This document shows, one piece after another, positions 1 to 64,000 of a stretch of DNA of 64,000 nucleotides. The position numbers and the translations under genes were made by a program. Position 1 is the first letter of the stretch, and every line of letters begins with the position of its first letter. Source of the DNA: an uncultured Brachyspira sp. (lineage in GTDB: Bacteria > Spirochaetota > Brachyspiria > Brachyspirales > Brachyspiraceae); NCBI RefSeq assembly GCF_944393015.1, contig NZ_CALXYQ010000006.1, positions 1 to 64,000 on the forward strand, in the 5' to 3' direction. The notes below the pieces were generated by a model, which was not told the origin of the DNA, made no database searches, and saw nothing but the letters and a program-made list of their open reading frames with translations.

Positions 1-183
1 AATGAAGAAGATATAGTAGATGATTACAGAGAAAATAACTATACTATGTCAGAGATATCTGATGAAGAGTTAGAAGAGATAGATGACGGTTATGTTAATG
101 AGAATGAAGAAGATATAGTAGATGATTACAGAGAAAATAACTATACTATGTCAGAGATATCTGATGAAGAGTTAGAAGAAATA
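1..183 (+). repeat. 102-bp coding repeat, two copies visible
   Basis: Bases 1-80 recur almost exactly from base 103, a period of 102 bp or 34 codons. Each copy encodes a segment containing NEEDIVDDYRENNYT followed by MSEISDEELEEI. The first copy begins at or before the window edge, so more copies may lie upstream. Confidence 0.85.
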
Positions 184-3100
184 AAAGATGAAGTTTCATT
201 ACCATTAGAAGAGTCAACAATAGAAGAGCCAACTTCCGAATTAGAGGAAGAAGAGATAACAGAAGAAGTTCCTGAATCAGTGGAGGAAACAAGAGAAGAA
301 GAACCAACTACTGAATTACAGGAAGAAGAAATAAAAGAAGAAATTCCTGAATCAGTAGAGGAAACAAGAGAAGAAGAACCAACTTCAGAAATACAGGAAG
401 AAAAGCCGGAATTAACTAATGATTATATCTCTAAGATGCATGATGAATATCTTAGAAGTCAGGAATCAAATAATCATCAAGAAGTTACAGATGATGATTA
501 CATATCTAAATTCAAAAAGATGAACGAGGAATATGTAGAAAGTCATAAGCAAGAAGAAAAACATCAAGAAGATATATCATCAGAAGTAGAAGAAGAATCA
601 ACAATAGAAGAGCCAACTACTGAATTAGAGGAAGAGGAAATAAAAGAAGAAGTTCCTGAATCAGTAGAGGAAACAAAAGCAGAAGAATCAACTTCTGAAA
701 TACATGAAGAAAAGCCGGAATTAACTAATGATTATATCTCTAAGATGCATGATGAATATCTTAGAAGTCAGGAATCAAATAATCATCAAGAAGTTACAGA
801 TGATGATTACATATCTAAATTCAAAAAGATGAACGAGGAATATGTAGAAAGTCATAAGCAAGAAGAAAAACATCAAGAAGATATATCATCAGAAGTAGAA
901 GAAGAATCAACAATAGAAGAGCCAACTACTGAATTAGAGGAAGAGGAAATAAAAGAAGAAATTCCTGAATCAGTAGAGGAAACAAAAGCAGAAGAATCAA
1001 CTTCTGAAATACAAGAAGAAAAGCTGGAATTAACTAATGATTATATCTCTAAGATGCATGATGAATATCTTAGAAATCAGGAATCAAATAATCATCAAGA
1101 AGCTTCAGATGATGACTACATATCTAAATTCAAAAAGATGAACGAGGAATATGTAGAAAGTCATAAGCAAAAAGAAAAACCTCGAGAAGATATACCATCA
1201 GAAGTAGAAGAAGAATCAACAATAGAAGAACCAACTACTGAATTACAGGAAGAAGAAGTTCCTGAATCAGTAGAAGAACCAATGACAGAAGAATTATCTT
1301 CTGAAATACAAGAAGAAAAGCCGGAATTAACTAATGATTATATCTCTAAGATGCATGATGAATATCTTAGAAATCAGGAATCAAATAATCATCAAGAAGT
1401 TACAAATGATGACTATATATCTAAATTCAAAAAGATGAACGAGGAATATGTAGAAAGTCATAAGCAAGAGGAAGTTTTAGAGTCAGTAGAAGAACCAAAA
1501 GAAGAATTATCTAATGAAATAGAAACAGCTGTAGAATCAGAAGAAGAAATAATTAATAATGAAGAGGATTTGACAGAAGAAGATAAATCTATGATAGAAA
1601 ACTATTTAGATAAAGTAGATGTTTTATCAGAAGATTTAACAGAAGAAGAAAAAGAATTATATAAAAGCTATTTAGCTAATACTATAGAAGAAAAAGAATC
1701 AGAAAATAAAGAAAAATCTGCCGAATCTCAAGAAGTAGAAAATAAAGAATCTGAAGAACCAATTTCTGAATCAGAACTTCAAGAAGATTATGATGAATTA
1801 ATAGCAGCAACAGAAATAAAAGTTGAAGAAACATCAGCTCCAATAAATGATGTAATAGAAGAACAAAAAGAAGAAGAATCAATACCTGAAACAGATGAAG
1901 AAATAAAAGAAGAGTTATCTGGAGCAGTTGAGGAAGTAGAAGAAGAAATAATTAATAATGAAGAGGATTTAACAGAAGAAGATAAATCTATGATAGAAAA
2001 CTATTTAGATAAAGTAGATGTTTTATCAGAAGATTTAACGGAAGAAGAAAAAGAATTATATAAAAGCTATTTAGCTAATACTATAGAAGAAAAAGAATCA
2101 GAAAATAAAGAAGAAGTAATTTCAGAAGAACCTGAAGAAACTTCCGAAGTAATAGAAGATCTAAAAGAAGAAGATATAACACCTGAAACAGAGGAAGAAA
2201 TAAAAGAAGAACTATCTGAAGCAGTTGATGAAGCAGCAGAAGAAGAAATCATCAATAATGAAGAAGATTTGACAGAAGAAGATAAATCTATGATCGAAGG
2301 CTATTTGGATAAAGTAGATACTTCATCAGAAGATTTAACAGACGAAGAAAAAGAATTATATCAAAATTATTTGTCTAATACTTCAGAGACTCAAGAAGTT
2401 GAAAGTGAAGAGGCAGAAAATAAAGAAGAAGTAATTTCAGAAGAACCTGAAGAAACTTCCGAAGTAATAGAAGAGCCAAAAGAAGAAGATATAACACCTG
2501 AATCACAGGAAGAAATAAAAGAAGAATTATCTGAAGCAGTTGAAGAAGCAGAAGAAGAAATCATCAATAATGAAGAAGATTTGACAGAAGAAGATAAATC
2601 TATGATCGAGGGCTATTTGGATAAAGTAGATACTTCATCAGAAGATTTAACAGACGAAGAAAAAGAATTATATCAAAACTATTTATCTAATGCAGAGTCT
2701 CAAGGATTAGAAATTGAAGAAGCAGAAGAAATCATCAATAATGAAGAAGATTTGACAGAAGAAGATAAATCTATGATCGAGGGCTATTTGGATAAAGTAG
2801 ATACTTCATCAGAAGATTTAACAGACGAAGAAAAAGAATTATATCAAAACTATTTATCTAATGCAGAGTCTCAAGGATTAGAAATTGAAGAAGCAGAAAA
2901 TAAAGAAGAAATTTCAGAAGTAGTAGAAGAACAAACAGAAGAAGAGCCAACATCTGAAGCAGAGGAAGAAATAAAAGAAGAACTATCTGAAGCAGTTGAT
3001 GAAGCAGCAGAAGAAGAAATCATCAATAATGAAGAAGATTTGACAGAAGAAGATAAATCTATGATCGAAGGCTATTTGGATAAAGTAGATACCTCATCAG

Positions 3101-4476
3101 AAGATTTAACAGATGAAGAAAAAGAATTATATCAAAATTATTTGTCTAATGCATCAGAGCCTCAAGAATCATCAGGTGAAGAAGCTGAAGAAACTTCCGA
3201 AGTAATAGAAGAGCCAAAAGAAGAAGAGTCAACACCTGAAGCAGAGGAAGAAATAAAAGAAGAATTGTCTGAAGCGGTTGAAGAAGCAGTAGAAGAAGAA
3301 ATAATTAATAATGAAGAAGATTTGACAGAAGAAGATAAATCTATGATCGAAGGCTATTTGGATAAAGTAGATACCTCATCAGAAGATTTAACAGACGAAG
3401 AAAAAGAATTATATCAAAACTATTTATCTAATACTGAATCTCAAGAAGTAGAAAATAAAGAAGAAACATCAGAACCAACTTCTGAATTACAAGAAGGTTT
3501 AATTTCAGAGCCTGAAGAAAATACAGCAGAAGAAACTTCCGAAGTAATAGAAGAAAAAGAAGAAGAGTCAACAGCTGAAACAGAGGAAGAAATAAAAGAA
3601 GAACTATCTGAAGCAGTTGATGAAGTAGAAGAAGAAATAATTAATAATGAAGAAGATTTGACAGAAGAAGACAAATCTATGATCGAGGGCTATTTGGATA
3701 AAGTAGATACCTCATCAGAAGATTTAACAGATGAAGAAAAAGAATTATATCAAAACTATTTATCTAATTCCGAAACTAATGAAGAAGAGCTTCAGGAAGA
3801 AGTATCGAATGATGAAAATAATGAATTACAAGAAGAAGTTAGCGATGAAGAATTAGAAGATCTCGTTTATATAAATAATGTTCAATTAGATGAGATAAGA
3901 GATTCTGATGTCAATATGCTTGAAAACATTATTAAAGGCAATGATGAAGATGGTGTAGAGCTTATAAGAATAAGTGATAAAATAAATGAGAATAATACTC
4001 AAGAAGATAATACTAAAGCAAAATCTTTAGAAAATTTTGATTCTATGGAAGAGCTTTTAAATAAGGAGACTAATATGTCTGAAGAAAAAGAATTAGAAAC
4101 TATTGAAAAAGAAAATCTAGATGACAACGTAGCAGTTGAGGAAGAGTTTAGTTTAGGTGATGACAATGAACCTATACTAATGGAAGATGAAAAACATACT
4201 GAAGATGATGAAGAAGATTTTGACGGAGAAATTACTCAGTCTGATTTAGATTATGCTATTAAGCTATTTGAATCTGAAGAATCTAGCGGACAGTCTAATG
4301 AGTATAGCTCTAAACATGATATATTATTATCAGAAAATGAAATTAATAAATTCAAGAAACTATTCGGATACTTCAAAAATATTGTGGAAAAAATGTCTCC
4401 TGAAGATTTAAATGATTTCTCTAAGACAGAATTTTACGATATGTACTCATCTTTATTTAGAAAATTTGGCGACTGA
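1..4476 (+). CDS. Very acidic tandem-repeat protein, 5' end outside window
   Basis: The reading frame is open from base 1; the first ATG inside the window (46) lies within a repeat unit that starts before the window, so the true start is upstream. At least 1491 residues are present, dominated by Glu, with Asp, Ser and Lys. Three repeat types follow in order: a 34-residue unit containing MSEISDEELEEI (two copies visible), a unit of about 100 residues containing NDYISKMHDEYLR and DDYISKFKKMNEEY (four copies), and a unit containing IINNEEDLTEEDKSMIE and EEKELYQNYLSN (eight copies). The last 200 residues are unique and end in a less acidic helical segment (NKFKKLFGYF). No membrane segment is visible in this part, and a signal peptide cannot be judged without the start. 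I do not recognise a family; such proteins are usually annotated hypothetical in Brachyspira. It ends at a terminator shared with pyrR. Confidence 0.85.
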   Translation, partial: NEEDIVDDYRENNYTMSEISDEELEEIDDGYVNENEEDIVDDYRENNYTMSEISDEELEEIKDEVSLPLEESTIEEPTSELEEEEITEEVPESVEETREEEPTTELQEEEIKEEIPESVEETREEEPTSEIQEEKPELTNDYISKMHDEYLRSQESNNHQEVTDDDYISKFKKMNEEYVESHKQEEKHQEDISSEVEEESTIEEPTTELEEEEIKEEVPESVEETKAEESTSEIHEEKPELTNDYISKMHDEYLRSQESNNHQEVTDDDYISKFKKMNEEYVESHKQEEKHQEDISSEVEEESTIEEPTTELEEEEIKEEIPESVEETKAEESTSEIQEEKLELTNDYISKMHDEYLRNQESNNHQEASDDDYISKFKKMNEEYVESHKQKEKPREDIPSEVEEESTIEEPTTELQEEEVPESVEEPMTEELSSEIQEEKPELTNDYISKMHDEYLRNQESNNHQEVTNDDYISKFKKMNEEYVESHKQEEVLESVEEPKEELSNEIETAVESEEEIINNEEDLTEEDKSMIENYLDKVDVLSEDLTEEEKELYKSYLANTIEEKESENKEKSAESQEVENKESEEPISESELQEDYDELIAATEIKVEETSAPINDVIEEQKEEESIPETDEEIKEELSGAVEEVEEEIINNEEDLTEEDKSMIENYLDKVDVLSEDLTEEEKELYKSYLANTIEEKESENKEEVISEEPEETSEVIEDLKEEDITPETEEEIKEELSEAVDEAAEEEIINNEEDLTEEDKSMIEGYLDKVDTSSEDLTDEEKELYQNYLSNTSETQEVESEEAENKEEVISEEPEETSEVIEEPKEEDITPESQEEIKEELSEAVEEAEEEIINNEEDLTEEDKSMIEGYLDKVDTSSEDLTDEEKELYQNYLSNAESQGLEIEEAEEIINNEEDLTEEDKSMIEGYLDKVDTSSEDLTDEEKELYQNYLSNAESQGLEIEEAENKEEISEVVEEQTEEEPTSEAEEEIKEELSEAVDEAAEEEIINNEEDLTEEDKSMIEGYLDKVDTSSEDLTDEEKELYQNYLSNASEPQESSGEEAEETSEVIEEPKEEESTPEAEEEIKEELSEAVEEAVEEEIINNEEDLTEEDKSMIEGYLDKVDTSSEDLTDEEKELYQNYLSNTESQEVENKEETSEPTSELQEGLISEPEENTAEETSEVIEEKEEESTAETEEEIKEELSEAVDEVEEEIINNEEDLTEEDKSMIEGYLDKVDTSSEDLTDEEKELYQNYLSNSETNEEELQEEVSNDENNELQEEVSDEELEDLVYINNVQLDEIRDSDVNMLENIIKGNDEDGVELIRISDKINENNTQEDNTKAKSLENFDSMEELLNKETNMSEEKELETIEKENLDDNVAVEEEFSLGDDNEPILMEDEKHTEDDEEDFDGEITQSDLDYAIKLFESEESSGQSNEYSSKHDILLSENEINKFKKLFGYFKNIVEKMSPEDLNDFSKTEFYDMYSSLFRKFGD
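412..1480 (+). repeat. Coding repeat of about 300 bp, four copies
   Basis: Copies begin at the TTAACTAATGAT motif at 412, 721, 1030 and 1327, giving periods of 309, 309 and 297 bp. The first two copies are nearly identical at the base level. Each encodes NDYISKMHDEYLR, then a short spacer, then DDYISKFKKMNEEYVESHK. All periods are multiples of three, so copy-number change keeps the frame. Confidence 0.85.
1540..3770 (+). repeat. Second coding repeat, eight copies, including a perfect 171-bp tandem
   Basis: Copies of the IINNEEDLTEEDKSMIE unit begin near 1540, 1939, 2239, 2551, 2722, 3010, 3292 and 3625, separated by Glu-rich spacers of varying length. The copies at about 2552 and 2723 are directly adjacent with a period of exactly 171 bp and look identical at the base level, including the linker. 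This suggests a recent duplication. Confidence 0.85.
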
Positions 4477-4492
4477 AATTAATTTTTTCAAA

Positions 4493-4527
4493 TAAAAAAA
4501 GGGACTTATTGAAAGTCCCTTTTTTAT
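4493..4527. terminator. Bidirectional terminator between the repeat gene and pyrR
   Basis: The stem is GGGACTT (4501-4507) with AAGTCCC (4513-4519), and the loop is five bases. A run of A precedes it and a run of T follows, so it can terminate transcripts from both convergent genes. Confidence 0.9.
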
Positions 4528-4545
4528 TAATTAATAAATATCTTT

Positions 4546-5073
4546 TTAATTTCTATCTTTTAATAAAACTAAATCCTCACCCTCTAATTCTTTCACTCTT
4601 ACAGATACATACTGGTCCTGAGGTACATTAAGAGCAATACCTACATAATTAGCTGATACTGGTAATTCTCTTCCAAATCTATCAACTAAAACAAGCAAAG
4701 CCACTTTTTTTGGTCTTCCATAATCAAATAGTGCATTAAGAGCCGCTCTAATAGTTCTTCCTGTATAAAGAACATCATCAACAAGCAATATAGTTTTTCC
4801 AGTAATATCAAAAGGTATATCAGTTTCTTTAATTTCTGGAAATTCAGAAAGAGTAGACAAATCATCTCTGTAAAGGTTAATATCTATTGCTCCAATCGGT
4901 ACTTCTTTTTTAATTTTTTCTTCTAAAAGTTTTTTTAATCTTATACCTAAAAAATCGCCTCTTCTTCTTATACCAACAATAGCTAATTTTTCCATATCTT
5001 CCTTTTCAATGATTTCCGCAGCAAGTCTAGGGAGAACTTTTTCGTATTCTTCAGCTTTTAGTAAAACTCTCAT
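4546..5073 (-). CDS. pyrR: PyrR bifunctional protein: pyrimidine regulator / uracil phosphoribosyltransferase
   Basis: The 175-residue length is typical of PyrR. The PRPP-binding loop VDDVLYTGRT lies at residues 98-107, and IVGIRRRGDFLGIRL (32-46) and VLVDRFGRELP are further family signatures. In other bacteria PyrR binds anti-antiterminator RNA in pyr mRNA in response to UMP and has weak UPRT activity. Here it stands alone, with no pyr biosynthesis gene next to it and no obvious pyr attenuator, so it would have to act on targets elsewhere. Its start is supported by AAAGGAG just upstream. It converges on the acidic repeat gene and is divergent from fliL. Enzyme identity is secure; the regulatory role here is inferred from the family. 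Confidence 0.95.
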   Translation of the reverse strand: MRVLLKAEEYEKVLPRLAAEIIEKEDMEKLAIVGIRRRGDFLGIRLKKLLEEKIKKEVPIGAIDINLYRDDLSTLSEFPEIKETDIPFDITGKTILLVDDVLYTGRTIRAALNALFDYGRPKKVALLVLVDRFGRELPVSANYVGIALNVPQDQYVSVRVKELEGEDLVLLKDRN

Positions 5074-5135
5074 TTAATACTCCTTTGATATTTTAAGTTA
5101 TTGCTTTATGAAGTTGTAATTAAGCAATTATGAAA

Positions 5136-5163
5136 ATTATAACGATTATAGTAAAAAAATCAA
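5136..5163 (-). promoter_or_regulatory. Probable sigma-70 promoter of pyrR
   Basis: Reading on the minus strand, TTGATT (5163-5158) is followed after 16 bp by TATAAT (5141-5136), about 60 bases upstream of the pyrR start codon. Confidence 0.55.
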
Positions 5164-5197
5164 CATAATATTTTTTTACTTTTGCATAAAAAATATG

Positions 5198-5224
5198 TTA
5201 AGTGTTTTTTTACTTTACCGATAT
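5198..5224 (+). promoter_or_regulatory. Sigma-28 (FliA)-like promoter upstream of fliL
   Basis: TTAAGTGT (5198-5205), then 11 bp, then ACCGATAT (5217-5224). The FliA consensus is TAAAGTTT, 11 bp, GCCGATAA, so each box matches at 6 of 8 positions with exact spacing. It lies about 108 bp before the fliL start. The core CCGATA stands out in this AT-rich gap. Confidence 0.55.
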
Positions 5225-5331
5225 TATATATAAGGACAGTAAAAAAAGTTAAAGTTAACATAAGAGTTGCTAATTTTATTTTACTGTTATATAATTGTAA
5301 AATAACATATTAATTTAAGTGAGGAAATTAT

Positions 5332-5877
5332 ATGGCAGACGAAGAAAATTTAGATTTGGAAGAAGGCGAAGAGGAAGAACAAGCCGAAGCTGCACCAAAG
5401 AAAAAATTTGGTTTAAGCCCTATGATTGTAAAAATACTTATGGGAATTGCTGCCATTTTAGTTGTGGCTTTAATATCCGGGCTTATAGCATTTTTTGTAT
5501 CTAAAAGTGTAGGAAAAGCTGCAGGCGTACAGGGCGGCGTTGTTGATGATATGGTAAAACAGCCACCACCATCAATCTATCGTATAGACCCAGAGTTTAA
5601 TGTAAATACTGCAGATATGGATGTAGCAAGATACGTAAAAGTAAGTATTATATTAACTTATACTACTAATACTAAACAGCTTGCAGTAGAACTTCCAGAA
5701 AGATTCTATATGATAAGAGATAGAATTACTACTATACTTAGTTCTTATACTTATGATCAGTTAAGGACTAATGAGGGCAGAGAGCAATTAAAAGCTGATA
5801 TTAAGCGGGAAATTAATAGTATGCTTAGAAATGGTCAAATAGATGGTATATTATTTGATAACTTCTTGTTAAGCTAA
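5332..5877 (+). CDS. fliL: Flagellar basal-body protein FliL
   Basis: The 181-residue protein has a short acidic cytoplasmic N-terminus (residues 1-22), one membrane segment at about 32-56, and a periplasmic C-terminal domain in the FliL pattern (YVKVSIILTY, then a C-terminal LRNGQIDGILFDNFLLS). FliL sits around the stator at the basal body and supports torque generation; in spirochaetes it helps orient periplasmic flagella. A GAGGAAAT ribosome site precedes the ATG. fliM follows after 46 bp, so the two are probably co-transcribed from the sigma-28-like promoter at 5198. An overlapping frame starting at 5319 is not considered real. Confidence 0.93.
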   Translation: MADEENLDLEEGEEEEQAEAAPKKKFGLSPMIVKILMGIAAILVVALISGLIAFFVSKSVGKAAGVQGGVVDDMVKQPPPSIYRIDPEFNVNTADMDVARYVKVSIILTYTTNTKQLAVELPERFYMIRDRITTILSSYTYDQLRTNEGREQLKADIKREINSMLRNGQIDGILFDNFLLS

Positions 5878-5923
5878 TGCTAAAGAATGCTATTGAAAAA
5901 ATTTATAAGAGAAGGATATTCGT

Positions 5924-6955
5924 ATGACAGAAGTATTGTCACAAAGCGAAATAGATGCGTTATTAAGTGCTATATCATCAGGTGAAAGTTTAGATAATAT
6001 TGATACTAAACGTGTAGAAGTAGAGCATAGAAAGATAAAGATATACGACTTTAAACGTCCCGATAAGTTTTCAAAAGACCAAATTAGAACGCTTCAGATG
6101 ATGCATGAAAACTTTGCTCGTGTTACCACAACTTCATTATCTGCACAGTTAAGAACTTTAGTAGGTATTCACGTAGCAAGCGTAGATCAGCTTACTTATG
6201 AAGAGTTTATAAGAAGTGTTAGCAATCCTTCTACTTTGGCTATTGTAAGTATGGACCCTTTGAAAGGAAGTTCCATATTAGAGATTGACCCATCTATCAC
6301 ATTTACTATAATTGATAGATTGTTTGGCGGACCCGGTGAAAGTCCTAAGAACTTAAACAGAGAGCTTACAGATATTGAGTTATCAGTTATGGAAGGTATT
6401 ATAGTAAGAATACTAGGTAACTTGAGAGAGGCTTGGTCGCAGGTAATAGATTTAAGACCGCGTTTGGGTTCTATAGAAACTAACCCTCAGTTTGCTCAAA
6501 TGGTTAGTCCTAATGACATGGTTGTTTTAATTACTTTGGAAACTAAAGTAGCTGATGTTGAAGGTATGATGAACTTTTGTATACCATATATTACTATTGA
6601 GCCTATACTATCTAAGTTTTCAGCTCAATATTGGTATGCATCTATTAGAAGAGGCAGCACTAGCGAGAATTTAAAGATAATAAAAGAAAAATTACAAAAT
6701 ATATTTGTTGAAACTTCGGCGGAACTTGGATCTATGCAATTACCGCTATCAGACATTCTCAATCTTCAGAAAGGTGATGTTGTTAAGTTTACAGATACTA
6801 AGATTACAGATCCTGTCATATTTAAGATAGGAAACAGAAAGAAATTCTTATGTCGTCCTGGTATATCAGGCAGCAGAATGGCTGTACAGCTTACAGGTGT
6901 TATGGATGGAGAGGCTGATATAACCGAAGACGATTTATTAAAAGAGGAGGATTAA
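5924..6955 (+). CDS. fliM: Flagellar motor switch protein FliM
   Basis: The 343-residue length is typical. The N-terminal CheY-P binding helix is present (LSQSEIDALLSAI, residues 5-17), followed by the CheC-like middle domain (LSAQLRTLVGIHVASVDQLT; DRLFGGPGE) and a C-terminal SpoA domain (LPLSDILNLQKGDVVKF). FliM forms the C-ring with FliG and FliN and sets rotation direction on CheY-P binding. It is the second gene of fliL-fliM-fliN; its end carries the AGGAGG ribosome site of the next gene, which starts 4 bp after its stop. Confidence 0.97.
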   Translation: MTEVLSQSEIDALLSAISSGESLDNIDTKRVEVEHRKIKIYDFKRPDKFSKDQIRTLQMMHENFARVTTTSLSAQLRTLVGIHVASVDQLTYEEFIRSVSNPSTLAIVSMDPLKGSSILEIDPSITFTIIDRLFGGPGESPKNLNRELTDIELSVMEGIIVRILGNLREAWSQVIDLRPRLGSIETNPQFAQMVSPNDMVVLITLETKVADVEGMMNFCIPYITIEPILSKFSAQYWYASIRRGSTSENLKIIKEKLQNIFVETSAELGSMQLPLSDILNLQKGDVVKFTDTKITDPVIFKIGNRKKFLCRPGISGSRMAVQLTGVMDGEADITEDDLLKEED

Positions 6956-6959
6956 GGTT

Positions 6960-8039
6960 ATGATGAGTGACGGTGCATTATCTCAAGACGAAATAGAAGC
7001 TTTGTTAAAAGGTGCCGATGAAGCTTTTGGAGGAGACACTGCTCCTAAAGCTTCAAGCAATGGAGGCGGAAATGTAGATAAACAGCTATTTAATGAAGCT
7101 GCAAAAATGATAGCTGAGAATCAAGCTTTCTCATTATCATCTATTTCTACAAAAACCGTATCTATCACTAATATTACAACTACAGTCGGAGATGTAAATA
7201 ATTTACATCAAATGCTTTCCGGCAAAATGGTAGAGGCTAAAGTAGGATATACTGGTTCTATCAATGGAAATGTTTATTACTTCATGGGAGAAAATGAGGC
7301 TTTAATAGTTGCTTCTCTTATGATGGGACAAAAAGAAGCAGCTTTGAATGATATGGTATCACAAGTATTGAAAGAGGCTTTCTCACAAATGGTTGGAGTT
7401 TCTGACAGTGCTTTATCTTCAAGGTTTGGAGGAAGTTTTACTAACTCTCCTATAGAAACTTCTATATTGGAAGATGCTTTCAGTATTAATATACCAGGAC
7501 CATTGGCTATAGTAAGCGGTTCACTTTCTATTGAAGGTGAAGTAGAAAATGCTCCTTATGTATTTGCTTTAGAGCTTCCATTATTACAAAGCCTTATAGG
7601 TTCTGCATCTAATAATACTGCTGCACCTGCTGGAGGAAATACAGCAAATGCCGGAACTTCTGCTAATAATTCTACGGCAGGACTTGTAGATAATCAAGCC
7701 TTTGATTCAGGTCCTCAGTTAGGAGTACAGCATGCTGAGTTCAACTCTCTAATGCCTGCTTCTGATGTACAAGGAACAGGAAATATCGGTCTGCTCATGG
7801 ACGTAACTATGAACATGACTGTAGAGCTTGGAAGAGCTACTATGACTATTAGAGATATATTAGGACTTGGTGAAGGTTCTATTATAGAGCTTCAAAAGTT
7901 AGCTGGTGAGCCTGTTGATTTGCTTGTTAATGGTAAGTTAATAGCAAAAGGTGAGGTTGTAGTAATAGATGAAAACTTCGGTGTTCGTGTTACTGATATT
8001 ATCAACCCTATGGACAGACTTACTAATAAACCTAGATAA
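6960..8039 (+). CDS. fliN: FliY-like flagellar motor switch protein (FliN with N-terminal CheC-like region)
   Basis: At 359 residues this is much longer than a plain FliN. Residues 7-18 (LSQDEIEALLKG) resemble the CheY-binding helix of FliM and FliY. Residues 40-215 form a CheC-like region, 216-272 are a low-complexity Ala/Asn/Gly linker, and 275-350 form the SpoA domain of FliN. This is the FliY architecture known from Bacillus and spirochaetes. I do not see an intact CheC phosphatase signature (the KEAFSQM segment lacks the usual Asn), so CheY-P hydrolysis is doubtful. ATG at 6960 is preceded by AGGAGG with 9-base spacing; a second ATG follows immediately. A strong terminator follows the gene. 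Confidence 0.92.
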   Translation: MMSDGALSQDEIEALLKGADEAFGGDTAPKASSNGGGNVDKQLFNEAAKMIAENQAFSLSSISTKTVSITNITTTVGDVNNLHQMLSGKMVEAKVGYTGSINGNVYYFMGENEALIVASLMMGQKEAALNDMVSQVLKEAFSQMVGVSDSALSSRFGGSFTNSPIETSILEDAFSINIPGPLAIVSGSLSIEGEVENAPYVFALELPLLQSLIGSASNNTAAPAGGNTANAGTSANNSTAGLVDNQAFDSGPQLGVQHAEFNSLMPASDVQGTGNIGLLMDVTMNMTVELGRATMTIRDILGLGEGSIIELQKLAGEPVDLLVNGKLIAKGEVVVIDENFGVRVTDIINPMDRLTNKPR

Positions 8040-8066
8040 TAAGTTAAAATAATTACCAATATAATG

Positions 8067-8095
8067 AAGCGGGAGTAATTTCCCGCTTTTTTATT
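8067..8095 (+). terminator. Intrinsic terminator of the fliL-fliM-fliN operon
   Basis: The perfect 8-bp stem AAGCGGGA (8067-8074) and TCCCGCTT (8081-8088) has a 6-base loop and is followed by a T run. Confidence 0.92.
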
Positions 8096-8182
8096 ATTTT
8101 TTTATAAATATAATTGAAATTCTTGAATAAATGTATATAATATAATCGATAAAGTAACATAATAAATAATAGAAGTAAAATA

Positions 8183-8494
8183 ATGAGTAATGTAGACAAT
8201 AAAAATTCTAATGGTATACCTTCTAATAACATCGGCCTATTGATGGATGTTACTATAAATGTAACAGTAGAATTAGGAAGAGCACGTTTAAGTATTAGAG
8301 AAATATTAAGTCTTGGTGAGGGTTCTATTATAGAGCTTCAGAAACTAGCCGGAGAGCCTGTTGATTTGCTTGTTAATGGTAAATTAATAGCTAAAGGTGA
8401 AGTTGTAGTTATAGACGAATGTTTTGGCGTGAGAGTTACTGATATTGTTGATTCTGTATATAATACAGTTGCAGCAGATACTGAGAAAAAATAA
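8183..8494 (+). CDS. Second, short FliN-type motor switch protein
   Basis: This 103-residue protein is a 16-residue leader plus one SpoA domain (17-90). The domain is about 88% identical to the SpoA domain of the preceding FliY-like protein; a stretch of about 35 residues around [17 protein letters not shown] is the same in both, and the DNA is also very similar. A canonical FliN has this size and lies in the C-ring. It sits after the terminator at 8067, so it needs its own promoter. It could replace or mix with the longer protein in the switch, or serve in another SpoA complex. The ribosome site is weak (AGAAGTAAA). Confidence 0.88.
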
Positions 8495-8576
8495 ATAATA
8501 TATTTCCATTAATTCCATAATTTTTTATATTCTGATAATTCAAATCTTTTTTATTAAAAAAATAATTTAGTTTTTC

Positions 8577-8605
8577 TTGACTTTTAATATATTATTACAT
8601 ATAAT
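8577..8605 (+). promoter_or_regulatory. Consensus sigma-70 promoter for the leader ORF and lysine operon
   Basis: TTGACT (8577-8582), 17 bp, TATAAT (8600-8605). The predicted start, near 8612, leaves about 29 bases before the ATG of the small ORF at 8641. The 347-bp gap between fliN and the M20 gene holds this promoter, that ORF and a possible second -10 box (TATAAT, 8809-8814); I see no lysine riboswitch or GC-rich terminator in it. Confidence 0.8.
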
Positions 8606-8640
8606 AATATTACTATAAATAAAAATTTAAGGAGTTTAGA

Positions 8641-8745
8641 ATGTACACTTCATTCACCTGTATTTCAGGCCGTTTAAATATATGCTTTCAATTTTCTAAA
8701 TTCTATAAATCTTCAAAACGTACCCTTTCAAAATCTAAGAAGTAA
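8641..8745 (+). CDS. 34-residue ORF, candidate leader peptide of the lysine/DAP operon
   Basis: ATG at 8641 is preceded by AAGGAG with 6-7 base spacing and by a consensus promoter, a clear translation signal for so short a frame. The N-terminal half is uncharged (MYTSFTCISGRLNICF) and the C-terminal half is basic (KFYKSSKRTLSKSKK). Six of the last 15 codons are Lys, and the frame ends in two Lys codons directly before TAA. Downstream genes make lysine and diaminopimelate, so a ribosome-mediated attenuation role is plausible. Against this, Lys is common in this genome, Ser is equally frequent in the peptide, and no GC-rich terminator hairpin follows. It could also be an unrelated small protein. 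Confidence 0.55.
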   Translation: MYTSFTCISGRLNICFQFSKFYKSSKRTLSKSKK

Positions 8746-8841
8746 TCTTTTTAATAATTCTAAAATTAATAAAAATAATATATATAATAATATTTTATAT
8801 CTATATGGTATAATTGTTTTTTTTGTTGAGGTGTTTAAATA

Positions 8842-10023
8842 ATGCAGGACAATATAATATCAGAAAACGCTCTTTCAGCTATGAAGGACTTTTTAATAGA
8901 TTTAAGAAGAGATTTGCATGCTCATCCTGAACTTGGATTTCAGGAGTTTAGAACATCAGAAAAAATTTCTTCTATACTTGATTCATTAAATATAAAATAT
9001 AAGAATAAAGTTGCTGAAACTGGAATAATAGCGGATATAGAAGGCGAGGATAAAGATTTTACTATAGCCTTTAGGGCAGATATGGACGCTTTGCCTATGG
9101 AGGATAAAAAAAATTGCTCTTATTCATCACAGAATAAGGGTAAATGTCATTCCTGCGGTCATGATGTTCATACTACAGTGCTTACAGGCATAGCAAAATA
9201 TTTTTCAGAAATAAAGCCTCCTTGTAATATTAGGCTTATATATCAGCCTGCAGAGGAAACTACAGGCGGTGCTTTGCCTATGATAAAAGAACATGCTTTA
9301 GATAATGTTAATGTTATTTATGGGCTTCATGTTCGTCCTGAAATAAATGTTGGACAAGTAAGCGTTACTTATGGAGCAATGTATGCCAGTTCTAATATGT
9401 TTGAAGTTCATATATATGGAAAATCTGCACATGGAGCTAAATCATATAATGGAATAGATTCAATAGTAATTGCTGCTCATATTATAACTCAGCTTCATAG
9501 CTTCACTTCAGCATTTACAGATGGAAGTATGAGGCTTCATATAGGCACTATAAATGGCGGAAGTGCTAATAATGTAGTAGCAGATAATGTTAAGATGGAA
9601 GGTATTATCAGAATGCTATGCGATGAGGATACTAGAAACAAAAGATTGAACATGATAAAAAATATAATTAAAAATACGGCAAAAAGTTTTAATGCTGATG
9701 CAAAGTTTGTTAATATTCCTTCTTATCCGGCTTTGATTAATCATGATGATGCTGTTAATATAGTGAAAAATTCTGCTGAATCTTTTTTAGGCAAAGAAAA
9801 TTGTTTGCTTGAAAAAGCTAATATGACAGCTGAAGATTTCAGTTATTATGTTCAAAGGGTAAAAGGGGCTTTCTTTAGTTTGGGAGTTTCCAATGAGAAA
9901 ATAAATGCTCCTATTCATAATGGTTTATTTGATATAGATGAAAATGCCATTAATATAGGGGTGAAAATGCAGGTATTGAATGTTTATAATACATATAAAA
10001 ATAAGGATAAGTTTATAAAGTAA
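8842..10023 (+). CDS. M20-family amidohydrolase, probable N-acetyl-diaminopimelate deacetylase
   Basis: The 393-residue protein has the M20D pattern: DLRRDLHAHPELGF (near residue 25), metal-ligand segments GHDVHTTV and PAEET, the dimerisation-domain motif GKSAHGA, and a C-terminal catalytic-domain His. Relatives include hippurate hydrolase, amino-acid amidohydrolases and N-acetyl-LL-DAP deacetylase. I favour the last because the next genes are dapA, dapB and the N-acetyltransferase dapH, and an aminotransferase lies downstream, which together complete the acetylase branch to LL-diaminopimelate. The family assignment is strong; substrate is inferred from context. GAGGTG precedes the ATG. Confidence 0.85.
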   Translation: MQDNIISENALSAMKDFLIDLRRDLHAHPELGFQEFRTSEKISSILDSLNIKYKNKVAETGIIADIEGEDKDFTIAFRADMDALPMEDKKNCSYSSQNKGKCHSCGHDVHTTVLTGIAKYFSEIKPPCNIRLIYQPAEETTGGALPMIKEHALDNVNVIYGLHVRPEINVGQVSVTYGAMYASSNMFEVHIYGKSAHGAKSYNGIDSIVIAAHIITQLHSFTSAFTDGSMRLHIGTINGGSANNVVADNVKMEGIIRMLCDEDTRNKRLNMIKNIIKNTAKSFNADAKFVNIPSYPALINHDDAVNIVKNSAESFLGKENCLLEKANMTAEDFSYYVQRVKGAFFSLGVSNEKINAPIHNGLFDIDENAINIGVKMQVLNVYNTYKNKDKFIK

Positions 10024-10089
10024 CATTATTATTTTGTTTAAAACTATAGAAAAAAAAAGAAATACAATATATAATTAAAGGAGATGAAT

Positions 10090-10971
10090 ATGTCATTATT
10101 TGAAGGAGCCGGTGTAGCTTTAATAACACCATTTACGGAAGATAATCAAGTTAATTACGAGAAATTAGAAGAGTTAATCGAATTTCAAATAGCAAATAAA
10201 ACAGATGCTATTATCGCAGCGGGTACTACAGCAGAAAGTGCTACTCTTACACCTGAAGAAAGAATGCAGGTTATTAAATTTTGTATAGAGCGTACAAAAA
10301 AAAGAACTATAGTTATAGCCGGTACAGGAACTAATAACACAGCATATGCAGTAGAGTTTAGTAAAAAGTCTTATGAGTATGGTGCTGATATGGTAATGGC
10401 TGTTACTCCTTATTATAATAAAGGTAATGAAAGCGGCCTTATTGATTATTATACAAAAATAGCAAATAGTGTTAAATGTCCTGTGATTATATATAGTGTT
10501 CCTTCAAGAACTGGGGTAAAATTATCTCTTAATGTTATTAAAACATTGTCTGAGATTCCTAATATTCAGGGAATCAAGGAGGCTAGCGGAGATATTAGTT
10601 ATGTTGCAGATATAGTTAATATTGCACCTAAATTGGATTTATATTCTGGAAACGATGATATGGTAACTCCTATGATGGCTTTAGGTGCTAAAGGTGTTAT
10701 ATCTGTTACAAGCAATATCATTCCTAAAGAAAATCATGATATGGTTATGAATTTTCTTAATGGAAATGTTAATGAAGCTATTAAAACTCAAATTAAATAT
10801 ATAGATTTTGTAAGAGCTATGTTTATAGAAACTAATCCTGCTCCTATAAAAGAGGCTATGAATATTATGGGATTTAATGTTGGTGAATGCCGTTCTCCAT
10901 TAGGTCCTTTAAGTGATAAAAATAGAGAGCATGTGAGAAATATTATAAATAAATATGGATTAAAAAAATAA
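10090..10971 (+). CDS. dapA: 4-hydroxy-tetrahydrodipicolinate synthase DapA
   Basis: The enzyme condenses pyruvate with aspartate semialdehyde, the first committed step of the DAP/lysine pathway. Counting from MSLFEGAGVAL, the Schiff-base Lys is K163 (GIKEASGD), the catalytic Tyr is Y135 (IIYSVPSRTG), and the GTTAES loop is at 45-50. I chose ATG 10090 rather than 10084 because AAAGGAG (10077-10083) directly abuts 10084 but lies 6 bases from 10090, and the protein then begins as DapA usually does. Length 293 is normal. It is the second enzyme gene of the lysine operon; dapB follows after 24 bp. Confidence 0.97.
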   Translation: MSLFEGAGVALITPFTEDNQVNYEKLEELIEFQIANKTDAIIAAGTTAESATLTPEERMQVIKFCIERTKKRTIVIAGTGTNNTAYAVEFSKKSYEYGADMVMAVTPYYNKGNESGLIDYYTKIANSVKCPVIIYSVPSRTGVKLSLNVIKTLSEIPNIQGIKEASGDISYVADIVNIAPKLDLYSGNDDMVTPMMALGAKGVISVTSNIIPKENHDMVMNFLNGNVNEAIKTQIKYIDFVRAMFIETNPAPIKEAMNIMGFNVGECRSPLGPLSDKNREHVRNIINKYGLKK

Positions 10972-10995
10972 ATAAATTTAAAAAAGGAGAAAAAT

Positions 10996-11691
10996 ATGAA
11001 AGTATTAATACATGGAACAGGAGTTATGAGCTCAATTTTAAAAGAAGTTATAGAAAAAGAAGGAGAATTAGAAATATCAGGTTTTGCTGATGATTTTACA
11101 AATGAAAAGGGAGATATTATTATAGATTTCTCTCATTTTTCAAGACTTCCTGCTATGATAGATTACAGCTTAAAAAATAATATACCTATGGTTATATGTA
11201 CTACAGGTTATGATGAAACTATGCTTGCTAAGATAGTTGAAGCTTCTATACAAGTACCTATAGTATTGTCATCTAATACTTGTATAGGAATAAATCTTAT
11301 GAATGATATAGTTGCTAAGATAGCTCCTCAGCTTAGGAATTTTGATATTGAAATCATTGAAACACATCATAATAGAAAAGTTGACTCTCCAAGCGGAACA
11401 GCTAAGAGTTTATTCAATATTATTAATGATGCTTTGGATAATGAAATGTTTTTAGTTAGCGGAAGAAATGGTCTTCATGTAAGAGATAAAAAAGAAATAG
11501 GTATGCATTCTATAAGAGGCGGTTCTATTGTAGGAGATCATAGTGTTATTTTTTATGGAGATGATGAGATTATAGAAATTAAACACTCTTCTACTTCTAG
11601 AAGAATTTTTGCTAATGGTGCTATTAAAGCTGCTAAATTCCTTATAGGTAAGAAACCTGGTCTTTATAGAATGAAAGAGGTTTTGGAATAA
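10996..11691 (+). CDS. dapB: 4-hydroxy-tetrahydrodipicolinate reductase DapB
   Basis: DapB reduces the DapA product to tetrahydrodipicolinate with NAD(P)H. The signature IETHHNRKVDSPSGTAK (121-137) carries the catalytic His and Lys, and the N-terminus HGTGVM is a divergent form of the nucleotide-binding GxxGxMG. At 231 residues it is shorter than the 265-275 of enterobacterial DapB, mainly because the N-terminal Rossmann half is trimmed; such compact forms occur in several anaerobes. A strong AAAAAGGAGAAAA ribosome site precedes it. dapH follows in the same direction. Confidence 0.95.
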   Translation: MKVLIHGTGVMSSILKEVIEKEGELEISGFADDFTNEKGDIIIDFSHFSRLPAMIDYSLKNNIPMVICTTGYDETMLAKIVEASIQVPIVLSSNTCIGINLMNDIVAKIAPQLRNFDIEIIETHHNRKVDSPSGTAKSLFNIINDALDNEMFLVSGRNGLHVRDKKEIGMHSIRGGSIVGDHSVIFYGDDEIIEIKHSSTSRRIFANGAIKAAKFLIGKKPGLYRMKEVLE

Positions 11692-11752
11692 TAAATATTT
11701 TAAATAATAAGTCGATAATGCTGTAAACAATTTATTATAGGAGAATACTGAA

Positions 11753-12457
11753 ATGGATATGTTAGAAAAGTCAGAAGATATTATTGCATACATTAAAAAT
11801 TCCAAAAAGAAAACACCTGTTAAAATCTATATAAAAGGAAATTTACCTGAAATAAAAACTAATGCTAAAGTATTTTCTTCAGGAAATTTTCATTTTGTAG
11901 TTGGAGATTATGAGGATATAAAGGCTATATTAGAAGAACATAAAAACTCCATAGAAGATTATTATTTGGAAAATGACAGAAGAAATTCTGGTGTTCCTAC
12001 TTTAAATTATTTTAATGTTAATGCAAGAATCGAGCCTGGTGCTATAATCAGAGATAAAGTAACAATAGGTAATAATGCTGTTATTATGATGGGAGCTGTT
12101 ATAAATATTGGTGCTGAAATAGGAGAGGGTACTATGATAGATATGGGTGCTGTTTTAGGCGGACGTGCTATTGTAGGAAAGAATTGCCATGTTGGTGCAG
12201 GTGCTGTACTTGCCGGCGTTATTGAGCCTCCTTCTGCTAAACCTGTTATTGTAGAGGATAATGTTGTAATAGGTGCTAATGCAGTTATTATTGAAGGTGT
12301 TCATATTGGAAAGAATGCTGTAATTGGTGCAGGTGCTGTTGTTATAGAAGATGTTGCAGAAAATCAAGTGGTTGCTGGAAATCCTGCTAAAGTAGTAAAA
12401 ACTAAAGACGAAAAAACTGCTGATAAAACTAAATTGGTAGATGATTTGAGAAAATAA
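11753..12457 (+). CDS. dapH: Tetrahydrodipicolinate N-acetyltransferase DapH
   Basis: The 234-residue acyltransferase has an N-terminal alpha/beta region, then about ten hexapeptide repeats ([17 protein letters not shown] onwards) of the left-handed beta helix, with the family insertion [12 protein letters not shown] before the last coils. It is the acetyl (DapH/YkuQ) rather than succinyl (DapD) type, judged from length and from the NVNARIEPG segment. It diverts tetrahydrodipicolinate into the N-acetyl branch. AGGAGAAT precedes the ATG. The gap after it is AT-rich, with only a weak inverted repeat at 12469-12491. Confidence 0.95.
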
Positions 12458-12615
12458 TAATTAAAAAACTTAATATTTAGATAAAATATTAATTGCAGTT
12501 TATAATATTTTTTATAATCTTCAATTTTTTTATACTCATTTTTTTAAAATATTAATATAATTAATTTTTATTTTTTTTAAAAAGTTTATTTTATTAATAA
12601 TTTATGAACTATAAT

Positions 12616-12648
12616 TTGTTTATTAATTTTTTTTTTTTTTTTTATAAT
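12616..12648 (+). promoter_or_regulatory. Possible promoter with a 17-T tract between -35 and -10
   Basis: TTGTTT (12616-12621) and TATAAT (12643-12648) are separated by 21 bp, mostly made of 17 consecutive T (12627-12643). The lipoprotein ATG is 32 bases downstream of the -10. The spacing is too long for full activity and would change with tract length. Confidence 0.4.
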
Positions 12649-12679
12649 TTTATCATATAAAAATACTAGGAGTTAAAAT

Positions 12680-13300
12680 ATGAAAAAATTTTTATCTATT
12701 TTTATGGTAACATTAATATTAATTAGTTTGCCATCATGCAGTAATGCAAAACCAACAGATCCAAAACAAAATTTTGAGAGTTACAGATTAAATGATAATG
12801 TGACTCTTCAAAAAGAAAATGATAGACTTTCCTTGAATAATTCTAAGGAAGAAAATATTTCTATAACATCAAGTAAGCTAGATAATAATTATATTGTTTC
12901 TGTATTTGCTAAAAAAGAAAATGTAAAAATTAATTTGTCGTATAATAATAATGATTTATTTCCAAATAAAGTATCAATTAGTGATGATGAAAAAATATTA
13001 GATGGATATATAAAAAATTATGATAAAGTAAATGGTACTTTTGATATAATTTGGGATAATAATGGATTAACTGTTAATAATTTTTTGGATTTGAAATTAA
13101 AAGAAACAATATCAGAAATATTATATTCTAATTTAGATGAAGAAACAAAATATGAGGCTAATATAATGTTAGTATCATATACTGTATCAGATGCTATAAA
13201 TGAATATATATCTTCTAATAATTCTAGATTTATGTGGATTTTTGCTGTTATAACTTTTGGTGGTCTTATTATATGGGGATTAGGTCAAATTTTTGCTTAA
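12680..13300 (+). CDS. Hypothetical lipoprotein with a C-terminal membrane segment
   Basis: The 206-residue protein starts with a lipoprotein signal peptide: MKKFLSIFMVTLILISLPSC, with Cys20 as the likely lipidated residue. The mature part is polar and Asn/Lys-rich without a motif I recognise, and residues about 183-204 (MWIFAVITFGGLIIWGLG) form a hydrophobic helix, so the protein would be anchored at both ends. It lies between the dap genes and the aminotransferase, but it has its own AT-rich upstream gap and AGGAG ribosome site, so it may not be part of the lysine operon. Function unknown. Confidence 0.75.
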   Translation: MKKFLSIFMVTLILISLPSCSNAKPTDPKQNFESYRLNDNVTLQKENDRLSLNNSKEENISITSSKLDNNYIVSVFAKKENVKINLSYNNNDLFPNKVSISDDEKILDGYIKNYDKVNGTFDIIWDNNGLTVNNFLDLKLKETISEILYSNLDEETKYEANIMLVSYTVSDAINEYISSNNSRFMWIFAVITFGGLIIWGLGQIFA

Positions 13301-13384
13301 AGTTATTATAATATAAATATATTTTACAAATATATTTATATATATGTTTATTACATATATGATTTAATTTAAGGATTTTACATA

Positions 13385-14023
13385 ATGATTATATCAAAAA
13401 CAATATTTTATATACCAGCATTGTTAATATTATTTTCTTTTAATCTTTTTGCTAATTTTAAATTTGGAATAAGCCCTAGATTAGGTGCGGATATCAATAT
13501 AGCTGAAACTAAAGATTATAATAGTGTATTATTAGATCCAAGATTAGATATAAATTTTCAAATAGGATATGGATTTAAATTAAATAATGTTAATTTATTA
13601 AGTGGTATAGATCTTTTATTTGATTTTGGTATTAATGAGCATATGGTATCTGTAATCGATAGAAATACATCTTTGATTAACAGAGTATCAGCATTCGGAA
13701 CATATACAGGAGTAGCTTTAAAATTTGATTTAACTAAAAATAATCAAAATCTTCTTGTAGGAATATCTTCAGGAGTGCAGTTTAATCCCTTAATAAATAT
13801 GAATTATAAATCAGTTCCAATATCTCCTTATGTAAGATTATCATTTGAAAGGAAATTCTTTGAAACAGAAAAAACAGATTTCATTGCTGGTGTCCATTTA
13901 TCTTATGAAAATATGATTTTTAATGCTAATGATATGAATAATCTATTTGCTTCTCATACTGTTAAACAATATCATTCTGTAGGTTTGATGTTTAGCTTCG
14001 GATTTTTCTTTGAGAATAGATAA
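13385..14023 (+). CDS. Hypothetical outer-membrane beta-barrel-like protein
   Basis: The 212-residue protein has an N-terminal signal peptide (hydrophobic FYIPALLILFSFNLFA, cleavage near residue 23). The rest alternates polar and hydrophobic residues in short strands rich in Gly, Phe and Tyr, ending with SVGLMFSFGFFFENR. This pattern suggests a small eight-stranded barrel of the porin/opacity type often seen in Brachyspira. No enzyme motif is visible. It follows the lipoprotein gene by 84 bp with its own AAGGA site and is followed by a terminator. Confidence 0.7.
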   Translation: MIISKTIFYIPALLILFSFNLFANFKFGISPRLGADINIAETKDYNSVLLDPRLDINFQIGYGFKLNNVNLLSGIDLLFDFGINEHMVSVIDRNTSLINRVSAFGTYTGVALKFDLTKNNQNLLVGISSGVQFNPLINMNYKSVPISPYVRLSFERKFFETEKTDFIAGVHLSYENMIFNANDMNNLFASHTVKQYHSVGLMFSFGFFFENR

Positions 14024-14065
14024 TAAACAAGTTAATGATAATTAAATAAAGAATATAAACTAATT

Positions 14066-14100
14066 AAGGTGCTTACTTAAATAAAGTTGGCACCTTTTTT
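14066..14100 (+). terminator. Intrinsic terminator after the barrel protein
   Basis: The stem is AAGGTGC (14066-14072) with GCACCTT (14090-14096). The 17-base loop is large, and a T run follows. Confidence 0.75.
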
Positions 14101-14178
14101 ATTGCATTATAATTATTATGGGGAGGGCGGGCTGAAAAAATCATAATCTAAAAATAGTTAAACTTTTTATAATAAAAA

Positions 14179-14206
14179 TTGACAAATTAAATATTTTTGG
14201 TAAAAT
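14179..14206 (+). promoter_or_regulatory. Sigma-70 promoter of the aminotransferase gene
   Basis: TTGACA (14179-14184), 16 bp, TAAAAT (14201-14206), about 84 bases before the ATG at 14290. Confidence 0.6.
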
Positions 14207-14289
14207 ATATGCATTATTATATATAATATTATTGTATGTAATATTATATCTGAATATATTAATTAAAAAAACATCTATGGAGAATCGTT

Positions 14290-15423
14290 ATGGAACTCAA
14301 TAAAAACATAGTTCAAGTGCCATACTCGCTTATAAGAGAACTTACCGAAAAAGCACAGAAAAAAGAAAATGCTATAATGCTTACAATAGGTGAACCTGAT
14401 TTGCTGCCTCCTAAAGAATTAATTGAATACGGATGTGAATACGCTAAAACTCATACTTTGGGATATACTCATTCAGGCGGAAGCGAACATATAAGAACAT
14501 TAGTGGCTAATCATTATAATAAATATTATAATTCTGATATTAAAGCTGATAATGTAACTATGCATATTGGTTCTATGGAAGGTATTTCTTCTGTATTTAG
14601 GACTATTTTAAATATAGATGATGAGGTTATAATACCTACTCCTTTTTTCTCTCCTTATGAACAGGCTGTAAAACTTTCTTATGGTAAATGCGTATTTTTA
14701 GATACAAGACCTGATCATCTTGTACTTAAGCCTGAAGCTATAGATAAGGTTGTAACAAATAAAACTAAGGCTATACTTTTTAGTAATCCTGGAAACCCTT
14801 CAGGATATATGCTTAAAAAAGAGGAGATGGATGAGCTTGTTAAATATTTCGAGAAAAAGGATATATTTATAATAGCTGATGAAATATATTCTGCTATATC
14901 ATTCTATCCTTTTACTTCATTTGCTTCTTATCCTTCTATAAAGGATAAAGTTATAGTGCTTAATGGTTTTTCTAAATCTCATTCTATGACAGGCTGGAGA
15001 ATAGGTTATAGCATATCTCCTGAATATGTTAGAAAATGTTTGGTTAATGCTAGTTTCAACAATGTAGGAAGTATGGTAACTCTTTCTTGCGCTATTGCTG
15101 AATATGCTTTAGAAAAATATCCTGTTATAGAAAGTTTCAGAGATATTTATAAAGAACGTGCTTTCTTCTTGGCTAAGGAATTAACTGATTTAGGATTCGA
15201 TGTTATAGAGCCTAGAGGAGCATTTTATTTATTTGTAGGATATGAAAAATTTTCAAAAGAGCCTTCACTTGATTTTGCTATGAGATTATTAGATGAAACA
15301 GGTGTTGCGGTAGTTCCTGGTATTGCTTTTGGAAGTGAGAATTACTTTAGAATAGCTTTGACTCAGGATATACCTTTATTGAAAGAGGCTGCTAAAAAGA
15401 TTAGACAATTCGTACATAAGTGA
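14290..15423 (+). CDS. PLP aminotransferase, probable N-acetyl-LL-DAP aminotransferase
   Basis: This is a class I/II fold-type I aminotransferase of 377 residues. NPGNPSG lies at 166-172, the cofactor-contacting IADEIY at 195-200, the Schiff-base Lys is K229 (GFSKSHSMTGWRIGY), and a substrate-carboxylate Arg lies near the C-terminus (YFRIALT). Its closest family by pattern is the PatA/AspC-like group. The lysine locus encodes all other acetylase-branch steps but no transaminase, so this gene is the natural candidate. It has its own promoter and is separated from dapH by two envelope genes, so other amino-acid roles remain possible. Confidence 0.85.
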   Translation: MELNKNIVQVPYSLIRELTEKAQKKENAIMLTIGEPDLLPPKELIEYGCEYAKTHTLGYTHSGGSEHIRTLVANHYNKYYNSDIKADNVTMHIGSMEGISSVFRTILNIDDEVIIPTPFFSPYEQAVKLSYGKCVFLDTRPDHLVLKPEAIDKVVTNKTKAILFSNPGNPSGYMLKKEEMDELVKYFEKKDIFIIADEIYSAISFYPFTSFASYPSIKDKVIVLNGFSKSHSMTGWRIGYSISPEYVRKCLVNASFNNVGSMVTLSCAIAEYALEKYPVIESFRDIYKERAFFLAKELTDLGFDVIEPRGAFYLFVGYEKFSKEPSLDFAMRLLDETGVAVVPGIAFGSENYFRIALTQDIPLLKEAAKKIRQFVHK

Positions 15424-15440
15424 TCATAAATTTATATTTG

Positions 15441-15470
15441 ACGGCAGGAAGAATAAAAACTTCTTGCTGT
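15441..15470. terminator. Hairpin between convergent genes, possible weak terminator
   Basis: ACGGCAGGAAG (15441-15451) pairs with CTTCTTGCTGT (15460-15470) over 11 bp including G:U pairs; the loop is 8 bases. No T run follows, so termination by itself is uncertain. Confidence 0.4.
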
Positions 15471-15481
15471 TGAATGTCCGA

Positions 15482-17233
15482 TTAATTATCAAAGAATATA
15501 TTTATCACAGCATTAGCATTTATTATACTTATAGGTCTTATATAATATTTAGTTTTTTCTAATACAATAAATCTATCTTTATCAACAGTTGAATTTTTAT
15601 AATTCATTATGTATTTAATTCCATTTGAATGAATAGATGTATATTTTACATTTAAAGTTAATCTTTCTTCATCATCTTCTTCATAGTGATTTACAATATC
15701 AAAATAAAGTGTTTGTTCTATTTTATCAAATTCCTGATTTTCTATTATTTGAAATTCTGCTATTATTATTTTTGATCTGTCATTTTTATTGAAATAATCA
15801 TATTTGAAATATATATTTTTTATATCATCGTAGTTTTCTGCAAATAGTTCTTCATTATTTTTAGAATCTTTTATTTCTTTTAATAATGTATAATTCATTC
15901 TATCATTTAAAATAACTGAAGTGAATTTACTTGATGATATTCTCTCTTCATCATTGACTTTATAATTTATAAATTTAAGTTTATATTTTGAAATTTCTTC
16001 TATTGAAATATTATTTTCAAAGTGAATTTTTTTTCTATAATTGCTCCTTACATCATCATAAGAGGTTTTAGCATTATCATAGAATGTAGGTATAACATAA
16101 GAAAAGAATGATAATTTTTTAGTATTTAAATTATAAAGATAAGCACTTGCTCCCAAATATCCTGTAGAAGAAATCCAAGGATAAGCACCTAAACCTAATA
16201 ATTCAGCACTTTTTCTATTTATGTATTTACTTCTCATCTCTCCTGTTAGAAGTTTTACAGTTCTGTTATCATTATTTTGTTTTGCTTTTTCTATATTTTT
16301 TATTGTATTATAAAGTCTTGAAAGTATAGCGAAAGAGAATAATTTATTAAATGAGGCATGCTTATTTATCATAGAATCAATACTTTCTGCTATGCTTCTA
16401 AACATCTTTGCCAATTCAGGCATATTTTTAACTTGAAGTTTTATACTTAATTGTTCTGCAATATCAAAATCTTTTTCACTGCATGAATAAAGTCCTTTTT
16501 CAAAAATATTTTCTACATAGTCTTTTGAAAATTTTAGAATGTTTTCATCTATTTCTTTATCTTCTTCTTTAATTTCTTCAAGTGAATTGTACATCTGTTT
16601 GTATTTAAGTATTGCTATTATTTTATGAGCACAAAGAGAAGAATCTTTACAGGAACATACGGCCTTTTTTATACTGTCTTTTTTGGGAAAATAGATAATG
16701 ACATTTTCTTCAGGTATGTTTATTTCAAGCATTGCTTTTTCTTCTATATCTGCTTCAATATCATCATTAAATCTGTCTAGAGCATATTCGAAATTTCTTT
16801 TTGTGCTTGATTTTTTTATTTCATCATAACTAATATTTTTTACTTCATCAAATATATTATTTTCTTCTTTTGTTTCTCCTGTTTCTGTATTATTTTCTAT
16901 TGTATTATTATTGCTTTCATTTTCTTTATTTTCTGTATTTAGATGTTCTATATATAAAAGCGACATTATAATATGCTTACAAATATCTTTTGAAGGGCAG
17001 GAACATTTACTTGATTTTATATCTTCATCATTAAGAATTACTTGTATTTTTTCGCCTGTATCTATAGTAACTTTTATTTTATCTTCTGCTTCTTCAATCT
17101 GTATTTTTTCAGGGCTATTATTTATAATATTATCAATGTCTTTTACTGAACGGTTGTATATACCTTTATTTGTTAATGTAAGTAAGAAATTTTCATTGAT
17201 GTATTGTTTTAAGTTATTAATTTTTTCAGTCAT
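15482..17233 (-). CDS. Protein with two SWIM-type zinc fingers
   Basis: The 583-residue protein contains two CxCx5CxH motifs: C77, C79, C85, H87 and C193, C195, C201, H203. This is the SWIM finger, which binds nucleic acid or protein in bacterial SWI/SNF-associated proteins. The fingers are separated by an Asn/Glu/Lys-rich linker. The remaining 370 residues are mixed helical and strand-like with no recognisable domain, and no helicase follows or precedes. The start lies about 30 bases from the left end of the repeat element at 17263, whose outward promoter could drive it. Function unknown; a nucleic-acid role is inferred only from the fingers. Confidence 0.8.
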   Translation of the reverse strand: MTEKINNLKQYINENFLLTLTNKGIYNRSVKDIDNIINNSPEKIQIEEAEDKIKVTIDTGEKIQVILNDEDIKSSKCSCPSKDICKHIIMSLLYIEHLNTENKENESNNNTIENNTETGETKEENNIFDEVKNISYDEIKKSSTKRNFEYALDRFNDDIEADIEEKAMLEINIPEENVIIYFPKKDSIKKAVCSCKDSSLCAHKIIAILKYKQMYNSLEEIKEEDKEIDENILKFSKDYVENIFEKGLYSCSEKDFDIAEQLSIKLQVKNMPELAKMFRSIAESIDSMINKHASFNKLFSFAILSRLYNTIKNIEKAKQNNDNRTVKLLTGEMRSKYINRKSAELLGLGAYPWISSTGYLGASAYLYNLNTKKLSFFSYVIPTFYDNAKTSYDDVRSNYRKKIHFENNISIEEISKYKLKFINYKVNDEERISSSKFTSVILNDRMNYTLLKEIKDSKNNEELFAENYDDIKNIYFKYDYFNKNDRSKIIIAEFQIIENQEFDKIEQTLYFDIVNHYEEDDEERLTLNVKYTSIHSNGIKYIMNYKNSTVDKDRFIVLEKTKYYIRPISIINANAVINIFFDN

Positions 17234-17262
17234 TATAAAAGCCTAAACAATTTTGTGAATAT

Positions 17263-17508
17263 GATATACTAAAATCAATATATTGTCAAAAGTGCGAGCC
17301 GCACCACCAACCCGCACGGTATCGCTTATTCTTATCGAATGCCAACTATACGTGCGGCTGATTACTTATTATTATACAAAAACAAACAATTTATTTTACA
17401 TATAAAACATACTTTCTAAAAAGGAATAGTATTTTATACTATTAATAAATCAAAATTACATTCATAAATAAGTCAAAATTGACAAAATATAATTGTTTAG
17501 GTATATAC
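17263..17508. mobile_element. MITE-like non-coding element, copy 1 (GC-rich core)
   Basis: About 246 bp, bounded by GATATACTAAAA...TTGTCAA (17263-17289) and TTGACA-17-TATATA (17479-17507). The ends match the terminal repeats of the other copies. The core at 17291-17360 is strikingly GC-rich and contains GTGCG-AGC-CGCAC (17292-17304) and a longer-range pair AGCCGCAC (17297-17304) with GTGCGGCT (17352-17359). No ORF is visible. On the minus strand the left end reads TTGACA-17-TATCAT (17289-17261), directly upstream of the SWIM gene. With the fragment at 17502 and the secF terminator, this accounts for the 395-bp gap. Confidence 0.65.
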
Positions 17509-17525
17509 TAAAAATTTTTAAGTTT
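17502..17525. repeat. Lone left end of a second element, fused to copy 1
   Basis: TATATACTAAAAATTTTT followed by AAGTTT (17502-17525) matches the left terminus of the copies at 21545, 57525 and 62783, then diverges where GTCAA is expected. It shares TATATA with the right end of copy 1, as if one element inserted at the end of another or recombination left a solo end. Confidence 0.6.
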
Positions 17526-17568
17526 ATAAAAAATTATTTTTATATTGTTATAAAACTTTTATATTGAA

Positions 17569-17609
17569 AATAAAAAGAGTATACATTATAAATGCATACT
17601 CTTTTTATT
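17569..17609 (-). terminator. Intrinsic terminator after secF
   Basis: A 14-bp perfect stem, AATAAAAAGAGTAT (17569-17582) with ATACTCTTTTTATT (17596-17609), is extended inside by CATT/AATG. It ends about 20 bp from the secF stop and has T runs on the minus strand. Confidence 0.8.
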
Positions 17610-17628
17610 GTTTATTTGTAATTTTATT

Positions 17629-18552
17629 TTAGTCTTTTTTAGTTTTCATAAATAATATTAAAAGTCCGCTTGCTATGAAGTTACTAGCATAAGTACCTAT
17701 GATAACACCGCAGAAGAATGTGAATGCGAAATCATAAAGTATGAATCCACCCCATATCATAATAGCAAGAGCAGCAAGTAGGGTAGAAATACCAGTGATT
17801 ATTGTTCTTCCTACAACATTATTCAAGCTTATATTAACAATCTCTTTGAAAGGTCTTTTTGAATCAGTATTCTCTCTTATTCTATCAAATACTACGATGA
17901 TGTCATTGATTGTATAACCTATAAGAGTAAGCATTGATGAAAGAACTAATACAGAAAACTCTTTATTTAAGAAAAGAAGTATACCAAATACTATAACAAC
18001 ATTATGTATAAGAGTAATTATTGCAGGAAAAGCATATCTGTAATTGAATCTTATAGTAATGTATATCATTATGATAATCCAAGATACAATTATCAAAATG
18101 AATGCCAATTTTAAATTGTCAGAAGATACTACTCCGCTTATGATGTTGCTTCCTATTAATCTAACTTTTTCCTGAGTATATTTATCATAAAGAACCTGCA
18201 TAGCTCTGTCGGATTCTTCATTAGAACCTCTGAATCTTAAAAGAAAAGCATTTATATTGTCAGCACCTTCGAGTTCCTGTATATTAACAGTTTCAGTTCC
18301 GAAATTATTATATAAAGCTCTTATCTCAGCAATATTAATTACTTCAGGATTATCTATCTGTACTTTTAATTCAACACCGCCTGCAAAGTCAATACCCATA
18401 TTGAAACTGTTTGTACTAAGTTTACTTATGAATAAACCAATAGAAACTATAAAAAGTATTGAAGATACAATAGCTGCTATAGGCATAATTTTAACAAATG
18501 GTATCTTATTTTTTGTCAAATCATTATTTTCTTTTTTTATTTCTTCACTCAT
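17629..18552 (-). CDS. secF: Protein translocase subunit SecF
   Basis: The 307-residue protein has six predicted membrane helices. A first helix is at about 20-45, then a periplasmic domain beginning GMDFAGGVELKVQI, then five helices with the family motifs SSMLTLIGYTINDIIVVFDRIREN and RTIITGISTLLAALA. SecF works with SecD and YajC to drive late steps of preprotein export using the proton gradient. It is last in the yajC-secD-secF operon, 33 bp after secD, with an AGGA ribosome site. Confidence 0.97.
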   Translation of the reverse strand: MSEEIKKENNDLTKNKIPFVKIMPIAAIVSSILFIVSIGLFISKLSTNSFNMGIDFAGGVELKVQIDNPEVINIAEIRALYNNFGTETVNIQELEGADNINAFLLRFRGSNEESDRAMQVLYDKYTQEKVRLIGSNIISGVVSSDNLKLAFILIIVSWIIIMIYITIRFNYRYAFPAIITLIHNVVIVFGILLFLNKEFSVLVLSSMLTLIGYTINDIIVVFDRIRENTDSKRPFKEIVNISLNNVVGRTIITGISTLLAALAIMIWGGFILYDFAFTFFCGVIIGTYASNFIASGLLILFMKTKKD

Positions 18553-18585
18553 TTACAAAATCCTATTTATTTTTAAGAAGTTATA

Positions 18586-20097
18586 TTAAATAAAGAAGAA
18601 TCCTGCTTTCTTTACTATTTTAGTTCTTATAATCTCTTCATAGATATATCTTGTAATAAATACAGCTGTGAATAGGTTTATTAAAATACCAAAGAACAAA
18701 GTAATAGCAAAACCTTGTACAGGACCGCTTCCGAATATCCAAAGTATTAAAGCAACAATAATAGTTGTGATGTTAGAGTCAAATATTGTAGCAAATGCTC
18801 TGTCATAACCAGATATAATGGCATCAGCAACATTGGATTTAATTTTTAATTCATCTTTTATACGTTCAAAGATAATAACATTAGCATCAACTGCCATACC
18901 TATAGTAAGAATAAGTCCTGCTATACCGGGTAATGTTAAAGTAAATCTCAAAGGTGATAATACTGCTATAATAAGTATAACGTTTACAAGCATAGCTATA
19001 GTAGCTAAAACTCCAGAAAGTCTGTAAACTATTATCATAAATAGTCCAACTAAAATAGCAGACATAAGTAAAGCAGTAGCACCTGCCTTAACAGAGTCAG
19101 CTCCAATAGACTGACCTACAACTTCTTCTTCTACTATGCTTACATTAAGAGGCAAAGCACCTTCTTTTAATATTCTAGCTAAGTCCTGAGCTTCTTCTAA
19201 AGTGAATCTTCCTGTTATTACACCTCTTCCGCCTCTTATCTCATCATTAATATTAGGAGCACTTATAACTTTGTCATCTAATACTATAGCTAGCATTCTA
19301 TTTCTATTTTGTGCAGTAACTTCAGCAAATTGAGTTGATCCTTCTGAATTAAGTTCAAATTCTACAGTAACCTCTCCGAATTGACCGCCTCCAACTTGAG
19401 CATTAATTAAAGCACTTCCTTCTAATGAAGGTTCTTTATTAACTATAACAGGGGCACCTCTTACTCTTCTTCCGAAATCATCTTTTTCACTATAGAAATA
19501 AAGCTGTTTTCCATATTCCGGAACTTTAGCTGTATTAGTGAATACACCCATAAGCATATCATTGGTAGTTAAAGTAGCTGTAGCTTGTTCATCAACCAAA
19601 TTGAAAGTTAAAGCTCCCTGACTTAATACAACACTTTTGATTCTGTCTGGATCTCTTGCTCCGGGAAGTTCAACAACTACTCTGTCCTCGCCTTGCTTTC
19701 TTATACCTACTTCACTTACTCCGAATTGGTCTATTCTTCCTCTAAGTCTTGATATAAGTCTTTCCATAGCATCATTTTTCTCTTCAGCTGTAAGAGATGA
19801 TACTGTTCTGTCAAGTCTGTTTGCATACTCTTCAAAATCAGCCTGAAGAACGATTCTTATACCGCCTTGTAAGTCCAAACCCATATTTACAGATTCGCTT
19901 CTTAAACGTTTAAGGGATTGAACATTATCTATTTGTTCTTTAGTATATCCTTTAGCTATCATTTCATCTAAAGACATATTACTTTCTTCTTTCTTCTCAT
20001 CAGATGTGAAAAAATACCATCTTACTGTAGGAGTAATAAACCAAGCCATTACACCAAGTCCTATAATGATGAATGCTAGTCTTAAATTATGACTCAT
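18586..20097 (-). CDS. secD: Protein translocase subunit SecD
   Basis: The 503-residue protein has one N-terminal helix (about 7-25), a large periplasmic P1 domain starting NMGLDLQGGIRIVL, and five C-terminal helices with the RND signatures GLILTIGMAVDANVIIFERIKDE and AFATIFDSNITTIIVALIL. It partners with SecF, encoded just downstream. The length is on the short side of the family. AGGAC precedes the ATG; yajC lies 44 bp upstream in the same direction. Confidence 0.97.
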   Translation of the reverse strand: MSHNLRLAFIIIGLGVMAWFITPTVRWYFFTSDEKKEESNMSLDEMIAKGYTKEQIDNVQSLKRLRSESVNMGLDLQGGIRIVLQADFEEYANRLDRTVSSLTAEEKNDAMERLISRLRGRIDQFGVSEVGIRKQGEDRVVVELPGARDPDRIKSVVLSQGALTFNLVDEQATATLTTNDMLMGVFTNTAKVPEYGKQLYFYSEKDDFGRRVRGAPVIVNKEPSLEGSALINAQVGGGQFGEVTVEFELNSEGSTQFAEVTAQNRNRMLAIVLDDKVISAPNINDEIRGGRGVITGRFTLEEAQDLARILKEGALPLNVSIVEEEVVGQSIGADSVKAGATALLMSAILVGLFMIIVYRLSGVLATIAMLVNVILIIAVLSPLRFTLTLPGIAGLILTIGMAVDANVIIFERIKDELKIKSNVADAIISGYDRAFATIFDSNITTIIVALILWIFGSGPVQGFAITLFFGILINLFTAVFITRYIYEEIIRTKIVKKAGFFFI

Positions 20098-20141
20098 ATT
20101 ATACTGTCCTATTATTTATATTTTTTAATTTATTCTCTTAA

Positions 20142-20576
20142 TTATTCTTTTTTATCTTCTGCCTGAGCTTTTTCTAAATCTTCTTTTATTTGATTTTTAT
20201 CTTCTATAGCTTTTTTATCATCTTTTTTCTTTTCCTCTTTTTTAGGAGGGTTTAACATTTCTTCTGTAACTACAGCTGATATAGAAGATTTAACTATTTC
20301 CATTTTAGTATTTTCACCAACTTTAACTATTGCAATTCTTCCATTATCTTTGTCAGAAACGTATTCAGCTATTATTCCGCCTGCTACTATTACTTTATCG
20401 CCTTTCTTTAATTCAGCTATACTTTGAGCTAATTTTTTTTGCTGTTGTTTTTGGGGTCTTATTAACAAAAAATAGAATATAGCAAAGATTACAACCATCA
20501 TACCTATAGATACTAATGGGCTTCCTCCTGCCTGAGCTTGAGCTGCTCCTTGTGCATATAATGTAGCTGTGAACAT
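20142..20576 (-). CDS. yajC: Preprotein translocase subunit YajC
   Basis: A short N-terminal region is followed by one membrane helix (about residues 22-43, ending FYFLLIRPQKQQQKK, the family hallmark), then a small cytoplasmic domain (LKKGDKVIVAGGIIAEY). The C-terminal 40 residues are a long Lys/Glu tail, making it 144 residues rather than the usual 100-110. It is the first gene of yajC-secD-secF, read from the promoter at 20624-20652. Confidence 0.95.
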   Translation of the reverse strand: MFTATLYAQGAAQAQAGGSPLVSIGMMVVIFAIFYFLLIRPQKQQQKKLAQSIAELKKGDKVIVAGGIIAEYVSDKDNGRIAIVKVGENTKMEIVKSSISAVVTEEMLNPPKKEEKKKDDKKAIEDKNQIKEDLEKAQAEDKKE

Positions 20577-20623
20577 TCTTTAATTACCTCTTGATTTTTT
20601 AAAATTTTTTTTGATATTATATC

Positions 20624-20652
20624 ATATTATCAATAATTTATAGTTATGTCAA
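20624..20652 (-). promoter_or_regulatory. Promoter of yajC-secD-secF
   Basis: On the minus strand, TTGACA (20652-20647) is followed after 17 bp by TAATAT (20629-20624). An additional TATAAT lies a few bases further on. Confidence 0.65.
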
Positions 20653-20737
20653 TATTTTTTCTAATATATTTACTATATTAAAGTAATATGTTTCAATTTA
20701 AATAGTTTGCAAAATGAAAAAAAATATAAAATAGAGC

Positions 20738-20765
20738 TTGATTTTTTTTTATTATATGTTAATAT
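20738..20765 (+). promoter_or_regulatory. Probable promoter of tRNA-Leu
   Basis: TTGATT (20738-20743), 16 bp, TAATAT (20760-20765), ending 15 bases before the mature tRNA. Confidence 0.5.
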
Positions 20766-20780
20766 TTTAGGCAACTACCA

Positions 20781-20865
20781 GCTCGGGTGATGGAATTGGT
20801 AGACATAGCAGATTTAAAATCTGCTGGTCCTTGTGACCGTGCCGGTTCGATTCCGGCCCCGAGCA
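20781..20865 (+). tRNA. tRNA-Leu, anticodon UAA
   Basis: The 85-base class II tRNA has acceptor stem GCTCGGG (20781-20787) paired with CCCGAGC (20858-20864) and discriminator A. The anticodon arm is GCAGA-TTTAAAA-TCTGC with anticodon TAA. A long variable arm (GGTCCTTGTGACC) is followed by a T arm with GGTTCGATTCC. CCA is not encoded. Confidence 0.97.
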
Positions 20866-20941
20866 AATAATAATCAATTTATGAAACGGAGTAAGCAGAG
20901 TTTGTAGTGTAATACCTATAAACTTTTTTTGTATATTGAAT

Positions 20942-21142
20942 ATGGTAAATAATCATGATAAACTTTCTAAACAAAATATTATTATTCTAGTAATAGGACT
21001 TGCTATTTTTGCTATTAGTTTTCTATTCATAGCAATGGTAGGACAGCACCCTGAAGGTTTTATGGGATTTTTAGCCCCTTTTACTATGCTTATTGGTATT
21101 GTAACTATAGTAGCTGGCTTCCTATACAAATCTAATTCTTAA
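20942..21142 (+). CDS. Small two-helix membrane protein, hypothetical
   Basis: The 66-residue protein has a short polar N-terminus, a first membrane helix (about residues 12-32, IIILVIGLAIFAISFLFIAM), a loop GQHPEGFMG, and a second helix (about 40-60) ending in a short Lys/Ser tail. ATG 20942 is preferred over TTG 20936, but neither has a clear ribosome site, so the start is uncertain. It lies between tRNA-Leu and a convergent gene, with its 3' end 9 bp from that gene's end. Function unknown. Confidence 0.6.
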   Translation: MVNNHDKLSKQNIIILVIGLAIFAISFLFIAMVGQHPEGFMGFLAPFTMLIGIVTIVAGFLYKSNS

Positions 21143-21151
21143 TATAATTAT

Positions 21152-21445
21152 TTAATTCTCATTTCCGAACAATTTTTTATAAATATCATTCTGTTCTTCT
21201 AAATGCATTACAAATCCAACTGCAGTTTTATTTTCTGTAGCTTCTATTATTTTTCTAGCTCCTTCTTCTCTAAATCCTCCGCATAACTCTATACAGTCAA
21301 TGCCTTCTGATTGTAATTCTTTAGCTATTTTACATGCTTCTTCTATATTTGAAACTCCTATGATTTGTGAAACTCCATTATGTATAGATGCTTTATCTTT
21401 TTTACTGTCGAAAATTTTATCCATTATTAAATAAGCGAATTTCAT
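21152..21445 (-). CDS. DUF6506-family protein
   Basis: The start is set at ATG 21445, which has GGAG at normal spacing and begins MKFAYLIMDKIF; an in-frame upstream start at 21490 would add 15 atypical residues. The 97-residue protein contains IGVSNIEEACKIAKELQ and GIDCIELCGGFREEGARKI, a pattern I recall from small conserved proteins named DUF6506. The fold is probably alpha/beta and the function is unknown. The outward promoter at the left end of the repeat element at 21545 lies about 100 bases upstream and reads into this gene. Confidence 0.75.
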   Translation of the reverse strand: MKFAYLIMDKIFDSKKDKASIHNGVSQIIGVSNIEEACKIAKELQSEGIDCIELCGGFREEGARKIIEATENKTAVGFVMHLEEQNDIYKKLFGNEN

Positions 21446-21544
21446 TTTATGCTCCAAAAAAGTATTTGCTTTATTATAATATAATCGCAAAAAATATAAA
21501 TAGTGTTGGGTGTCAGGCAGAGTTATAAATTTAAAAATTTCTAG

Positions 21545-21889
21545 TATATAGTGAAAATTTTTAAGTTTGTCATTTTTTTATTCAACTTTTTCCCGCCGCA
21601 AAAAGAACCAAAAAATGCAAGTATAAAATTAGTGTTAAATCATACTATGATAGTATTACATATAAGATAGATAATTAATTTAAGCCTAAATGTAGACTTT
21701 CTCTGAAGGCGGGCTTCGCCTGTGGCAATACCATACCTACACTTACAGTGGACTTCGTCAGGTACTTTTTTCAGTCGCAGGCACTTCCTTTGGTTGCAAA
21801 AGAAGTGTGGTGTTGCGTAAGCACGCAGAGTTGCAGATATTTAAAATTTTAAAAAATTATTTTTTACAAAATATATTTTCAGCTATCAT
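21545..21889. mobile_element. MITE-like non-coding element, copy 2
   Basis: About 345 bp filling the gap between the DUF6506 gene and the broken chemotaxis gene. The left end TATATAGTGAAAATTTTT...GTTTGTCA (21545-21572) matches the family. The right end is degraded (TTTACA 21863-21868, TATCAT 21884-21889, spacing 15). The internal hairpin CAACTTTTT-CCCGCCGC-AAAAAGAAC lies at 21583-21608. A GC-rich stretch near 21705-21760 (GGCGGGCTTCGCC) forms further stems. No ORF is visible. Confidence 0.65.
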
Positions 21890-21900
21890 AAAAAAATTTT

Positions 21901-23860
21901 TTAGTTTAAACTGAAAAATTTCATCAAATCAGCAAGTTTTTCAGTTTCTTTTTCCATATCAATAACTATATCAGCATTAGTTTTTACCAAATTGCTATTT
22001 TGTTCAGCACTAATATCAACACTATTAACAGCACTTTGAACCTCTCTTGCAGAAGCATCTTGCTGAGTAGAAGATTCAACCATTTGACTTACTATATGGC
22101 TGCTTTCTCTAGCCTTATTTGTGATATCTTCCAAAGCGTCCATAGTTTCTTTTATTTTTTTATTTCCGTCTTGTATCTTTTCTATACTAGTATTAACTAT
22201 GTTTGTAATATTTTTTACGGATTCCTGAGAAGTTTGTGCCAAATTTCTTACTTCAGAAGCTACAACAGCAAATCCTTTTCCCTGTTCTCCGGCACGTGCT
22301 GCTTCTACTGATGCATTAAGAGCAAGTATATTTGTTTGCATAGCTATGTCATCTATCATCTTTGTTATATTTGATATTTCAGATGTAGCTTTTGTGATAT
22401 CTTCCATAATAACCATAGATTCTTTTGATAGATTATAGCAATGTTCGCTTGAATTGGTAAGCACTTGTATCTTATCATTAGTCAACACTATATCATTAGT
22501 AGTTTTATCTATAACTTTTAATGTATTAGTCATAGTTTCATTTATAAGTTTTAAATCATCTCTTTGTTTTTCTGTTCTGTTTGATAAATCCATTGTACCG
22601 GCACTTACATTCTTACTTGCATTTTCCATAGTATTAGTGGTGTCTAGTATTTGTTTTATTATATTTGATAATTTATTTTGTGTGTTTTGAATAGAATTAA
22701 ATATCATTCCTATTTCATCTTTTCTCTTGCTTAAAGAGTTATTTTCATCAGAAGTTAAATTACCGCTGCTTAGTTTTTCAGATATATGCATAACTTTCAA
22801 TATAGGGTCTATTATACTTTTCTTTATCAAAATATTTATAATGATTAAAAATACTATAATAATAATCACAGCTAATATACAAGTTATAACAGCATTTTTT
22901 ATATTTTCTTTTACTATAACAATTTCAGGTATATTTACAAGTAAAGCCAATGAATTATTATTATCTTTTAATGAATCTAATGGTATTAAAATATTAAATG
23001 TTTTCTGATCATCTATCTTGTTTACAAAAGAATATTTATTATTATTATTTAAATTATCAATTATTTCTTTTGAATGATCTTTATATATATCAGATATTTG
23101 TTTTCCTATATTTTGAGTATTAGTGGCAGCAAGTATAGTACCATTTTGATTAATTAAATATCCAACCATACCATTATTTGTAGATATATCAGAAACTATT
23201 TCAACTAAATTATCAGCAGAAAAATCAACGCCTATCATACCCAAAAAATTACCTGAATTATCCAATATAGGCTCAACCACACTAACAGTTAATACAGTTC
23301 CTGCATCCGCATAAGTATCATCTTTTTCTACATCGCTTATATATAATTGTTTTGTATTTTTAGGTATAGTAATCAGGGTTTTCATCGAACTCATCTTGAT
23401 ATACTTTATCATAAGTAACTGTATTATCATCATAAAAATATGAAGGTCCGTATCTGCCGTCAATTTCAGAACCATAATCTGTATCTATAAACTCATTATC
23501 TCTTCCGTCAAAAGCATTTTTTTCCCACATTTCATATATTGAAAATAAATTTTTATTATTTTTAAGAGTATCTCCTAAGATCATTGCATGCGATTCTCTT
23601 GTAACAGTTCCATTTGCTATATCGTTTCTTAATGATGATGATAATGTTCTTAATGTCGATATATAGGTGAGCATTTCTAATTCTATATCTTTAGCATAAG
23701 TTGTAATCATATATTCTGTTGAGGCATAGCCTTTTCTTTTTGAAGTAGAAATATTATGCGTTACCATATAAGCAATAACAGCTACAAACATTATTAATAT
23801 AGATACTGTAAGAAGTACAAATATTTTAAACTGAAGTCCAAGAGATTTTTTATTTTGCAT
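21901..23860 (-). pseudogene. Methyl-accepting chemotaxis protein, frameshifted
   Basis: Two overlapping frames together make one MCP. The first (23860 to 23360) encodes the N-terminus: a membrane helix at about 12-34 and the first half of a dCache-type ligand domain, ending FDENPDYYT and a stop. The second frame continues at [14 protein letters not shown] (from about 23372) through the rest of the sensor domain, a second helix, HAMP, and the signalling tip [21 protein letters not shown], ending at 21901. Restoring two bases in the short TATA tract at 23365-23368 would join DYY to IPKNT. The full protein would be about 650 residues. It is either a recent pseudogene, a slippage-switchable gene or a sequencing error. 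Confidence 0.85.
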
Positions 23861-23978
23861 AGAATAATCCTATTTATATAAAAAATTAATTAATATTTAA
23901 TATACAATAGTTTTAGTTTTTGTAAAAAGAATATTTGATATTTTTATATTATTTTTACAATTTTATTTAAAAATCAAT

Positions 23979-25019
23979 TTATTTAACTCTTTTTATTTTC
24001 ACTTCAAAACGTTCTTCAACCAAATTAATTAATTCAGGCAATTTTTGTTCAGCAATCATTCTTAATTTTTCTCTTTCTATATTTTGTGCTGGAGCTCCAA
24101 GCATAATAGAATTAGAAGGTATTTTTACATTTGACATTACAGCAGTTCTTCCTCCAAATATTACTCTGTCGCCTAATGTAACATGGTCTGCTAATGCTGC
24201 CTGTCCGCCTAATATACAATGATTTCCTATTTTAGAACTTCCTGCTATTCCTACTTGAGAAACTATAATAGAATGCTCTCCTATATCACAGTTATGTGCT
24301 ATCTGTACTAAATTATCTATTTTTACGCCTTCCCTTATTATAGTAGAACCTAATGTAGCTCTGTCTATACAAACATTAGCACCAAGCTCAACATCATTTT
24401 CTATGACAACATTTCCTCTTTGAGGTATTTTCATCTGCTTTCCATTAACTTCAAAGAATCCGAATCCGTCATTTCCTATAACAGTAGAAGAACCAATTAT
24501 AACTCTGTCTTTTACTACACATCTGTCATGAATAGTAACATTTGCATAAATAGTGCAGTTTTCTCCAATAACTACATTGTCTCCCAAAAATACATTAGCT
24601 TCTATAACAGTTCCTTTTCCAATTATTGTATTTTTTCCTACATGTACATTATCACCTATATAAGTATTATCAGATATATTTGCATTTTCTTTTATTACTG
24701 CTGTAGATTCTATAGTGCCAAGAGGATATTTTTTATCTTCAAATAAAAAGTAAAGTAATTTAATAAATGTTTCTTTAGGATTATTATGTATTAATGCGGT
24801 TTTATTTTTAAAATCTTTTATTTCATTAGCAGCATCTTCTCTTAATATCAAAGCATTGGCATTGCTGTTTAAGGCAGTTTCAAGATATTTGTTATTATCT
24901 ATGCATACTATGGAGTTTTCTATAATGTCATTAATAGGGGAGAGTGTAGATATTTCTTTATTTTCATCTCCTATTATTTTTTTTGCTTGTATAAAATTAG
25001 ATATATCTTTTATTTTCAT
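23979..25019 (-). CDS. lpxD: UDP-3-O-acylglucosamine N-acyltransferase LpxD
   Basis: LpxD adds the second hydroxyacyl chain in lipid A synthesis. The N-terminal uridine-binding region (residues 1-95) is followed by a long left-handed beta helix of hexapeptide repeats and the active-site segment [20 protein letters not shown] 25019 is chosen over 25034 because GGAGA lies 8 bases before it and the protein then begins MKIKDISNF. The length of 346 residues is normal. It is last in tamB-bamA-skp-lpxD, but a terminator-like hairpin precedes it, so its expression may be lowered. Confidence 0.96.
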
Positions 25020-25046
25020 AATAAATTTCTCCATTTTATTTTAAAT

Positions 25047-25090
25047 ATAAAAAACTAAAATGTATTAAAGTATGTTAATACATTTTAGTT
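25047..25090 (-). terminator. Terminator-like hairpin between skp and lpxD
   Basis: A perfect 16-bp inverted repeat, AACTAAAATGTATTAA (25053-25068) with TTAATACATTTTAGTT (25075-25090), has a 6-base loop. On the minus strand it is followed by a T run, so it could partly end transcripts before lpxD. Confidence 0.65.
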
Positions 25091-25112
25091 ATTATAAAAA
25101 ATTGTTTTTAAA

Positions 25113-25541
25113 TTATTGTTTTTGAAGTGAAGCTTTAACATTTGCTATAACAGCTTCTGTTATATCAAAGTTTCTATCAGCATAAAGAATTGCATGTTCT
25201 GTTCTTTCTAATATTAGAGTATATCCTTCTTTTTTTACTATAGCCATAAGAGAAGTAGCAACCTGTCTTTTTACTTCCCCTCTCAAAGAATAATCTCTAT
25301 TTTGAGCTATAGAAGTATCTTCCATATTTGTCTGCATAGCATCTCTTTCTTTATACTCTTCCAATTTCAATTTTAATTTTTCAACAAATTCATCATCACT
25401 AGTGAGTTCTTTGATTACTCTTTCTAGATCAATATATCCAACCTTTGTAAGTCTGTAAGATTGAGTAAAAACTCTTGGACTAACAATAGATACAGCAAGC
25501 ACTGCTATAAATAATAAACTCATAATATAATACTTTTTCAT
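25113..25541 (-). CDS. Skp/OmpH-like periplasmic chaperone
   Basis: The 142-residue protein has a signal peptide (hydrophobic 4-20). The mature start KVGYIDLERVIKEL matches the conserved OmpH opening, a charged helical region follows (FVEKLKLKLEEYKER), and the C-terminal core is VKRQVATSLMAIVKKEGYTLILER. Skp binds unfolded outer-membrane proteins on their way to BamA. The helical arm is shorter than in E. coli. The gene lies 44 bp after bamA with AAGGAGATAAAA before the ATG, the usual bamA-skp-lpxD order. Confidence 0.88.
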   Translation of the reverse strand: MKKYYIMSLLFIAVLAVSIVSPRVFTQSYRLTKVGYIDLERVIKELTSDDEFVEKLKLKLEEYKERDAMQTNMEDTSIAQNRDYSLRGEVKRQVATSLMAIVKKEGYTLILERTEHAILYADRNFDITEAVIANVKASLQKQ

Positions 25542-25585
25542 TTTTATCTCCTTAAAATTTTAATAAAAATTGTTTTTATATATTT

Positions 25586-28222
25586 TTAATAGAATGGGTG
25601 GTTCATAGTAAATGCAATTCCCCATCCTCTTCCAAGCCAAGCACCTAGAGGAGTGAAAGTATCCCCTTCAAAGTCCTGAAAACCTTTACCGAATCCAACA
25701 TCCTCTTTGTTATAAACGAATCTCTTAGCAATATAGAATCTTATGTTGAATATAGGTATTGTAAGTCTGAATCCGAATCCTACAGAATATATATACTGAG
25801 AAGGATCAAACATATCTCTAATATCCATAAATTGAGAAGGATATGTATGAGCATCTCCGTCCTGATTCCAACCAGTACTTCCAGGCATCCATAATTGTCC
25901 TGCATCAAGGAAAGTAACAAATCCAAGAGTTTTAGGTATAATAGGTATACGAAGCTCAGCAAAGAATCTTACTTTTGCTCTACCATAACTCCAAGAGTCT
26001 GTAGTAGGCTTACCATCTGAACCAGTAGTGGATCCTATCATATCATAAGTTGATAGGCCTCTATTTTTCTTGAATATAGTATATTTAGAAGTATCCCATC
26101 CGCGTACATCTTCAAATGGGTTTAAGTAATAAAGTACATCGGCATCATTTTGTAAAGGAAGTCCAGGAGTAGCAATTATTTGTCCTAATTCTCCATAGAA
26201 TGCAAATGAAAGCCATTCTGTAGCAGGTACAGCCAAGAATCCTGTAGCGCTTAATCTAGTAAGCTGAGTATGGCCGAAATAGAAGTCTACCATACCTCTT
26301 AAGAAACTTCCTCTAGTAGGGTTCAAATAATCGTTTCTGCTGTCTCTAAGCAAAGAATATGAAATAATGAATGTTGTAAACCAATCACTTTCCCATCTTT
26401 CAAATGAACCGTTTTTTTTATTTACTCTATGAGTTAAATATTTTTTTACATCACTAAGGACATAATTAGGGCCTGATTCATTAGCACCCTGATCATGCCA
26501 TTGCTGATACTGCTGTACTATAGTATCAAATGTGATGAATGTAGAATAATAGTCAGCAAAATAATAACCAAGTCTTACTATACCTTCAAAACCATGTCTA
26601 GTATAATATGAATATTTAGGTATTCCGAATTGATCCGTTCCTATTTCATATCCTGTGTTTACACCTTCATTGAAGTATGACAAATCAACACCTAAATATA
26701 TAGGCAAATTAAGTAAATAAGGTTCAGCAAAGTTTACTGCTATACGTTTTTGCTGCTCTCCGAATTCTCCGCTCAATCCTAATGTTAAACCTCTTCCTAA
26801 GAAGTTATTTTCTCTAATAGAAGCAAATACTTTAAATCCTGAACCAGTGGAGAAACCGCCTCCTCCTGATACCATAGCAGTTTTTCCTTCACTTACATTT
26901 AAATTTAATTCCATAAGTCCTTCAGCAGAACCGGGTTTTACTCCTAAATTAATATTATCAAAATATTGAGTATTATATAATCTTTCTTGTACTCTCTGAA
27001 TTTTTGTTGTATTAAATACTTCTCCAGGTTTAATATCAATATATCTTTCTATAACAAAATCTTTAGTTTTTGTGTTTCCTGATATAGTAATGTTTTCTAT
27101 ATGTACTTTATCATTTTCAACTATATCATACATTATATTTACTATTTTGTTTTCTTCATTGACATTAATTACAGGTATAACTTGTCTGAATATATAACCT
27201 CTTTCAGAGTATTTGTTTTGTATACCCTGATAATCTGCCATATGATATGAGTAATTATATAATGCACCTTTTTTGGACTTTATATCTTTTTGTATATTTT
27301 CAGAAGGTATTATAAAGTTTCCTTTAAACCCTATATCACCAAAATAATATTTATCTCCCTCTGTAAGATATACATCTATTATCAAATCTTGTTCATTCTT
27401 TATTTCCGGATTTCTCCATTGATACGTGAACTTTACATTATCAACTTTGGCTCTGTAATAACCTCTGTCTGCATAATACTTAACAATTTTATCTTTATCA
27501 GCATCAAATGTAAATTCGTTAAATTTTCCAAGAGTCATAAATCCATTTTCTTTTGTAGACATTTGTCTTTTGAGCTCGTTATCTGTGAAATGAGTATTTC
27601 CATGGAATCTTATACTGGCAACTTTAACTTCATTACCTTCCACTATGTTCATCTGTATTAAAACATCAGAAGTATCTTTATTTTCTATTACTTTAGGCTC
27701 AACATAAGCTTTTAAATATCCCTTATCTTGATAATTTGTTATAATAGCATTAACAGCATCATTCAATTTCTGAGGTATATAAGGATCCCCAGCTTTCATT
27801 ATAGGTTTTACAGCATCATTAAGTGCAGTTCTGCTTAGCCTTTTATTTCCTATATACTCTATGTCTTTTATTATGAATCTTTCAGCTACTACAATAGTTA
27901 AAACCACCCCATCATCTTCTCTGTTGGCATCTATTGCAACTCTGTCAAATAATTGAGTATCAAATAATTTTTTTATAGCATCATTTATTTGAGTTCTTTG
28001 AAATTTACTTCCAGCTTTTATAGGGAAGTTATTTATTATTTGATCTTTTGTAAGCCTAACTTCACCTGTAACGTCTATACGGTTTATTGTAAGACCTTCG
28101 TATACAGCTATATTTCTCGCTGTTCGTAAATTTTCAAAGTCGCCTTCTGCAGATATAAGTAAAGCTGCAGCAAGCAAAAGAAATGAAAATAAAATAATAC
28201 AATTTTTCTTAATAAAATTCAC
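25586..28222 (-). CDS. bamA: Outer-membrane assembly factor BamA
   Basis: A signal peptide (IILFSFLLLAAALLISA) is followed by five POTRA domains (from about residue 35 to 430) and a 16-stranded barrel with the conserved loop motif VRGWD. BamA folds and inserts beta-barrel proteins in the outer membrane. I chose GTG 28222: TGGAGA lies 5-6 bases upstream, and the start overlaps the tamB stop by one base (TAGTG), which suggests coupled translation. A GTG at 28234 would start inside the ribosome site. Length 878, longer than the E. coli protein. The last residue is Tyr. Confidence 0.96.
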   Translation of the reverse strand: MNFIKKNCIILFSFLLLAAALLISAEGDFENLRTARNIAVYEGLTINRIDVTGEVRLTKDQIINNFPIKAGSKFQRTQINDAIKKLFDTQLFDRVAIDANREDDGVVLTIVVAERFIIKDIEYIGNKRLSRTALNDAVKPIMKAGDPYIPQKLNDAVNAIITNYQDKGYLKAYVEPKVIENKDTSDVLIQMNIVEGNEVKVASIRFHGNTHFTDNELKRQMSTKENGFMTLGKFNEFTFDADKDKIVKYYADRGYYRAKVDNVKFTYQWRNPEIKNEQDLIIDVYLTEGDKYYFGDIGFKGNFIIPSENIQKDIKSKKGALYNYSYHMADYQGIQNKYSERGYIFRQVIPVINVNEENKIVNIMYDIVENDKVHIENITISGNTKTKDFVIERYIDIKPGEVFNTTKIQRVQERLYNTQYFDNINLGVKPGSAEGLMELNLNVSEGKTAMVSGGGGFSTGSGFKVFASIRENNFLGRGLTLGLSGEFGEQQKRIAVNFAEPYLLNLPIYLGVDLSYFNEGVNTGYEIGTDQFGIPKYSYYTRHGFEGIVRLGYYFADYYSTFITFDTIVQQYQQWHDQGANESGPNYVLSDVKKYLTHRVNKKNGSFERWESDWFTTFIISYSLLRDSRNDYLNPTRGSFLRGMVDFYFGHTQLTRLSATGFLAVPATEWLSFAFYGELGQIIATPGLPLQNDADVLYYLNPFEDVRGWDTSKYTIFKKNRGLSTYDMIGSTTGSDGKPTTDSWSYGRAKVRFFAELRIPIIPKTLGFVTFLDAGQLWMPGSTGWNQDGDAHTYPSQFMDIRDMFDPSQYIYSVGFGFRLTIPIFNIRFYIAKRFVYNKEDVGFGKGFQDFEGDTFTPLGAWLGRGWGIAFTMNHPFY

Positions 28223-31200
28223 TAAAATCTCCACCGAGTAACAATATTAAAATCTTGTCCTTTTCCTCTTATATCGAAAGGATTTATTTTATACTCAAAC
28301 ACAAAATTTGCAAGTTTATAATTTTTTAATAATGATACTTCAAAACCAAATTGATGGTCGAAATAGTAAGGATCGACGTTTCTTCCATTTAAACTAGGTC
28401 TTGTTGTATCATTTACTCTATATGTAACATCGTATTTTAAATACAAATATTTAGAAACATATTTACCTATACCAACACTTGTATTATCCCATACAGAAGT
28501 AGGACTTATACTGTTATTATTTGTAACAAATAATAAGTTATTTACTACTGTAGGGGTTAAGTTTATATAATCTATGCCTAAAAATTGTCTGAACCATCTT
28601 TCTACTGGTCTTAATACTGTACTCCTTAATAGTAAGTCGCTGTAATTCATAGTAAGCTGCTGTAATTGCTGATCATTGTTTATTGAGTTTCTACTTGCTG
28701 TGCTTTGGGCAAACATCTGATCTTCTCTGTTTCCAAAGGTTCCCTGAGGTATTCCAGCAAGCTGATTAACCTGATATTGTCCTAAAGCAGGTATAGTATA
28801 AAATTTTACAGGTCTTAATACGCTATCCTCAGAGGATAATAATTGAGAAAGTCTTGCATTCATTTCCATATACAAAGTTACACTTTCTCCTGATAATTCA
28901 TTTTCATAAGACTGGGAAGATGTGTTTGCTGTTGTAGGATAATATTTTTTGTATGTGTAAGCAGTTGCATCTATTATAGGATCTAAACTATTGTTAGGAG
29001 GGAAAGTTACAGAACCTCTTTCAAGCTGATATACATTTTGTAAATAGTATATACTTCCTCTCTCTACATTTATAGTTCCGGCAAGTTCTATTCCATCAAG
29101 AAGGGTATTATAAACTCTCATTTTAGAACCTTCTTCTAAATATACATCTCCTACTAAATTATGTGCAACTCTAACCTGACGCCAAGCTTCTATAGTGAAA
29201 TCCCAATATATTTTGCTGAGTATTCCATAAACTCTTTCTCTGTATGTACTTCCGGAAGGAAGAGTAGATAATTGAACATCACTTTTCATAAGTGTAAGTA
29301 TTCCGCCTATTCTAGGTGCTTCCATATTTCCATTTACTGTAAGGTCTACATGGACAGGGCCTTTTACTTTAGCTATACCTAAATTTAAATTACCATCTAA
29401 AAGTCCTAGCTGTTCATCTGATGACAATAAATCAAATGACATATAATTTATATTATTTTTGAATAATTCTGCCTCACCTGTTACAGTTAAATTTTTCTTA
29501 TTTCTAGAGGTAAATGTTAAGTTATTAACATTAAACATATGTCCGTCAAAATTGAAGTCTACTATTGTATCATCAAATATATCATTGAAATATGCTATTT
29601 TTACTCTTTTTCCATGTCCTAAAAATCTTCCGTCTATTTTTACATTATCAGCATCACCATGAACATGAGCATATAAAGTATAAGGTTTGCCGTCTACCAT
29701 AAAGTTTGTAGGAGATGAAGCTATTTCTGTGAATAAAATATTAAATATTTCAAAAACTTCTACATTTATTATATCTGATGTAACTAGCAAGTCTACCTGA
29801 TCTCTTTTAGTATTTTTTATAACTCCATTTATATTTAACATATCATTATTATCATACATATAAACTAAATCAGTTCTTGTATTTCCGTCTTCTCCTACTA
29901 TAGCACCTTTTATACCATGATTTTTAGTGTTTGTAAGAAATATATTATTTTTATCTCTAATGACTGTAGTTCCGAATTCAGGAAGTTTTCTCTTGTTTAC
30001 GGTAATAGGACCTGTTTGAAGCCTATATTCTTCTGTACCATTTGGTAATTTTCTCATATTGTAATTTATATTTCCTGAAAATGAACTCATAAAATTCATA
30101 TTATTAACTTCTATTGTCATATTTTGAAGTTCTTTTGAAAAATAAGCATAAGGAATTTTTATCTGCTGTTTTTTAGCAAATGGTTTTGCTGTAAGCATTC
30201 CAAAATCACCTGTTTTAGTTATAAGTACATCTTTTATTTCAAGTTCATTTGCCCTATAATATCCATTTAAAGAAACATCAAACTGCATTCCAGGTATTTG
30301 GAAATCTTTTATATCAAATTTTTCAAGATAAATTACAGGATTATTCATTAATCCTATTATAGTGGCATTTGCTGTTAATACTCCATAAGCCTGACCGCTT
30401 ATATCAAAAGGAAGCTGATTAACAGTTATATTACCATATATATTATTTTTATTAATAGAAGCATCTACTGCGAATATTCCATTATTTTCTAAATCTTTTA
30501 ATAAAGCAGCAAATTTAGTTATACCGTCTGTAGAACTTAATATTCCGTCTCCTGTTATTCTATTTTCTCCATAATTTAAAATGATATTTGTAAACATTAT
30601 GCTTTGATTCGATAATTCAAATTGAGTATTTAAAGCAAATATTGGAGCGAGATTTTTATTAGCTTTTACATTACCATATATATATAAAGGCTTTTGCATA
30701 TAATTATTTATGTCTACATCTACATTTATATCTATATCTTTTATACTTAAAGTTTTGGGGGTTTTAATATTCAAATCTAATATTCCGTTTGTAGCTATTA
30801 TACCGCTTGCTATTATTTCTGAATTATCAGTTGAAGCATATATTATTTTGCTTCCATTTGTAGAAGTTGTACTAAATCCGCTTAATCCGTAATTACCGGC
30901 AGGAGTGTTAACACCTCCATTTATTTTAACATTAAAGTTTTTATCATATTCTATTTTAGCATTAGCATTTATTCCGCCGTCTTCAGATAATCTATAATAA
31001 ATATCATTAATATCTATAATATTTTTATAAACAGATGCTCCTACTCTTATTAAATATTCTTCTGTATATATTTTTCTAGATGAGGCCTGCAATACATGTA
31101 CATTTCCTTTTCCTCCAGTATACATAGCATTACTCATAGTATATTCTACATTTAGAGAAGATAAGTTATCTATTATATTTTGTCCTAACAATACTACGAA

Positions 31201-32670
31201 TATCTCTTGAGGTATTACACCTTTTGCTGTAGCTATTACAGGATTAGTATTGTCTAAAGAATAGCTAGCATATAAAGGCTGATAATATTCATTTGGTATT
31301 AATCTTATAGATATTTCTTTTTCAGGTTTCTTATATAGAAATTCAAATGTCATAGGATTAGGCATAGAATTAGCATAGCTTAATGATGCTATAGTAAATC
31401 TAGACTTTATTTCCTCATTATCCGCATTGACAACCGGCTTTAAATATACTTTTGTTGATAAATAATTTACACCAGCCTTTACATTATTTACATTTAAAGA
31501 AACAGCACTTGATATAGGATTATCTAAATCAACTATTCCGCTCGCTATAATATTTCCTTCTAAAACACTAGCATAAGCATTTGACAGTATTATTTTATTA
31601 TTAGTAAGTTTTGCATCTATTGCTACATTGAATAGTTTATCTCTTACATTTAAATCAAAATCTATATGTGATTTTTTTCTTCCTTTAAATGAATAATATC
31701 CGGAAGAATTAATTTCAGCATCTCTAAATGTATTTATATAATTACTTACAGTACTTATCGTTTTATTATCCAATTTTACAAATTTACTAACAATAGGTGT
31801 ATCTAAAGCTATACTCATAAATTTATGTACAGTATCTTTTGTAAGTTTAATATTTGTAACAGAAAATACCATATCTTCTTTATTATAGTTGTATGTAAAA
31901 TTTATGAAATCATATTTACTTTTATTTTGCAAGCCAATAAATATATCATAGAATGTATTTGTAACGAATAAATCATATTTAAATAGCTCATTTCTGTCAT
32001 CTCTGCCTGATATTTCTGATTTTATATTAGCTAAGTTAGTTGAGCTTTCTACATTAAAATTAACTATTGTTTTGTCAGGTAAATTTAAGTCGTATGAAAG
32101 AAAATATCCGTAATCTCTAAAATTACCATTTAAATCTGTAATAGATACCTCTGTGATATTATTGTTATCTACTAGCTTAGCAGAGAAGTTTTTTATATTT
32201 ATATTCTTTTCTTGAAATATAGTTGTAATATTATTGATGATATCTCTTGAATCAGTATAAGCATTTTTATTGGTATCATCACTTTTAAATATAGAAGTAT
32301 CTAATAAATTAGGATAAAAATCAGCATTATTAATATTTACATCGCTTAAAAGATACAAAGGATCTTTCTTTATAAATATTCTAAATATATTAAATCTCAA
32401 ACTAGCTCTATCCATTTCAAAAAAAGCTTTTTGATTATTTTTAGAGTATAGTTTTACATTATCTAATACTAATTCTAATTTATAGGATATACTTATATCT
32501 GATATGTATATATTTATAGGGCTTACTTTATTTATATATTCTATAACATTGTCTAGATATTTTTGTTTATTAGATATTACTATAGATATACTAAATAAAG
32601 CAGGTATCATAAAAGCTAACAAGGTTGTAGCCACATACATTCTAAATTTAGAATACCTAGTTTTTTGCAT
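28222..32670 (-). CDS. tamB: TamB-like translocation and assembly module protein
   Basis: The 1482-residue protein has an N-terminal membrane anchor (about 12-32), a very long stretch of short beta strands (the hydrophobic-groove repeat structure of AsmA/TamB proteins), and a C-terminal DUF490 domain (from about 1080, with GGILTLMKSDVQLSTLP, LEGSIYYLQNVYQLERGSV-like strands and a final KGQDFNIVTRWRF). TamB spans the periplasm and is linked to phospholipid transport and outer-membrane biogenesis. In many diderms it sits beside a BamA-family gene, as here, where its stop overlaps the bamA start. Start ATG 32670 has AGGAA somewhat far upstream. Confidence 0.92.
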   Translation of the reverse strand: MQKTRYSKFRMYVATTLLAFMIPALFSISIVISNKQKYLDNVIEYINKVSPINIYISDISISYKLELVLDNVKLYSKNNQKAFFEMDRASLRFNIFRIFIKKDPLYLLSDVNINNADFYPNLLDTSIFKSDDTNKNAYTDSRDIINNITTIFQEKNINIKNFSAKLVDNNNITEVSITDLNGNFRDYGYFLSYDLNLPDKTIVNFNVESSTNLANIKSEISGRDDRNELFKYDLFVTNTFYDIFIGLQNKSKYDFINFTYNYNKEDMVFSVTNIKLTKDTVHKFMSIALDTPIVSKFVKLDNKTISTVSNYINTFRDAEINSSGYYSFKGRKKSHIDFDLNVRDKLFNVAIDAKLTNNKIILSNAYASVLEGNIIASGIVDLDNPISSAVSLNVNNVKAGVNYLSTKVYLKPVVNADNEEIKSRFTIASLSYANSMPNPMTFEFLYKKPEKEISIRLIPNEYYQPLYASYSLDNTNPVIATAKGVIPQEIFVVLLGQNIIDNLSSLNVEYTMSNAMYTGGKGNVHVLQASSRKIYTEEYLIRVGASVYKNIIDINDIYYRLSEDGGINANAKIEYDKNFNVKINGGVNTPAGNYGLSGFSTTSTNGSKIIYASTDNSEIIASGIIATNGILDLNIKTPKTLSIKDIDINVDVDINNYMQKPLYIYGNVKANKNLAPIFALNTQFELSNQSIMFTNIILNYGENRITGDGILSSTDGITKFAALLKDLENNGIFAVDASINKNNIYGNITVNQLPFDISGQAYGVLTANATIIGLMNNPVIYLEKFDIKDFQIPGMQFDVSLNGYYRANELEIKDVLITKTGDFGMLTAKPFAKKQQIKIPYAYFSKELQNMTIEVNNMNFMSSFSGNINYNMRKLPNGTEEYRLQTGPITVNKRKLPEFGTTVIRDKNNIFLTNTKNHGIKGAIVGEDGNTRTDLVYMYDNNDMLNINGVIKNTKRDQVDLLVTSDIINVEVFEIFNILFTEIASSPTNFMVDGKPYTLYAHVHGDADNVKIDGRFLGHGKRVKIAYFNDIFDDTIVDFNFDGHMFNVNNLTFTSRNKKNLTVTGEAELFKNNINYMSFDLLSSDEQLGLLDGNLNLGIAKVKGPVHVDLTVNGNMEAPRIGGILTLMKSDVQLSTLPSGSTYRERVYGILSKIYWDFTIEAWRQVRVAHNLVGDVYLEEGSKMRVYNTLLDGIELAGTINVERGSIYYLQNVYQLERGSVTFPPNNSLDPIIDATAYTYKKYYPTTANTSSQSYENELSGESVTLYMEMNARLSQLLSSEDSVLRPVKFYTIPALGQYQVNQLAGIPQGTFGNREDQMFAQSTASRNSINNDQQLQQLTMNYSDLLLRSTVLRPVERWFRQFLGIDYINLTPTVVNNLLFVTNNNSISPTSVWDNTSVGIGKYVSKYLYLKYDVTYRVNDTTRPSLNGRNVDPYYFDHQFGFEVSLLKNYKLANFVFEYKINPFDIRGKGQDFNIVTRWRF

Positions 32671-32839
32671 TAATTAAATAAATTCCTATTTGCAAATATA
32701 GTTTACATTATATAATATAACCTATTTACAAAAAAATTGTTATATTTTAATATCTTATTATCGTAATTTCTATTTTTAGATATTAAAATACAGCATAACT
32801 TTATTATTTTGAAACTTTCATGTACATAAAAAATAAGAA

Positions 32840-32868
32840 TTGACAAATAATAAAAATAAAAGTATAAT
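32840..32868 (+). promoter_or_regulatory. Perfect consensus promoter of the ula operon
   Basis: TTGACA (32840-32845), exactly 17 bp, TATAAT (32863-32868). The start codon of the first EIIA gene is 38 bases beyond. So perfect a promoter usually needs a repressor or is constitutive; no repressor gene or clear operator is seen next to it. Confidence 0.85.
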
Positions 32869-32906
32869 AATGTACCAAATAAAAGTTTATTATGTGGAGG
32901 TTTCTA

Positions 32907-33341
32907 ATGTTAAAAGAACTTATAAGAAACAAAATAGATATAGTTGATAGTGTTGATAATTGGGAAGAGGCTATAAAAAAAGGAGCTGAACTTCTTATTG
33001 AAAATAAATGTATAGAACCTAGATATGTTGATAATATCATAAAAAATATTAAAGAAAGCGGACCTTATATTGTTCTTGGAGATGGAATGGCTATGTCTCA
33101 TGCCAGACCTGAAGACGGAGTTATAAAAAACGGCATTACTCTTTTGAAAATTAAAAATGGTGTGGATTTTGATGAAAAAAATAAAATATTTTTACTATTT
33201 ACCTTAGCTGCTGAAAATAATGATAATCATCAGGAATTAATGGAAGAAATTGCTGATTTGTTAAATGAAAGTGAAAAAATTAAAAGAATAATGTATGATG
33301 AATTAACTGATTTAGAAATATATGATATTATTTTACAGTAA
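32907..33341 (+). CDS. ulaC: PTS EIIA component, ascorbate type (first copy)
   Basis: The start is ATG 32907, six bases after GGAGG; an upstream in-frame start would include the ribosome site. The 144-residue protein belongs to the mannitol/fructose-type EIIA superfamily, UlaC group, with the phosphorylated His at H65 in MAMSHARPEDG. It passes phosphate from HPr to UlaB. It is about half identical to the second EIIA gene downstream, with the same His position, so the two are tandem paralogues. A hairpin between them may reduce read-through. Confidence 0.9.
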   Translation: MLKELIRNKIDIVDSVDNWEEAIKKGAELLIENKCIEPRYVDNIIKNIKESGPYIVLGDGMAMSHARPEDGVIKNGITLLKIKNGVDFDEKNKIFLLFTLAAENNDNHQELMEEIADLLNESEKIKRIMYDELTDLEIYDIILQ

Positions 33342-33382
33342 TATACTGTATGGTTTATTATATATAATTTGATAATATGAAT

Positions 33383-33425
33383 TTTTAAAAACATTCTATA
33401 TGCATATATAAAATGTTTTTAAAAA
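33383..33425 (+). terminator. Palindromic AT-rich hairpin between the two EIIA genes
   Basis: AAAAACATT (33387-33395) pairs with AATGTTTTT (33412-33420), and the inner TATATGCATATA part is also nearly self-complementary. A T run followed by A makes it terminator-like but AT-rich. Confidence 0.5.
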
Positions 33426-33487
33426 TAATATTATTTTTTACAAATCCAAAAATTGTTTTATTATAATAAATAAATTTTGGAGTTTTT

Positions 33488-33919
33488 ATGTTAAAAGAGT
33501 TGTTAAAAGATAATATGAAAATAGTAGAAAATGTTTCAAATTGGGAAGAAGCTCTAAAAATAGCAGCAAAATCTTTAGTAGATAATAATAATATAGAAGA
33601 GAGATATATTCAGGCTATAATAGATGATGTATATAAATATGGTCCTTATATAGTTCTTACTGAAGGTGCTGCTATGCCGCATTCAAGACCTGAAAACGGA
33701 GTATTAAAAATGGGGATGAGTTTTCTAAAAGTAAAAAATGGTGTTGATTTTTATAAAACAGATGAAAAGGTATATTTATTCTTCGTTTTAGCTGCTGAAA
33801 ATTCTGACAGTCATCAGGAAGCTATATCTGAATTAGCCGAATTTTTATGTAATGATGATAAGGTTAAAAAAATGATAAAAGAAGATCTTACAGAAGATGA
33901 AATTTTGTCATTTTTATAA
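33488..33919 (+). CDS. ulaC: PTS EIIA component, ascorbate type (second copy)
   Basis: The 143-residue protein has the active-site His at H65 in AAMPHSRPENG, the more typical UlaC sequence. It begins MLKELLKDNMKIVENVSNWEEAL, parallel to the first copy. It lies 23 bp before ulaG, so it is probably the EIIA co-expressed with ulaG-ulaA-ulaB. TTGGAG precedes the ATG. The duplication may give different dose or partner preference; nothing in the sequence decides which is dominant. Confidence 0.92.
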   Translation: MLKELLKDNMKIVENVSNWEEALKIAAKSLVDNNNIEERYIQAIIDDVYKYGPYIVLTEGAAMPHSRPENGVLKMGMSFLKVKNGVDFYKTDEKVYLFFVLAAENSDSHQEAISELAEFLCNDDKVKKMIKEDLTEDEILSFL

Positions 33920-33942
33920 ATTAAAATAATAAAGGAGAAAAT

Positions 33943-35001
33943 ATGAGTAAAATTGATTCAATTACCAGAGAAGGTTGGATATTGGACAGTTTTCCTGAAT
34001 GGGGAACTTGGCTTAATGAAGAGATAGAAGAAGAGGTTGTAGAACCAAATACATTTGCTATGTGGTGGCTTGGATGTGTTGGTATTTGGGTAAAAACCCC
34101 AGGTGATGCTAACATATGTATAGATTTATGGTGTGGTAATGGAAAAAGAACAAAAAAAACAAAAAATATGGTAGCAGGACACCAAATGGCTAATATGGCA
34201 GGTGTAAGAAAATTGCAGCCTAATCTTAGAGCTTCTCCTTTTGTTATAGATCCTTTTGCAATAAAAAAAGTAGATGCTATACTATCCACTCATTATCATA
34301 ATGATCATATAGATATTAATGTAGCTGCTGCTGTTATGAAGAATATTAAAGAACCTATACCTTTTATAGGTCCTAAATATTCAGTAGAAAAATGGATTGA
34401 GTGGGGTGTTCCTGCTGACAGATGTATAGTTGTTAAACCAGGTGATTCTGTAAAAATTAAAGACGTAGAAATAATAGCTACAGATTCTTTCGATAGAACT
34501 TGTTTAGTAACTACTCCTCCTGATGATTTAAGAAATACTGTTCCTGAAATGGATACAAAAGCTGTTAATTATGTTATAAAAACTCCTGGCGGAAATATAT
34601 ATCATAGCGGAGATTCTCATTATTCTATTTATTTTGCTAAACATGGTAAAGATTTTGATATTGATGTTGCTTTAGGTTCTTATGGTGAAAATCCTGTAGG
34701 TATTGCAGATAAAATGACTTCTATAGATGTTCTTAGAATGGCTGAAGCTTTAAGATGTAAAGTTGTTATACCTATACACTATGATGTATGGACTAACTTT
34801 ATGGCTGATACAAGAGAAATAGAAGTTCTATACAAAATGAAAAAAGACAGACTTCAGTATCAGTTTAAGCCTTTCATATGGGAAGTAGGCGGTAAATACG
34901 TTTATCCTAGAGATAAAGATTTAGTTCAGTATCATCATCCTAGAGGTTTTGAAGATTGTTTTGAACATGAGCAAAATATTCCATTCCGTTCTATGTTATA
35001 A
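33943..35001 (+). CDS. ulaG: L-ascorbate-6-phosphate lactonase UlaG
   Basis: A metallo-beta-lactamase-fold enzyme with the metal motif THYHNDHID (H117, H119, D121, H122), [10 protein letters not shown] further on, and the C-terminal [11 protein letters not shown]. The long N-terminal region [18 protein letters not shown] is characteristic of UlaG. It opens L-ascorbate 6-phosphate to 3-keto-L-gulonate 6-phosphate in the cytoplasm. The length of 352 residues matches the family (354 in E. coli). AAAGGAGAAAAT precedes the ATG; ulaA follows after 32 bp. Confidence 0.97.
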
Positions 35002-35033
35002 TTAGATGTGAATAAAATGAAAGGATATAATTA

Positions 35034-36509
35034 ATGGAGATTTTATTGAAAATATGGACATATTTTGCCCAAAATATTCTCACACAGCCTGCATATTTTA
35101 TTGGTTTTATAGTATTAATAGGTTATATCCTATTAAAAAAACCTTGGTATGAATGTTTAGCAGGTTTTTTGAAAGCTACTGTTGGATATCTTATACTTTC
35201 AGTGGGTTCTGGAGGGCTTGTTAATAATTTTAGACCTATACTTGTAGGACTTAAAGATAAATTTAATTTGCAGGCAACAGTTATAGACCCTTATTATGGA
35301 CAAAATGCTGTTCAGGCTGCAATGGAGCATATAGGTAAATCTTTTTCTCAGGTAATGCTTCTGCTTCTTATAGCATTCATATTTAATATTCTTTTGGTTG
35401 CTTTTAGAAAAGTTACAAAAATACGTTCTATATTTACTACAGGAAATGTACAAATACAACAGGCTGCTACAGCTTTCTGGCTAATATTTTTCTGTTTTCC
35501 AGAATTAGGCGATACTCCTATACTTGTAATGATGAGCATACTTCTTGGTTTATATTGGGCTGTAGGTTCTAACTTAACAGTAGAAATTACTCAAGATTTA
35601 ACAGAAGGCGGCGGTTTTTGTGTTGCTCATCAACAGATATTTGCTTTAAAAATATTTTCTACTATAGCTGAAAAATTAAAAGGAAAAGGCGAAGGTAAAA
35701 AATTAGAAGATATTAAATTTCCTGGATTTTTATCAATATTCAATGAAAACATGGTATCTACTTCCATATTAATGTTAGTATTCTTTGGTATAATATTATT
35801 AACTTTAGGAAGAGATTATTTAATAGCTAATAATTTTATGAAAGAAGGTCAGAGTTTCTTCTTCTATACATTGACTACAGCTTTGAATTTTGCTGTATAT
35901 TTAGCTATACTTCAATTAGGAGTTAGAACATTCGTTACCGAATTAACTCAGTCTTTCCAAGGTATATCTACAAGACTTCTTCCTGGTGCTGTTCCTGGTA
36001 TTGACTGTGCTGCTACTTTCGGTTTCGGTTCTCCAAATGCCGTTACTATAGGTTTATTATTTGGTGCTGCAGGACAATTCCTTGCAATCATTATACTGAT
36101 ACTTATGAAGAGTCCTGTTATAATAATAGCCGGATTTATTCCTGTATTTTTTGATAATGCTACTATAGCTGTATTTGCAAATAATAGAGGCGGTATTAAA
36201 GCTGCTATGATTCTTCCATTTATTTCCGGATTATGTCAGGTATTTGGTTCTGCCTTTATAGCCTATTGGGTAGGTCTTGCTGCTTATGGCGGTTATTTAG
36301 GTATGTGGGACTGGGCTATATTATGGCCTGGATTTACAGTTATTATGAAATATTTAGGTTATGCTGGTGTAGGTATAATAATATTAATATTAATAGCTAT
36401 ACCTCAGATACAATATATGAGAAATAAAGATACATATTTCTTAATCACTGATGATTACGAAGCATACAAAGAAAAAATAAAAGAAAAACAACAAAAAGCA
36501 AATGCTTAA
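35034..36509 (+). CDS. ulaA: PTS ascorbate permease EIIC, UlaA
   Basis: The 491-residue polytopic protein has about eleven hydrophobic helices and the UlaA/SgaT sequence features (LVNNFRPILVGLKDKFNL; GGGFCVAHQQIF; ATFGFGSPNAVTIGLLFG). It carries L-ascorbate across the inner membrane with phosphorylation by UlaB. It is somewhat longer than the E. coli protein (465), mainly through the C-terminal tail KEKIKEKQQKANA. The GAAAGGATATAATTAATG start is well supported. ulaB follows after 27 bp. Confidence 0.96.
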   Translation: MEILLKIWTYFAQNILTQPAYFIGFIVLIGYILLKKPWYECLAGFLKATVGYLILSVGSGGLVNNFRPILVGLKDKFNLQATVIDPYYGQNAVQAAMEHIGKSFSQVMLLLLIAFIFNILLVAFRKVTKIRSIFTTGNVQIQQAATAFWLIFFCFPELGDTPILVMMSILLGLYWAVGSNLTVEITQDLTEGGGFCVAHQQIFALKIFSTIAEKLKGKGEGKKLEDIKFPGFLSIFNENMVSTSILMLVFFGIILLTLGRDYLIANNFMKEGQSFFFYTLTTALNFAVYLAILQLGVRTFVTELTQSFQGISTRLLPGAVPGIDCAATFGFGSPNAVTIGLLFGAAGQFLAIIILILMKSPVIIIAGFIPVFFDNATIAVFANNRGGIKAAMILPFISGLCQVFGSAFIAYWVGLAAYGGYLGMWDWAILWPGFTVIMKYLGYAGVGIIILILIAIPQIQYMRNKDTYFLITDDYEAYKEKIKEKQQKANA

Positions 36510-36536
36510 ATATTTTATTTTAAGGAGATTATTATT

Positions 36537-36845
36537 ATGTTAAAAGTTTTAGTTTCTTGTGCTAATGGATCCGGCACTAGTTTAATGATGAAAATGACCG
36601 CTGAAAAAGCTCTTAAATCATTAGGTATTAATGGAGCAAATGTTCACCATTGTGCTTTATCTGAAGGTAAGAGTACAGCTATTAATTATGATTTAGTATT
36701 TTGTCCTTTAAATTTTATTGATATGTTTAAAGAATCAATTGAAAAAGGCGTAAGAGTTATCGGAATTAAGAATGTTCTATCAGAACAGGAATTCAAACAA
36801 AAACTTAATGAATCCGGATATTTAGAAGATTTGAAAAATAAGTGA
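36537..36845 (+). CDS. ulaB: PTS ascorbate EIIB component, UlaB
   Basis: The 102-residue protein of the lactose/ascorbate EIIB fold begins MLKVLVSCANGSGTSLMMKM, with phospho-accepting Cys at C8. It receives phosphate from the EIIA His and transfers it to ascorbate during transport through UlaA. It lies between ulaA and ulaE in the same direction and has an AAGGAG site. Confidence 0.95.
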   Translation: MLKVLVSCANGSGTSLMMKMTAEKALKSLGINGANVHHCALSEGKSTAINYDLVFCPLNFIDMFKESIEKGVRVIGIKNVLSEQEFKQKLNESGYLEDLKNK

Positions 36846-36914
36846 TAATTTTTGAATGGGGAAATATTTATTTATTAATTATTTCCCTATTTTTTAATTA
36901 TACTGGAGGGTGAT

Positions 36915-37772
36915 ATTATCAATAATTTATTTGGAATATATGAAAAAGCTTTGGAAAAAAATACTTCTTGGCATCAGAAATTATTAGATGCTAAAGAATT
37001 AGGTTTTGATTTTGTTGAAATATCAATAGACGAAACAGATGAAAGGCTTGCCAGATTAGATTGGACTAAAGATGAAAGGGAATCATTAGTAAAATCTATA
37101 TTTGAAACTGGTATAAAAATACCTACTATGTGCTTTAGCGGACATAGAAGATTTCCTATGGGAAGTAAAAATTCTGATACTAGAAAGAAAGCTATGGAGC
37201 TTATGGAGAAAGCCATTATATTTGCAAGTGATATAGGAATAAGAATAATACAATTAGCTGGTTATGATGTTTATTATGAAAAAGGAGATGAAGAAACAAA
37301 GCAACTATTCATAGATGGATTAAAAAAATCTCTTGAAATGGCTGCTAAATATCAGGTAATGCTTTCTATAGAAATTATGGATACACATTTTTTAAACTCT
37401 ATAACTAAGTTTTTAGAATATGATAAAATTTGCAATAGTCCTTGGCTTACAGTCTATCCTGATTTAGGCAATTTAACAGCTTGGGGAAATGATGTTGAAG
37501 ATGAAATAAGAAAGGGAATTCATAAAATTACTGCCATACATATTAAAGATACTATAGCTCCTAAAGAAGGTTGTGAAGGAAAATTTAAAGAAGTTCCTTT
37601 TGGAGAAGGATGTGTTGATTTTGTGAAATGTTTTAAATTATTAAAAGAACTTAATTATAATGGAACTTTTATGATAGAGATGTGGTCTGAAAAATCAGAT
37701 AACCCTAAAGAATATGTGATGAAAGAAAAAAAATGGGTATTAGAAAAGATGAAAGAGGGAGGATTTTATTAA
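36915..37772 (+). CDS. ulaE: L-xylulose-5-phosphate 3-epimerase UlaE, apparent non-ATG start
   Basis: The enzyme converts L-xylulose 5-phosphate to L-ribulose 5-phosphate. The TIM-barrel family features are clear (PTMCFSGHRRFPMGS; SIEIMDTHFLNSI; GEGCVDFVKCF; MIEMWSE). The first conventional start is TTG 36951, but the frame is open upstream and encodes NNLFGIYEKAL, the expected UlaE N-terminus (GIYEKAL). In that stretch there is no ATG, GTG or TTG. GGAGG (36905-36909) is followed after 5 bases by ATT (36915) and after 8 by ATC (36918). Starting at ATT gives 285 residues, against 284 in E. coli; TTG would give 273. A single-base change of ATG to ATC is the main alternative. Confidence 0.88.
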   Translation: MINNLFGIYEKALEKNTSWHQKLLDAKELGFDFVEISIDETDERLARLDWTKDERESLVKSIFETGIKIPTMCFSGHRRFPMGSKNSDTRKKAMELMEKAIIFASDIGIRIIQLAGYDVYYEKGDEETKQLFIDGLKKSLEMAAKYQVMLSIEIMDTHFLNSITKFLEYDKICNSPWLTVYPDLGNLTAWGNDVEDEIRKGIHKITAIHIKDTIAPKEGCEGKFKEVPFGEGCVDFVKCFKLLKELNYNGTFMIEMWSEKSDNPKEYVMKEKKWVLEKMKEGGFY

Positions 37773-37775
37773 ATT

Positions 37776-38471
37776 ATGCTTGAAGAATTAAAAAAAATAG
37801 TATTTGAAGAGAATCTTGAACTCGTTAAAAAAGAACTTGTAATATATACTTGGGGAAATGTAAGCGGTTTAGATAGAGAATCTAAAAGATTTGCTATTAA
37901 ACCTAGCGGCGTTGATTATGATGTAATGAAAGCAGAAGATATGGTAGTTTTAGATTTAGACGGCAATAAATTAGAAGGAAAATATAAACCTTCTTCTGAT
38001 ACAGCTACACATATAGAATTATATAAGGCATTCCCTGAAATAGGCGGAATAGTACATACTCATTCAAGCTATGCTACAAGCTGGGCACAGGCTAGAAAAG
38101 ATATACCTGCTTTGGGTACAACACATGCAGATTATTTTTATGGCGATATACCTTGTGCAAGACCTTTGACTAAAGAGGAAATAGAAGGTGAATATGAAAA
38201 AAATACCGGTCTTGTTATCATAGAAACTCTTAAAAAAAGAAATATTAATCCTATGGATATACCTGGTATTATAATAGCTTCTCATGGTCCTTTTGCTTGG
38301 GGTAAAGATGCTAAAGAAGCTGTTCATAATGCTGTTGTTATGGAAGAGCTTGCTAAAATGGCTTACAGAACTATACAAATAACCCCTGAAATAAAGTCTG
38401 TAGAACAGTATTTACTTAATAAGCACTATTTTAGAAAACATGGTGCTAATGCTTATTATGGACAAAACTAA
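37776..38471 (+). CDS. ulaF: L-ribulose-5-phosphate 4-epimerase UlaF
   Basis: A class II aldolase-fold epimerase of 231 residues. The zinc ligands sit in [13 protein letters not shown] (H94, H96), [19 protein letters not shown] is typical of AraD/UlaF, and SHGPFAWGK carries the third His. It turns L-ribulose 5-phosphate into D-xylulose 5-phosphate for the pentose phosphate pathway. It begins 4 bp after ulaE, with GGGAGG inside the end of ulaE. Its close match to AraD means arabinose use is also possible, but the operon argues for ascorbate. Confidence 0.95.
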
Positions 38472-38499
38472 TAAATAAATAATTTTTAAGGAGAAAAAT

Positions 38500-39138
38500 A
38501 TGGCTATACCTTTATTGCAAATTGCATTAGATAATACTACTTTAAGCGGAGCTTTAAAATCTGCTAAGGCTGTTGGAAATGAAGTTGATGTTATAGAAGC
38601 AGGCACTATTCTTTGTCTAGCTGAGGGAATGGAAGCTGTAAGATGTCTTAGAGCTTTATATCCTGATAAAATTATATTAGCAGATACTAAATGTGCTGAT
38701 GCAGGCGGTACAGTTGCAAAAATGTGTGCTGATGCAGGTGCTGATTGGATGACTGTTATATGTTCTGCAACTATACCTACTATGAAAGCTGCTTTGAAAG
38801 AAGTTAAAGAGCTTCAAGTTGAGCTTTATGGAGATTGGACTTTTGATCATGCTAAGGCTTGGAAAGATGCTGGAATTACTCAGGCTGTATATCATCAAAG
38901 TAGAGATGCACTTCTTGCTGGTCAAACTTGGTCTGATAGTGATTTAGAAAAAATTAAAAAATTAACTGAAATGGGATTTAAAGTTTCTGTTACAGGCGGT
39001 CTTGAAATAGATACTTTGAAACTTTTTAAAGATATTAATGTATTTACTTTCATTACAGGAAGAAGCATAAGAGATGCTGAGGATCCTTCTAAAGAAGCTA
39101 GAAAATTTAAAGAAGAAATATTAAAATATTGGAGATAA
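38500..39138 (+). CDS. ulaD: 3-keto-L-gulonate-6-phosphate decarboxylase UlaD
   Basis: The 212-residue protein has the OMP-decarboxylase fold. All catalytic residues known for the E. coli enzyme are at the same positions: D11, E33, D62, K64 and D67 (LADTKCADAGG). It produces L-xylulose 5-phosphate and CO2 from the UlaG product. AAGGAGAAAAAT precedes the ATG. The HAD gene that follows begins 4 bp after its stop. Confidence 0.97.
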   Translation: MAIPLLQIALDNTTLSGALKSAKAVGNEVDVIEAGTILCLAEGMEAVRCLRALYPDKIILADTKCADAGGTVAKMCADAGADWMTVICSATIPTMKAALKEVKELQVELYGDWTFDHAKAWKDAGITQAVYHQSRDALLAGQTWSDSDLEKIKKLTEMGFKVSVTGGLEIDTLKLFKDINVFTFITGRSIRDAEDPSKEARKFKEEILKYWR

Positions 39139-39141
39139 TCT

Positions 39142-39945
39142 TTGAATAATATTCAGCTTATAGCTACCGATTTGGACGGTACTTTATTAAATAGAAATCA
39201 TCAAATAAGTGAATATAATCAAAATGTTATAAAAAAAGCTGCTGAAATGGGTATAAAAATAATATTGTCCACTGGAAGACCCACTTCTGCAGCTACCAAA
39301 TTTTTATATGATTTAAATATTGATACAGAGCTTATATCATTTAATGGTGCTATGATAACTGATAAAAATTCTAATATTATATACCAGCAGAATTTAGATG
39401 CTTCTATAGGTAAAGAACTTATAAAGATTGCTGAAAAATATAATATATATCATCAGGGTTTTTTAGCTGAAAGATGGAATATAGGTTTTTTTGATAAAAG
39501 ATGGATAGATTTTTATGTATCAATAGCTAAAATAGATAATTATGTTATAGGTTTTGATAATATAGAAGATTTTTCTTTCAGTAAGTTCATGTTCATAGGA
39601 GAAAATGACAGATTAAAAGTTATAGAAGAAGAATTAAAAGAAACTTTTGGAAACAGTATATATTATACATTTTCAAGACCTGTTTATTTAGAAGTTCATA
39701 GCCCAAATGCTTCAAAGGCTAAGGCATTAAGTTATTTAGCAGATAAATATAATATAAAATCGGATAATATAATGGCTTTTGGTGATAATAATAATGATTT
39801 GGAGATGCTTGAATTTGCTGGGGTATCTGTTGCTGTTGAGAATGCTGAAGCTGTAGTAAAAGAAAAATGCGTACATCTTACAAAAACTAATGAAGAAGAT
39901 GGGGTTGGTTATTTTATAAATAAATATTTAAATTTTGGATTATAG
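39142..39945 (+). CDS. Cof-type HAD-IIB family sugar phosphatase
   Basis: The start is TTG 39142, with GGAGA seven bases upstream inside the ulaD end. The 267-residue protein has the HAD motifs LIATDLDGTLL (nucleophile Asp near residue 9), LSTGRP, and MAFGDNNNDLEML, with a type IIB cap between motifs II and III. It probably removes phosphate from sugar phosphates, perhaps to relieve accumulation in the ascorbate pathway. The substrate is not predictable. It ends the ula operon ahead of a strong bidirectional terminator. Confidence 0.92.
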   Translation: MNNIQLIATDLDGTLLNRNHQISEYNQNVIKKAAEMGIKIILSTGRPTSAATKFLYDLNIDTELISFNGAMITDKNSNIIYQQNLDASIGKELIKIAEKYNIYHQGFLAERWNIGFFDKRWIDFYVSIAKIDNYVIGFDNIEDFSFSKFMFIGENDRLKVIEEELKETFGNSIYYTFSRPVYLEVHSPNASKAKALSYLADKYNIKSDNIMAFGDNNNDLEMLEFAGVSVAVENAEAVVKEKCVHLTKTNEEDGVGYFINKYLNFGL

Positions 39946-39980
39946 AATTTTTTATAATATTTTTATTAATTAAAAAGTAA

Positions 39981-40015
39981 AAAAGAGGTTATAATAAGTT
40001 TTTATAACCTCTTTT
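39981..40015. terminator. Bidirectional terminator between the ula and rhamnose loci
   Basis: The perfect 14-bp stem AAAAGAGGTTATAA (39981-39994) and TTATAACCTCTTTT (40002-40015), with a 7-base loop, has A and T runs on each side. Confidence 0.93.
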
Positions 40016-40026
40016 TTATGATTATT

Positions 40027-40905
40027 TTATAATAACCCTCTTCTAATTTTTTCTAATGTTTTTAAGAAATTAACAGAATTTTTTGCTGCATTATCCAATT
40101 TTTCTTCAGAAGTATCAGCTAGTAAATCTCTCCAAATTTTTATGTCTGTTTCTACTTCACCGCCTCTTTTTACAAAAGGTTCCATAACAGCATAACCTTT
40201 ATAATCTATACTTATTAAAGCATCTAATATTTCATTCCAAGGCATTCTTCCTTCTCCTGGTACTCTTCTATTAGGTTCTCCAAGATGGAAATGTCCTAAA
40301 TATTTTCCTGCTTCTTTTATAGCATTAGAAAAACTCTCTTCTTCTATGTTCATATGAAAAGTATCTAACATAACTTTGACATTATCAAAACCAACTTCTT
40401 TAACAAAAGCAACCGCCTCTTTTGCTGTGTTTAATAAATAGTTTTCAAAACGATTTAATACTTCACAGCATATATTTACATCATATTCTTTTGCAACATT
40501 AGCCAATAATTTCATACCTTCAATTGACATTTTTAAATCTTCTTCTTTGTTAATTTTTTTAGAGTAATCAACAGGCCAATAAGAATAAATAGCTCCGCAT
40601 ATAATATGTATATCTAATTTTTGCATAACAGAAAATACTTTTTTATACCAATCAAAAGCCTTATTTCTAGTATTTATATTTCCTATATTATGTTCTGCTA
40701 TAGGACCATATCCAGCTGTTAATATAATATTATTATCATTTATTATTTTTTTTACTTCATTAATTTTATTATCCGAATAATCAAAAAGAGCGGAGGCATT
40801 GATTTCTAAAACATCAAAACCTAATTTAGATACTTTTTCTATATACTTTACAAAATCAGCACCCCAAGACTCTTCCCAATAAGAATAATATATACCATAT
40901 TTCAT
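40027..40905 (-). CDS. Sugar 3-epimerase of the D-tagatose/L-ribulose 3-epimerase family
   Basis: The start is ATG 40905, preceded by AGGAG; the protein then begins MKYGIYYSYWEESW, as ketose 3-epimerases do. The 292-residue TIM barrel carries the metal ligands in CCEVLNRFENY, VMLDTFHMNIEEE, HLGEPNRRVPGEG and AVMEPFV. Family members epimerise free ketoses (tagatose, psicose, L-ribulose, L-xylulose) at C3. It is the last gene of the ABC transporter operon, so it probably acts on an imported sugar or its isomerised form. The exact substrate is unknown. Confidence 0.88.
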   Translation of the reverse strand: MKYGIYYSYWEESWGADFVKYIEKVSKLGFDVLEINASALFDYSDNKINEVKKIINDNNIILTAGYGPIAEHNIGNINTRNKAFDWYKKVFSVMQKLDIHIICGAIYSYWPVDYSKKINKEEDLKMSIEGMKLLANVAKEYDVNICCEVLNRFENYLLNTAKEAVAFVKEVGFDNVKVMLDTFHMNIEEESFSNAIKEAGKYLGHFHLGEPNRRVPGEGRMPWNEILDALISIDYKGYAVMEPFVKRGGEVETDIKIWRDLLADTSEEKLDNAAKNSVNFLKTLEKIRRGLL

Positions 40906-40982
40906 ATTTATTAACTCCTGTATCAAAAAATTAGGCTGAAGTAATAAAAACTCCAACCTAATTCTATTTATAATTATTTTAT

Positions 40983-41972
40983 TTATTGTTTTTCGTAATC
41001 TTCTGGAGGTCCTAAAATAACATTTTTATCACCTTCCATTTTTATAACTCCCCAACCAGGTATATCTGCACCGTCTGTTAATTTTCCGCCTTCAAGCATA
41101 TATTTAGCAACGGCTACAGTTAAATATCCCAAATTAGGACAGTTCCATAAAGAACCGCAGTCAACAGAACCATCAGTTAATAAATCTTGTACATCTTCTT
41201 TTACTGCAGAACCAACAACAGTAACTTTATCTTGTACTCCTAATTCTCTTACAGCTAAGCCAGCACCTATAGGTGTAGGAGTAGATACACAGAATAATCC
41301 TTTTACATTAGGATATGCTTTTATTATGTCTTTAGTTGTAGATAAAGCAACATCTTGTTTTTCATCTGTAGGGAAAGGATCAGCTACTAGTTTTAAATTA
41401 GGATATTTAGTTGAAGCATAATCTCTAGCAAAATTAATCCAAGTATTTAAATTTTCAGCAGATAATCCTCCAGTTAATATAGCCCATTCAGCAGCATCAG
41501 TTCCCATATATTGAACCATTTTATCCAACATATGTTCAGCATACTCTTTGTCAGATATTTGACGAATAGAAGCATCTACTAATGAAGCATTAGCCGGAGT
41601 ATCCCAGTCAAGTACTAATATACCAGCATTTTTTGCTTTTCTTAATACAGGGTCCATAGCAACAGGGTCATTTGGAGCAACACAAATAGCATCAGCACCA
41701 ACAGTTATATAGTCTTCCAACATTTTGATCTGTTCGGCAGCATCTGCAGTTGTAGGACCATTATAAATAACATTAACACCTAAATCTTTACCTGCTTTAA
41801 TAGCACCATCTCCTGTTTGAGTAAAGTATGGAATTCCAACTAATTTAGGCATAACCACTATAGTGAATCCATCCTTTTTTTCTCCGCCTGCTGCATTATT
41901 TGAAGCATTATTAGAACAACTAATAAAAACAAAACTCAATGCTAAAGCAGCTGCAATAATTTTTTTGAGCAT
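40983..41972 (-). CDS. Sugar ABC transporter substrate-binding lipoprotein (RhaS/LsrB-like)
   Basis: The 329-residue protein has a lipoprotein signal peptide with Cys19 (LSFVFISC). The mature part is a periplasmic-binding-protein type I fold: VVMPKLVGIPYFTQTGDG, CVAPNDPVAMDPVLRKAK, DWDTPANAS, and LKLVADPFPTDEKQDVA. It resembles the rhamnose-binding RhaS and the autoinducer-2-binding LsrB. Beside rhaA, rhaB and rhaD, rhamnose is the likely ligand. It is the fourth gene of an operon with an ATPase and two permeases. Confidence 0.88.
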   Translation of the reverse strand: MLKKIIAAALALSFVFISCSNNASNNAAGGEKKDGFTIVVMPKLVGIPYFTQTGDGAIKAGKDLGVNVIYNGPTTADAAEQIKMLEDYITVGADAICVAPNDPVAMDPVLRKAKNAGILVLDWDTPANASLVDASIRQISDKEYAEHMLDKMVQYMGTDAAEWAILTGGLSAENLNTWINFARDYASTKYPNLKLVADPFPTDEKQDVALSTTKDIIKAYPNVKGLFCVSTPTPIGAGLAVRELGVQDKVTVVGSAVKEDVQDLLTDGSVDCGSLWNCPNLGYLTVAVAKYMLEGGKLTDGADIPGWGVIKMEGDKNVILGPPEDYEKQ

Positions 41973-41991
41973 AAAAATCCTCCTAAAATAT

Positions 41992-42996
41992 TTATTTATT
42001 TAAACGATTTTGTATTTGTTTTTTATCACTTATAACATTTGATATATATCTTAGAGCTAATACCAATATTAATATTCCTCCTGTTATTATATTAATAATA
42101 TATCTATTAACTTGAAGTATATTAAGTCCTGTAGATATTACCTGTATTATACAAACAGCTATAACAGTTCCAATAACTTTACCATGACCTCCTGATATGC
42201 TTGTTCCTCCCAACACAACAGCTGTAACTGCCTGCATTAAATAAGATGAACCATAATCTGTTTTAGCAGAATTATATCTTGAAGTAATAAATATTGAAGC
42301 TATACCTGTTAATATTGAAGAATAAACGTATACTTGAAGAAGAATTTTTTTCGTATCTATTCCAGAAAATTTAGATGCTAATTCATTACATCCTATCATA
42401 TAAACTTTTGTTCCCCAAGTGCTTCTTTCAAATAAGAAGTAACATAAAAATATTATAATTATATAAATTATAATAGAATATGGTATGCCAAAGAAAGATC
42501 CATTGCCTATTTCTATATAAAGTTCAGGAAAACCTGATATAGAACCGCCTTTTGTAAAATTCAGTCCTATACCTTCATATAAAGTTTTAGTACCTAAAGT
42601 AACAAGCATAGGAGCAACTCCTATATATGCTATTACAGCACCATTGAATAATCCCAATATAATTGCCACTCCTATAACAGAGATAATGCTTAATATAACA
42701 CCAATCACCGGATTAGATTGTGTAAAATTAGAACAAAGTACGAATGCAGATATTATGCTTGATAATGATGCTGACATAGTAATAGACAAATTAATACCGC
42801 CTGTTAATATACATATCATCATTGCTAAAGCCATAAGACCAAATTCAGGCATTTGAAAAGCCATTGTTTGTAAATTGTATGGTGAAAGAAATTTTGTCGG
42901 GCTAAGAATAGCCATAAGCAAAAATACTACTAAAAATGTGATGATTAAACTAAACTCACCAACATGTTTTGATTTAAACTCTGAAATAAATTTCAT
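41992..42996 (-). CDS. Sugar ABC transporter permease (second)
   Basis: The 334-residue polytopic membrane protein of the RbsC/branched-chain permease family has about nine to ten helices. The EAA-like loop is seen in AVTAVVLGGTSISGGHGKVIGT. The N-terminus begins KFISEFKSKHVGEFSLIITF. It pairs with the other permease upstream (43040-44053), as in RhaP/RhaQ and LsrC/LsrD importers where two different permeases form the channel. It lies 43 bp after that gene. Confidence 0.92.
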   Translation of the reverse strand: MKFISEFKSKHVGEFSLIITFLVVFLLMAILSPTKFLSPYNLQTMAFQMPEFGLMALAMMICILTGGINLSITMSASLSSIISAFVLCSNFTQSNPVIGVILSIISVIGVAIILGLFNGAVIAYIGVAPMLVTLGTKTLYEGIGLNFTKGGSISGFPELYIEIGNGSFFGIPYSIIIYIIIIFLCYFLFERSTWGTKVYMIGCNELASKFSGIDTKKILLQVYVYSSILTGIASIFITSRYNSAKTDYGSSYLMQAVTAVVLGGTSISGGHGKVIGTVIAVCIIQVISTGLNILQVNRYIINIITGGILILVLALRYISNVISDKKQIQNRLNK

Positions 42997-43039
42997 GAAA
43001 ATACCTCTATTCTTATAAAATATTCTTTATTCTTTCTAT

Positions 43040-44053
43040 TTATTCTTCTATATCAACACGTACTAATTTTGCCTGTTCTCTTTTTCTGTTAATAACATCA
43101 ACAGAAACAGCTATTACAATTACAATCCCCATAACTATCTTTTGCCAAAATGTAGGAACTTTAGCTAAAATTAATCCATTTTTAAGTACAGCCATTAATA
43201 TGATTCCTAAAGTAGTTCCAAATACAGTTCCGTATCCTCCCATTGTACTAGCTCCGCCTAAAACAACTATTGCTATAACATCCAATTCATAACCATTATA
43301 AGTATTAGGGTCTACTTGACCTACTATTGATATATGGGCAGCAGCAGCAAAACCTGTCATCATACCGCAAAATACATATATGAATATTAATATTTGTTCT
43401 ACATTATATCCTACTCTTATAGCTGATGAATAACTTCCTCCTACAGCATATATTCCTCTTCCTATTAGAGTAAATTTTAGTAAGATAAAAGTAATTATTG
43501 CCGCTATTATTAGCATTATAACCTGTATAGATAAACCTGTTGTTGAACCTTGAGAATTAGCAAAATTACCTATCTGAATTCTTCCAAATTCTTTCCACCA
43601 TTCAGGCAATCCTGTAATCCATATTCCTCCTGTATAAAATAAAACTCCTCCTAATATAATTGTCATAGTACCTAATGTAGTTACTATAGGCGGAATTTTA
43701 AATTTTGTTATTATTACTCCGTTTATAAGTCCTATTATTGATCCTGTAAGCATTGATAGTAAAATTACTACTATGGGATTTGAATTTGGAAAAGCATTCA
43801 AAAACTTACCTATAACAACAGCACATAAGGCTATAGTAGATGATACGGATAAATCTATACCTCCTGAAATAAGTACTGGAAGCATACCAAATGCCATTAT
43901 ACCTAAAACAGCATAACTTCTCATAAAATCGAAGATATTATCTATTTTTAAAAAAGCATCACTTATTAAAGTTAATATAAAAGACAATATAATAATTATT
44001 AATAATATACCAAATTCTTTTTGTTTAGTTATAGTCAATAAAAATTTAGACAT
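43040..44053 (-). CDS. Sugar ABC transporter permease (first)
   Basis: The 337-residue membrane protein of the RbsC family has the loop motif VIAIVVLGGASTMGGYGTVFGT and hydrophobic helices throughout. It ends in a charged tail (NRKREQAKLVRVDIEE). It is 22 bp after the ATPase gene and 43 bp before the second permease gene. The two permeases are distinct paralogues, which supports a heterodimeric importer. Confidence 0.92.
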   Translation of the reverse strand: MSKFLLTITKQKEFGILLIIIILSFILTLISDAFLKIDNIFDFMRSYAVLGIMAFGMLPVLISGGIDLSVSSTIALCAVVIGKFLNAFPNSNPIVVILLSMLTGSIIGLINGVIITKFKIPPIVTTLGTMTIILGGVLFYTGGIWITGLPEWWKEFGRIQIGNFANSQGSTTGLSIQVIMLIIAAIITFILLKFTLIGRGIYAVGGSYSSAIRVGYNVEQILIFIYVFCGMMTGFAAAAHISIVGQVDPNTYNGYELDVIAIVVLGGASTMGGYGTVFGTTLGIILMAVLKNGLILAKVPTFWQKIVMGIVIVIAVSVDVINRKREQAKLVRVDIEE

Positions 44054-44075
44054 AAATAAATCCCCTAAAAATTAA

Positions 44076-45569
44076 TTAAACAACTGCTTTATGCATAATA
44101 TCTTCTTGAGATACAGAATCATTAATAAATTCACCATTTATAGTTCCTCTTCTCATAACTAAAATTCTATCGCTTACAGAAAGAATTTCAGGTAATTCAG
44201 ATGAAATTATAATAATAGATGTACCTTCTTTAGCTAATTTTCTAATAATTTGATGTATTTCAGATTTTGCCCCTATATCCACACCATTAGTAGGTTCGTC
44301 TATGATTAATATGTTAGCACCTGTTGATATCCATTTTGCTAATACTACCTTTTGCTGATTTCCTCCTGAAAGCTGAGAAGCTAACATATTTGGATCATTC
44401 GGTCTTACATCAAGCATTTTTATCCATTGATCTACAGAATTTCTTTGTTTTTTTATATCAATAAGACCAAATTTATTTTTGAATTTAGATAAAATAGGTA
44501 ATGTTATATTGCTTTCTATTGTTTTAGGTAAAATGAGACCTTGTGTTTGTCTGCTTTCTGGTATATATGCTATACCATTTTTTAATGCTTCGCTTGGTGA
44601 ATTTATGGATACTTCTTTACCATTTACCAATATTTTACCGCTATCCGGCTGCAATATTCCAAATACTATTTGAGCAAGTTCGCTTCGTCCGGCACCTACA
44701 AGACCTGTAATTCCTACAACTTCACCTTTATGAAGCTTGAAAGAAACATCTTTTATATTTCCTTTCTTAGATAATTGCTGTACTTCTAATACTATATCTT
44801 CATTTTGTTCTAATTTAGCATATTTTTTTATTTCGACTTTACGTCCAACCATCAAAGAAACTAATTTATCTTCATCTACATCTTTTCTATCTAAAGTATC
44901 CACATATTGTCCGTCTCTAAATATGGTAAATCTATCAGATACTCTAAACAATTCTTCCATTTTATGGCTTACAAACATAATAGCCATATTTTTATTTTTT
45001 AAGATATCTATTATTTCATATAAATGTTCTACTTCGCCTCTTGATAAAGCAGAAGTAGGTTCATCTAATATTATCATTTTAGCATCTTGAGCTATGGCAC
45101 TTGCTATTGCAACCATTTGTTTTTTAGCAACAGATAAATTTTCTACTATTTCATTAGGATTAATATCCGAACCTATGAATTTTAAAGCTTTTCTTGCATT
45201 TTCATTGAGTTTTTTCCAATTAATTATAAATTGTTTTTTTTCTATAATCTCATTTATGCCTATATTTTCTGCTACAGTTAAATTGGTAAATAAACTAAAA
45301 TCCTGGTATACAACAGATATTCCTTTTTTAATGGCGTCTATTACTCCATTTAATTTAGTTTCTTGACCGTCTATAACTATTTTAGCCCCTAGATCAGGCT
45401 GCTGAAATCCAGATAATATTTTTATTAATGTAGATTTACCAGCCCCATTTTCTCCAACTAGAGAATGTACTTCGCCGTATCTAATATCAAATTTTACCTT
45501 ATTTAAGGCTTTTACACCAGGAAAAGTTTTACTTACATTTGAAATTTCTAAGAAAGTTTTATCATTCAT
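44076..45569 (-). CDS. Sugar ABC transporter ATPase with two nucleotide-binding domains
   Basis: The start is set at ATG 45569 (MNDKTFLEISNVSKTF) rather than TTG 45578. The protein has about 497 residues in two fused ATPase domains, as in RbsA, MglA and RhaT. The first has Walker A GENGAGKST and Walker B MIILDEPTSAL. The second has a degenerate Walker A (GLVGAGRSE), signature LSGGNQQKV and Walker B ILIIDEPTNGVD. It powers sugar import with the two permeases that follow. It is the first gene of the operon, downstream of araC on the same strand with a terminator between. Confidence 0.95.
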   Translation of the reverse strand: MNDKTFLEISNVSKTFPGVKALNKVKFDIRYGEVHSLVGENGAGKSTLIKILSGFQQPDLGAKIVIDGQETKLNGVIDAIKKGISVVYQDFSLFTNLTVAENIGINEIIEKKQFIINWKKLNENARKALKFIGSDINPNEIVENLSVAKKQMVAIASAIAQDAKMIILDEPTSALSRGEVEHLYEIIDILKNKNMAIMFVSHKMEELFRVSDRFTIFRDGQYVDTLDRKDVDEDKLVSLMVGRKVEIKKYAKLEQNEDIVLEVQQLSKKGNIKDVSFKLHKGEVVGITGLVGAGRSELAQIVFGILQPDSGKILVNGKEVSINSPSEALKNGIAYIPESRQTQGLILPKTIESNITLPILSKFKNKFGLIDIKKQRNSVDQWIKMLDVRPNDPNMLASQLSGGNQQKVVLAKWISTGANILIIDEPTNGVDIGAKSEIHQIIRKLAKEGTSIIIISSELPEILSVSDRILVMRRGTINGEFINDSVSQEDIMHKAVV

Positions 45570-45622
45570 AAATATCAAATCCTAATTTAAGTAATTATAT
45601 CTTAATATAGTACATAAATAGA

Positions 45623-45664
45623 TAAAAAAAAAGAACGTAATTTAACAAAAGTTACATTCTTTTT
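45623..45664 (-). terminator. Terminator after the araC-type gene
   Basis: On the minus strand, AAAAAAGAATGTAA pairs with TTACGTTCTTTTTT (one G:U), with an 11-base loop and a following T run. It separates the regulator from the ABC operon. Confidence 0.75.
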
Positions 45665-45666
45665 TG

Positions 45667-46641
45667 CTATTTTTTATATCTTTTTCTATATTCAGCAGGA
45701 GATATGGAGAATATTTGTTTGAATCGTTTATGAAAGTAGCTGTTATTTTCATATCCTATATTACTTATAATGTCTGAAATAGACAGATTAGTTTCTATTA
45801 AAAGTTTTGATGCTAGCTCAAATTTTTTATTTTGAAGCATTTCTTTAAAAGTCTGACCGAATTTAGATTTTATAAATCTGCTTATCTGAAATATATTGCT
45901 GTTTAATTGCTTAGCCAATTCAGATAATTTGGCTGTTTTGTATTCTGTTTCTATATAATTTGTTATATATTTTGATATTGTGTATTCATCATCTAATACA
46001 AAATTTTTTTCTAAAAGAAATGTATAATTGTATAGATACATAAATAATATGCCAATAAGTTTTTTATTAATATTAACTTCATCTAAAGATCTGTTTGTTA
46101 TTATAGAGTATATTAAGTTTTCAAGTATATTTTCTATTGGAAGTATTCCAAATGTATTAAATAGTAAAAATTGTCTTTTGGTATTATCACTTTTAGATAA
46201 ATTTATTATAAAATCTTTTATATAGTTATTTTCTTCTAACATAGATAATACATCATTGAAAAAATCTTTTTTTATTATAAAATTTATAGCAACATCATTT
46301 TTATTGCAGGCTTTTATTCTATGGGAGATATTAAAATTTAAAAATAGCAGATCCCCTTTATTTAAAGATATTTCTTCATTATCTATTACATGTATAATAT
46401 TTCCTTTAAGGACATAAATAACTTCTATATATGTATGATTGTGTTCCGGTATATCTATGAATCTTGTATGCGGTCTTATTGTAATTAAATTCCCTTTTTT
46501 TAAAAATTTATTTACATCCACACATATAAAATCATTATCATCAGTATACAACTGCTTCTTAAAACTTTTTTTTCCAGATAAAATTTCACGTTCCTCTTCA
46601 GTTATATTATCAAAGAAATTTAAAATTTTACTATTTATAAT
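45667..46641 (-). CDS. AraC-family regulator of the rhamnose-type locus, apparent non-ATG start
   Basis: The N-terminal half is a sugar-binding cupin (ITIRPHTRFIDIPEHNHTYIEV; LNKGDLLFLN). The C-terminal half has two AraC helix-turn-helices (LSELAKQLNSNIFQISRFIK; ISDIISNIGYENNSYFHKRF). The first conventional start is TTG 46551, but the frame is open for 30 more codons encoding LNFFDNITEEEREILSG, a conserved opening of this subgroup. GGAGG (46651-46647) precedes ATT (46641, 5 bases) and ATA (46638, 8 bases), just after a stop at 46644. The same layout is seen at ulaE. About 324 residues from ATT. It probably activates the ABC operon and the divergent rha genes. Confidence 0.85.
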   Translation of the reverse strand: MINSKILNFFDNITEEEREILSGKKSFKKQLYTDDNDFICVDVNKFLKKGNLITIRPHTRFIDIPEHNHTYIEVIYVLKGNIIHVIDNEEISLNKGDLLFLNFNISHRIKACNKNDVAINFIIKKDFFNDVLSMLEENNYIKDFIINLSKSDNTKRQFLLFNTFGILPIENILENLIYSIITNRSLDEVNINKKLIGILFMYLYNYTFLLEKNFVLDDEYTISKYITNYIETEYKTAKLSELAKQLNSNIFQISRFIKSKFGQTFKEMLQNKKFELASKLLIETNLSISDIISNIGYENNSYFHKRFKQIFSISPAEYRKRYKK

Positions 46642-46684
46642 TTATACCTCCAAATTATCATGATATTATTATAACATAATTAAA

Positions 46685-46743
46685 TTCAAATTTCATTAAT
46701 AAATCAAAAAAAAATACTGTTAGTTTCAAATTTAGTCCTTATG
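46685..46743. promoter_or_regulatory. Candidate AraC-type operator: direct repeats 50 bp apart
   Basis: TTCAAATTT occurs at 46685-46693 and again at 46735-46743 in the divergent gap between the regulator and rhaB. The spacing is close to five helical turns. AraC proteins often bind direct repeats, but the motif is short and AT-rich. Confidence 0.3.
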
Positions 46744-46815
46744 TAAAAAAACAACTGTAGTAGAATATTTAATAATAAATTTATTGTACATGTTATATAT
46801 TTTTTAAGAGGAATT

Positions 46816-48216
46816 ATGAAAATAAATTATTTTTTAGCTATAGATATAGGTGCTTCAGGCGGAAGACATATATTAGGATATATAGATGAAAATAATAAAT
46901 TATCAGTTGAAGAAGTTTACAGATTTAAAAACGGAGTATCTGAAATTGATAATCATCTATGTTGGGATTTGGATTATCTTTTTTCTGAAATTGTAAAAGG
47001 CATAAAAAAATGTAAAGAAATAAATAAAATACCTGTTTCTATGGCCATAGATACTTGGGGTGTAGATTTTGTTTTATTGGATAAAGATAATAATACATTA
47101 GGAAATGCTGTAAGTTATAGAGATAAAAGAACTTTTAATATTCCTGAGCAAGTGTATAAAATAATATCTAAAGAAGAACTTTATAATAAAACAGGAATAC
47201 AAAATAAAGAGTTTAATACAATATATCAATTATATTCAATGAAAGACAGTGGTATTTTTAATAAAGCTGATACTTTTTTGATGATGCCTGATTATTTTAA
47301 TTTTTTGCTTACAGGTAAAAAAAATAATGAATATACTAATGCAAGTACCACACAATTATTAAATGTTTCATCTTGTCAATGGGATACTGATATATTGAAT
47401 AAGCTAAAAATACCTAAGCATATTTTTCAAAATATATTGCAGCCCGGAACATTTGTAGGTATGTTAAAAGATGATATAAAAGAAATAGTGGGATTTGATT
47501 TAGAAGTAGTTACAGCACCGTCTCATGATACAGCTTCAGCAGTATTATCAGTACCTACAGAAAAAGATGACTTTTTATATATGAGTTCTGGTACTTGGTC
47601 ATTATTAGGTATAGAAAGTGAAAAATATAATAATAGCTTAGATAGTTTAAAATTAAATTTTACTAATGAAGGTGGTTATAATCATAAATATAGATATCTT
47701 AAAAATATAATGGGACTATGGATAATACAAAATATTAAAAAAGAATTGAATAATAAATATTCTTTTGAAGAATTAAGCAACATGGCAAGAGAATTAAATG
47801 ACAGCAATGTTATTATAGATGTTAATGATAATGCATTCTTTTCTCCTAGTTCTATGATAGATACTATAAAGGATTATTGTAAAACTAAGCTAAATTATGA
47901 AACTAAATCTATAAATGATATTGTAAATATTGTATATAATAGTCTTTGCCATAGTTATCATGAAGCTATAAAAGAAGTTGAGTTTTTATCAGGTAAGAAA
48001 ATGGGTTCATTTTTTATAATAGGGGGAGGTTCTCAGGATAATTATTTGAATTCTTTAATAGCTAAGAAAACTAATATGCATATTTTCTCAGGACCTGTTG
48101 AGGCAACCTCTATAGGTAATATTATATGCCAAATGTTGAATAAGGGTGTATTTTCTTCTGTGAAGGAAGCAAGGAAATGTATTTCTTATTCTTTTGATAT
48201 AAAACAATATAATTAA
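46816..48216 (+). CDS. rhaB: Rhamnulokinase RhaB
   Basis: The FGGY-family kinase of 466 residues opens FLAIDIGASGGRHILG, then NHLCWDLDYLFSEI and SMAIDTWGVDFVLLD, and has YMSSGTWSLLG and FFIIGGGSQDNYLN in the C-terminal ATP domain; these match rhamnulokinases. It phosphorylates L-rhamnulose at C1. It is the first gene of a five-gene plus-strand cluster divergent from araC. AAGAGGAATT precedes the ATG. Confidence 0.93.
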   Translation: MKINYFLAIDIGASGGRHILGYIDENNKLSVEEVYRFKNGVSEIDNHLCWDLDYLFSEIVKGIKKCKEINKIPVSMAIDTWGVDFVLLDKDNNTLGNAVSYRDKRTFNIPEQVYKIISKEELYNKTGIQNKEFNTIYQLYSMKDSGIFNKADTFLMMPDYFNFLLTGKKNNEYTNASTTQLLNVSSCQWDTDILNKLKIPKHIFQNILQPGTFVGMLKDDIKEIVGFDLEVVTAPSHDTASAVLSVPTEKDDFLYMSSGTWSLLGIESEKYNNSLDSLKLNFTNEGGYNHKYRYLKNIMGLWIIQNIKKELNNKYSFEELSNMARELNDSNVIIDVNDNAFFSPSSMIDTIKDYCKTKLNYETKSINDIVNIVYNSLCHSYHEAIKEVEFLSGKKMGSFFIIGGGSQDNYLNSLIAKKTNMHIFSGPVEATSIGNIICQMLNKGVFSSVKEARKCISYSFDIKQYN

Positions 48217-48235
48217 AATATTTGAGGAGTTTTTT

Positions 48236-49480
48236 ATGAGCAGATATGAAGAAGCTAAAAAAATGTATTCTAAATTATCAATAAATACAGATGAGGCATT
48301 AGAAAAATTACAAAATATAAAAATTTCAGTACATTGCTGGCAGGGTGATGATGTTAATGGTTTTGATACTAAACAAAATCTATCTGGCGGTATACAAACT
48401 ACAGGTAATTATTTAGGAAAAGCTAGAAACTACCAGGAATTGATGCAGGATATGGATAAGGCTTTTAGTTTAATACCTGGAAAGCATAAACTTAATTTAC
48501 ATGCTAGTTATGCTATATTTGAAGACGGAGAATTTGCTGACAGAGATAAACTTGAACCAAAGCATTTTAAGAAATGGGTTGATTTTGCAAAAGAAAGAAA
48601 TATGGGTATTGATTTTAACCCTACATTTTTCTCTCATCCTAAAGCATCTCAATTCACATTATCAAGTCCTGATGAAGAAATTAGAAAGTTTTGGGTAGAG
48701 CATGGAAAAGCATGCATAAGAATCTCTCAATATTTTGCTGAAGAACTAAATGAACCATGCGTTATGAATATATGGATACCTGATGGTTATAAAGATATAC
48801 CCGCTGATAGAATGTCTCCTAGAGTAAGATTTCAAAAGTCATTAGATGAAATATTATCTATAGATTATGATAAAGAAAAAGTTCTTGTTTGTTTAGAATC
48901 TAAGGTTTTTGGAATAGGTTTGGAAAGTTATACAGTTGGTTCTGCTGAATTCTGTATTAATTATGCAGCTTCAAGAGGTATTATGCCTTTAATGGACAAT
49001 GGACATTATCATCCAACAGAATCTATTTATGATAAAATTTCTTCTATGCTTTTATTCAATAAAAATTTAGCATTGCATATAACAAGACCTGTAAGATGGG
49101 ATTCGGATCATGTTATATTATTTAATGATGAAGTTAAAGAAATATGTAAAGAAATAACAAGATGCGATGATATATCAAGAATAAAAATAGCAACAGATTA
49201 TTTTGATGCTAGTATCAATAGAATAGCTGCTTGGGTTATAGGAATTAGAAATGTTCAGAAAGCTTTATTATTCGGATTGCTTCAACCTAATAAAACTTTA
49301 TATGATCTTCAAATGAAAAGCAAATTTACTCAATTAATGTTTTTACAAGAGGAAATAAAAACTTATCCTTTTGGAGATGTATGGAATGAGTTTTGTAATA
49401 GAAATAATGTAATAGGCTCTGAAGAATGGTTTAAAGAGATAGAAGATTATGAGAAGAATGTTCTTGTAAAAAGAGTTTAA
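48236..49480 (+). CDS. rhaA: L-rhamnose isomerase RhaA
   Basis: The 414-residue protein (E. coli RhaA is 419) has the family features ISVHCWQGDDVNGFD, LNLHASYAIFEDGEFADRD, NPTFFSHPKASQFTL, PLMDNGHYHPTESI and ITRPVRWDSDHVILFND, with conserved metal-binding Glu, Asp and His. It interconverts L-rhamnose and L-rhamnulose; known family members also act on L-lyxose and L-mannose. TTGAGGAG precedes the start; it follows rhaB by 19 bp. Confidence 0.96.
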   Translation: MSRYEEAKKMYSKLSINTDEALEKLQNIKISVHCWQGDDVNGFDTKQNLSGGIQTTGNYLGKARNYQELMQDMDKAFSLIPGKHKLNLHASYAIFEDGEFADRDKLEPKHFKKWVDFAKERNMGIDFNPTFFSHPKASQFTLSSPDEEIRKFWVEHGKACIRISQYFAEELNEPCVMNIWIPDGYKDIPADRMSPRVRFQKSLDEILSIDYDKEKVLVCLESKVFGIGLESYTVGSAEFCINYAASRGIMPLMDNGHYHPTESIYDKISSMLLFNKNLALHITRPVRWDSDHVILFNDEVKEICKEITRCDDISRIKIATDYFDASINRIAAWVIGIRNVQKALLFGLLQPNKTLYDLQMKSKFTQLMFLQEEIKTYPFGDVWNEFCNRNNVIGSEEWFKEIEDYEKNVLVKRV

Positions 49481-49509
49481 TTTTAATGATTATTTAAGGA
49501 TATAAATTT

Positions 49510-50337
49510 ATGGATTATAATATTAAATTTGTAAAAGGTTTTATAGAATTAGCTAAAGACGGATATCTTCATAATTGGCATGAAAGAAACGGAGGAAATT
49601 TAAGCTATCGTTTGACAGAAAAAGATGTTGAAGAAGCATCTAAATATTTTAAAGAAAATAATGAATATAAACCTATAGGTGTATCAGTTCCTAAATTAGC
49701 AAATGAATATTTTATGGTTACAGGCTCCGGAAAATTTTTCAAAAATGTTGATTTAGATACAGAAGATAGCACTTGTATAATACAGCTTGATAATAGCGGA
49801 GATAATTACCGTGTATTATGGGGATTAAGAAATGGTGGAAGACCAACTAGCGAACTTCCTACTCATTTAATGAATCATGAAATAAAAAAGATCACTACAG
49901 ATAATAAATATAGAGTTATATATCATTGCCATCCAACTAATGTTATCGCTTTAACTTTTGTACTTCCATTAGATCATAAAGTTTTTACTAGAGAACTTTG
50001 GGAGATGGCTACTGAATGTCCTGTAGTATTTCCAAATGGTATAGGAATAGTAGAATGGATGGTTCCTGGTGGAAAGGACATAGCTATTGCTACTTCTAAA
50101 CTTATGCATAATTTTGATGCGGTTATTTGGGCACATCATGGTTTATTTTGTTCAGGTGAGGATTATGATATAACTTTCGGACTTGCTCATACTATTGAAA
50201 AATCTGCTGAGATATTAGTGAAAGTTTTATCTATGTCAAATAATAAAAGACAAACTATTTTACCTCAGAATTTTAGAGATTTGGCTGTAGATTTTAAATT
50301 GACTCTTCCTGAAGAATATTTATATGAAAAAAAATGA
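49510..50337 (+). CDS. rhaD: Rhamnulose-1-phosphate aldolase RhaD
   Basis: The 275-residue class II aldolase has zinc ligands in IYHCHPTNV and WAHHGLFCSG, the conserved N-terminal GYLHNWHERNGGNLSYRL, and GRPTSELPTHLMNHE. It splits L-rhamnulose 1-phosphate into dihydroxyacetone phosphate and L-lactaldehyde. No lactaldehyde reductase or dehydrogenase gene is seen in the window, so lactaldehyde is handled elsewhere. The gap of 100 bp to the next kinase gene may hold a separate promoter. Confidence 0.95.
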   Translation: MDYNIKFVKGFIELAKDGYLHNWHERNGGNLSYRLTEKDVEEASKYFKENNEYKPIGVSVPKLANEYFMVTGSGKFFKNVDLDTEDSTCIIQLDNSGDNYRVLWGLRNGGRPTSELPTHLMNHEIKKITTDNKYRVIYHCHPTNVIALTFVLPLDHKVFTRELWEMATECPVVFPNGIGIVEWMVPGGKDIAIATSKLMHNFDAVIWAHHGLFCSGEDYDITFGLAHTIEKSAEILVKVLSMSNNKRQTILPQNFRDLAVDFKLTLPEEYLYEKK

Positions 50338-50440
50338 TTATATATAGGCAAATATATTAAATTTTGATATTTTTATTTTAATGCTTTATGATTTATCTGT
50401 TATTCTTACTAGATACTTATTTTTATTATAAGGAGTTTTT

Positions 50441-52027
50441 ATGCAATATGTTATAGGTGTTGATGTAGGCAGCGGAAGTGTAAGGGCTGGAATATTTTCA
50501 ATTACTGGGGATAGTCTGATATTTAAAAGTAAAGACATCAAAAACAGAAAAATGTCTGGTAATTTTGTTGAGCAGTCATCTACAGATATATGGGAAAGTC
50601 TTTGTCATGTTGTAAAAGAATCTATTAAAGAGACTAATATAAATCCTTTGGATATTATTGCTATAGGTTTCGATGCCACTTGTTCTCTTGTGGTATTAGA
50701 TAAAGATAATAAACCAGTTAGTGTCAATCCGGATAATGATGATTATTGGAATATTATTATGTGGATGGATCATAGAGCAGAAAAAGAAACGGAATTTATT
50801 AATTCTAATAATTATGAAGTTTTAAATTATGTAGGCGGTAAAATTAGTATTGAAATGGAAATACCAAAAATACTATGGCTTAAAAATAATTTAATTAATT
50901 CATATGAAAGAATTGATAAGTTTTTTGATTTAGCAGATTTTTTGCAGTATAAGGCTTCTGGATCTGATATTAGAAGTTCATGTACACTGGCTTGCAAATG
51001 GACATATTTAGCTCATAAAAATAGTTGGGATAAAAGTTTTTTTGAGGTAATAGGTTTATCTGATTTATTAGAAAATAAAAATATAGGTACTACAGTTAAA
51101 GAACCTGGAAGTTTAGCCGGTTTTTTAACAAAAGAAAGTGCTTTAGAATTAGGGCTTCATGAAAATGTAAAAGTTTCTGTTGGAATGATAGATGCTCATG
51201 CGGGCGGACTTGGTTCTTTAAGAGATGAGGCAGATGATGTACTTGTTATAGTAGCCGGAACATCTGCTTGTCATATGATGAATAGAAATGAATCTACTTT
51301 TATACCAGGAATATGGGGACCTTATTATAATGCTATGGTTTCTAATATGTGGCTTAATGAAGGCGGACAAAGTGCTTATGGCAGTTTATTAGATTATACA
51401 TTGAGAAATCATTCTTACTATAGCACGGTATTAAAGCAAGTAAATGGAGTGCATAATAAAATATATGATGTATTAAATGATGAGATCAAAAGGTTAAGGG
51501 AGAAAGATCCTTATATAATAAAAGATTTACATGTTTTAGATTATCATTATGGTAATAGATCTCCAAGAGCAGATAATAAGCCTAGAGGTATTATTGTAGG
51601 TATAGATATGGCTGAGAACTTAGAGTCTATGGCTAAAATATATTTGGCTGTTTTAGACAGTATATGTTTTGGTACTAGACATATTATAGAGGTTGCAAGA
51701 GATAATGGATATAAGATAAACACTATTATCGTTTGTGGCGGTGCTGCTAAAAATACATTATATATGCAGGAATTAGCAGATATTTGTAATCAGGATATTT
51801 ATTTTGCCGGACATGATGAGGCAGTGGTTTTGGGAAGTGCCATAAATGCTTCTATAGCTTCAGGAGTTTATTCTACATATAAAGAGGCATTAAATAAAAT
51901 GGGAAGACTTGGAGAGATGGTAAAACCTAATAATAAATTAGCTGATTACTATAATAAAAAATATGAAATTTATTTGAATATGTTTAATGATAAAATTAAA
52001 TATGAAAATATTATGAAAGATTTTTAA
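50441..52027 (+). CDS. FGGY-family kinase, ribulokinase-like (D-ribulokinase type)
   Basis: The 528-residue protein opens YVIGVDVGSGSVRAGIFS, with GNFVEQSSTDIWESLCHVV, IAIGFDATCSLVVLD and MWMDHRAEKE, the pattern of D-ribulose/ribitol-type pentulose kinases (the human FGGY group), rather than AraB. The C-terminal ATP domain is visible in IVCGGAAKNTLYMQELAD. It lies between rhaD and another FGGY kinase, in the same direction, with AAGGAG before the ATG. The substrate is probably a pentulose; which one is not decided by sequence. Confidence 0.85.
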   Translation: MQYVIGVDVGSGSVRAGIFSITGDSLIFKSKDIKNRKMSGNFVEQSSTDIWESLCHVVKESIKETNINPLDIIAIGFDATCSLVVLDKDNKPVSVNPDNDDYWNIIMWMDHRAEKETEFINSNNYEVLNYVGGKISIEMEIPKILWLKNNLINSYERIDKFFDLADFLQYKASGSDIRSSCTLACKWTYLAHKNSWDKSFFEVIGLSDLLENKNIGTTVKEPGSLAGFLTKESALELGLHENVKVSVGMIDAHAGGLGSLRDEADDVLVIVAGTSACHMMNRNESTFIPGIWGPYYNAMVSNMWLNEGGQSAYGSLLDYTLRNHSYYSTVLKQVNGVHNKIYDVLNDEIKRLREKDPYIIKDLHVLDYHYGNRSPRADNKPRGIIVGIDMAENLESMAKIYLAVLDSICFGTRHIIEVARDNGYKINTIIVCGGAAKNTLYMQELADICNQDIYFAGHDEAVVLGSAINASIASGVYSTYKEALNKMGRLGEMVKPNNKLADYYNKKYEIYLNMFNDKIKYENIMKDF

Positions 52028-52049
52028 TTGATTAATCTGGAGATAAAAT

Positions 52050-53564
52050 ATGCAATATTATATTGGATTAGATAATGGAGGCACTACTACTAAAGCAGCT
52101 TTATATGATGAGTTTGGTAATGAAATAGCCATAGCTTCAACAGATACAAATGTAATTAATCCTAAACCTGGTTTTACCGAAAGAGACATGGAAGAGATGT
52201 GGGAAGCTAATTGCAAAATAATATCGCAGGTTATTGAGATGTCTAAAATCAATCCTAAAGATATAGCTGCTTTGGCCTGCTGCGGACATGGTAAAGGTTT
52301 ATACTTATGGGGAAAAGATAATAAACCATCTTATAATGGTATTATATCAACAGACAATAGAGCTTGGAAGTATGTTACTAATTGGAAGGAAAACGGGATA
52401 GAAAAAGAGGTATTTAAATTATCATATCAGCATATAATGCCTTGTCAACCTGTTGCCTTATTATCATGGTTTAAAGACAATGATATAAATGTAATAAATA
52501 ATACTAAATATATTTTTGAATGTAAGGATTATATAAGATTTAGATTAACAGGTGAGGCAAATGCAGAGATTACTGATTATTCAGGGTCTAATTTATTAAA
52601 TTTAAATACAAAAAATTATGATGATGAGCTTCTTAAATTATTTGATTTAAGTATTATAAAAGATAAGCTTCCGCCTATAAAAAATTCTACAGATATATGC
52701 GGCTATATAACAAAAGAAGCTGCTCAAAAAACAGGATTATTAGAGGGTACTCCTGTAGCTGGAGGAATGTTTGATATAGATGCTTGTGCTATTGCTGCAG
52801 GTTTGGTTAATGAAGATAATGTATGTATGATAGCAGGTACTTGGAGTATAAATGAATATATTAGAAAAGATGCTGTATTAGACGGATCAGTATTAATGAA
52901 TTCTGTTTTTTGTATGCCTGAGTATTATCTTATAGAAGAATCTAGTGCTACTTCAGCCGGTAACTTTGAATGGTTTTTGAAAAATATTTTTGGAGATTTT
53001 GTACAAAATGTATCTTCAAAAAAAGATTTATATAAAAAAATAGATGAAGAAATAGACTCTGTTTCTATTAAAGATTTTTGTCCTATATTTCATCCGTTTT
53101 TGATGGCAAGCAATGTTCATCCTAATGCTAAAGCTAGTATAATAGGCATGAATAATTATCATACTAGAGCACATTTATTTAGAGGAATGTATGAAGGTAT
53201 TGCTTTCTCTCATAGATTTCATTTAGATAAATTAAAGGCAAGCAGAAATAAACCTATAAAATCTATTAAATTAGCTGGAGGTGTTGCTAGATCTAAAGTT
53301 TGGAGCAGTATGTTCAGTGATATTATGGGGATAGATATAGATGTAATTGATATAATGGAAACTGGAGCATTTGGATGTGCTATTGCATGTTCTGTGGCTT
53401 CCGGTCAATATAAAACTTTGGAAGAAGCAGCAGAAAAAATGGTGAAAATTGCAAATACTATAAAAGCAGACAAAGATAAACATGAAATATATTCTAAAAA
53501 GTATAAATTATATAAACAAACATTAGAATTATTGGATAGTCTTTGGGATAATATTGATTTATGA
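52050..53564 (+). CDS. FGGY-family kinase, L-xylulose kinase-like (LyxK)
   Basis: The 504-residue kinase has YYIGLDNGGTTTKAALYD, PGFTERDMEEMWEANCK, CCGHGKGLYLWGKD, NGIISTDNRAW and MPCQPVALLSWFKDN, closely following the LyxK/YiaP-type L-xylulose kinases. The C-terminal domain has KLAGGVARSKVWSSMFSD. It would form L-xylulose 5-phosphate, the same intermediate produced by UlaD upstream. It is the last gene of the cluster, 22 bp after the previous kinase, and a terminator follows. Confidence 0.82.
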   Translation: MQYYIGLDNGGTTTKAALYDEFGNEIAIASTDTNVINPKPGFTERDMEEMWEANCKIISQVIEMSKINPKDIAALACCGHGKGLYLWGKDNKPSYNGIISTDNRAWKYVTNWKENGIEKEVFKLSYQHIMPCQPVALLSWFKDNDINVINNTKYIFECKDYIRFRLTGEANAEITDYSGSNLLNLNTKNYDDELLKLFDLSIIKDKLPPIKNSTDICGYITKEAAQKTGLLEGTPVAGGMFDIDACAIAAGLVNEDNVCMIAGTWSINEYIRKDAVLDGSVLMNSVFCMPEYYLIEESSATSAGNFEWFLKNIFGDFVQNVSSKKDLYKKIDEEIDSVSIKDFCPIFHPFLMASNVHPNAKASIIGMNNYHTRAHLFRGMYEGIAFSHRFHLDKLKASRNKPIKSIKLAGGVARSKVWSSMFSDIMGIDIDVIDIMETGAFGCAIACSVASGQYKTLEEAAEKMVKIANTIKADKDKHEIYSKKYKLYKQTLELLDSLWDNIDL

Positions 53565-53620
53565 TTATATTTTAAGAATTTTTCCATCATTAATTTTATT
53601 TTATAGAAAACTCTTTTTTT

Positions 53621-53645
53621 GGGGACTTATAGTCCCCTATTTTTA
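53621..53645 (+). terminator. Intrinsic terminator of the rhamnose-type cluster
   Basis: GGGGACT (53621-53627) pairs with AGTCCCC (53631-53637) around a 3-base loop, followed by TATTTTTAT. Confidence 0.88.
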
Positions 53646-53655
53646 TATAATAATT

Positions 53656-53684
53656 TTGACAAATTTAGAATTTACTGATATAGT
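53656..53684 (+). promoter_or_regulatory. Sigma-70 promoter of the 53711 gene
   Basis: TTGACA (53656-53661), 17 bp, TATAGT (53679-53684), 26 bases before the ATG. Confidence 0.75.
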
Positions 53685-53710
53685 TCTTTTAGTTAGTTAG
53701 GAGTTTAATT

Positions 53711-54751
53711 ATGCAAATATTTCAAGAAAAATTATTAAAAGCTTTAGAAATGTATCAAAACGATTTTGATAATATTATAGGAAGTTTTTTTGATGATAAA
53801 GAGAAATATAATAATTTAATAAGTAAATATTCATGCGAAATGGAAGATGATGTTGATAAAAATTATTTATTAAGGGCAAGACTTTCATTTTCTATTATAT
53901 ATTATAAAAATCTACAAGCGTTAAATAAAGAAGCTTTGAAAAATATAATCATTCATTTATTTAATGAAGAATTAAAAGACAGAGAACACTCAAAATATAA
54001 AGGAATAGGAATAGCATTAGAATCTTTGACATTTCTTTTAAGCAAATACAATAAGGATAATAAAGATTTATTTGAAAAAGCAAAAAAGATAAATACTGAT
54101 TGTGCCATTGGTTATGACAGTAATGTGAGATTTGAAAGTGATATAGAAAAATTAACTATTCAGTATTGTATGCATTATGCTTTGGAATTGGGATTTAAAG
54201 ATTTATATTATGAATTAATAGATGTATGGAAATCAAGCATTGAAAAATGGGACAGGATTAATTTAGAAAGACTTAGAGATTTTGAAATAGAAATAGGAAA
54301 CAAAGATGGTGAATTAGAGGCTAATAAAAAACTTTATGAGATTGTTAAAAGTGATTATGATAAAAACAAACAAAATCAGGCATTATCAAAGAAGTATTTA
54401 TTTTATTTAGTTTCATATTTAAGTAATTATGCAGAGAATTTAATAAGGGTTTCAAATTATGATGAGGCTTTGAATATTATTTTATTAAATATTGATGATA
54501 TAAAATCTATTAATAATAATGCTTTTTATAAAGTTCATGCCGGCATATCAATAGCAGACAGTGCGTTAAAAATTTTAATTAACAAAGAAATTAATGATAA
54601 TATAAACTCATTATGGGATTTTATAAAGATAGCATTTACTAATGAACATAATACATATTCAAAGAGTTTATATGATTCTTTCTTTAAAGCATGCGATAAA
54701 ATGAATGACTTAGAATTAAAAGAGAAAGTTGAAAAAGAGATGAAAAACTAA
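53711..54751 (+). CDS. Hypothetical helical protein
   Basis: The 346-residue protein has no signal peptide or membrane segment. It is rich in Lys, Asn, Asp and Leu and appears almost entirely helical, with repeated amphipathic segments (ARLSFSIIYYKNLQALNKEAL; NYAENLIRVSNYDEALNIILL) that resemble TPR-like helix pairs, although I cannot define repeat units. It has its own good promoter and an AGGAG site. Its stop overlaps the stop of the convergent comF gene by 4 bp (CTAA at 54748-54751). Function unknown. Confidence 0.75.
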   Translation: MQIFQEKLLKALEMYQNDFDNIIGSFFDDKEKYNNLISKYSCEMEDDVDKNYLLRARLSFSIIYYKNLQALNKEALKNIIIHLFNEELKDREHSKYKGIGIALESLTFLLSKYNKDNKDLFEKAKKINTDCAIGYDSNVRFESDIEKLTIQYCMHYALELGFKDLYYELIDVWKSSIEKWDRINLERLRDFEIEIGNKDGELEANKKLYEIVKSDYDKNKQNQALSKKYLFYLVSYLSNYAENLIRVSNYDEALNIILLNIDDIKSINNNAFYKVHAGISIADSALKILINKEINDNINSLWDFIKIAFTNEHNTYSKSLYDSFFKACDKMNDLELKEKVEKEMKN

Positions 54752-55479
54752 GCACGGGCTACGGTAAGCAAACCTATTTTGTTAATGCATTCTAGTTTCT
54801 TAATCTCTTTAGAAATTTCATTTAAAGTGCTTCCCGTGGTAAGTACATCATCTATTATAAGAAGATTTATTTTATTATGATTGCTGTAGTCAGTATTTAT
54901 CACAAAAGCATTTTTTATCATATTTAGTCTTTCTGTTTTACTGTTTAAAGAGCTTAATGCTTTGGTTTCTTTTTTTCTGAATATTATATCATCTATTAAT
55001 TTTATATTTAGGATTTTGGATATTGTTTTAGCTATTATTTCACTTTGATTGTATCCTCTTTCCAAAAATCTATTTTTACCAAGAGGTACAAAAGTAACTG
55101 CATCATAGCTTTTAATATAATCTTTATAATAATAACTAAGCATAGCAGCAAAGTCTTTACAAATTAAATATCTATGAGAGAACTTCATTTTGTGAATCAA
55201 ATCTACTGTATGATTATTATAATAAAGCATAGATTTACATTCATCAAAATAAAGTTCTTCATCTTTGCAAATGCATATTGATTTTTCACTTTCTAAAACT
55301 TTACCGCATTTAGGGCATCGTATATATTCATCTTTATGTATATAATCCAAATTTTTATTTATGCAGTCAATACAAACATAATTCATATTATTACTTTGCA
55401 TTAATTCACCGCATATTATACAGTGATTAGGAAATATTAAAGAAAATATATTATTTATAATATGCTTGTAAAGTTTCAT
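54748..55479 (-). CDS. ComF-family phosphoribosyltransferase-like protein
   Basis: The N-terminus holds a zinc-ribbon pair: CIICGEL then CIDC, and CPKCGK with CIC following. The C-terminal PRTase domain carries the PRPP motif LIIDDVLTTGSTL and the ComF segment FLERGYNQSEIIAKTIS. In transformable bacteria ComF aids DNA uptake; in others the role is unclear and may concern DNA repair or nucleotide metabolism. It follows the SPFH gene by 11 bp, so the two are probably co-transcribed. No strong ribosome site is visible. Confidence 0.92.
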   Translation of the reverse strand: MKLYKHIINNIFSLIFPNHCIICGELMQSNNMNYVCIDCINKNLDYIHKDEYIRCPKCGKVLESEKSICICKDEELYFDECKSMLYYNNHTVDLIHKMKFSHRYLICKDFAAMLSYYYKDYIKSYDAVTFVPLGKNRFLERGYNQSEIIAKTISKILNIKLIDDIIFRKKETKALSSLNSKTERLNMIKNAFVINTDYSNHNKINLLIIDDVLTTGSTLNEISKEIKKLECINKIGLLTVARA

Positions 55480-55490
55480 TTAATATTTAA

Positions 55491-56282
55491 TTATTTTACT
55501 TGTATCATAGGGGTAACACCAGAGCCTGAAACCTGAGGCATTTTACCATCCCATTTCTCTATATACATTCTTTGAATAAGAAGAGGTGTTAAAGATTCCT
55601 GCATTATTCTATTAGCTTCTGCTATACCTTTAGCTTTTGTTATTTCAGCTTCAGCTTCATATCTTACTTTTTCCAATGCATTTTGTGCTGTTAAAGCATC
55701 TTGGGAAGCTATCAATTTTCTTTCTATTGCCTGATCAAATTCATCAGAAAAATCATGTTCTATAATAGAGCATGCAGCAACTGTGATGCCGTAATCCTGA
55801 AAATCACTCATAACTTCTTTTAAAAGCTCTCCAGCCATTTCATTTCTTTTTGTTATGAATTCTTCTATAGTGTATCTTGCAGAAACAGCATTCAAACTCT
55901 CTGATATTCTAGGATTAACTAATTTGTTTTTATAATCTGTTCCGAATTTTCTAAATAAATCCAAAGCATCTCCTGTTATAGAATACTGAACATTTAAAGT
56001 CATAGATATTGTCTGCATATCCTTTGATGATACAGCATAAGTTTTTTCTACAGTTTGTTCTCTTACTTCCATAGTTTTTATTGTGTCTATAAAAGGTATT
56101 CTAAAATGAAGTCCCGGCTCTTCCTGAGATATAGCTTTACCTAATCTGCTTCTTATTCCAACTTCCCCAGTAGATACTATTGTAACACTGGAAAATATTA
56201 AAAATCCTACAACTAAAACCACAGGCAATGCTATAAAAAGTATAGAATGCAGCTTATTTGAACTCACATTTATTATTCTCAT
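55491..56282 (-). CDS. SPFH/Band 7 (prohibitin-like) membrane protein
   Basis: The start is set at ATG 56282, preceded by AGGAGGAAC; an in-frame upstream start at 56336 would add 18 unlikely residues. The 263-residue protein has one N-terminal membrane helix (about 12-33), the SPFH domain (VSTGEVGIRSRLGKAI; EEPGLHFRIPF; VREQTVEKTYAVSSKDMQ), and an Ala/Glu-rich coiled coil (ALEKVRYEAEAEITKAKGIAEA). Such proteins form ring assemblies at the inner membrane and can modulate FtsH-like proteases. It lacks the partner gene of an HflKC pair. comF follows. Confidence 0.92.
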   Translation of the reverse strand: MRIINVSSNKLHSILFIALPVVLVVGFLIFSSVTIVSTGEVGIRSRLGKAISQEEPGLHFRIPFIDTIKTMEVREQTVEKTYAVSSKDMQTISMTLNVQYSITGDALDLFRKFGTDYKNKLVNPRISESLNAVSARYTIEEFITKRNEMAGELLKEVMSDFQDYGITVAACSIIEHDFSDEFDQAIERKLIASQDALTAQNALEKVRYEAEAEITKAKGIAEANRIMQESLTPLLIQRMYIEKWDGKMPQVSGSGVTPMIQVK

Positions 56283-56527
56283 ATGTTCCTCCTTAAATAT
56301 ATATGAAATATTAAAATATAAGTAATTTTTTTGCAAGTATATCCTATTGGGGTATTATTCGGAATCATTTTATTAAAATAAAAATAATTTATTATACTAA
56401 AATATTAATTGCATTAAGAAAAAAAATACTATATAATTTATCCTACTATTTACAAATAACAGCTGCATTAATTATGTCAAATTGAATAATAGTCAAAAAA
56501 GTAATTTTTTATTATCGGAGTCTTTTT

Positions 56528-57460
56528 ATGGAAATGCTTAATAGAGTTTTAATATCAGATGATGGTCATAGAATGTATACATATATTTTTAAACCTGATT
56601 CTAAGCCTAAAGCAATAGTGCAAATAGTTCATGGACTTGGAGAGCATGCCGGAAGATATAAAGAGATTGCTGAAAAACTTAATAAAGAAGGATTTTTAGT
56701 TTGTGCCGACGATCATAGAGGATTTGGAAGAAGCACTGTAAGTAAGGATCAAATAGGTCATATGGCCGATAAAAATGGACATGAACTTATTATAGAAGAT
56801 ATGAAGCATTTGATGGTAAATACAAAAGCCGATTATCCTAATCTTCCTTATTTTATGATGGGTCATAGTATGGGTTCTTTTCTTACCAGAGGTTTTTTGA
56901 TTAAATATTATAAAGATTTAAATGGTGCTATAATAATGGGTACTAGAGGAAAACCTAAGGGAATAGAAAATTTAGGAAAAACTATAGCTAATATTCAGAA
57001 GTCATTATTCGGCGGAAGAAAAAGAGCTTATTTACTTGACAAATTATCAGTTGGCGGATACGGTAAAAAATTCTTCCCTAAAGATAATTCAGATTTAGCA
57101 TGGCTTACTTCAGATAAAGAAGAAATTAAAAAAGCTCAGGAAGATGAATACTTTGCAAATAAGCCTGCAAGTATAGAAACTTACATTCAATTATTTGAAC
57201 TTATTGATAAAATTTCAAATAAGGATAATTATTCTTCTATGGATAAAAATTTCCCTATACTTTTAATATCAGGAGCAAAAGATCCTGTAGGAGATATGGG
57301 AAAGGGAGTTAAATGGGTTCATGAAATGTATGAGTCATTAGGATTTAAAGATGTTACTATAAGTCTTTATGAAAATGGAAGACATGAAATACTTAATGAT
57401 GTTCAAAGAGATGATGTATCTAAAGAGATAATTGCTTGGCTTAATGCTCATATAGCATAG
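56528..57460 (+). CDS. Alpha/beta hydrolase, monoacylglycerol lipase-like (serine aminopeptidase S33)
   Basis: The 310-residue protein has the lipase opening VHGLGEHAGRY, DHRGFGRS, and the nucleophile elbow GHSMGS (S114). The acid is probably the Asp of SGAKDPVGD and the His that of ENGRHEIL. There is no signal peptide, so it acts in the cytoplasm on monoacylglycerols or lysophospholipids. CGGAG precedes the ATG. It is transcribed alone and ends at a good terminator, just before a repeat element. Confidence 0.92.
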   Translation: MEMLNRVLISDDGHRMYTYIFKPDSKPKAIVQIVHGLGEHAGRYKEIAEKLNKEGFLVCADDHRGFGRSTVSKDQIGHMADKNGHELIIEDMKHLMVNTKADYPNLPYFMMGHSMGSFLTRGFLIKYYKDLNGAIIMGTRGKPKGIENLGKTIANIQKSLFGGRKRAYLLDKLSVGGYGKKFFPKDNSDLAWLTSDKEEIKKAQEDEYFANKPASIETYIQLFELIDKISNKDNYSSMDKNFPILLISGAKDPVGDMGKGVKWVHEMYESLGFKDVTISLYENGRHEILNDVQRDDVSKEIIAWLNAHIA

Positions 57461-57482
57461 TATTACTATATGATATTTTTAT

Positions 57483-57520
57483 AAAGCATAGGTATAATTA
57501 TTTATACTTATGCTTTTTTA
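57483..57520 (+). terminator. Intrinsic terminator after the lipase gene
   Basis: AAAGCATAGGTATAA (57483-57497) pairs with TTATACTTATGCTTT (57502-57516), including one G:U, with a 4-base loop and a T run. Confidence 0.85.
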
Positions 57521-57524
57521 ATAG

Positions 57525-57802
57525 TATATACTAAAAATTTTTAAGTTTGTCAAAATTTAGATTTTTAATTTTATTGTTTGTGGGGACTAGCCCCCACACC
57601 CCCAGTTCTTTTATTGGTATAAAAGAACCAAAAAAACTGCATTTTTAACCCATATTTTAGGTATTACTACACATTTAATACATATTGTAGTAATATAAGG
57701 TTGTAGCACTTGCGTTTTTTGCAACTTTTTTGTGCGTCAAAAAGTTGATAATACATTTACAAAAATATTAAAATTGACAAAATGTAATTGTTTAGGTATA
57801 AA
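57525..57802. mobile_element. MITE-like non-coding element, copy 3
   Basis: About 278 bp between the lipase terminator and the nudix gene. The left end is TATATACTAAAAATTTTT...GTTTGTCAA (57525-57553). The right end is TTGACA (57774-57779), 17 bp, TATAAA (57797-57802). The GC hairpin GTGGGG-ACTAGC-CCCCAC lies at 57580-57597, and the conserved 9-8-9 hairpin CAACTTTTT-TGTGCGTC-AAAAAGTTG at 57722-57747. No ORF is visible. It fills most of the 343-bp gap. Confidence 0.7.
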
Positions 57803-57803
57803 T

Positions 57804-58292
57804 TTAATCATAATAGGCATAAGAACCTAATTCTCTTGATGCATCATAATCTTCTTTTATACTCATAGCATATTTATTTTCTGAGTTAATAAATTTTAAA
57901 CATGATTTTATTGCTTCTTTTGAGAGGGGAGGAACATCTTTTTTATTTAAAGCTTCTTCTACACAAAGCCAAATAACTTCGCTGTTTTCACTGTCATTAA
58001 CTTTTGCCTCTCCTGAAATATATTCTGCTCTGAATATTAAATACCAATCATTTTCAGTAAAACGCATTGATACTATTTCTTTTGTTTTTACTTTCACATT
58101 AGTTTCTTCTAATACTTCACGCTCAGCAGCTTCAGCAGGCAGTTCTCCTTCATTGATGAATCCTCCCGGTATTATAAGAAGTCCTTTTCCTCTGCCGTAA
58201 TTATGACGTCCTAGAAGAACTTTACCGTCATTTATTACTACACAGCCTACGCCTTTTCCAAATATCATTCTTTCATTATCTGAAAATGCCAT
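57804..58292 (-). CDS. Nudix hydrolase
   Basis: The 162-residue protein has the full Nudix box: GGFINEGE (residues 41-48), then REVLEETNV. Family members hydrolyse nucleoside diphosphates linked to another group, such as NADH, ADP-ribose or oxidised dNTPs; the subtype is not clear. The N-terminal KGVGCVVINDGKVLLGRHNYGRGKG resembles pyrophosphatases of the NUDT/YfcD type. It follows tilS by 16 bp and is probably its operon partner. AAAGGAATG precedes the start. Confidence 0.93.
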   Translation of the reverse strand: MAFSDNERMIFGKGVGCVVINDGKVLLGRHNYGRGKGLLIIPGGFINEGELPAEAAEREVLEETNVKVKTKEIVSMRFTENDWYLIFRAEYISGEAKVNDSENSEVIWLCVEEALNKKDVPPLSKEAIKSCLKFINSENKYAMSIKEDYDASRELGSYAYYD

Positions 58293-58308
58293 TTATCATT
58301 CCTTTTAA

Positions 58309-59673
58309 TTATTTTTTATCATTATAAAAATTTATTTCTAATATATACTCATCATCTTTATTTACAGCGGCATTTTTTGATACTCTATTTAATCCGTAAG
58401 GCTCTAAATATAATGCTAGTATATCATCTTTTTCTGATAATATTACTGGTATTTTTTCCCTTTCATATAATGGTATTTTTAAATCTATGAAAATTTTTCT
58501 TAAATATTTTTTATTTCCATTAGGATAAGCATTTATAAAGTCAGATTCTTTTTTATTTCTTATTATTAATGGATAATCTGCTTTTATATAAATATTATTC
58601 TTATAATTAATATCTTTGTTTAAAACGGTTTTTATTTCTATTTTTTTATTTAAAAAGTTATATACTCCGTCTTTTTCAATTTTTATAAAATTATTTATTT
58701 TTGTATCATTAAGTTTTTTTTCATTTTGTTTTTCTATAGTTTTTATAAAGTTATATTCTTTTATCAAATAAAAATTATCCAGTCTTAATCTTATATTAGG
58801 CTTATCTGATTTTATCAGTTTTAATATTTCTGAAACCCTTTTCTCTGTTATCTCTATATTATTTTTTGCTAAAAATTTGATTATTATTTTTTTTATAAAA
58901 AGTTCATTTGTATTTTTTATTTTTTCTATATTAAGTTTTGTATTTTTTTCAGATATATTTTTTTTGTATAATTTATTAATTTTTTTTCTTAAAATATATG
59001 TTTCTTCATAGCTTCTTTTTGCAAATCTTATAATATTGTTTTTAGCATTTGTATTTATTTCTTCAAGCATTGGTATTATCAAATTTCTTATCTTGTTTCT
59101 AGAATAATAATTTTTTTTATTTGAAACATCTTCTCTATGTTCAAGATTATTATTTTTAGCGTACTCTTCAATGTCTTTTCTATAGAAATTTAAAATAGGT
59201 CTTAAGATATATCCTTTTTTATCTCTTAAACTTTTATAGACATTAGTTCCAGCACCTTTAATCATTCTGTAAATTATAGTTTCAGCTAAATCATCTTTAT
59301 TATGTGCTATTAATAAATAGTCGTATATTTTTTTATTATGAAGTTCTTCAAAAAAATTATATCTGTCATTTCTAGCTTCAAGCTGAATATTTTTTCCATT
59401 ATAGCTGTTAGGTGCTATTTCTTTAACATATATTTCTATATTATATTTCTTAGCCATATCGCGTGCGAATAATTCATCATTTATAGAATCTTCGCCTCTG
59501 AGATTATAATTAACATGTATTATTATTAAATTGAATGATAACTCATCTTTTAATCTATATGCTATATTTAAAAGAACTTGAGAATCTATTCCGCCTGAAT
59601 ATGCTACGGCTAAAGTTTTATTTTTTATATATTCTATATTTGAAAGTAAAAAATTATAAGTTTCTTTTAACAT
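58309..59673 (-). CDS. tilS: tRNA(Ile)-lysidine synthase TilS
   Basis: TilS attaches lysine to C34 of tRNA-Ile(CAU), changing its decoding to AUA, which is essential in this AT-rich genome. The PP-loop motif AYSGGIDSQ lies at residues 25-32, and IAHNKDDLAETIIYRMIKGAG and ILRPILNFYRKDIEEYA are typical. The C-terminal substrate-binding domain has NKKYLRKIFIDLKIP. Length 454. The gene lies between the DUF1848 gene (9 bp) and the nudix gene (16 bp), all minus strand. Confidence 0.96.
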   Translation of the reverse strand: MLKETYNFLLSNIEYIKNKTLAVAYSGGIDSQVLLNIAYRLKDELSFNLIIIHVNYNLRGEDSINDELFARDMAKKYNIEIYVKEIAPNSYNGKNIQLEARNDRYNFFEELHNKKIYDYLLIAHNKDDLAETIIYRMIKGAGTNVYKSLRDKKGYILRPILNFYRKDIEEYAKNNNLEHREDVSNKKNYYSRNKIRNLIIPMLEEINTNAKNNIIRFAKRSYEETYILRKKINKLYKKNISEKNTKLNIEKIKNTNELFIKKIIIKFLAKNNIEITEKRVSEILKLIKSDKPNIRLRLDNFYLIKEYNFIKTIEKQNEKKLNDTKINNFIKIEKDGVYNFLNKKIEIKTVLNKDINYKNNIYIKADYPLIIRNKKESDFINAYPNGNKKYLRKIFIDLKIPLYEREKIPVILSEKDDILALYLEPYGLNRVSKNAAVNKDDEYILEINFYNDKK

Positions 59674-59682
59674 AAAAATATC

Positions 59683-60588
59683 CTAAAGTTTAAATACATC
59701 ATTTTTCTCATTAATTATTATTTTTCTTTCTGTTATATTTATATTTTCATTATCAATTAAATTTTTATCTGATAATATTTCATTGTTTGCATCATAATCT
59801 TTTAATATATTTTTTGAATTAGCATAACAGTAAATGCATCCGTTAGTGCATGTATTATATATTCCTATATCAATACTTTCTATACAATTGCATAATTTTC
59901 TTTGGGATTTATCCTTTTTTTCTTTTATAGAATATCCTAATATTTTTTGTATTCTTTCTTTATCTATGCATGCAGACTTTTCTATTGTTATATTATCAAA
60001 ATCTTGGGAACAGGATTTTAATTTTATATTATTTTTTTCAGATATTTCTTTTATATTTTCTATTAATATAATTTTATCATTGTAATTTATATTTTTAATA
60101 TTGTTTTTTATCTTTGAATATATTTGCACAAAACTGAATATGCATTCATCTGTATAACCATTTAAATTATCAGCAAAGTTTTTGAAATTATTTATATGAT
60201 AATTAGCATCAAAATCATCATTTAAAATAATAGGGTCATATCTCCATATAATTTTTTCTTTACCAAATAATTTGCTTATAATCTGAAAGTTTTTTATTAA
60301 TAAATTTTTATCAGGTATATTTTTTTCTATATTTTTGTTATAAGGTGTGATAGTAAAATGCAGATAAAACTCATACCCTAAATCTCTAACTTCTTTTAGA
60401 AAATCAATATTAGGATTCTTCGACCAAAATACTATTATATCAACTATATTTTTATTTAATGGTATTTTGTAGAAATTATTTTTACTTATAGGATTTTGAG
60501 TAATAACATATTCTTCTTTTAATCTATTCAAAAACCATTTAGTATGTAAAGAAGGTATATCGGTTCTTCTGCTTGCACTTATTATCAT
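59683..60588 (-). CDS. DUF1848-family protein with a radical-SAM-like cysteine cluster
   Basis: The 301-residue protein begins MIISASRRTDIPSLHTKWF and has FWSKNPNIDFL and KIIWRYDPIIL, which define DUF1848. Near the C-terminus are conserved cysteines (LCNCIES, then CTNGCIYCYAN, a CxxxCxxC-like cluster) that could bind an iron-sulfur cluster. The family is related to radical SAM or spore photoproduct lyase-like enzymes, but no reaction is established to my knowledge. It sits upstream of tilS in the same operon; a role in tRNA modification is only a context guess. Confidence 0.88.
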   Translation of the reverse strand: MIISASRRTDIPSLHTKWFLNRLKEEYVITQNPISKNNFYKIPLNKNIVDIIVFWSKNPNIDFLKEVRDLGYEFYLHFTITPYNKNIEKNIPDKNLLIKNFQIISKLFGKEKIIWRYDPIILNDDFDANYHINNFKNFADNLNGYTDECIFSFVQIYSKIKNNIKNINYNDKIILIENIKEISEKNNIKLKSCSQDFDNITIEKSACIDKERIQKILGYSIKEKKDKSQRKLCNCIESIDIGIYNTCTNGCIYCYANSKNILKDYDANNEILSDKNLIDNENINITERKIIINEKNDVFKL

Positions 60589-60600
60589 TTTGTATTTAGT

Positions 60601-61224
60601 TTAAAATACGCCCATTTTCTTTCTTTGAGATAATTTTACTCCGTAAGCATCATGTCCCGGATATAATAAAGTATCATCATCTAAAGCAAATACTTTCTTT
60701 GATATGCTTTCTTCTAAAGTAGCAAAATCACCTGTAGGAAAATCTGTTCTTCCTATTCCATAGGCAAATATTGTATCACCGCAGAATAAATGTCCTTCAG
60801 TATAAAAGCATACTCCGCCTCTTGTATGTCCCGGTGTATGTATAACCTTGAACTCTATATCTTTTAATTTGAAAGTATCACCGTCATTGAATTGTATTTC
60901 AGGACTTTGACATTTTATAACGCTTCCTAAATATGAACTTACATTCAAACTTCCGTCCTGAAAGAAATCATAATCCATACTATGAACGCAATGAGGAACA
61001 TTAGGAAATTCTTTTCTTATATCATCGGCACCAGATATATGGTCGAAATGCCCATGAGTATATATCACCTTTACTAGTTTTTTCCCTTCTAATACTTTTT
61101 TATAAGCATTATAATTATTTAATTGTGCTGCATCTATAATCATAGCTTCATCATCAGCTATTACTACATAAGAATTCATAGCATACATATTATTATTTAT
61201 GCAGTATATTTTTAATTCGCTCAT
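60601..61224 (-). CDS. MBL-fold metallo-hydrolase, glyoxalase II-like
   Basis: The start is ATG 61224, with AGGAGAAATA upstream; a longer frame would start inside the previous gene. The 207-residue protein has the metal motif THGHFDH, the second ligands in HTPGHTRGG and GDTIF, and a final PGHD. This fits the small hydroxyacylglutathione hydrolase-like group, which hydrolyses thioesters or related substrates. DUF1848 and tilS follow in the same direction at short spacing. Confidence 0.92.
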   Translation of the reverse strand: MSELKIYCINNNMYAMNSYVVIADDEAMIIDAAQLNNYNAYKKVLEGKKLVKVIYTHGHFDHISGADDIRKEFPNVPHCVHSMDYDFFQDGSLNVSSYLGSVIKCQSPEIQFNDGDTFKLKDIEFKVIHTPGHTRGGVCFYTEGHLFCGDTIFAYGIGRTDFPTGDFATLEESISKKVFALDDDTLLYPGHDAYGVKLSQRKKMGVF

Positions 61225-61249
61225 TATTATTTCTCCTGTTTTTAGTAAA

Positions 61250-62005
61250 TTATTTTTTTTCTGTCTCTGTAAGAAAAATGTCCATAGTATCAAGCATTCC
61301 AGACATAGTATTATATTTGATTATTTTTCTTGTTTTATCATCTTTTTCTATATAAGCTGCTATTTTAGGAAGAAATATTGAGAATGGTATTCCTTCTATT
61401 TTTATTTCCATTTCATAGCATTCTTTTTCTTCATTTTGTATTTTTATTTTTTTTATTCCATTATTGAGTATAGATACTCTTATTTTATTATCTTTTGAAG
61501 TCATAGGCATGATGATATTCATTTCATTTGTTGCCTCAAGAGGAAAAGTTCTGGCTATTTGATAGGCTCCGTACATAGAGAATATAGCCAAAGAACCAGG
61601 GGCATTTGTATAATTTACTTTGCCTCTTATATCGAATGTATGCTCCATAGTACCGAAATCATAATAATCTATTGTTTTATTATAAATGGTTCTCATATTT
61701 ACTAAATCTATTTTAGAATACATTTCTGATTTTCTAATATTAGTCATCATACTTTCTTCTAGTAAGAATGGATCTTTTAACTTATTTGTTACATAGCCTT
61801 TTATAGAAGTTTCTTTGACATTCCAATATCCGTTATTGTCTATAGAAGTTTCTGTATATATTATTACGGCATTATTTTTCTTTCCTGATACTCCCTTATG
61901 AACAAAGTATTCCTTTTTTTGAAAAGATGGAATATTTGTATAAGAGTAGTATTGTGAAAATAAAAATGAATTTAATATAAAAAAAATTATCAATATGTTT
62001 TTCAT
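61250..62005 (-). CDS. Hypothetical exported protein (DUF3108-like pattern)
   Basis: The 251-residue protein has a signal peptide (MKNILIIFFILNSFLFSQ, cleavage near residue 18). The mature part is mostly beta strands with GYWNVKETSIKGYV, TIDYYDFGTMEHTFDIRGKV and, near the end, IKIQNEEKECYEMEIKIEG followed by a strand pair. This resembles periplasmic lipid-binding-like proteins of the DUF3108 type, but I am not sure of the family. It precedes the MBL gene by 25 bp. Confidence 0.75.
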   Translation of the reverse strand: MKNILIIFFILNSFLFSQYYSYTNIPSFQKKEYFVHKGVSGKKNNAVIIYTETSIDNNGYWNVKETSIKGYVTNKLKDPFLLEESMMTNIRKSEMYSKIDLVNMRTIYNKTIDYYDFGTMEHTFDIRGKVNYTNAPGSLAIFSMYGAYQIARTFPLEATNEMNIIMPMTSKDNKIRVSILNNGIKKIKIQNEEKECYEMEIKIEGIPFSIFLPKIAAYIEKDDKTRKIIKYNTMSGMLDTMDIFLTETEKK

Positions 62006-62047
62006 TTCAATATAATAACCTTAAAAATACAAATTTCAATATATATT

Positions 62048-62431
62048 TCATACATTTTTTATTTTTAATATATTGCCTTCAGTATCTATTATGATTATAT
62101 TACCATTAATTTCTATTTCATATTTATTTTTTCTTTTAATTATTCTGTATATATTGAAGCTTGTATATTTATATTTTATAGTTTTTATTACTTCTCTTTC
62201 AATAATATTATCTTCAGCAAGTTTTTCTACTATATTAAATGGTATTTCATTTCCGTTTCCTATTATAGAAGTCCATTCTCCTTTTGTATTAAAATTAATT
62301 GAACTTCCGCCTTTAAATACTGCACTATATGATGAATTAAATGTTACTTTAAATAAATAGTATTCAGAGAAATATGTTTCTATAAAGTTTCTTGCTTTTT
62401 GAGGCAGGCTTTTTGATGAAAGAATATCCAT
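62048..62431 (-). CDS. PepSY-like domain protein without signal peptide
   Basis: The 127-residue protein matches the PepSY-like (beta-lactamase-inhibitor-like) family: LPQKARNFIETYFSEY, then the conserved VFKGGSSINFNTKGEWTSIIGN, then IDTEGNILKIK. Its paralogue at 63162 has the same core and a signal peptide, but this copy starts directly at the domain (ATG 62431 with AAGGAT upstream). It may therefore be cytoplasmic or a remnant that lost its export signal. A 47-residue ORF ends 32 bp upstream and is probably co-transcribed. Confidence 0.8.
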   Translation of the reverse strand: MDILSSKSLPQKARNFIETYFSEYYLFKVTFNSSYSAVFKGGSSINFNTKGEWTSIIGNGNEIPFNIVEKLAEDNIIEREVIKTIKYKYTSFNIYRIIKRKNKYEIEINGNIIIIDTEGNILKIKNV

Positions 62432-62463
62432 AATTATCCTTATTACAGTTAATAGAAATTAAT

Positions 62464-62607
62464 TTATTTATTTTCTTCGTTCTTTTCTTTTTCTATCATA
62501 TCTTCTAAATATGCCTTTAAGAAAATATAATTGTGAACATCTGCAAGATTTTGATTATTGTCGATTTTTTTGTTTAGAAATTCCACTAATTCTTCTTTTG
62601 TTTTCAT
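62464..62607 (-). CDS. Small hypothetical protein, 47 residues
   Basis: ATG 62607 has AAAGGAG at good spacing, and the frame encodes a charged helical peptide beginning MKTKEELVEFLNKKIDNNQ and ending in a Glu/Lys/Asn tail (MIEKEKNEENK). No membrane segment or known motif is visible. Clear ribosome site, normal codon use and position directly before the PepSY-like gene support it as a real small gene. The outward promoter of the element at 62783 lies about 176 bases upstream and reads towards it. Confidence 0.65.
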   Translation of the reverse strand: MKTKEELVEFLNKKIDNNQNLADVHNYIFLKAYLEDMIEKEKNEENK

Positions 62608-62782
62608 ATAAGCTCCTTTAATAATTTAAGTAATAATTTTTGGGTTAAACAATATAATATTATTTGCAGTATGTCAATCTATAATTAGTATATAGAATTG
62701 TTTAAAATAGAGTATCAAAAATGTATTCGAAGCCAAATAATTTTAACTTTTTTATAAATACTTATTATTTATCAATTGTGAT

Positions 62783-63107
62783 TATATACTGAAAATTTTT
62801 AAGTTTGTCAATTTTTATATTGTTCTTTTTCCCGCCGCAAAAAGAACCAAAAAGTGCAAATGTAAAATTAATACTAAATCATATTGACTTTGTTTTACAT
62901 GTATATAAATTATTAATTTAAGATAAAATATAGCCCTTCGCCGTAGGCGGGCTGTGCCTGCTTCTCGCTGTAGGCGTACTTCGTATGTGGCACGCCACAG
63001 GCAACTCCCTACGGTCGCAAAAGAAGTGGGGTCTGTGGCAAAGCCCCAGATATAACAACAAAAATATAAATTGGTTTTTTGACAAAATGTAATTGTTTAG
63101 GTATATA
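62783..63107. mobile_element. MITE-like non-coding element, copy 4 (best preserved)
   Basis: About 325 bp. The left end TATATACTGAAAATTTTT...GTTTGTCAA runs from 62783 to 62811. The right end is TTGACA (63079-63084), 17 bp, TATATA (63102-63107). The conserved hairpin GTTCTTTTT-CCCGCCGC-AAAAAGAAC lies at 62822-62847. The interior 62935-63050 is GC-rich with several short stems (GGCGGGCTGTGCCTG; GTGGCACGCCAC). No ORF. It explains most of the 554-bp gap between the small ORF and the second PepSY-like gene. Confidence 0.75.
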
Positions 63108-63161
63108 TAATAATTTACTGTTTAAATATCATATTTTTATAAAAAAATTATAGTATTATTT

Positions 63162-63617
63162 TTAGGCTTTTTTTGTTTTTAAAATATTTCCGTCATAATC
63201 TATATAGATGTAATATGCATTATCTACTTTAAATTCATAGCCTTTGCTTCTTTTATATATATTATTTATGTTTGTATATTTGTTTTTTATGATATTCATA
63301 ATTTTACTGTCAATAAATTTTTCAGCTGTACTTATCTGTATTATTTTTCTATTTCCTATTATAGAAGTCCATTCGCCTTTTCTATTAAAGTTTATAGATG
63401 AACCGCCTTTAAAAATAACCATATAATGAGTGGATACTGCAGCACTATACACTTCATATTCGTTAAAGTATGTATTTACGAATTCCTGAATATTATTAGG
63501 AAGAGAGGTATATGGTACAAACTGAATATTTCTTTCATCATCGAAAAATAAAAATGAGGAGGACACTATATATAATATTAATATTAAAAAATAAAATTTT
63601 ATATTATATTTTTTCAT
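63162..63617 (-). CDS. Exported PepSY-like domain protein
   Basis: The 151-residue protein has an N-terminal signal peptide (KFYFLILILYIVSSSFLFF) and a PepSY-like domain: LPNNIQEFVNTYFNEYEVY, VIFKGGSSINFNRKGEWTSI, and the final IDYDGNILKTKKA. It is a close paralogue of the 62048 gene; the two flank the element at 62783. Such domains occur in periplasmic proteins of Bacteroidetes and spirochaetes with unknown ligands. The ATG at 63617 is preceded by AAGGCGGA. The left-end promoter of the element at 63650 ends 32 bases upstream and appears to be the promoter of this gene. Confidence 0.85.
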   Translation of the reverse strand: MKKYNIKFYFLILILYIVSSSFLFFDDERNIQFVPYTSLPNNIQEFVNTYFNEYEVYSAAVSTHYMVIFKGGSSINFNRKGEWTSIIGNRKIIQISTAEKFIDSKIMNIIKNKYTNINNIYKRSKGYEFKVDNAYYIYIDYDGNILKTKKA

Positions 63618-63649
63618 AATATTTTCCGCCTTATATTAATAATTTTAAA

Positions 63650-63943
63650 TATATACTGAAACAAATATATTTTGTCAAAAATTATTTTATTATTTTTATT
63701 ATTTGTGGGGACTAGCCCCCACACCCCCAGTTCTTTTGTTGCCACAAAGAAGCTATATCCTCGACAAGCTCAGATACGCTTCGCGAAAGGCTATATTTAA
63801 ACTTAAATGTAATAAATTATTTTACATGTAATACAATTTTAGTATGATTTATCACTAATTTTATATTTGCACTTTTTGCAACTTTTTGCGGCGGGAAAAA
63901 GTTGAATAAAAGAATTGACAAACTTAAACATTTTCAGTATATA
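63650..63943. mobile_element. MITE-like non-coding element, copy 5 (opposite orientation)
   Basis: About 294 bp, oriented opposite to copy 4 as judged by the internal hairpin. The ends are TATATACTGAAA...TTTTGTCAA (63650-63678) and TTGACA-17-TATATA (63915-63943). The GC hairpin GTGGGG-ACTAGC-CCCCAC lies at 63705-63722, as in copy 3. The conserved hairpin CAACTTTTT-GCGGCGGG-AAAAAGTTG lies at 63879-63904. No ORF. The remaining 57 bases to the window edge show nothing recognisable. Confidence 0.75.
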
Positions 63944-64000
63944 ACAATTTTTGGAACTATAAACGCATACATTCTGATGCAAAATTATGATACAACGTTT

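Follow-up and report, generated by a model that had tools for sequence, protein, structure and literature searches.

Proposed AUA and AUC translation starts of an araC-type regulator gene and of ulaE in a Brachyspira ascorbate/rhamnose locus

Two genes of one sugar locus

Brachyspira are gut spirochaetes. The window, by which we mean the whole 64,000-nucleotide stretch analysed here, comes from an uncultured Brachyspira sp. and contains a locus of ascorbate (ula) and rhamnose (rha) genes to which both araC and ulaE belong. By its DNA-binding domain, araC encodes an AraC/XylS transcription regulator, the product of which passes the curated cut-offs of PF12833 (HTH_18; 68.0 vs 33.6 bits) and PF00165 (42.1 vs 26.6 bits). 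The gene is divergent from those for rhamnulokinase, rhamnose isomerase and an aldolase, and in this position the AraC-type protein of Brachyspira is reminiscent of RhaS/RhaR. Because the scores for the NCBIfam equivalogs lie far under their cut-offs (RhaS 54.5 vs 288 bits, RhaR 54.8 vs 525 bits), we assign it to neither. The ulaE product is UlaE, the L-ribulose-5-phosphate 3-epimerase, with 415.4 bits against the curated TIGR00542 cut-off of 272.15 bits.

The minus-strand frame of araC, which stops at 45667, is open upstream of its first canonical start codon, TTG 46551, as far as ATT 46641-46639. Immediately 5' of this ATT stands TAA 46644-46642, so that a start farther upstream in the same frame is excluded. 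No in-frame ATG, GTG or TTG occurs between this TAA and TTG 46551, and ATT 46641 and ATA 46638 are the only start candidates near GGAGG (46651-46647), from which they are separated by 5 and 8 bases, respectively. This arrangement, already pointed out in a sequence-only reading of the window, can be read directly. From 46641 the codons are ATT ATA AAT AGT AAA ATT TTA AAT TTC TTT GAT AAT ATA ACT GAA GAG GAA CGT GAA ATT TTA TCT GGA, and TTG 46551 is 29 codons past the ATA. The layout of ulaE matches: after GGAGG (36905-36909) come GTGAT, ATT 36915, ATC 36918 and AAT, and the first NTG is TTG 36951. All features are collected in Table 1.

Table 1. Coordinates of the araC and ulaE features within the window.
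Feature	Position	Strand	Remarks
ulaE CDS, proposed AUC start	36918..37772	+	284 aa, 11 aa more than the TTG version; TIGR00542 415 bits, from residue 4
ATC, likeliest ulaE start codon	36918..36920	+	ATH in 7/7 orthologs: ATC x4, ATA x1, ATT x2
ATT preceding the ulaE ATC	36915..36917	+	ATT in 6/7 orthologs, ACT in G005
GGAGG Shine-Dalgarno of ulaE	36905..36909	+	in 7/7 orthologs
Hairpin then U run, between ulaB and ulaE	36846..36900	+	z -4.44; comparable hairpin in 6/7 orthologs
araC-type regulator CDS, proposed AUA start	45667..46638	-	323 aa, 29 aa more than the TTG version; open frame, HTH_18 68 bits, conserved N-terminus
ATA, likeliest araC start codon	46636..46638	-	ATA in 3/3 araC orthologs, GGAGG-N8
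ATT, candidate start of the sequence-only reading	46639..46641	-	ATT in 2/3 orthologs, ACC in the other
GGAGG Shine-Dalgarno of araC	46647..46651	-	in 3/3 orthologs
TAA 5' of araC	46642..46644	-	also in G024
TTG, first canonical araC start codon, judged not the start	46549..46551	-	CTG in G025
Promoter-like site with TGTTATAAT, 17-nt spacer	46668..46696	-	10/12 matches; box in all three species

The TGTTATAAT box at 46676-46668 would place the start of the araC transcript near 46660 and give a leader of ~20 nt, the folding of which is weak. Around araC, 6 promoter-like sites were found against 4.2 expected from shuffles, which is not above chance. The hairpin 5' of ulaE resembles an internal terminator or attenuator; with its U run, it means that ulaE expression may be limited twice.

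Conservation of the upstream codons

Orthologs of araC were detected in 3 of 26 Brachyspira genomes, so that the comparison is one of three close species, while ulaE has orthologs in 7 of the 26. A search of 392 Spirochaetota genomes with araC returned 3 matches, all within the genus and none outside it; the phage collection gave no match.

In both genes, the codons upstream of the first TTG behave like protein-coding sequence. Between araC and its G025 ortholog, codons 3-30 differ by 5 synonymous changes and 1 non-synonymous change, and against G024 by 1 synonymous and 0 non-synonymous changes. For codons 3-12 of ulaE, the synonymous/non-synonymous counts against six species are 0/0, 1/0, 1/0, 3/0, 2/1 and 1/0. 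Additionally, the match to the L-ribulose-5-phosphate 3-epimerase profile begins at residue 4 of the extended ulaE protein. An AraC protein from a Ligilactobacillus salivarius plasmid (27% identity overall) aligns gap-free with araC over its first 20 residues, starting with the first residue, and two Erysipelotrichaceae ulaE genes (L018, L019) carry ATG ATG at the two codon positions. The conserved N-terminus that had been claimed upstream of TTG 46551 is borne out by these comparisons, and, judged from codon changes and alignments, we consider that the upstream stretch of araC and ulaE is translated. Standard ORF finding cuts such proteins, with a loss of 29 residues in araC and 11 in ulaE.

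At the conserved N-terminus itself, ATG, GTG and TTG are absent from all three araC and all seven ulaE orthologs. The second of the two codons is ATH in every one of the ten (araC ATA in three; ulaE ATC in four, ATA in one and ATT in two). The first codon is ATT in eight, being ACC in G025 araC and ACT in G005 ulaE. GGAGG precedes the pair in 10/10, at N8 from the second codon in nine orthologs and at N6 in one. In ulaE of G003, the order is GGAGG-TAA-ATT-ATT, so that GGAGG is 3 nt away from the first ATT and 6 nt away from the second. An in-frame stop lies directly upstream in the araC genes of G000 and G024 and in ulaE of G003.

Choice of the initiation codon

Our main reading, to which we give a probability of about 0.7, is that both araC and ulaE are real genes and that their translation would begin at the second codon, AUA 46638 in araC and AUC 36918 in ulaE. 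Across the orthologs, initiation is probably at AUA in araC and at AUC, AUA or AUU in ulaE and not at the first-codon AUU, because the second ATH alone is available in all ten. The most economical description is an ordinary SD-ATT-ATG arrangement in which the G has been replaced by H. The interchange of ATC, ATA and ATT at this position is also expected of an internal isoleucine codon.

Initiation at the first codon, AUU 46641 in araC and AUU 36915 in ulaE, with the second isoleucine as residue 2, appears unlikely, yet it has several points in its favour. A 5-base spacing after GGAGG is common in this genome, ATT is kept in 8/10 orthologs, and the annotated GTG of the L. salivarius gene aligns with ATT 46641, with Ile as residue 2. 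This last alignment is the point that speaks against the second codon; it is weakened by the 27% identity, and a start can shift by one codon between distant homologues. Against the first codon stand ACC in G025 araC, ACT in G005 ulaE and the 3-nt spacing in G003 ulaE, all three of which would need another start. The sequence-only reading had raised AUU initiation; of this, a non-ATG start at ATH, preceded by a strong Shine-Dalgarno, remains the best reading, while the codon is probably not AUU, since it is the second ATH that is kept in 10/10. The two TTG codons, 46551 and 36951, are canonical and are what a standard ORF finder reports. If they were the true starts, the upstream similarity would be untranslated, which we hold to be very improbable. 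In the co-oriented rows compared for TTG 46551 (G024 and G025), G025 has CTG, and TTG 36951 is replaced by TTA in ulaE of G017 and G005, so neither TTG is a conserved start. Moreover, the upstream codon changes are mostly synonymous, the upstream part aligns with homologues from other phyla, and the scan finds no Shine-Dalgarno of four or more matching bases ahead of TTG 36951. The earlier judgement that TTG 46551 is not the start is supported by conserved codons upstream of a TTG that is itself not conserved.

A start of ulaE still farther upstream, at an in-frame CTG or TTG overlapping GGAGG, with a similar cryptic start in araC, seems slightly less probable again. Six of the seven ulaE orthologs do have an in-frame TTG-GAG (four) or CTG-GAG (two), but a TAA intervenes in G003 ulaE and in the araC genes of G000 and G024, and no Shine-Dalgarno is apparent by eye 5' of that TTG or CTG. 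Hardly credible, finally, is a sequencing or assembly error, or an ATG lost in a dying gene. The genome from which the window comes is a draft assembly in 111 contigs, but the same layout occurs in every ortholog found, where the frames are intact and most of the changes synonymous. A chance error had already been called less likely, and ten of ten orthologs without ATG, GTG or TTG there agree.

For initiation at the second codon, the following course can be proposed. Strong Shine-Dalgarno pairing with GGAGG would hold the 30S subunit at the site, and the first two bases of AUH would pair with the initiator tRNA. Initiation would hence be weak and is expected to be disfavoured by IF3; use of fMet-tRNA, low yield and IF3 sensitivity are what we infer from established knowledge, and weak, IF3-sensitive initiation at the Brachyspira AUH sites is likely. 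A weak non-ATG start is a rare, known means of keeping a protein scarce and is missed by gene-finding programs. Here it would keep the regulator and the epimerase scarce, which may be its regulatory purpose.

To our knowledge, conserved AUH starts are rarely documented beyond a few genes, among them infC, pcnB and ccpN. With no canonical start, an ATH codon at Shine-Dalgarno spacing and a strong Shine-Dalgarno, araC and ulaE would belong to this type. The closest precedents are S. aureus ccpN and cvfC1, E. coli infC and pcnB, and Streptomyces sigR. In S. aureus, AUA is described as the start of ccpN, infC and citZ, and AUU as that of cvfC1; these starts were mapped by Ribo-Ret and examined in reporter assays, in which ccpN, citZ and cvfC1 gave ~10% of AUG expression in minimal medium (PMC13009471). 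Extended Shine-Dalgarno sequences are reported there at the ccpN, cvfC1 and infC sites, and ccpN, a gene conserved to B. subtilis, encodes a transcription regulator in carbon metabolism (PMC13009471). Like this set (PMC13009471), Brachyspira araC and ulaE would have an AUH start preceded by a strong or extended Shine-Dalgarno, but the S. aureus genes come from another phylum and other gene families, the Brachyspira starts are predicted from sequence, and Brachyspira infC has ATG. According to citations in PMC13009471 and PMC5472188, synthesis from E. coli infC and pcnB is limited by their AUU start, which is likewise an AUH start, as we propose for araC and ulaE; neither E. coli gene is a sugar regulator, and IF3 autocontrol has been demonstrated for E. 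coli infC, whereas in Brachyspira IF3 sensitivity is only inferred. Streptomyces sigR, which begins with GTC behind an extensive RBS and is repressed by IF3 (PMC5472188), resembles araC as a regulator gene held low by a non-canonical start with a strong RBS, the low yield of araC being a prediction. It differs in that the codon is GUC and not AUH, and in that it concerns sigma/anti-sigma stoichiometry and not a sugar locus. Among the literature matches listed, as far as titles and the beginnings of abstracts tell, there were no reports of non-AUG starts in Brachyspira, the single match on ribosome profiling in this genus concerned chloramphenicol, and those on non-canonical starts provided precedents only and nothing on these araC and ulaE genes. 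Two proposed AUH starts in one spirochaete locus, written ATA, ATC or ATT and never ATG, offer a natural test of whether selection acts on weak initiation itself.

infC is the classic AUH-start gene. Intended as a positive control, it turned out negative: every one of the 25 Brachyspira genomes that have a match (L060-L084) shows ATG as the infC start, so that no AUH-based IF3 circuit is visible in the genus. Judged by this codon, start-codon autoregulation of IF3 seems to be absent in Brachyspira, unlike in E. coli (AUU) or S. aureus (AUA). One may speculate, although we regard this as quite doubtful, that the AUH starts of araC and ulaE act together as a translational gate for a single accessory ascorbate/rhamnose locus, set by the initiation-fidelity state of the cell. 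If it were true, the growth-linked level of IF3 or of initiator tRNA would set the regulator and a central pathway enzyme together, and an IF3-type switch would exist, with codons drifting among AUA, AUC and AUU and never AUG, in a genus without an AUH infC.

Occurrence in the genome

Two sites in the window match the full layout GGAGG-N5-ATT-ATH-AAT, against a mean of 0.02 in 100 dinucleotide-preserving shuffles, none of which reaches 2. The layout had been put forward as common to two independent genes, and both parts hold: araC and ulaE lie 9.7 kb apart on opposite strands and encode unrelated proteins. The looser motif GGAGG-N7..9-ATH-AAT gives 27 matches in the whole 3.44 Mb genome vs 19 for the reversed control, and is as such close to chance. 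Only two of the 27, araC and ulaE, stand at the head of a long coding frame that has no NTG in frame upstream.

For further cases, a codon-usage gene caller was combined with a Shine-Dalgarno scan over 1,259,318 bases (37% of the genome, 1,000 genes), and all 837 GGAGG sites in this sample were tested directly for AUH starts. Beyond araC and ulaE, no convincing AUH start was found among them; the count is a lower bound, since AUH genes with a weak Shine-Dalgarno or with an NTG within a few codons are missed by the scan. The sequence-only reading had staked its claim on further such genes and on sites free of ATG in related strains. The relatives indeed have no ATG, while the lack of another convincing case in 37% of the genome counts against it.

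Where ordinary genes of this genome have GGAGG, its distance to the start is 4 to 10 nt (range examined 3-11), and ATT is the commonest triplet ahead of ordinary starts (53/332). GGAGG precedes 37 of 918 ordinary starts in the sample, vs ten of ten araC and ulaE orthologs. This, together with araC and ulaE being the only cases among 837 sites, makes a strong Shine-Dalgarno with AUH a special pairing and not a habit of the genome.

Several candidates were rejected. C4:58379 (GGAGG-ATT-ATA-AAC) forms one arm of a hairpin resembling a terminator, while the gene begins at an ATG ten codons further; ATG behind an AAGGA-type Shine-Dalgarno is seen in 17 of the 24 rows listed, and two of the 24 (L159 and L172) were read out of frame. 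C11:48611 (ATA-AAT) belongs to a truncated gene with 198 open codons vs 368-449 in 10 relatives. At C10 28.5-28.9 kb, an A run that follows a normal ATG shifts the frame. The C6:41017 frame runs antisense within the substrate-binding protein gene, and C1:169366 (AAGGAG, ATT), located in a run of broken frames, was not counted as a case.

Three of these regions of G000 merit a remark of their own. The C11 gene (L134:8081-8674) is cut short in its 5' part and is probably a pseudogene in this strain. On C10 (L031:8660-8910), a lipoprotein-like gene has the A run right after its ATG, which puts the signal peptide out of frame, either by phase variation or by assembly error. The broken-frame run on C1 (~167.5-170.4 kb; L028:7500-10400), one part of which starts with AAGGAG...ATT without ATG, resembles a decaying transporter cluster.

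Follow-up and report, generated by a model that had tools for sequence, protein, structure and literature searches.

Organization of the window and its repeat elements

The stretch of DNA analysed here (64,000 nucleotides, hereafter the window) constitutes the start of contig 6 of a Brachyspira genome of 3.44 Mb in 111 contigs, and genes are given according to simple coding-potential calls made for the present analysis. At positions 46-4476, the window contains a long, repetitive, acidic open reading frame (ORF) with several direct-repeat families (units of around 300 nt). Its sole Rfam match is a tRNA at 20781-20865, and a TilS-like gene exhibits PP-loop and TilS_C domains and is 83-96% alike to its matches in Brachyspira records. 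Two adjoining PepSY-like genes, 75% alike over 116 nt (62202-62317 compared to 63298-63413), probably represent a tandem duplication.

The left end of the focal element is located upstream of a small ORF (62464-62607) at a distance of 180 bp; this ORF keeps a promoter-like block of its own. A second element has its left end upstream of the PepSY-like gene 63162-63617, at a distance of 37 bp (Table 1). As originally predicted, TTGACA-N17-TATATA is found in exact form, reading outward, at both ends of the focal element. The 17-bp spacing is likewise present at the other ends for which it had been claimed: those starting at 57525, 63650, 63915, and 17479 are exact, whereas those at 57774 and 21545 retain the spacing with one mismatch each in the hexamers (TATAAA and ATGACA, respectively).

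Allowing at most one mismatch, the motif occurs 9 times in the window (2.16 expected; 0 of 100 shuffles reach 9). Genome-wide, TTGACA-N4..30-TATATA yields 371 matches compared to 102 in the reversed control. Within a sample of 854 kb, consisting of stretches of the G000 genome, 53 of such matches have the spacing of 17, and any other spacing is represented by 8 or fewer.

Table 1. Elements, element ends, and associated promoters in the window (upper part) and loci compared among Brachyspira genomes (lower part)
Feature	Position (strand) or genomes	Remarks
Focal MITE, TAC...GTA	62787..63103	317 bp; A left, B right
A-type outward end, TTGACA-17-TATATA	62783..62811 (-)	62787-62788 element TA; 62785-62786 TA duplication; 62783-62784 flank
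B-type outward end, TTGACA-17-TATATA	63079..63107 (+)	Antisense, faces 3' end of gene 63162-63617
Promoter-like block of ORF 62464-62607, TTGACA-15-TATATT	62651..62677 (-)	Kept in element-free relatives
Second MITE	63654..63939	B left, A right
B-type end at promoter of PepSY-like gene 63162-63617	63650..63678 (-)	Relatives G009, G007, G025, G024: TTGAAA-16-TATATT
A-type outward end	63915..63943 (+)	Antisense to gene 64149-64676 (just past the window)
MITE between convergent genes	57529..57798	
A-type end of 57529-57798 element	57525..57553 (-)	
B-type end of 57529-57798 element	57774..57802 (+)	TATAAA
B-type end	17479..17507 (+)	TATATA common to solo A end 17502-17530 (-)
Solo decayed A-type end	17502..17530 (-)	TTTATA at -35
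A-type end, ATGACA	21545..21573 (-)	Abuts decayed solo A end
Chorismate mutase/prephenate dehydratase-like gene (bifunctional)	G000, G009, G025, G007	TTGACA-17-TATAAT; element-free: TTTACA-17-TATAAT
birA	G000, G024	Element gives TTGACA-17-TATAAT, same ATG; >20 species: TTGATA-16/17-TATAAT or close form, ATG 6-8 bp on
smpB	G024, G025	-35 swap
L300 gene (94-aa protein)	G000 contig 17	-35 swap
RavA-like ATPase gene	G010, G008	-35 swap
cutC	G008	-35 swap
Rpn-like loci	L267, L270, L280, L284, L286, L288, L292, and others; G000 C2:35222-35250	

The element family

The motif forms the terminus of a repeat family, namely MITEs of the IS630 type with two main types of ends, A and B, and a duplication of the target TA. 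Type A reads TTGACAAACTTAAAAATTTT[CT]AGTATA and type B reads TTGACAAAATATA[AGT]TTGTTTAGGTATA; both face outward, and the element cores comprise 184-439 bp. A/B pairs make up 41 of the 48 complete copies in the 854-kb sample. The longest inner ATG frame in any copy encodes 58 aa, i.e., these are short elements devoid of a transposase gene. One TATATA is often common to adjoining copies. A rarer type C end (TCGGCAAAATGAAATCATTTCAG; TCGGCA/TTGGCA...TATA) lacks TTGACA. Of 26 Brachyspira genomes, the family is present in at least 21, exact A ends being found in this number. A literature search, for which subscription journals were mostly out of reach, returned nothing on this element family in Brachyspira.

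A full-size relative of 1060 bp (G016 L112:822-1881) possesses an A end on the left, a B end on the right, and a broken transposase, whose C-terminal part matches Pfam DDE_3 (E 1e-11) and whose N-terminal part is HTH-like with weak matches. In two further genomes (G015 and G024), numerous contigs terminate at element ends from which such transposase coding sequence continues. An N-terminal query recovered no intact transposase in the Brachyspira genomes examined. The assignment to the MITEs of the IS630/Tc1-mariner group is based on the TA duplication, the short terminal inverted repeats without a transposase gene, and the full-size DDE_3 relative, and not on a match to a named IS.

Concerning the terminal TATATA, the ends that do not abut another element exhibit a nearly invariant TATA, followed by TA in around 80% and then by C or T. 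In alignments to empty sites (the birA, smpB, L300, and L271 loci), the six extra letters correspond to the two TA of the element plus the TA duplication, and the element boundaries are placed at TAC...GTA, in line with what the IS630 family would predict. Judged by these alignments, TATATA is composed of two letters of the element, two of the duplicated target, and two of plain host DNA; the earlier view of the whole hexamer as the element tip had to be given up, only the first TA belonging to the element. A 4-bp duplication (TATA) was the first reading of the C6 copies, for which the empty sites in three relatives are mostly too diverged, and was dropped after cleaner empty sites had been obtained. 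The NUDIX/hydrolase site was unusable as an empty site, an element being present there in all six close species.

Promoter likeness and orientation of the element ends

The spacer differs between the two types of terminus, as had been noticed, but the two simply belong to opposite ends, left and right, of one element. Within each end type, the spacer itself is conserved at around 93-94% (mean non-consensus 6% in A and 7.5% in B), such that the notion of a conserved spacing rather than sequence proved wrong. TTGACA, with 8% (A) and 4.5% (B) non-consensus, is not clearly better kept than the spacer. The 17 bp are fixed because the length of the terminal repeat sets the spacing.

Of the outer ends that face a called gene (79), 28 are directed toward its start and 51 toward its 3' end, i.e., in antisense; random intergenic placement based on length predicts a sense share of around 56% (p = 4e-4). 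Furthermore, the elements shun divergent and favour convergent regions (4 divergent, 11 convergent, and 24 co-directional, compared to 96, 75, and 377, respectively). Resident promoters of the host are of the form TTGACA-16/17-TATAAT, and TTGACA-17-TATATA was seen in none of 500 upstream regions with elements masked. In a comparison with sigma-70-type promoters, TTGACA and the spacing fit the host, whereas TATATA does not fit TATAAT; junctions of the TATAAT type do. At several non-TATAAT sites, the -35 has decayed in orthologous copies.

These data bear on the original prediction that every end is an active promoter, maintained by selection for that activity. It draws on the presence of TTGACA at 17 bp from TATA in both ends, and it is very improbable given the equally conserved spacer, the antisense bias, the avoidance of divergent regions, the mismatch of TATATA to the host -10, and the decay of -35 sequences. 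The conserved spacing as a sign of promoter selection is unsupported, with the spacer equally kept and 51 of 79 ends antisense. General selection for promoter function at element ends is not supported by the sequence comparisons, and most copies are probably silent as promoters.

The same features suit an alternative in which any resemblance to promoters would be incidental: the transposase would bind and cleave TTGACA together with the TA tip, and no useful transcription would start from the ends. TTGACA no better conserved than the spacer, the antisense excess, and the difference between TATATA and the host -10 are all consistent with it, as is the overlap of the transposase stop codon TGA with the TTGACA of end B in the full-size relatives. 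It appears somewhat unlikely, nevertheless, in view of six loci at which an element end with preserved -10 and spacing is the only visible promoter of intact conserved genes, and of the sense bias of TATAAT junctions (both described below).

Within the window, neither end of the focal element has the look of a required promoter. For the element at 57525, RNA from either end would be antisense. Across six close species, this site (57525-57802; L114-L119) contains the same element, different or reversed ones, or a tandem pair; in G007, G023, G024, and G025, the different or reversed elements have identical insertion points, as if elements were exchanged there. The element at 63650, on the other hand, probably entered the -10 region of the PepSY-like gene and replaced its -35; this swap is graded as probable because the alignment was limited to the gene-side flank.

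TATAAT junctions and replacement of -35 sequences

Where the host letters at the junction are AT, the result is TTGACA-17-TATAAT. Element-like ends forming TATAAT number 30 in sense and 5 in antisense genus-wide, a count that includes orthologous loci as well as Rpn-like genes whose own promoters resemble the A end. This differs from the TATATA ends in G000 (16 sense, 33 antisense; Fisher p = 1.7e-6) and from all intergenic TATAAT (751 sense, 500 antisense; p = 0.002). Unique partnered loci, counted by hand, give 14:3 (p = 0.08 compared to background). Within the 854-kb sample, just around 3 of the 83 outer ends are situated at a native -10.

At six loci (Table 1), comparison with element-free relatives shows that the putative native -35 has been replaced: the insertion is situated in the middle TA of the native -10, and the element TTGACA is found where the native -35 was. 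In the chorismate mutase/prephenate dehydratase-like gene, the -10 and the downstream sequence are unchanged next to the element end. In birA with the element, the ATG follows 7 bp after TATAAT, so that there is no room for another promoter in between. TATAAT and the spacing are kept at all six loci, the element end being the only visible promoter before intact conserved genes; the five genes other than that of the 94-aa protein also match their families. A further swap locus is probable in G008/G010, and at three loci the native promoter or site has gained an adjacent new TATAAT through the element. By inference, these hybrid promoters drive transcription, and some copies have been retained through their promoter function. 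The designation as mobile promoters is supported in a restricted sense, for portable promoter parts at these six loci and probably two more, but not as a general rule for all ends.

Two other groups of genes exhibit similar upstream sequences. An A-type TATAAT end precedes a lolCE-like gene in G011, G012, G013, G014, and G017 (L272, L274, L297, L299, L320, L329), and this insertion is apparently old and kept. Several Rpn-like genes (recombination-promoting nuclease-like, named by eye) start with TTGACAAA...TTT.AGTATAATN6ATG; their promoters look leaderless and closely resemble the element end.

Proposed mechanism

Taken together, it is likely that the motifs are terminal inverted repeats of an IS630-type MITE whose insertions into -10 sequences swap the -35 and spare the promoter. 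Mobilization of the family would be due to a transposase of the IS630 type (DDE_3); both the A and the B end hold TTGACA 17 bp inside the TA tip. Insertion duplicates the host TA, and the junction becomes TTGACA-17-TA(element)TA(duplication)NN(host); the host letters would decide whether a promoter results, and most targets (TATATA and similar ones) probably give none. Where an element enters the central TA of a native TATAAT, the -10 is rebuilt and the element TTGACA takes the place of the native -35, which is displaced some 260-470 bp upstream.

The recurrence of independent insertions in the middle of TATAAT might also reflect a transposase that prefers -10 boxes as targets, rather than better survival of insertions into them. 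Single copies, however, are mostly situated outside promoters, at sites resembling TATATA(C), and a survival bias accounts for the pattern equally, which makes such a preference quite improbable. A rather doubtful extension of the promoter-sparing mechanism is that the ends have evolved as promoter-sparing termini, with a -35 at the exact distance from the TA tip that would permit entry into TATAAT in either orientation, the gene being transcribed from the hybrid promoter. If true, an element targeting TA would find safe harbours in promoters and rewire the -35 regions of a whole genus.

The loci described here constitute natural pairs of promoters before and after insertion, in which the -35 and the spacer change and the -10, start codon, and gene remain constant (birA, smpB, chorismate mutase). 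They make directly testable an old question, namely how mobile elements survive in promoters and reshape them.

Comparison with known systems

The TA duplication, the inverted repeats, and the DDE_3 domain of the full-size relative are features shared with IS630/Tc1-mariner insertion sequences (ISY100, PMC2170065) and their MITEs. Outward -35 sequences at the ends of IS1, IS2, IS30, IS256, and others form fusion promoters with a host -10, and in a case concerning IS2 the supplied -35 changed the spacing from 16 to 17 (PMC9330008). Those are full insertion sequences, reviewed mainly as activators of resistance genes (PMC9330008), whereas the Brachyspira family consists of MITEs that carry a -35 at each end and account for several swaps fixed in housekeeping genes.

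The closest similarity is to the Correia elements (CREE/NEMIS) of Neisseria, which are likewise short, non-autonomous, present in many copies, and outward-directed on either side, their most frequent flanking repeat being a TA duplication (PMC9330008). In their 'Black promoter', the element supplies a -35 and part of a -10, which the insertion completes (PMC2649163); the same arrangement, completed by the insertion site, is found in the Brachyspira family, here as read from the sequence only. Despite this general similarity, there are differences: CREE termini read TATAG[CT]GGATTAA..., whereas the Brachyspira ends read TATATAC[TC][GTA]AAA...TTTGTCAA, and as the terminal sequence is not shared, the family is not a member of the Correia elements. 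Moreover, the consensus TTGACA at 17 bp is present in both the A and the B end in Brachyspira, where comparison with empty sites reveals the capture of native -10 boxes. The Brachyspira family would work like the 'Black promoter', a mechanism already known, and represent a Correia-like solution in spirochaetes with an unrelated terminal sequence.
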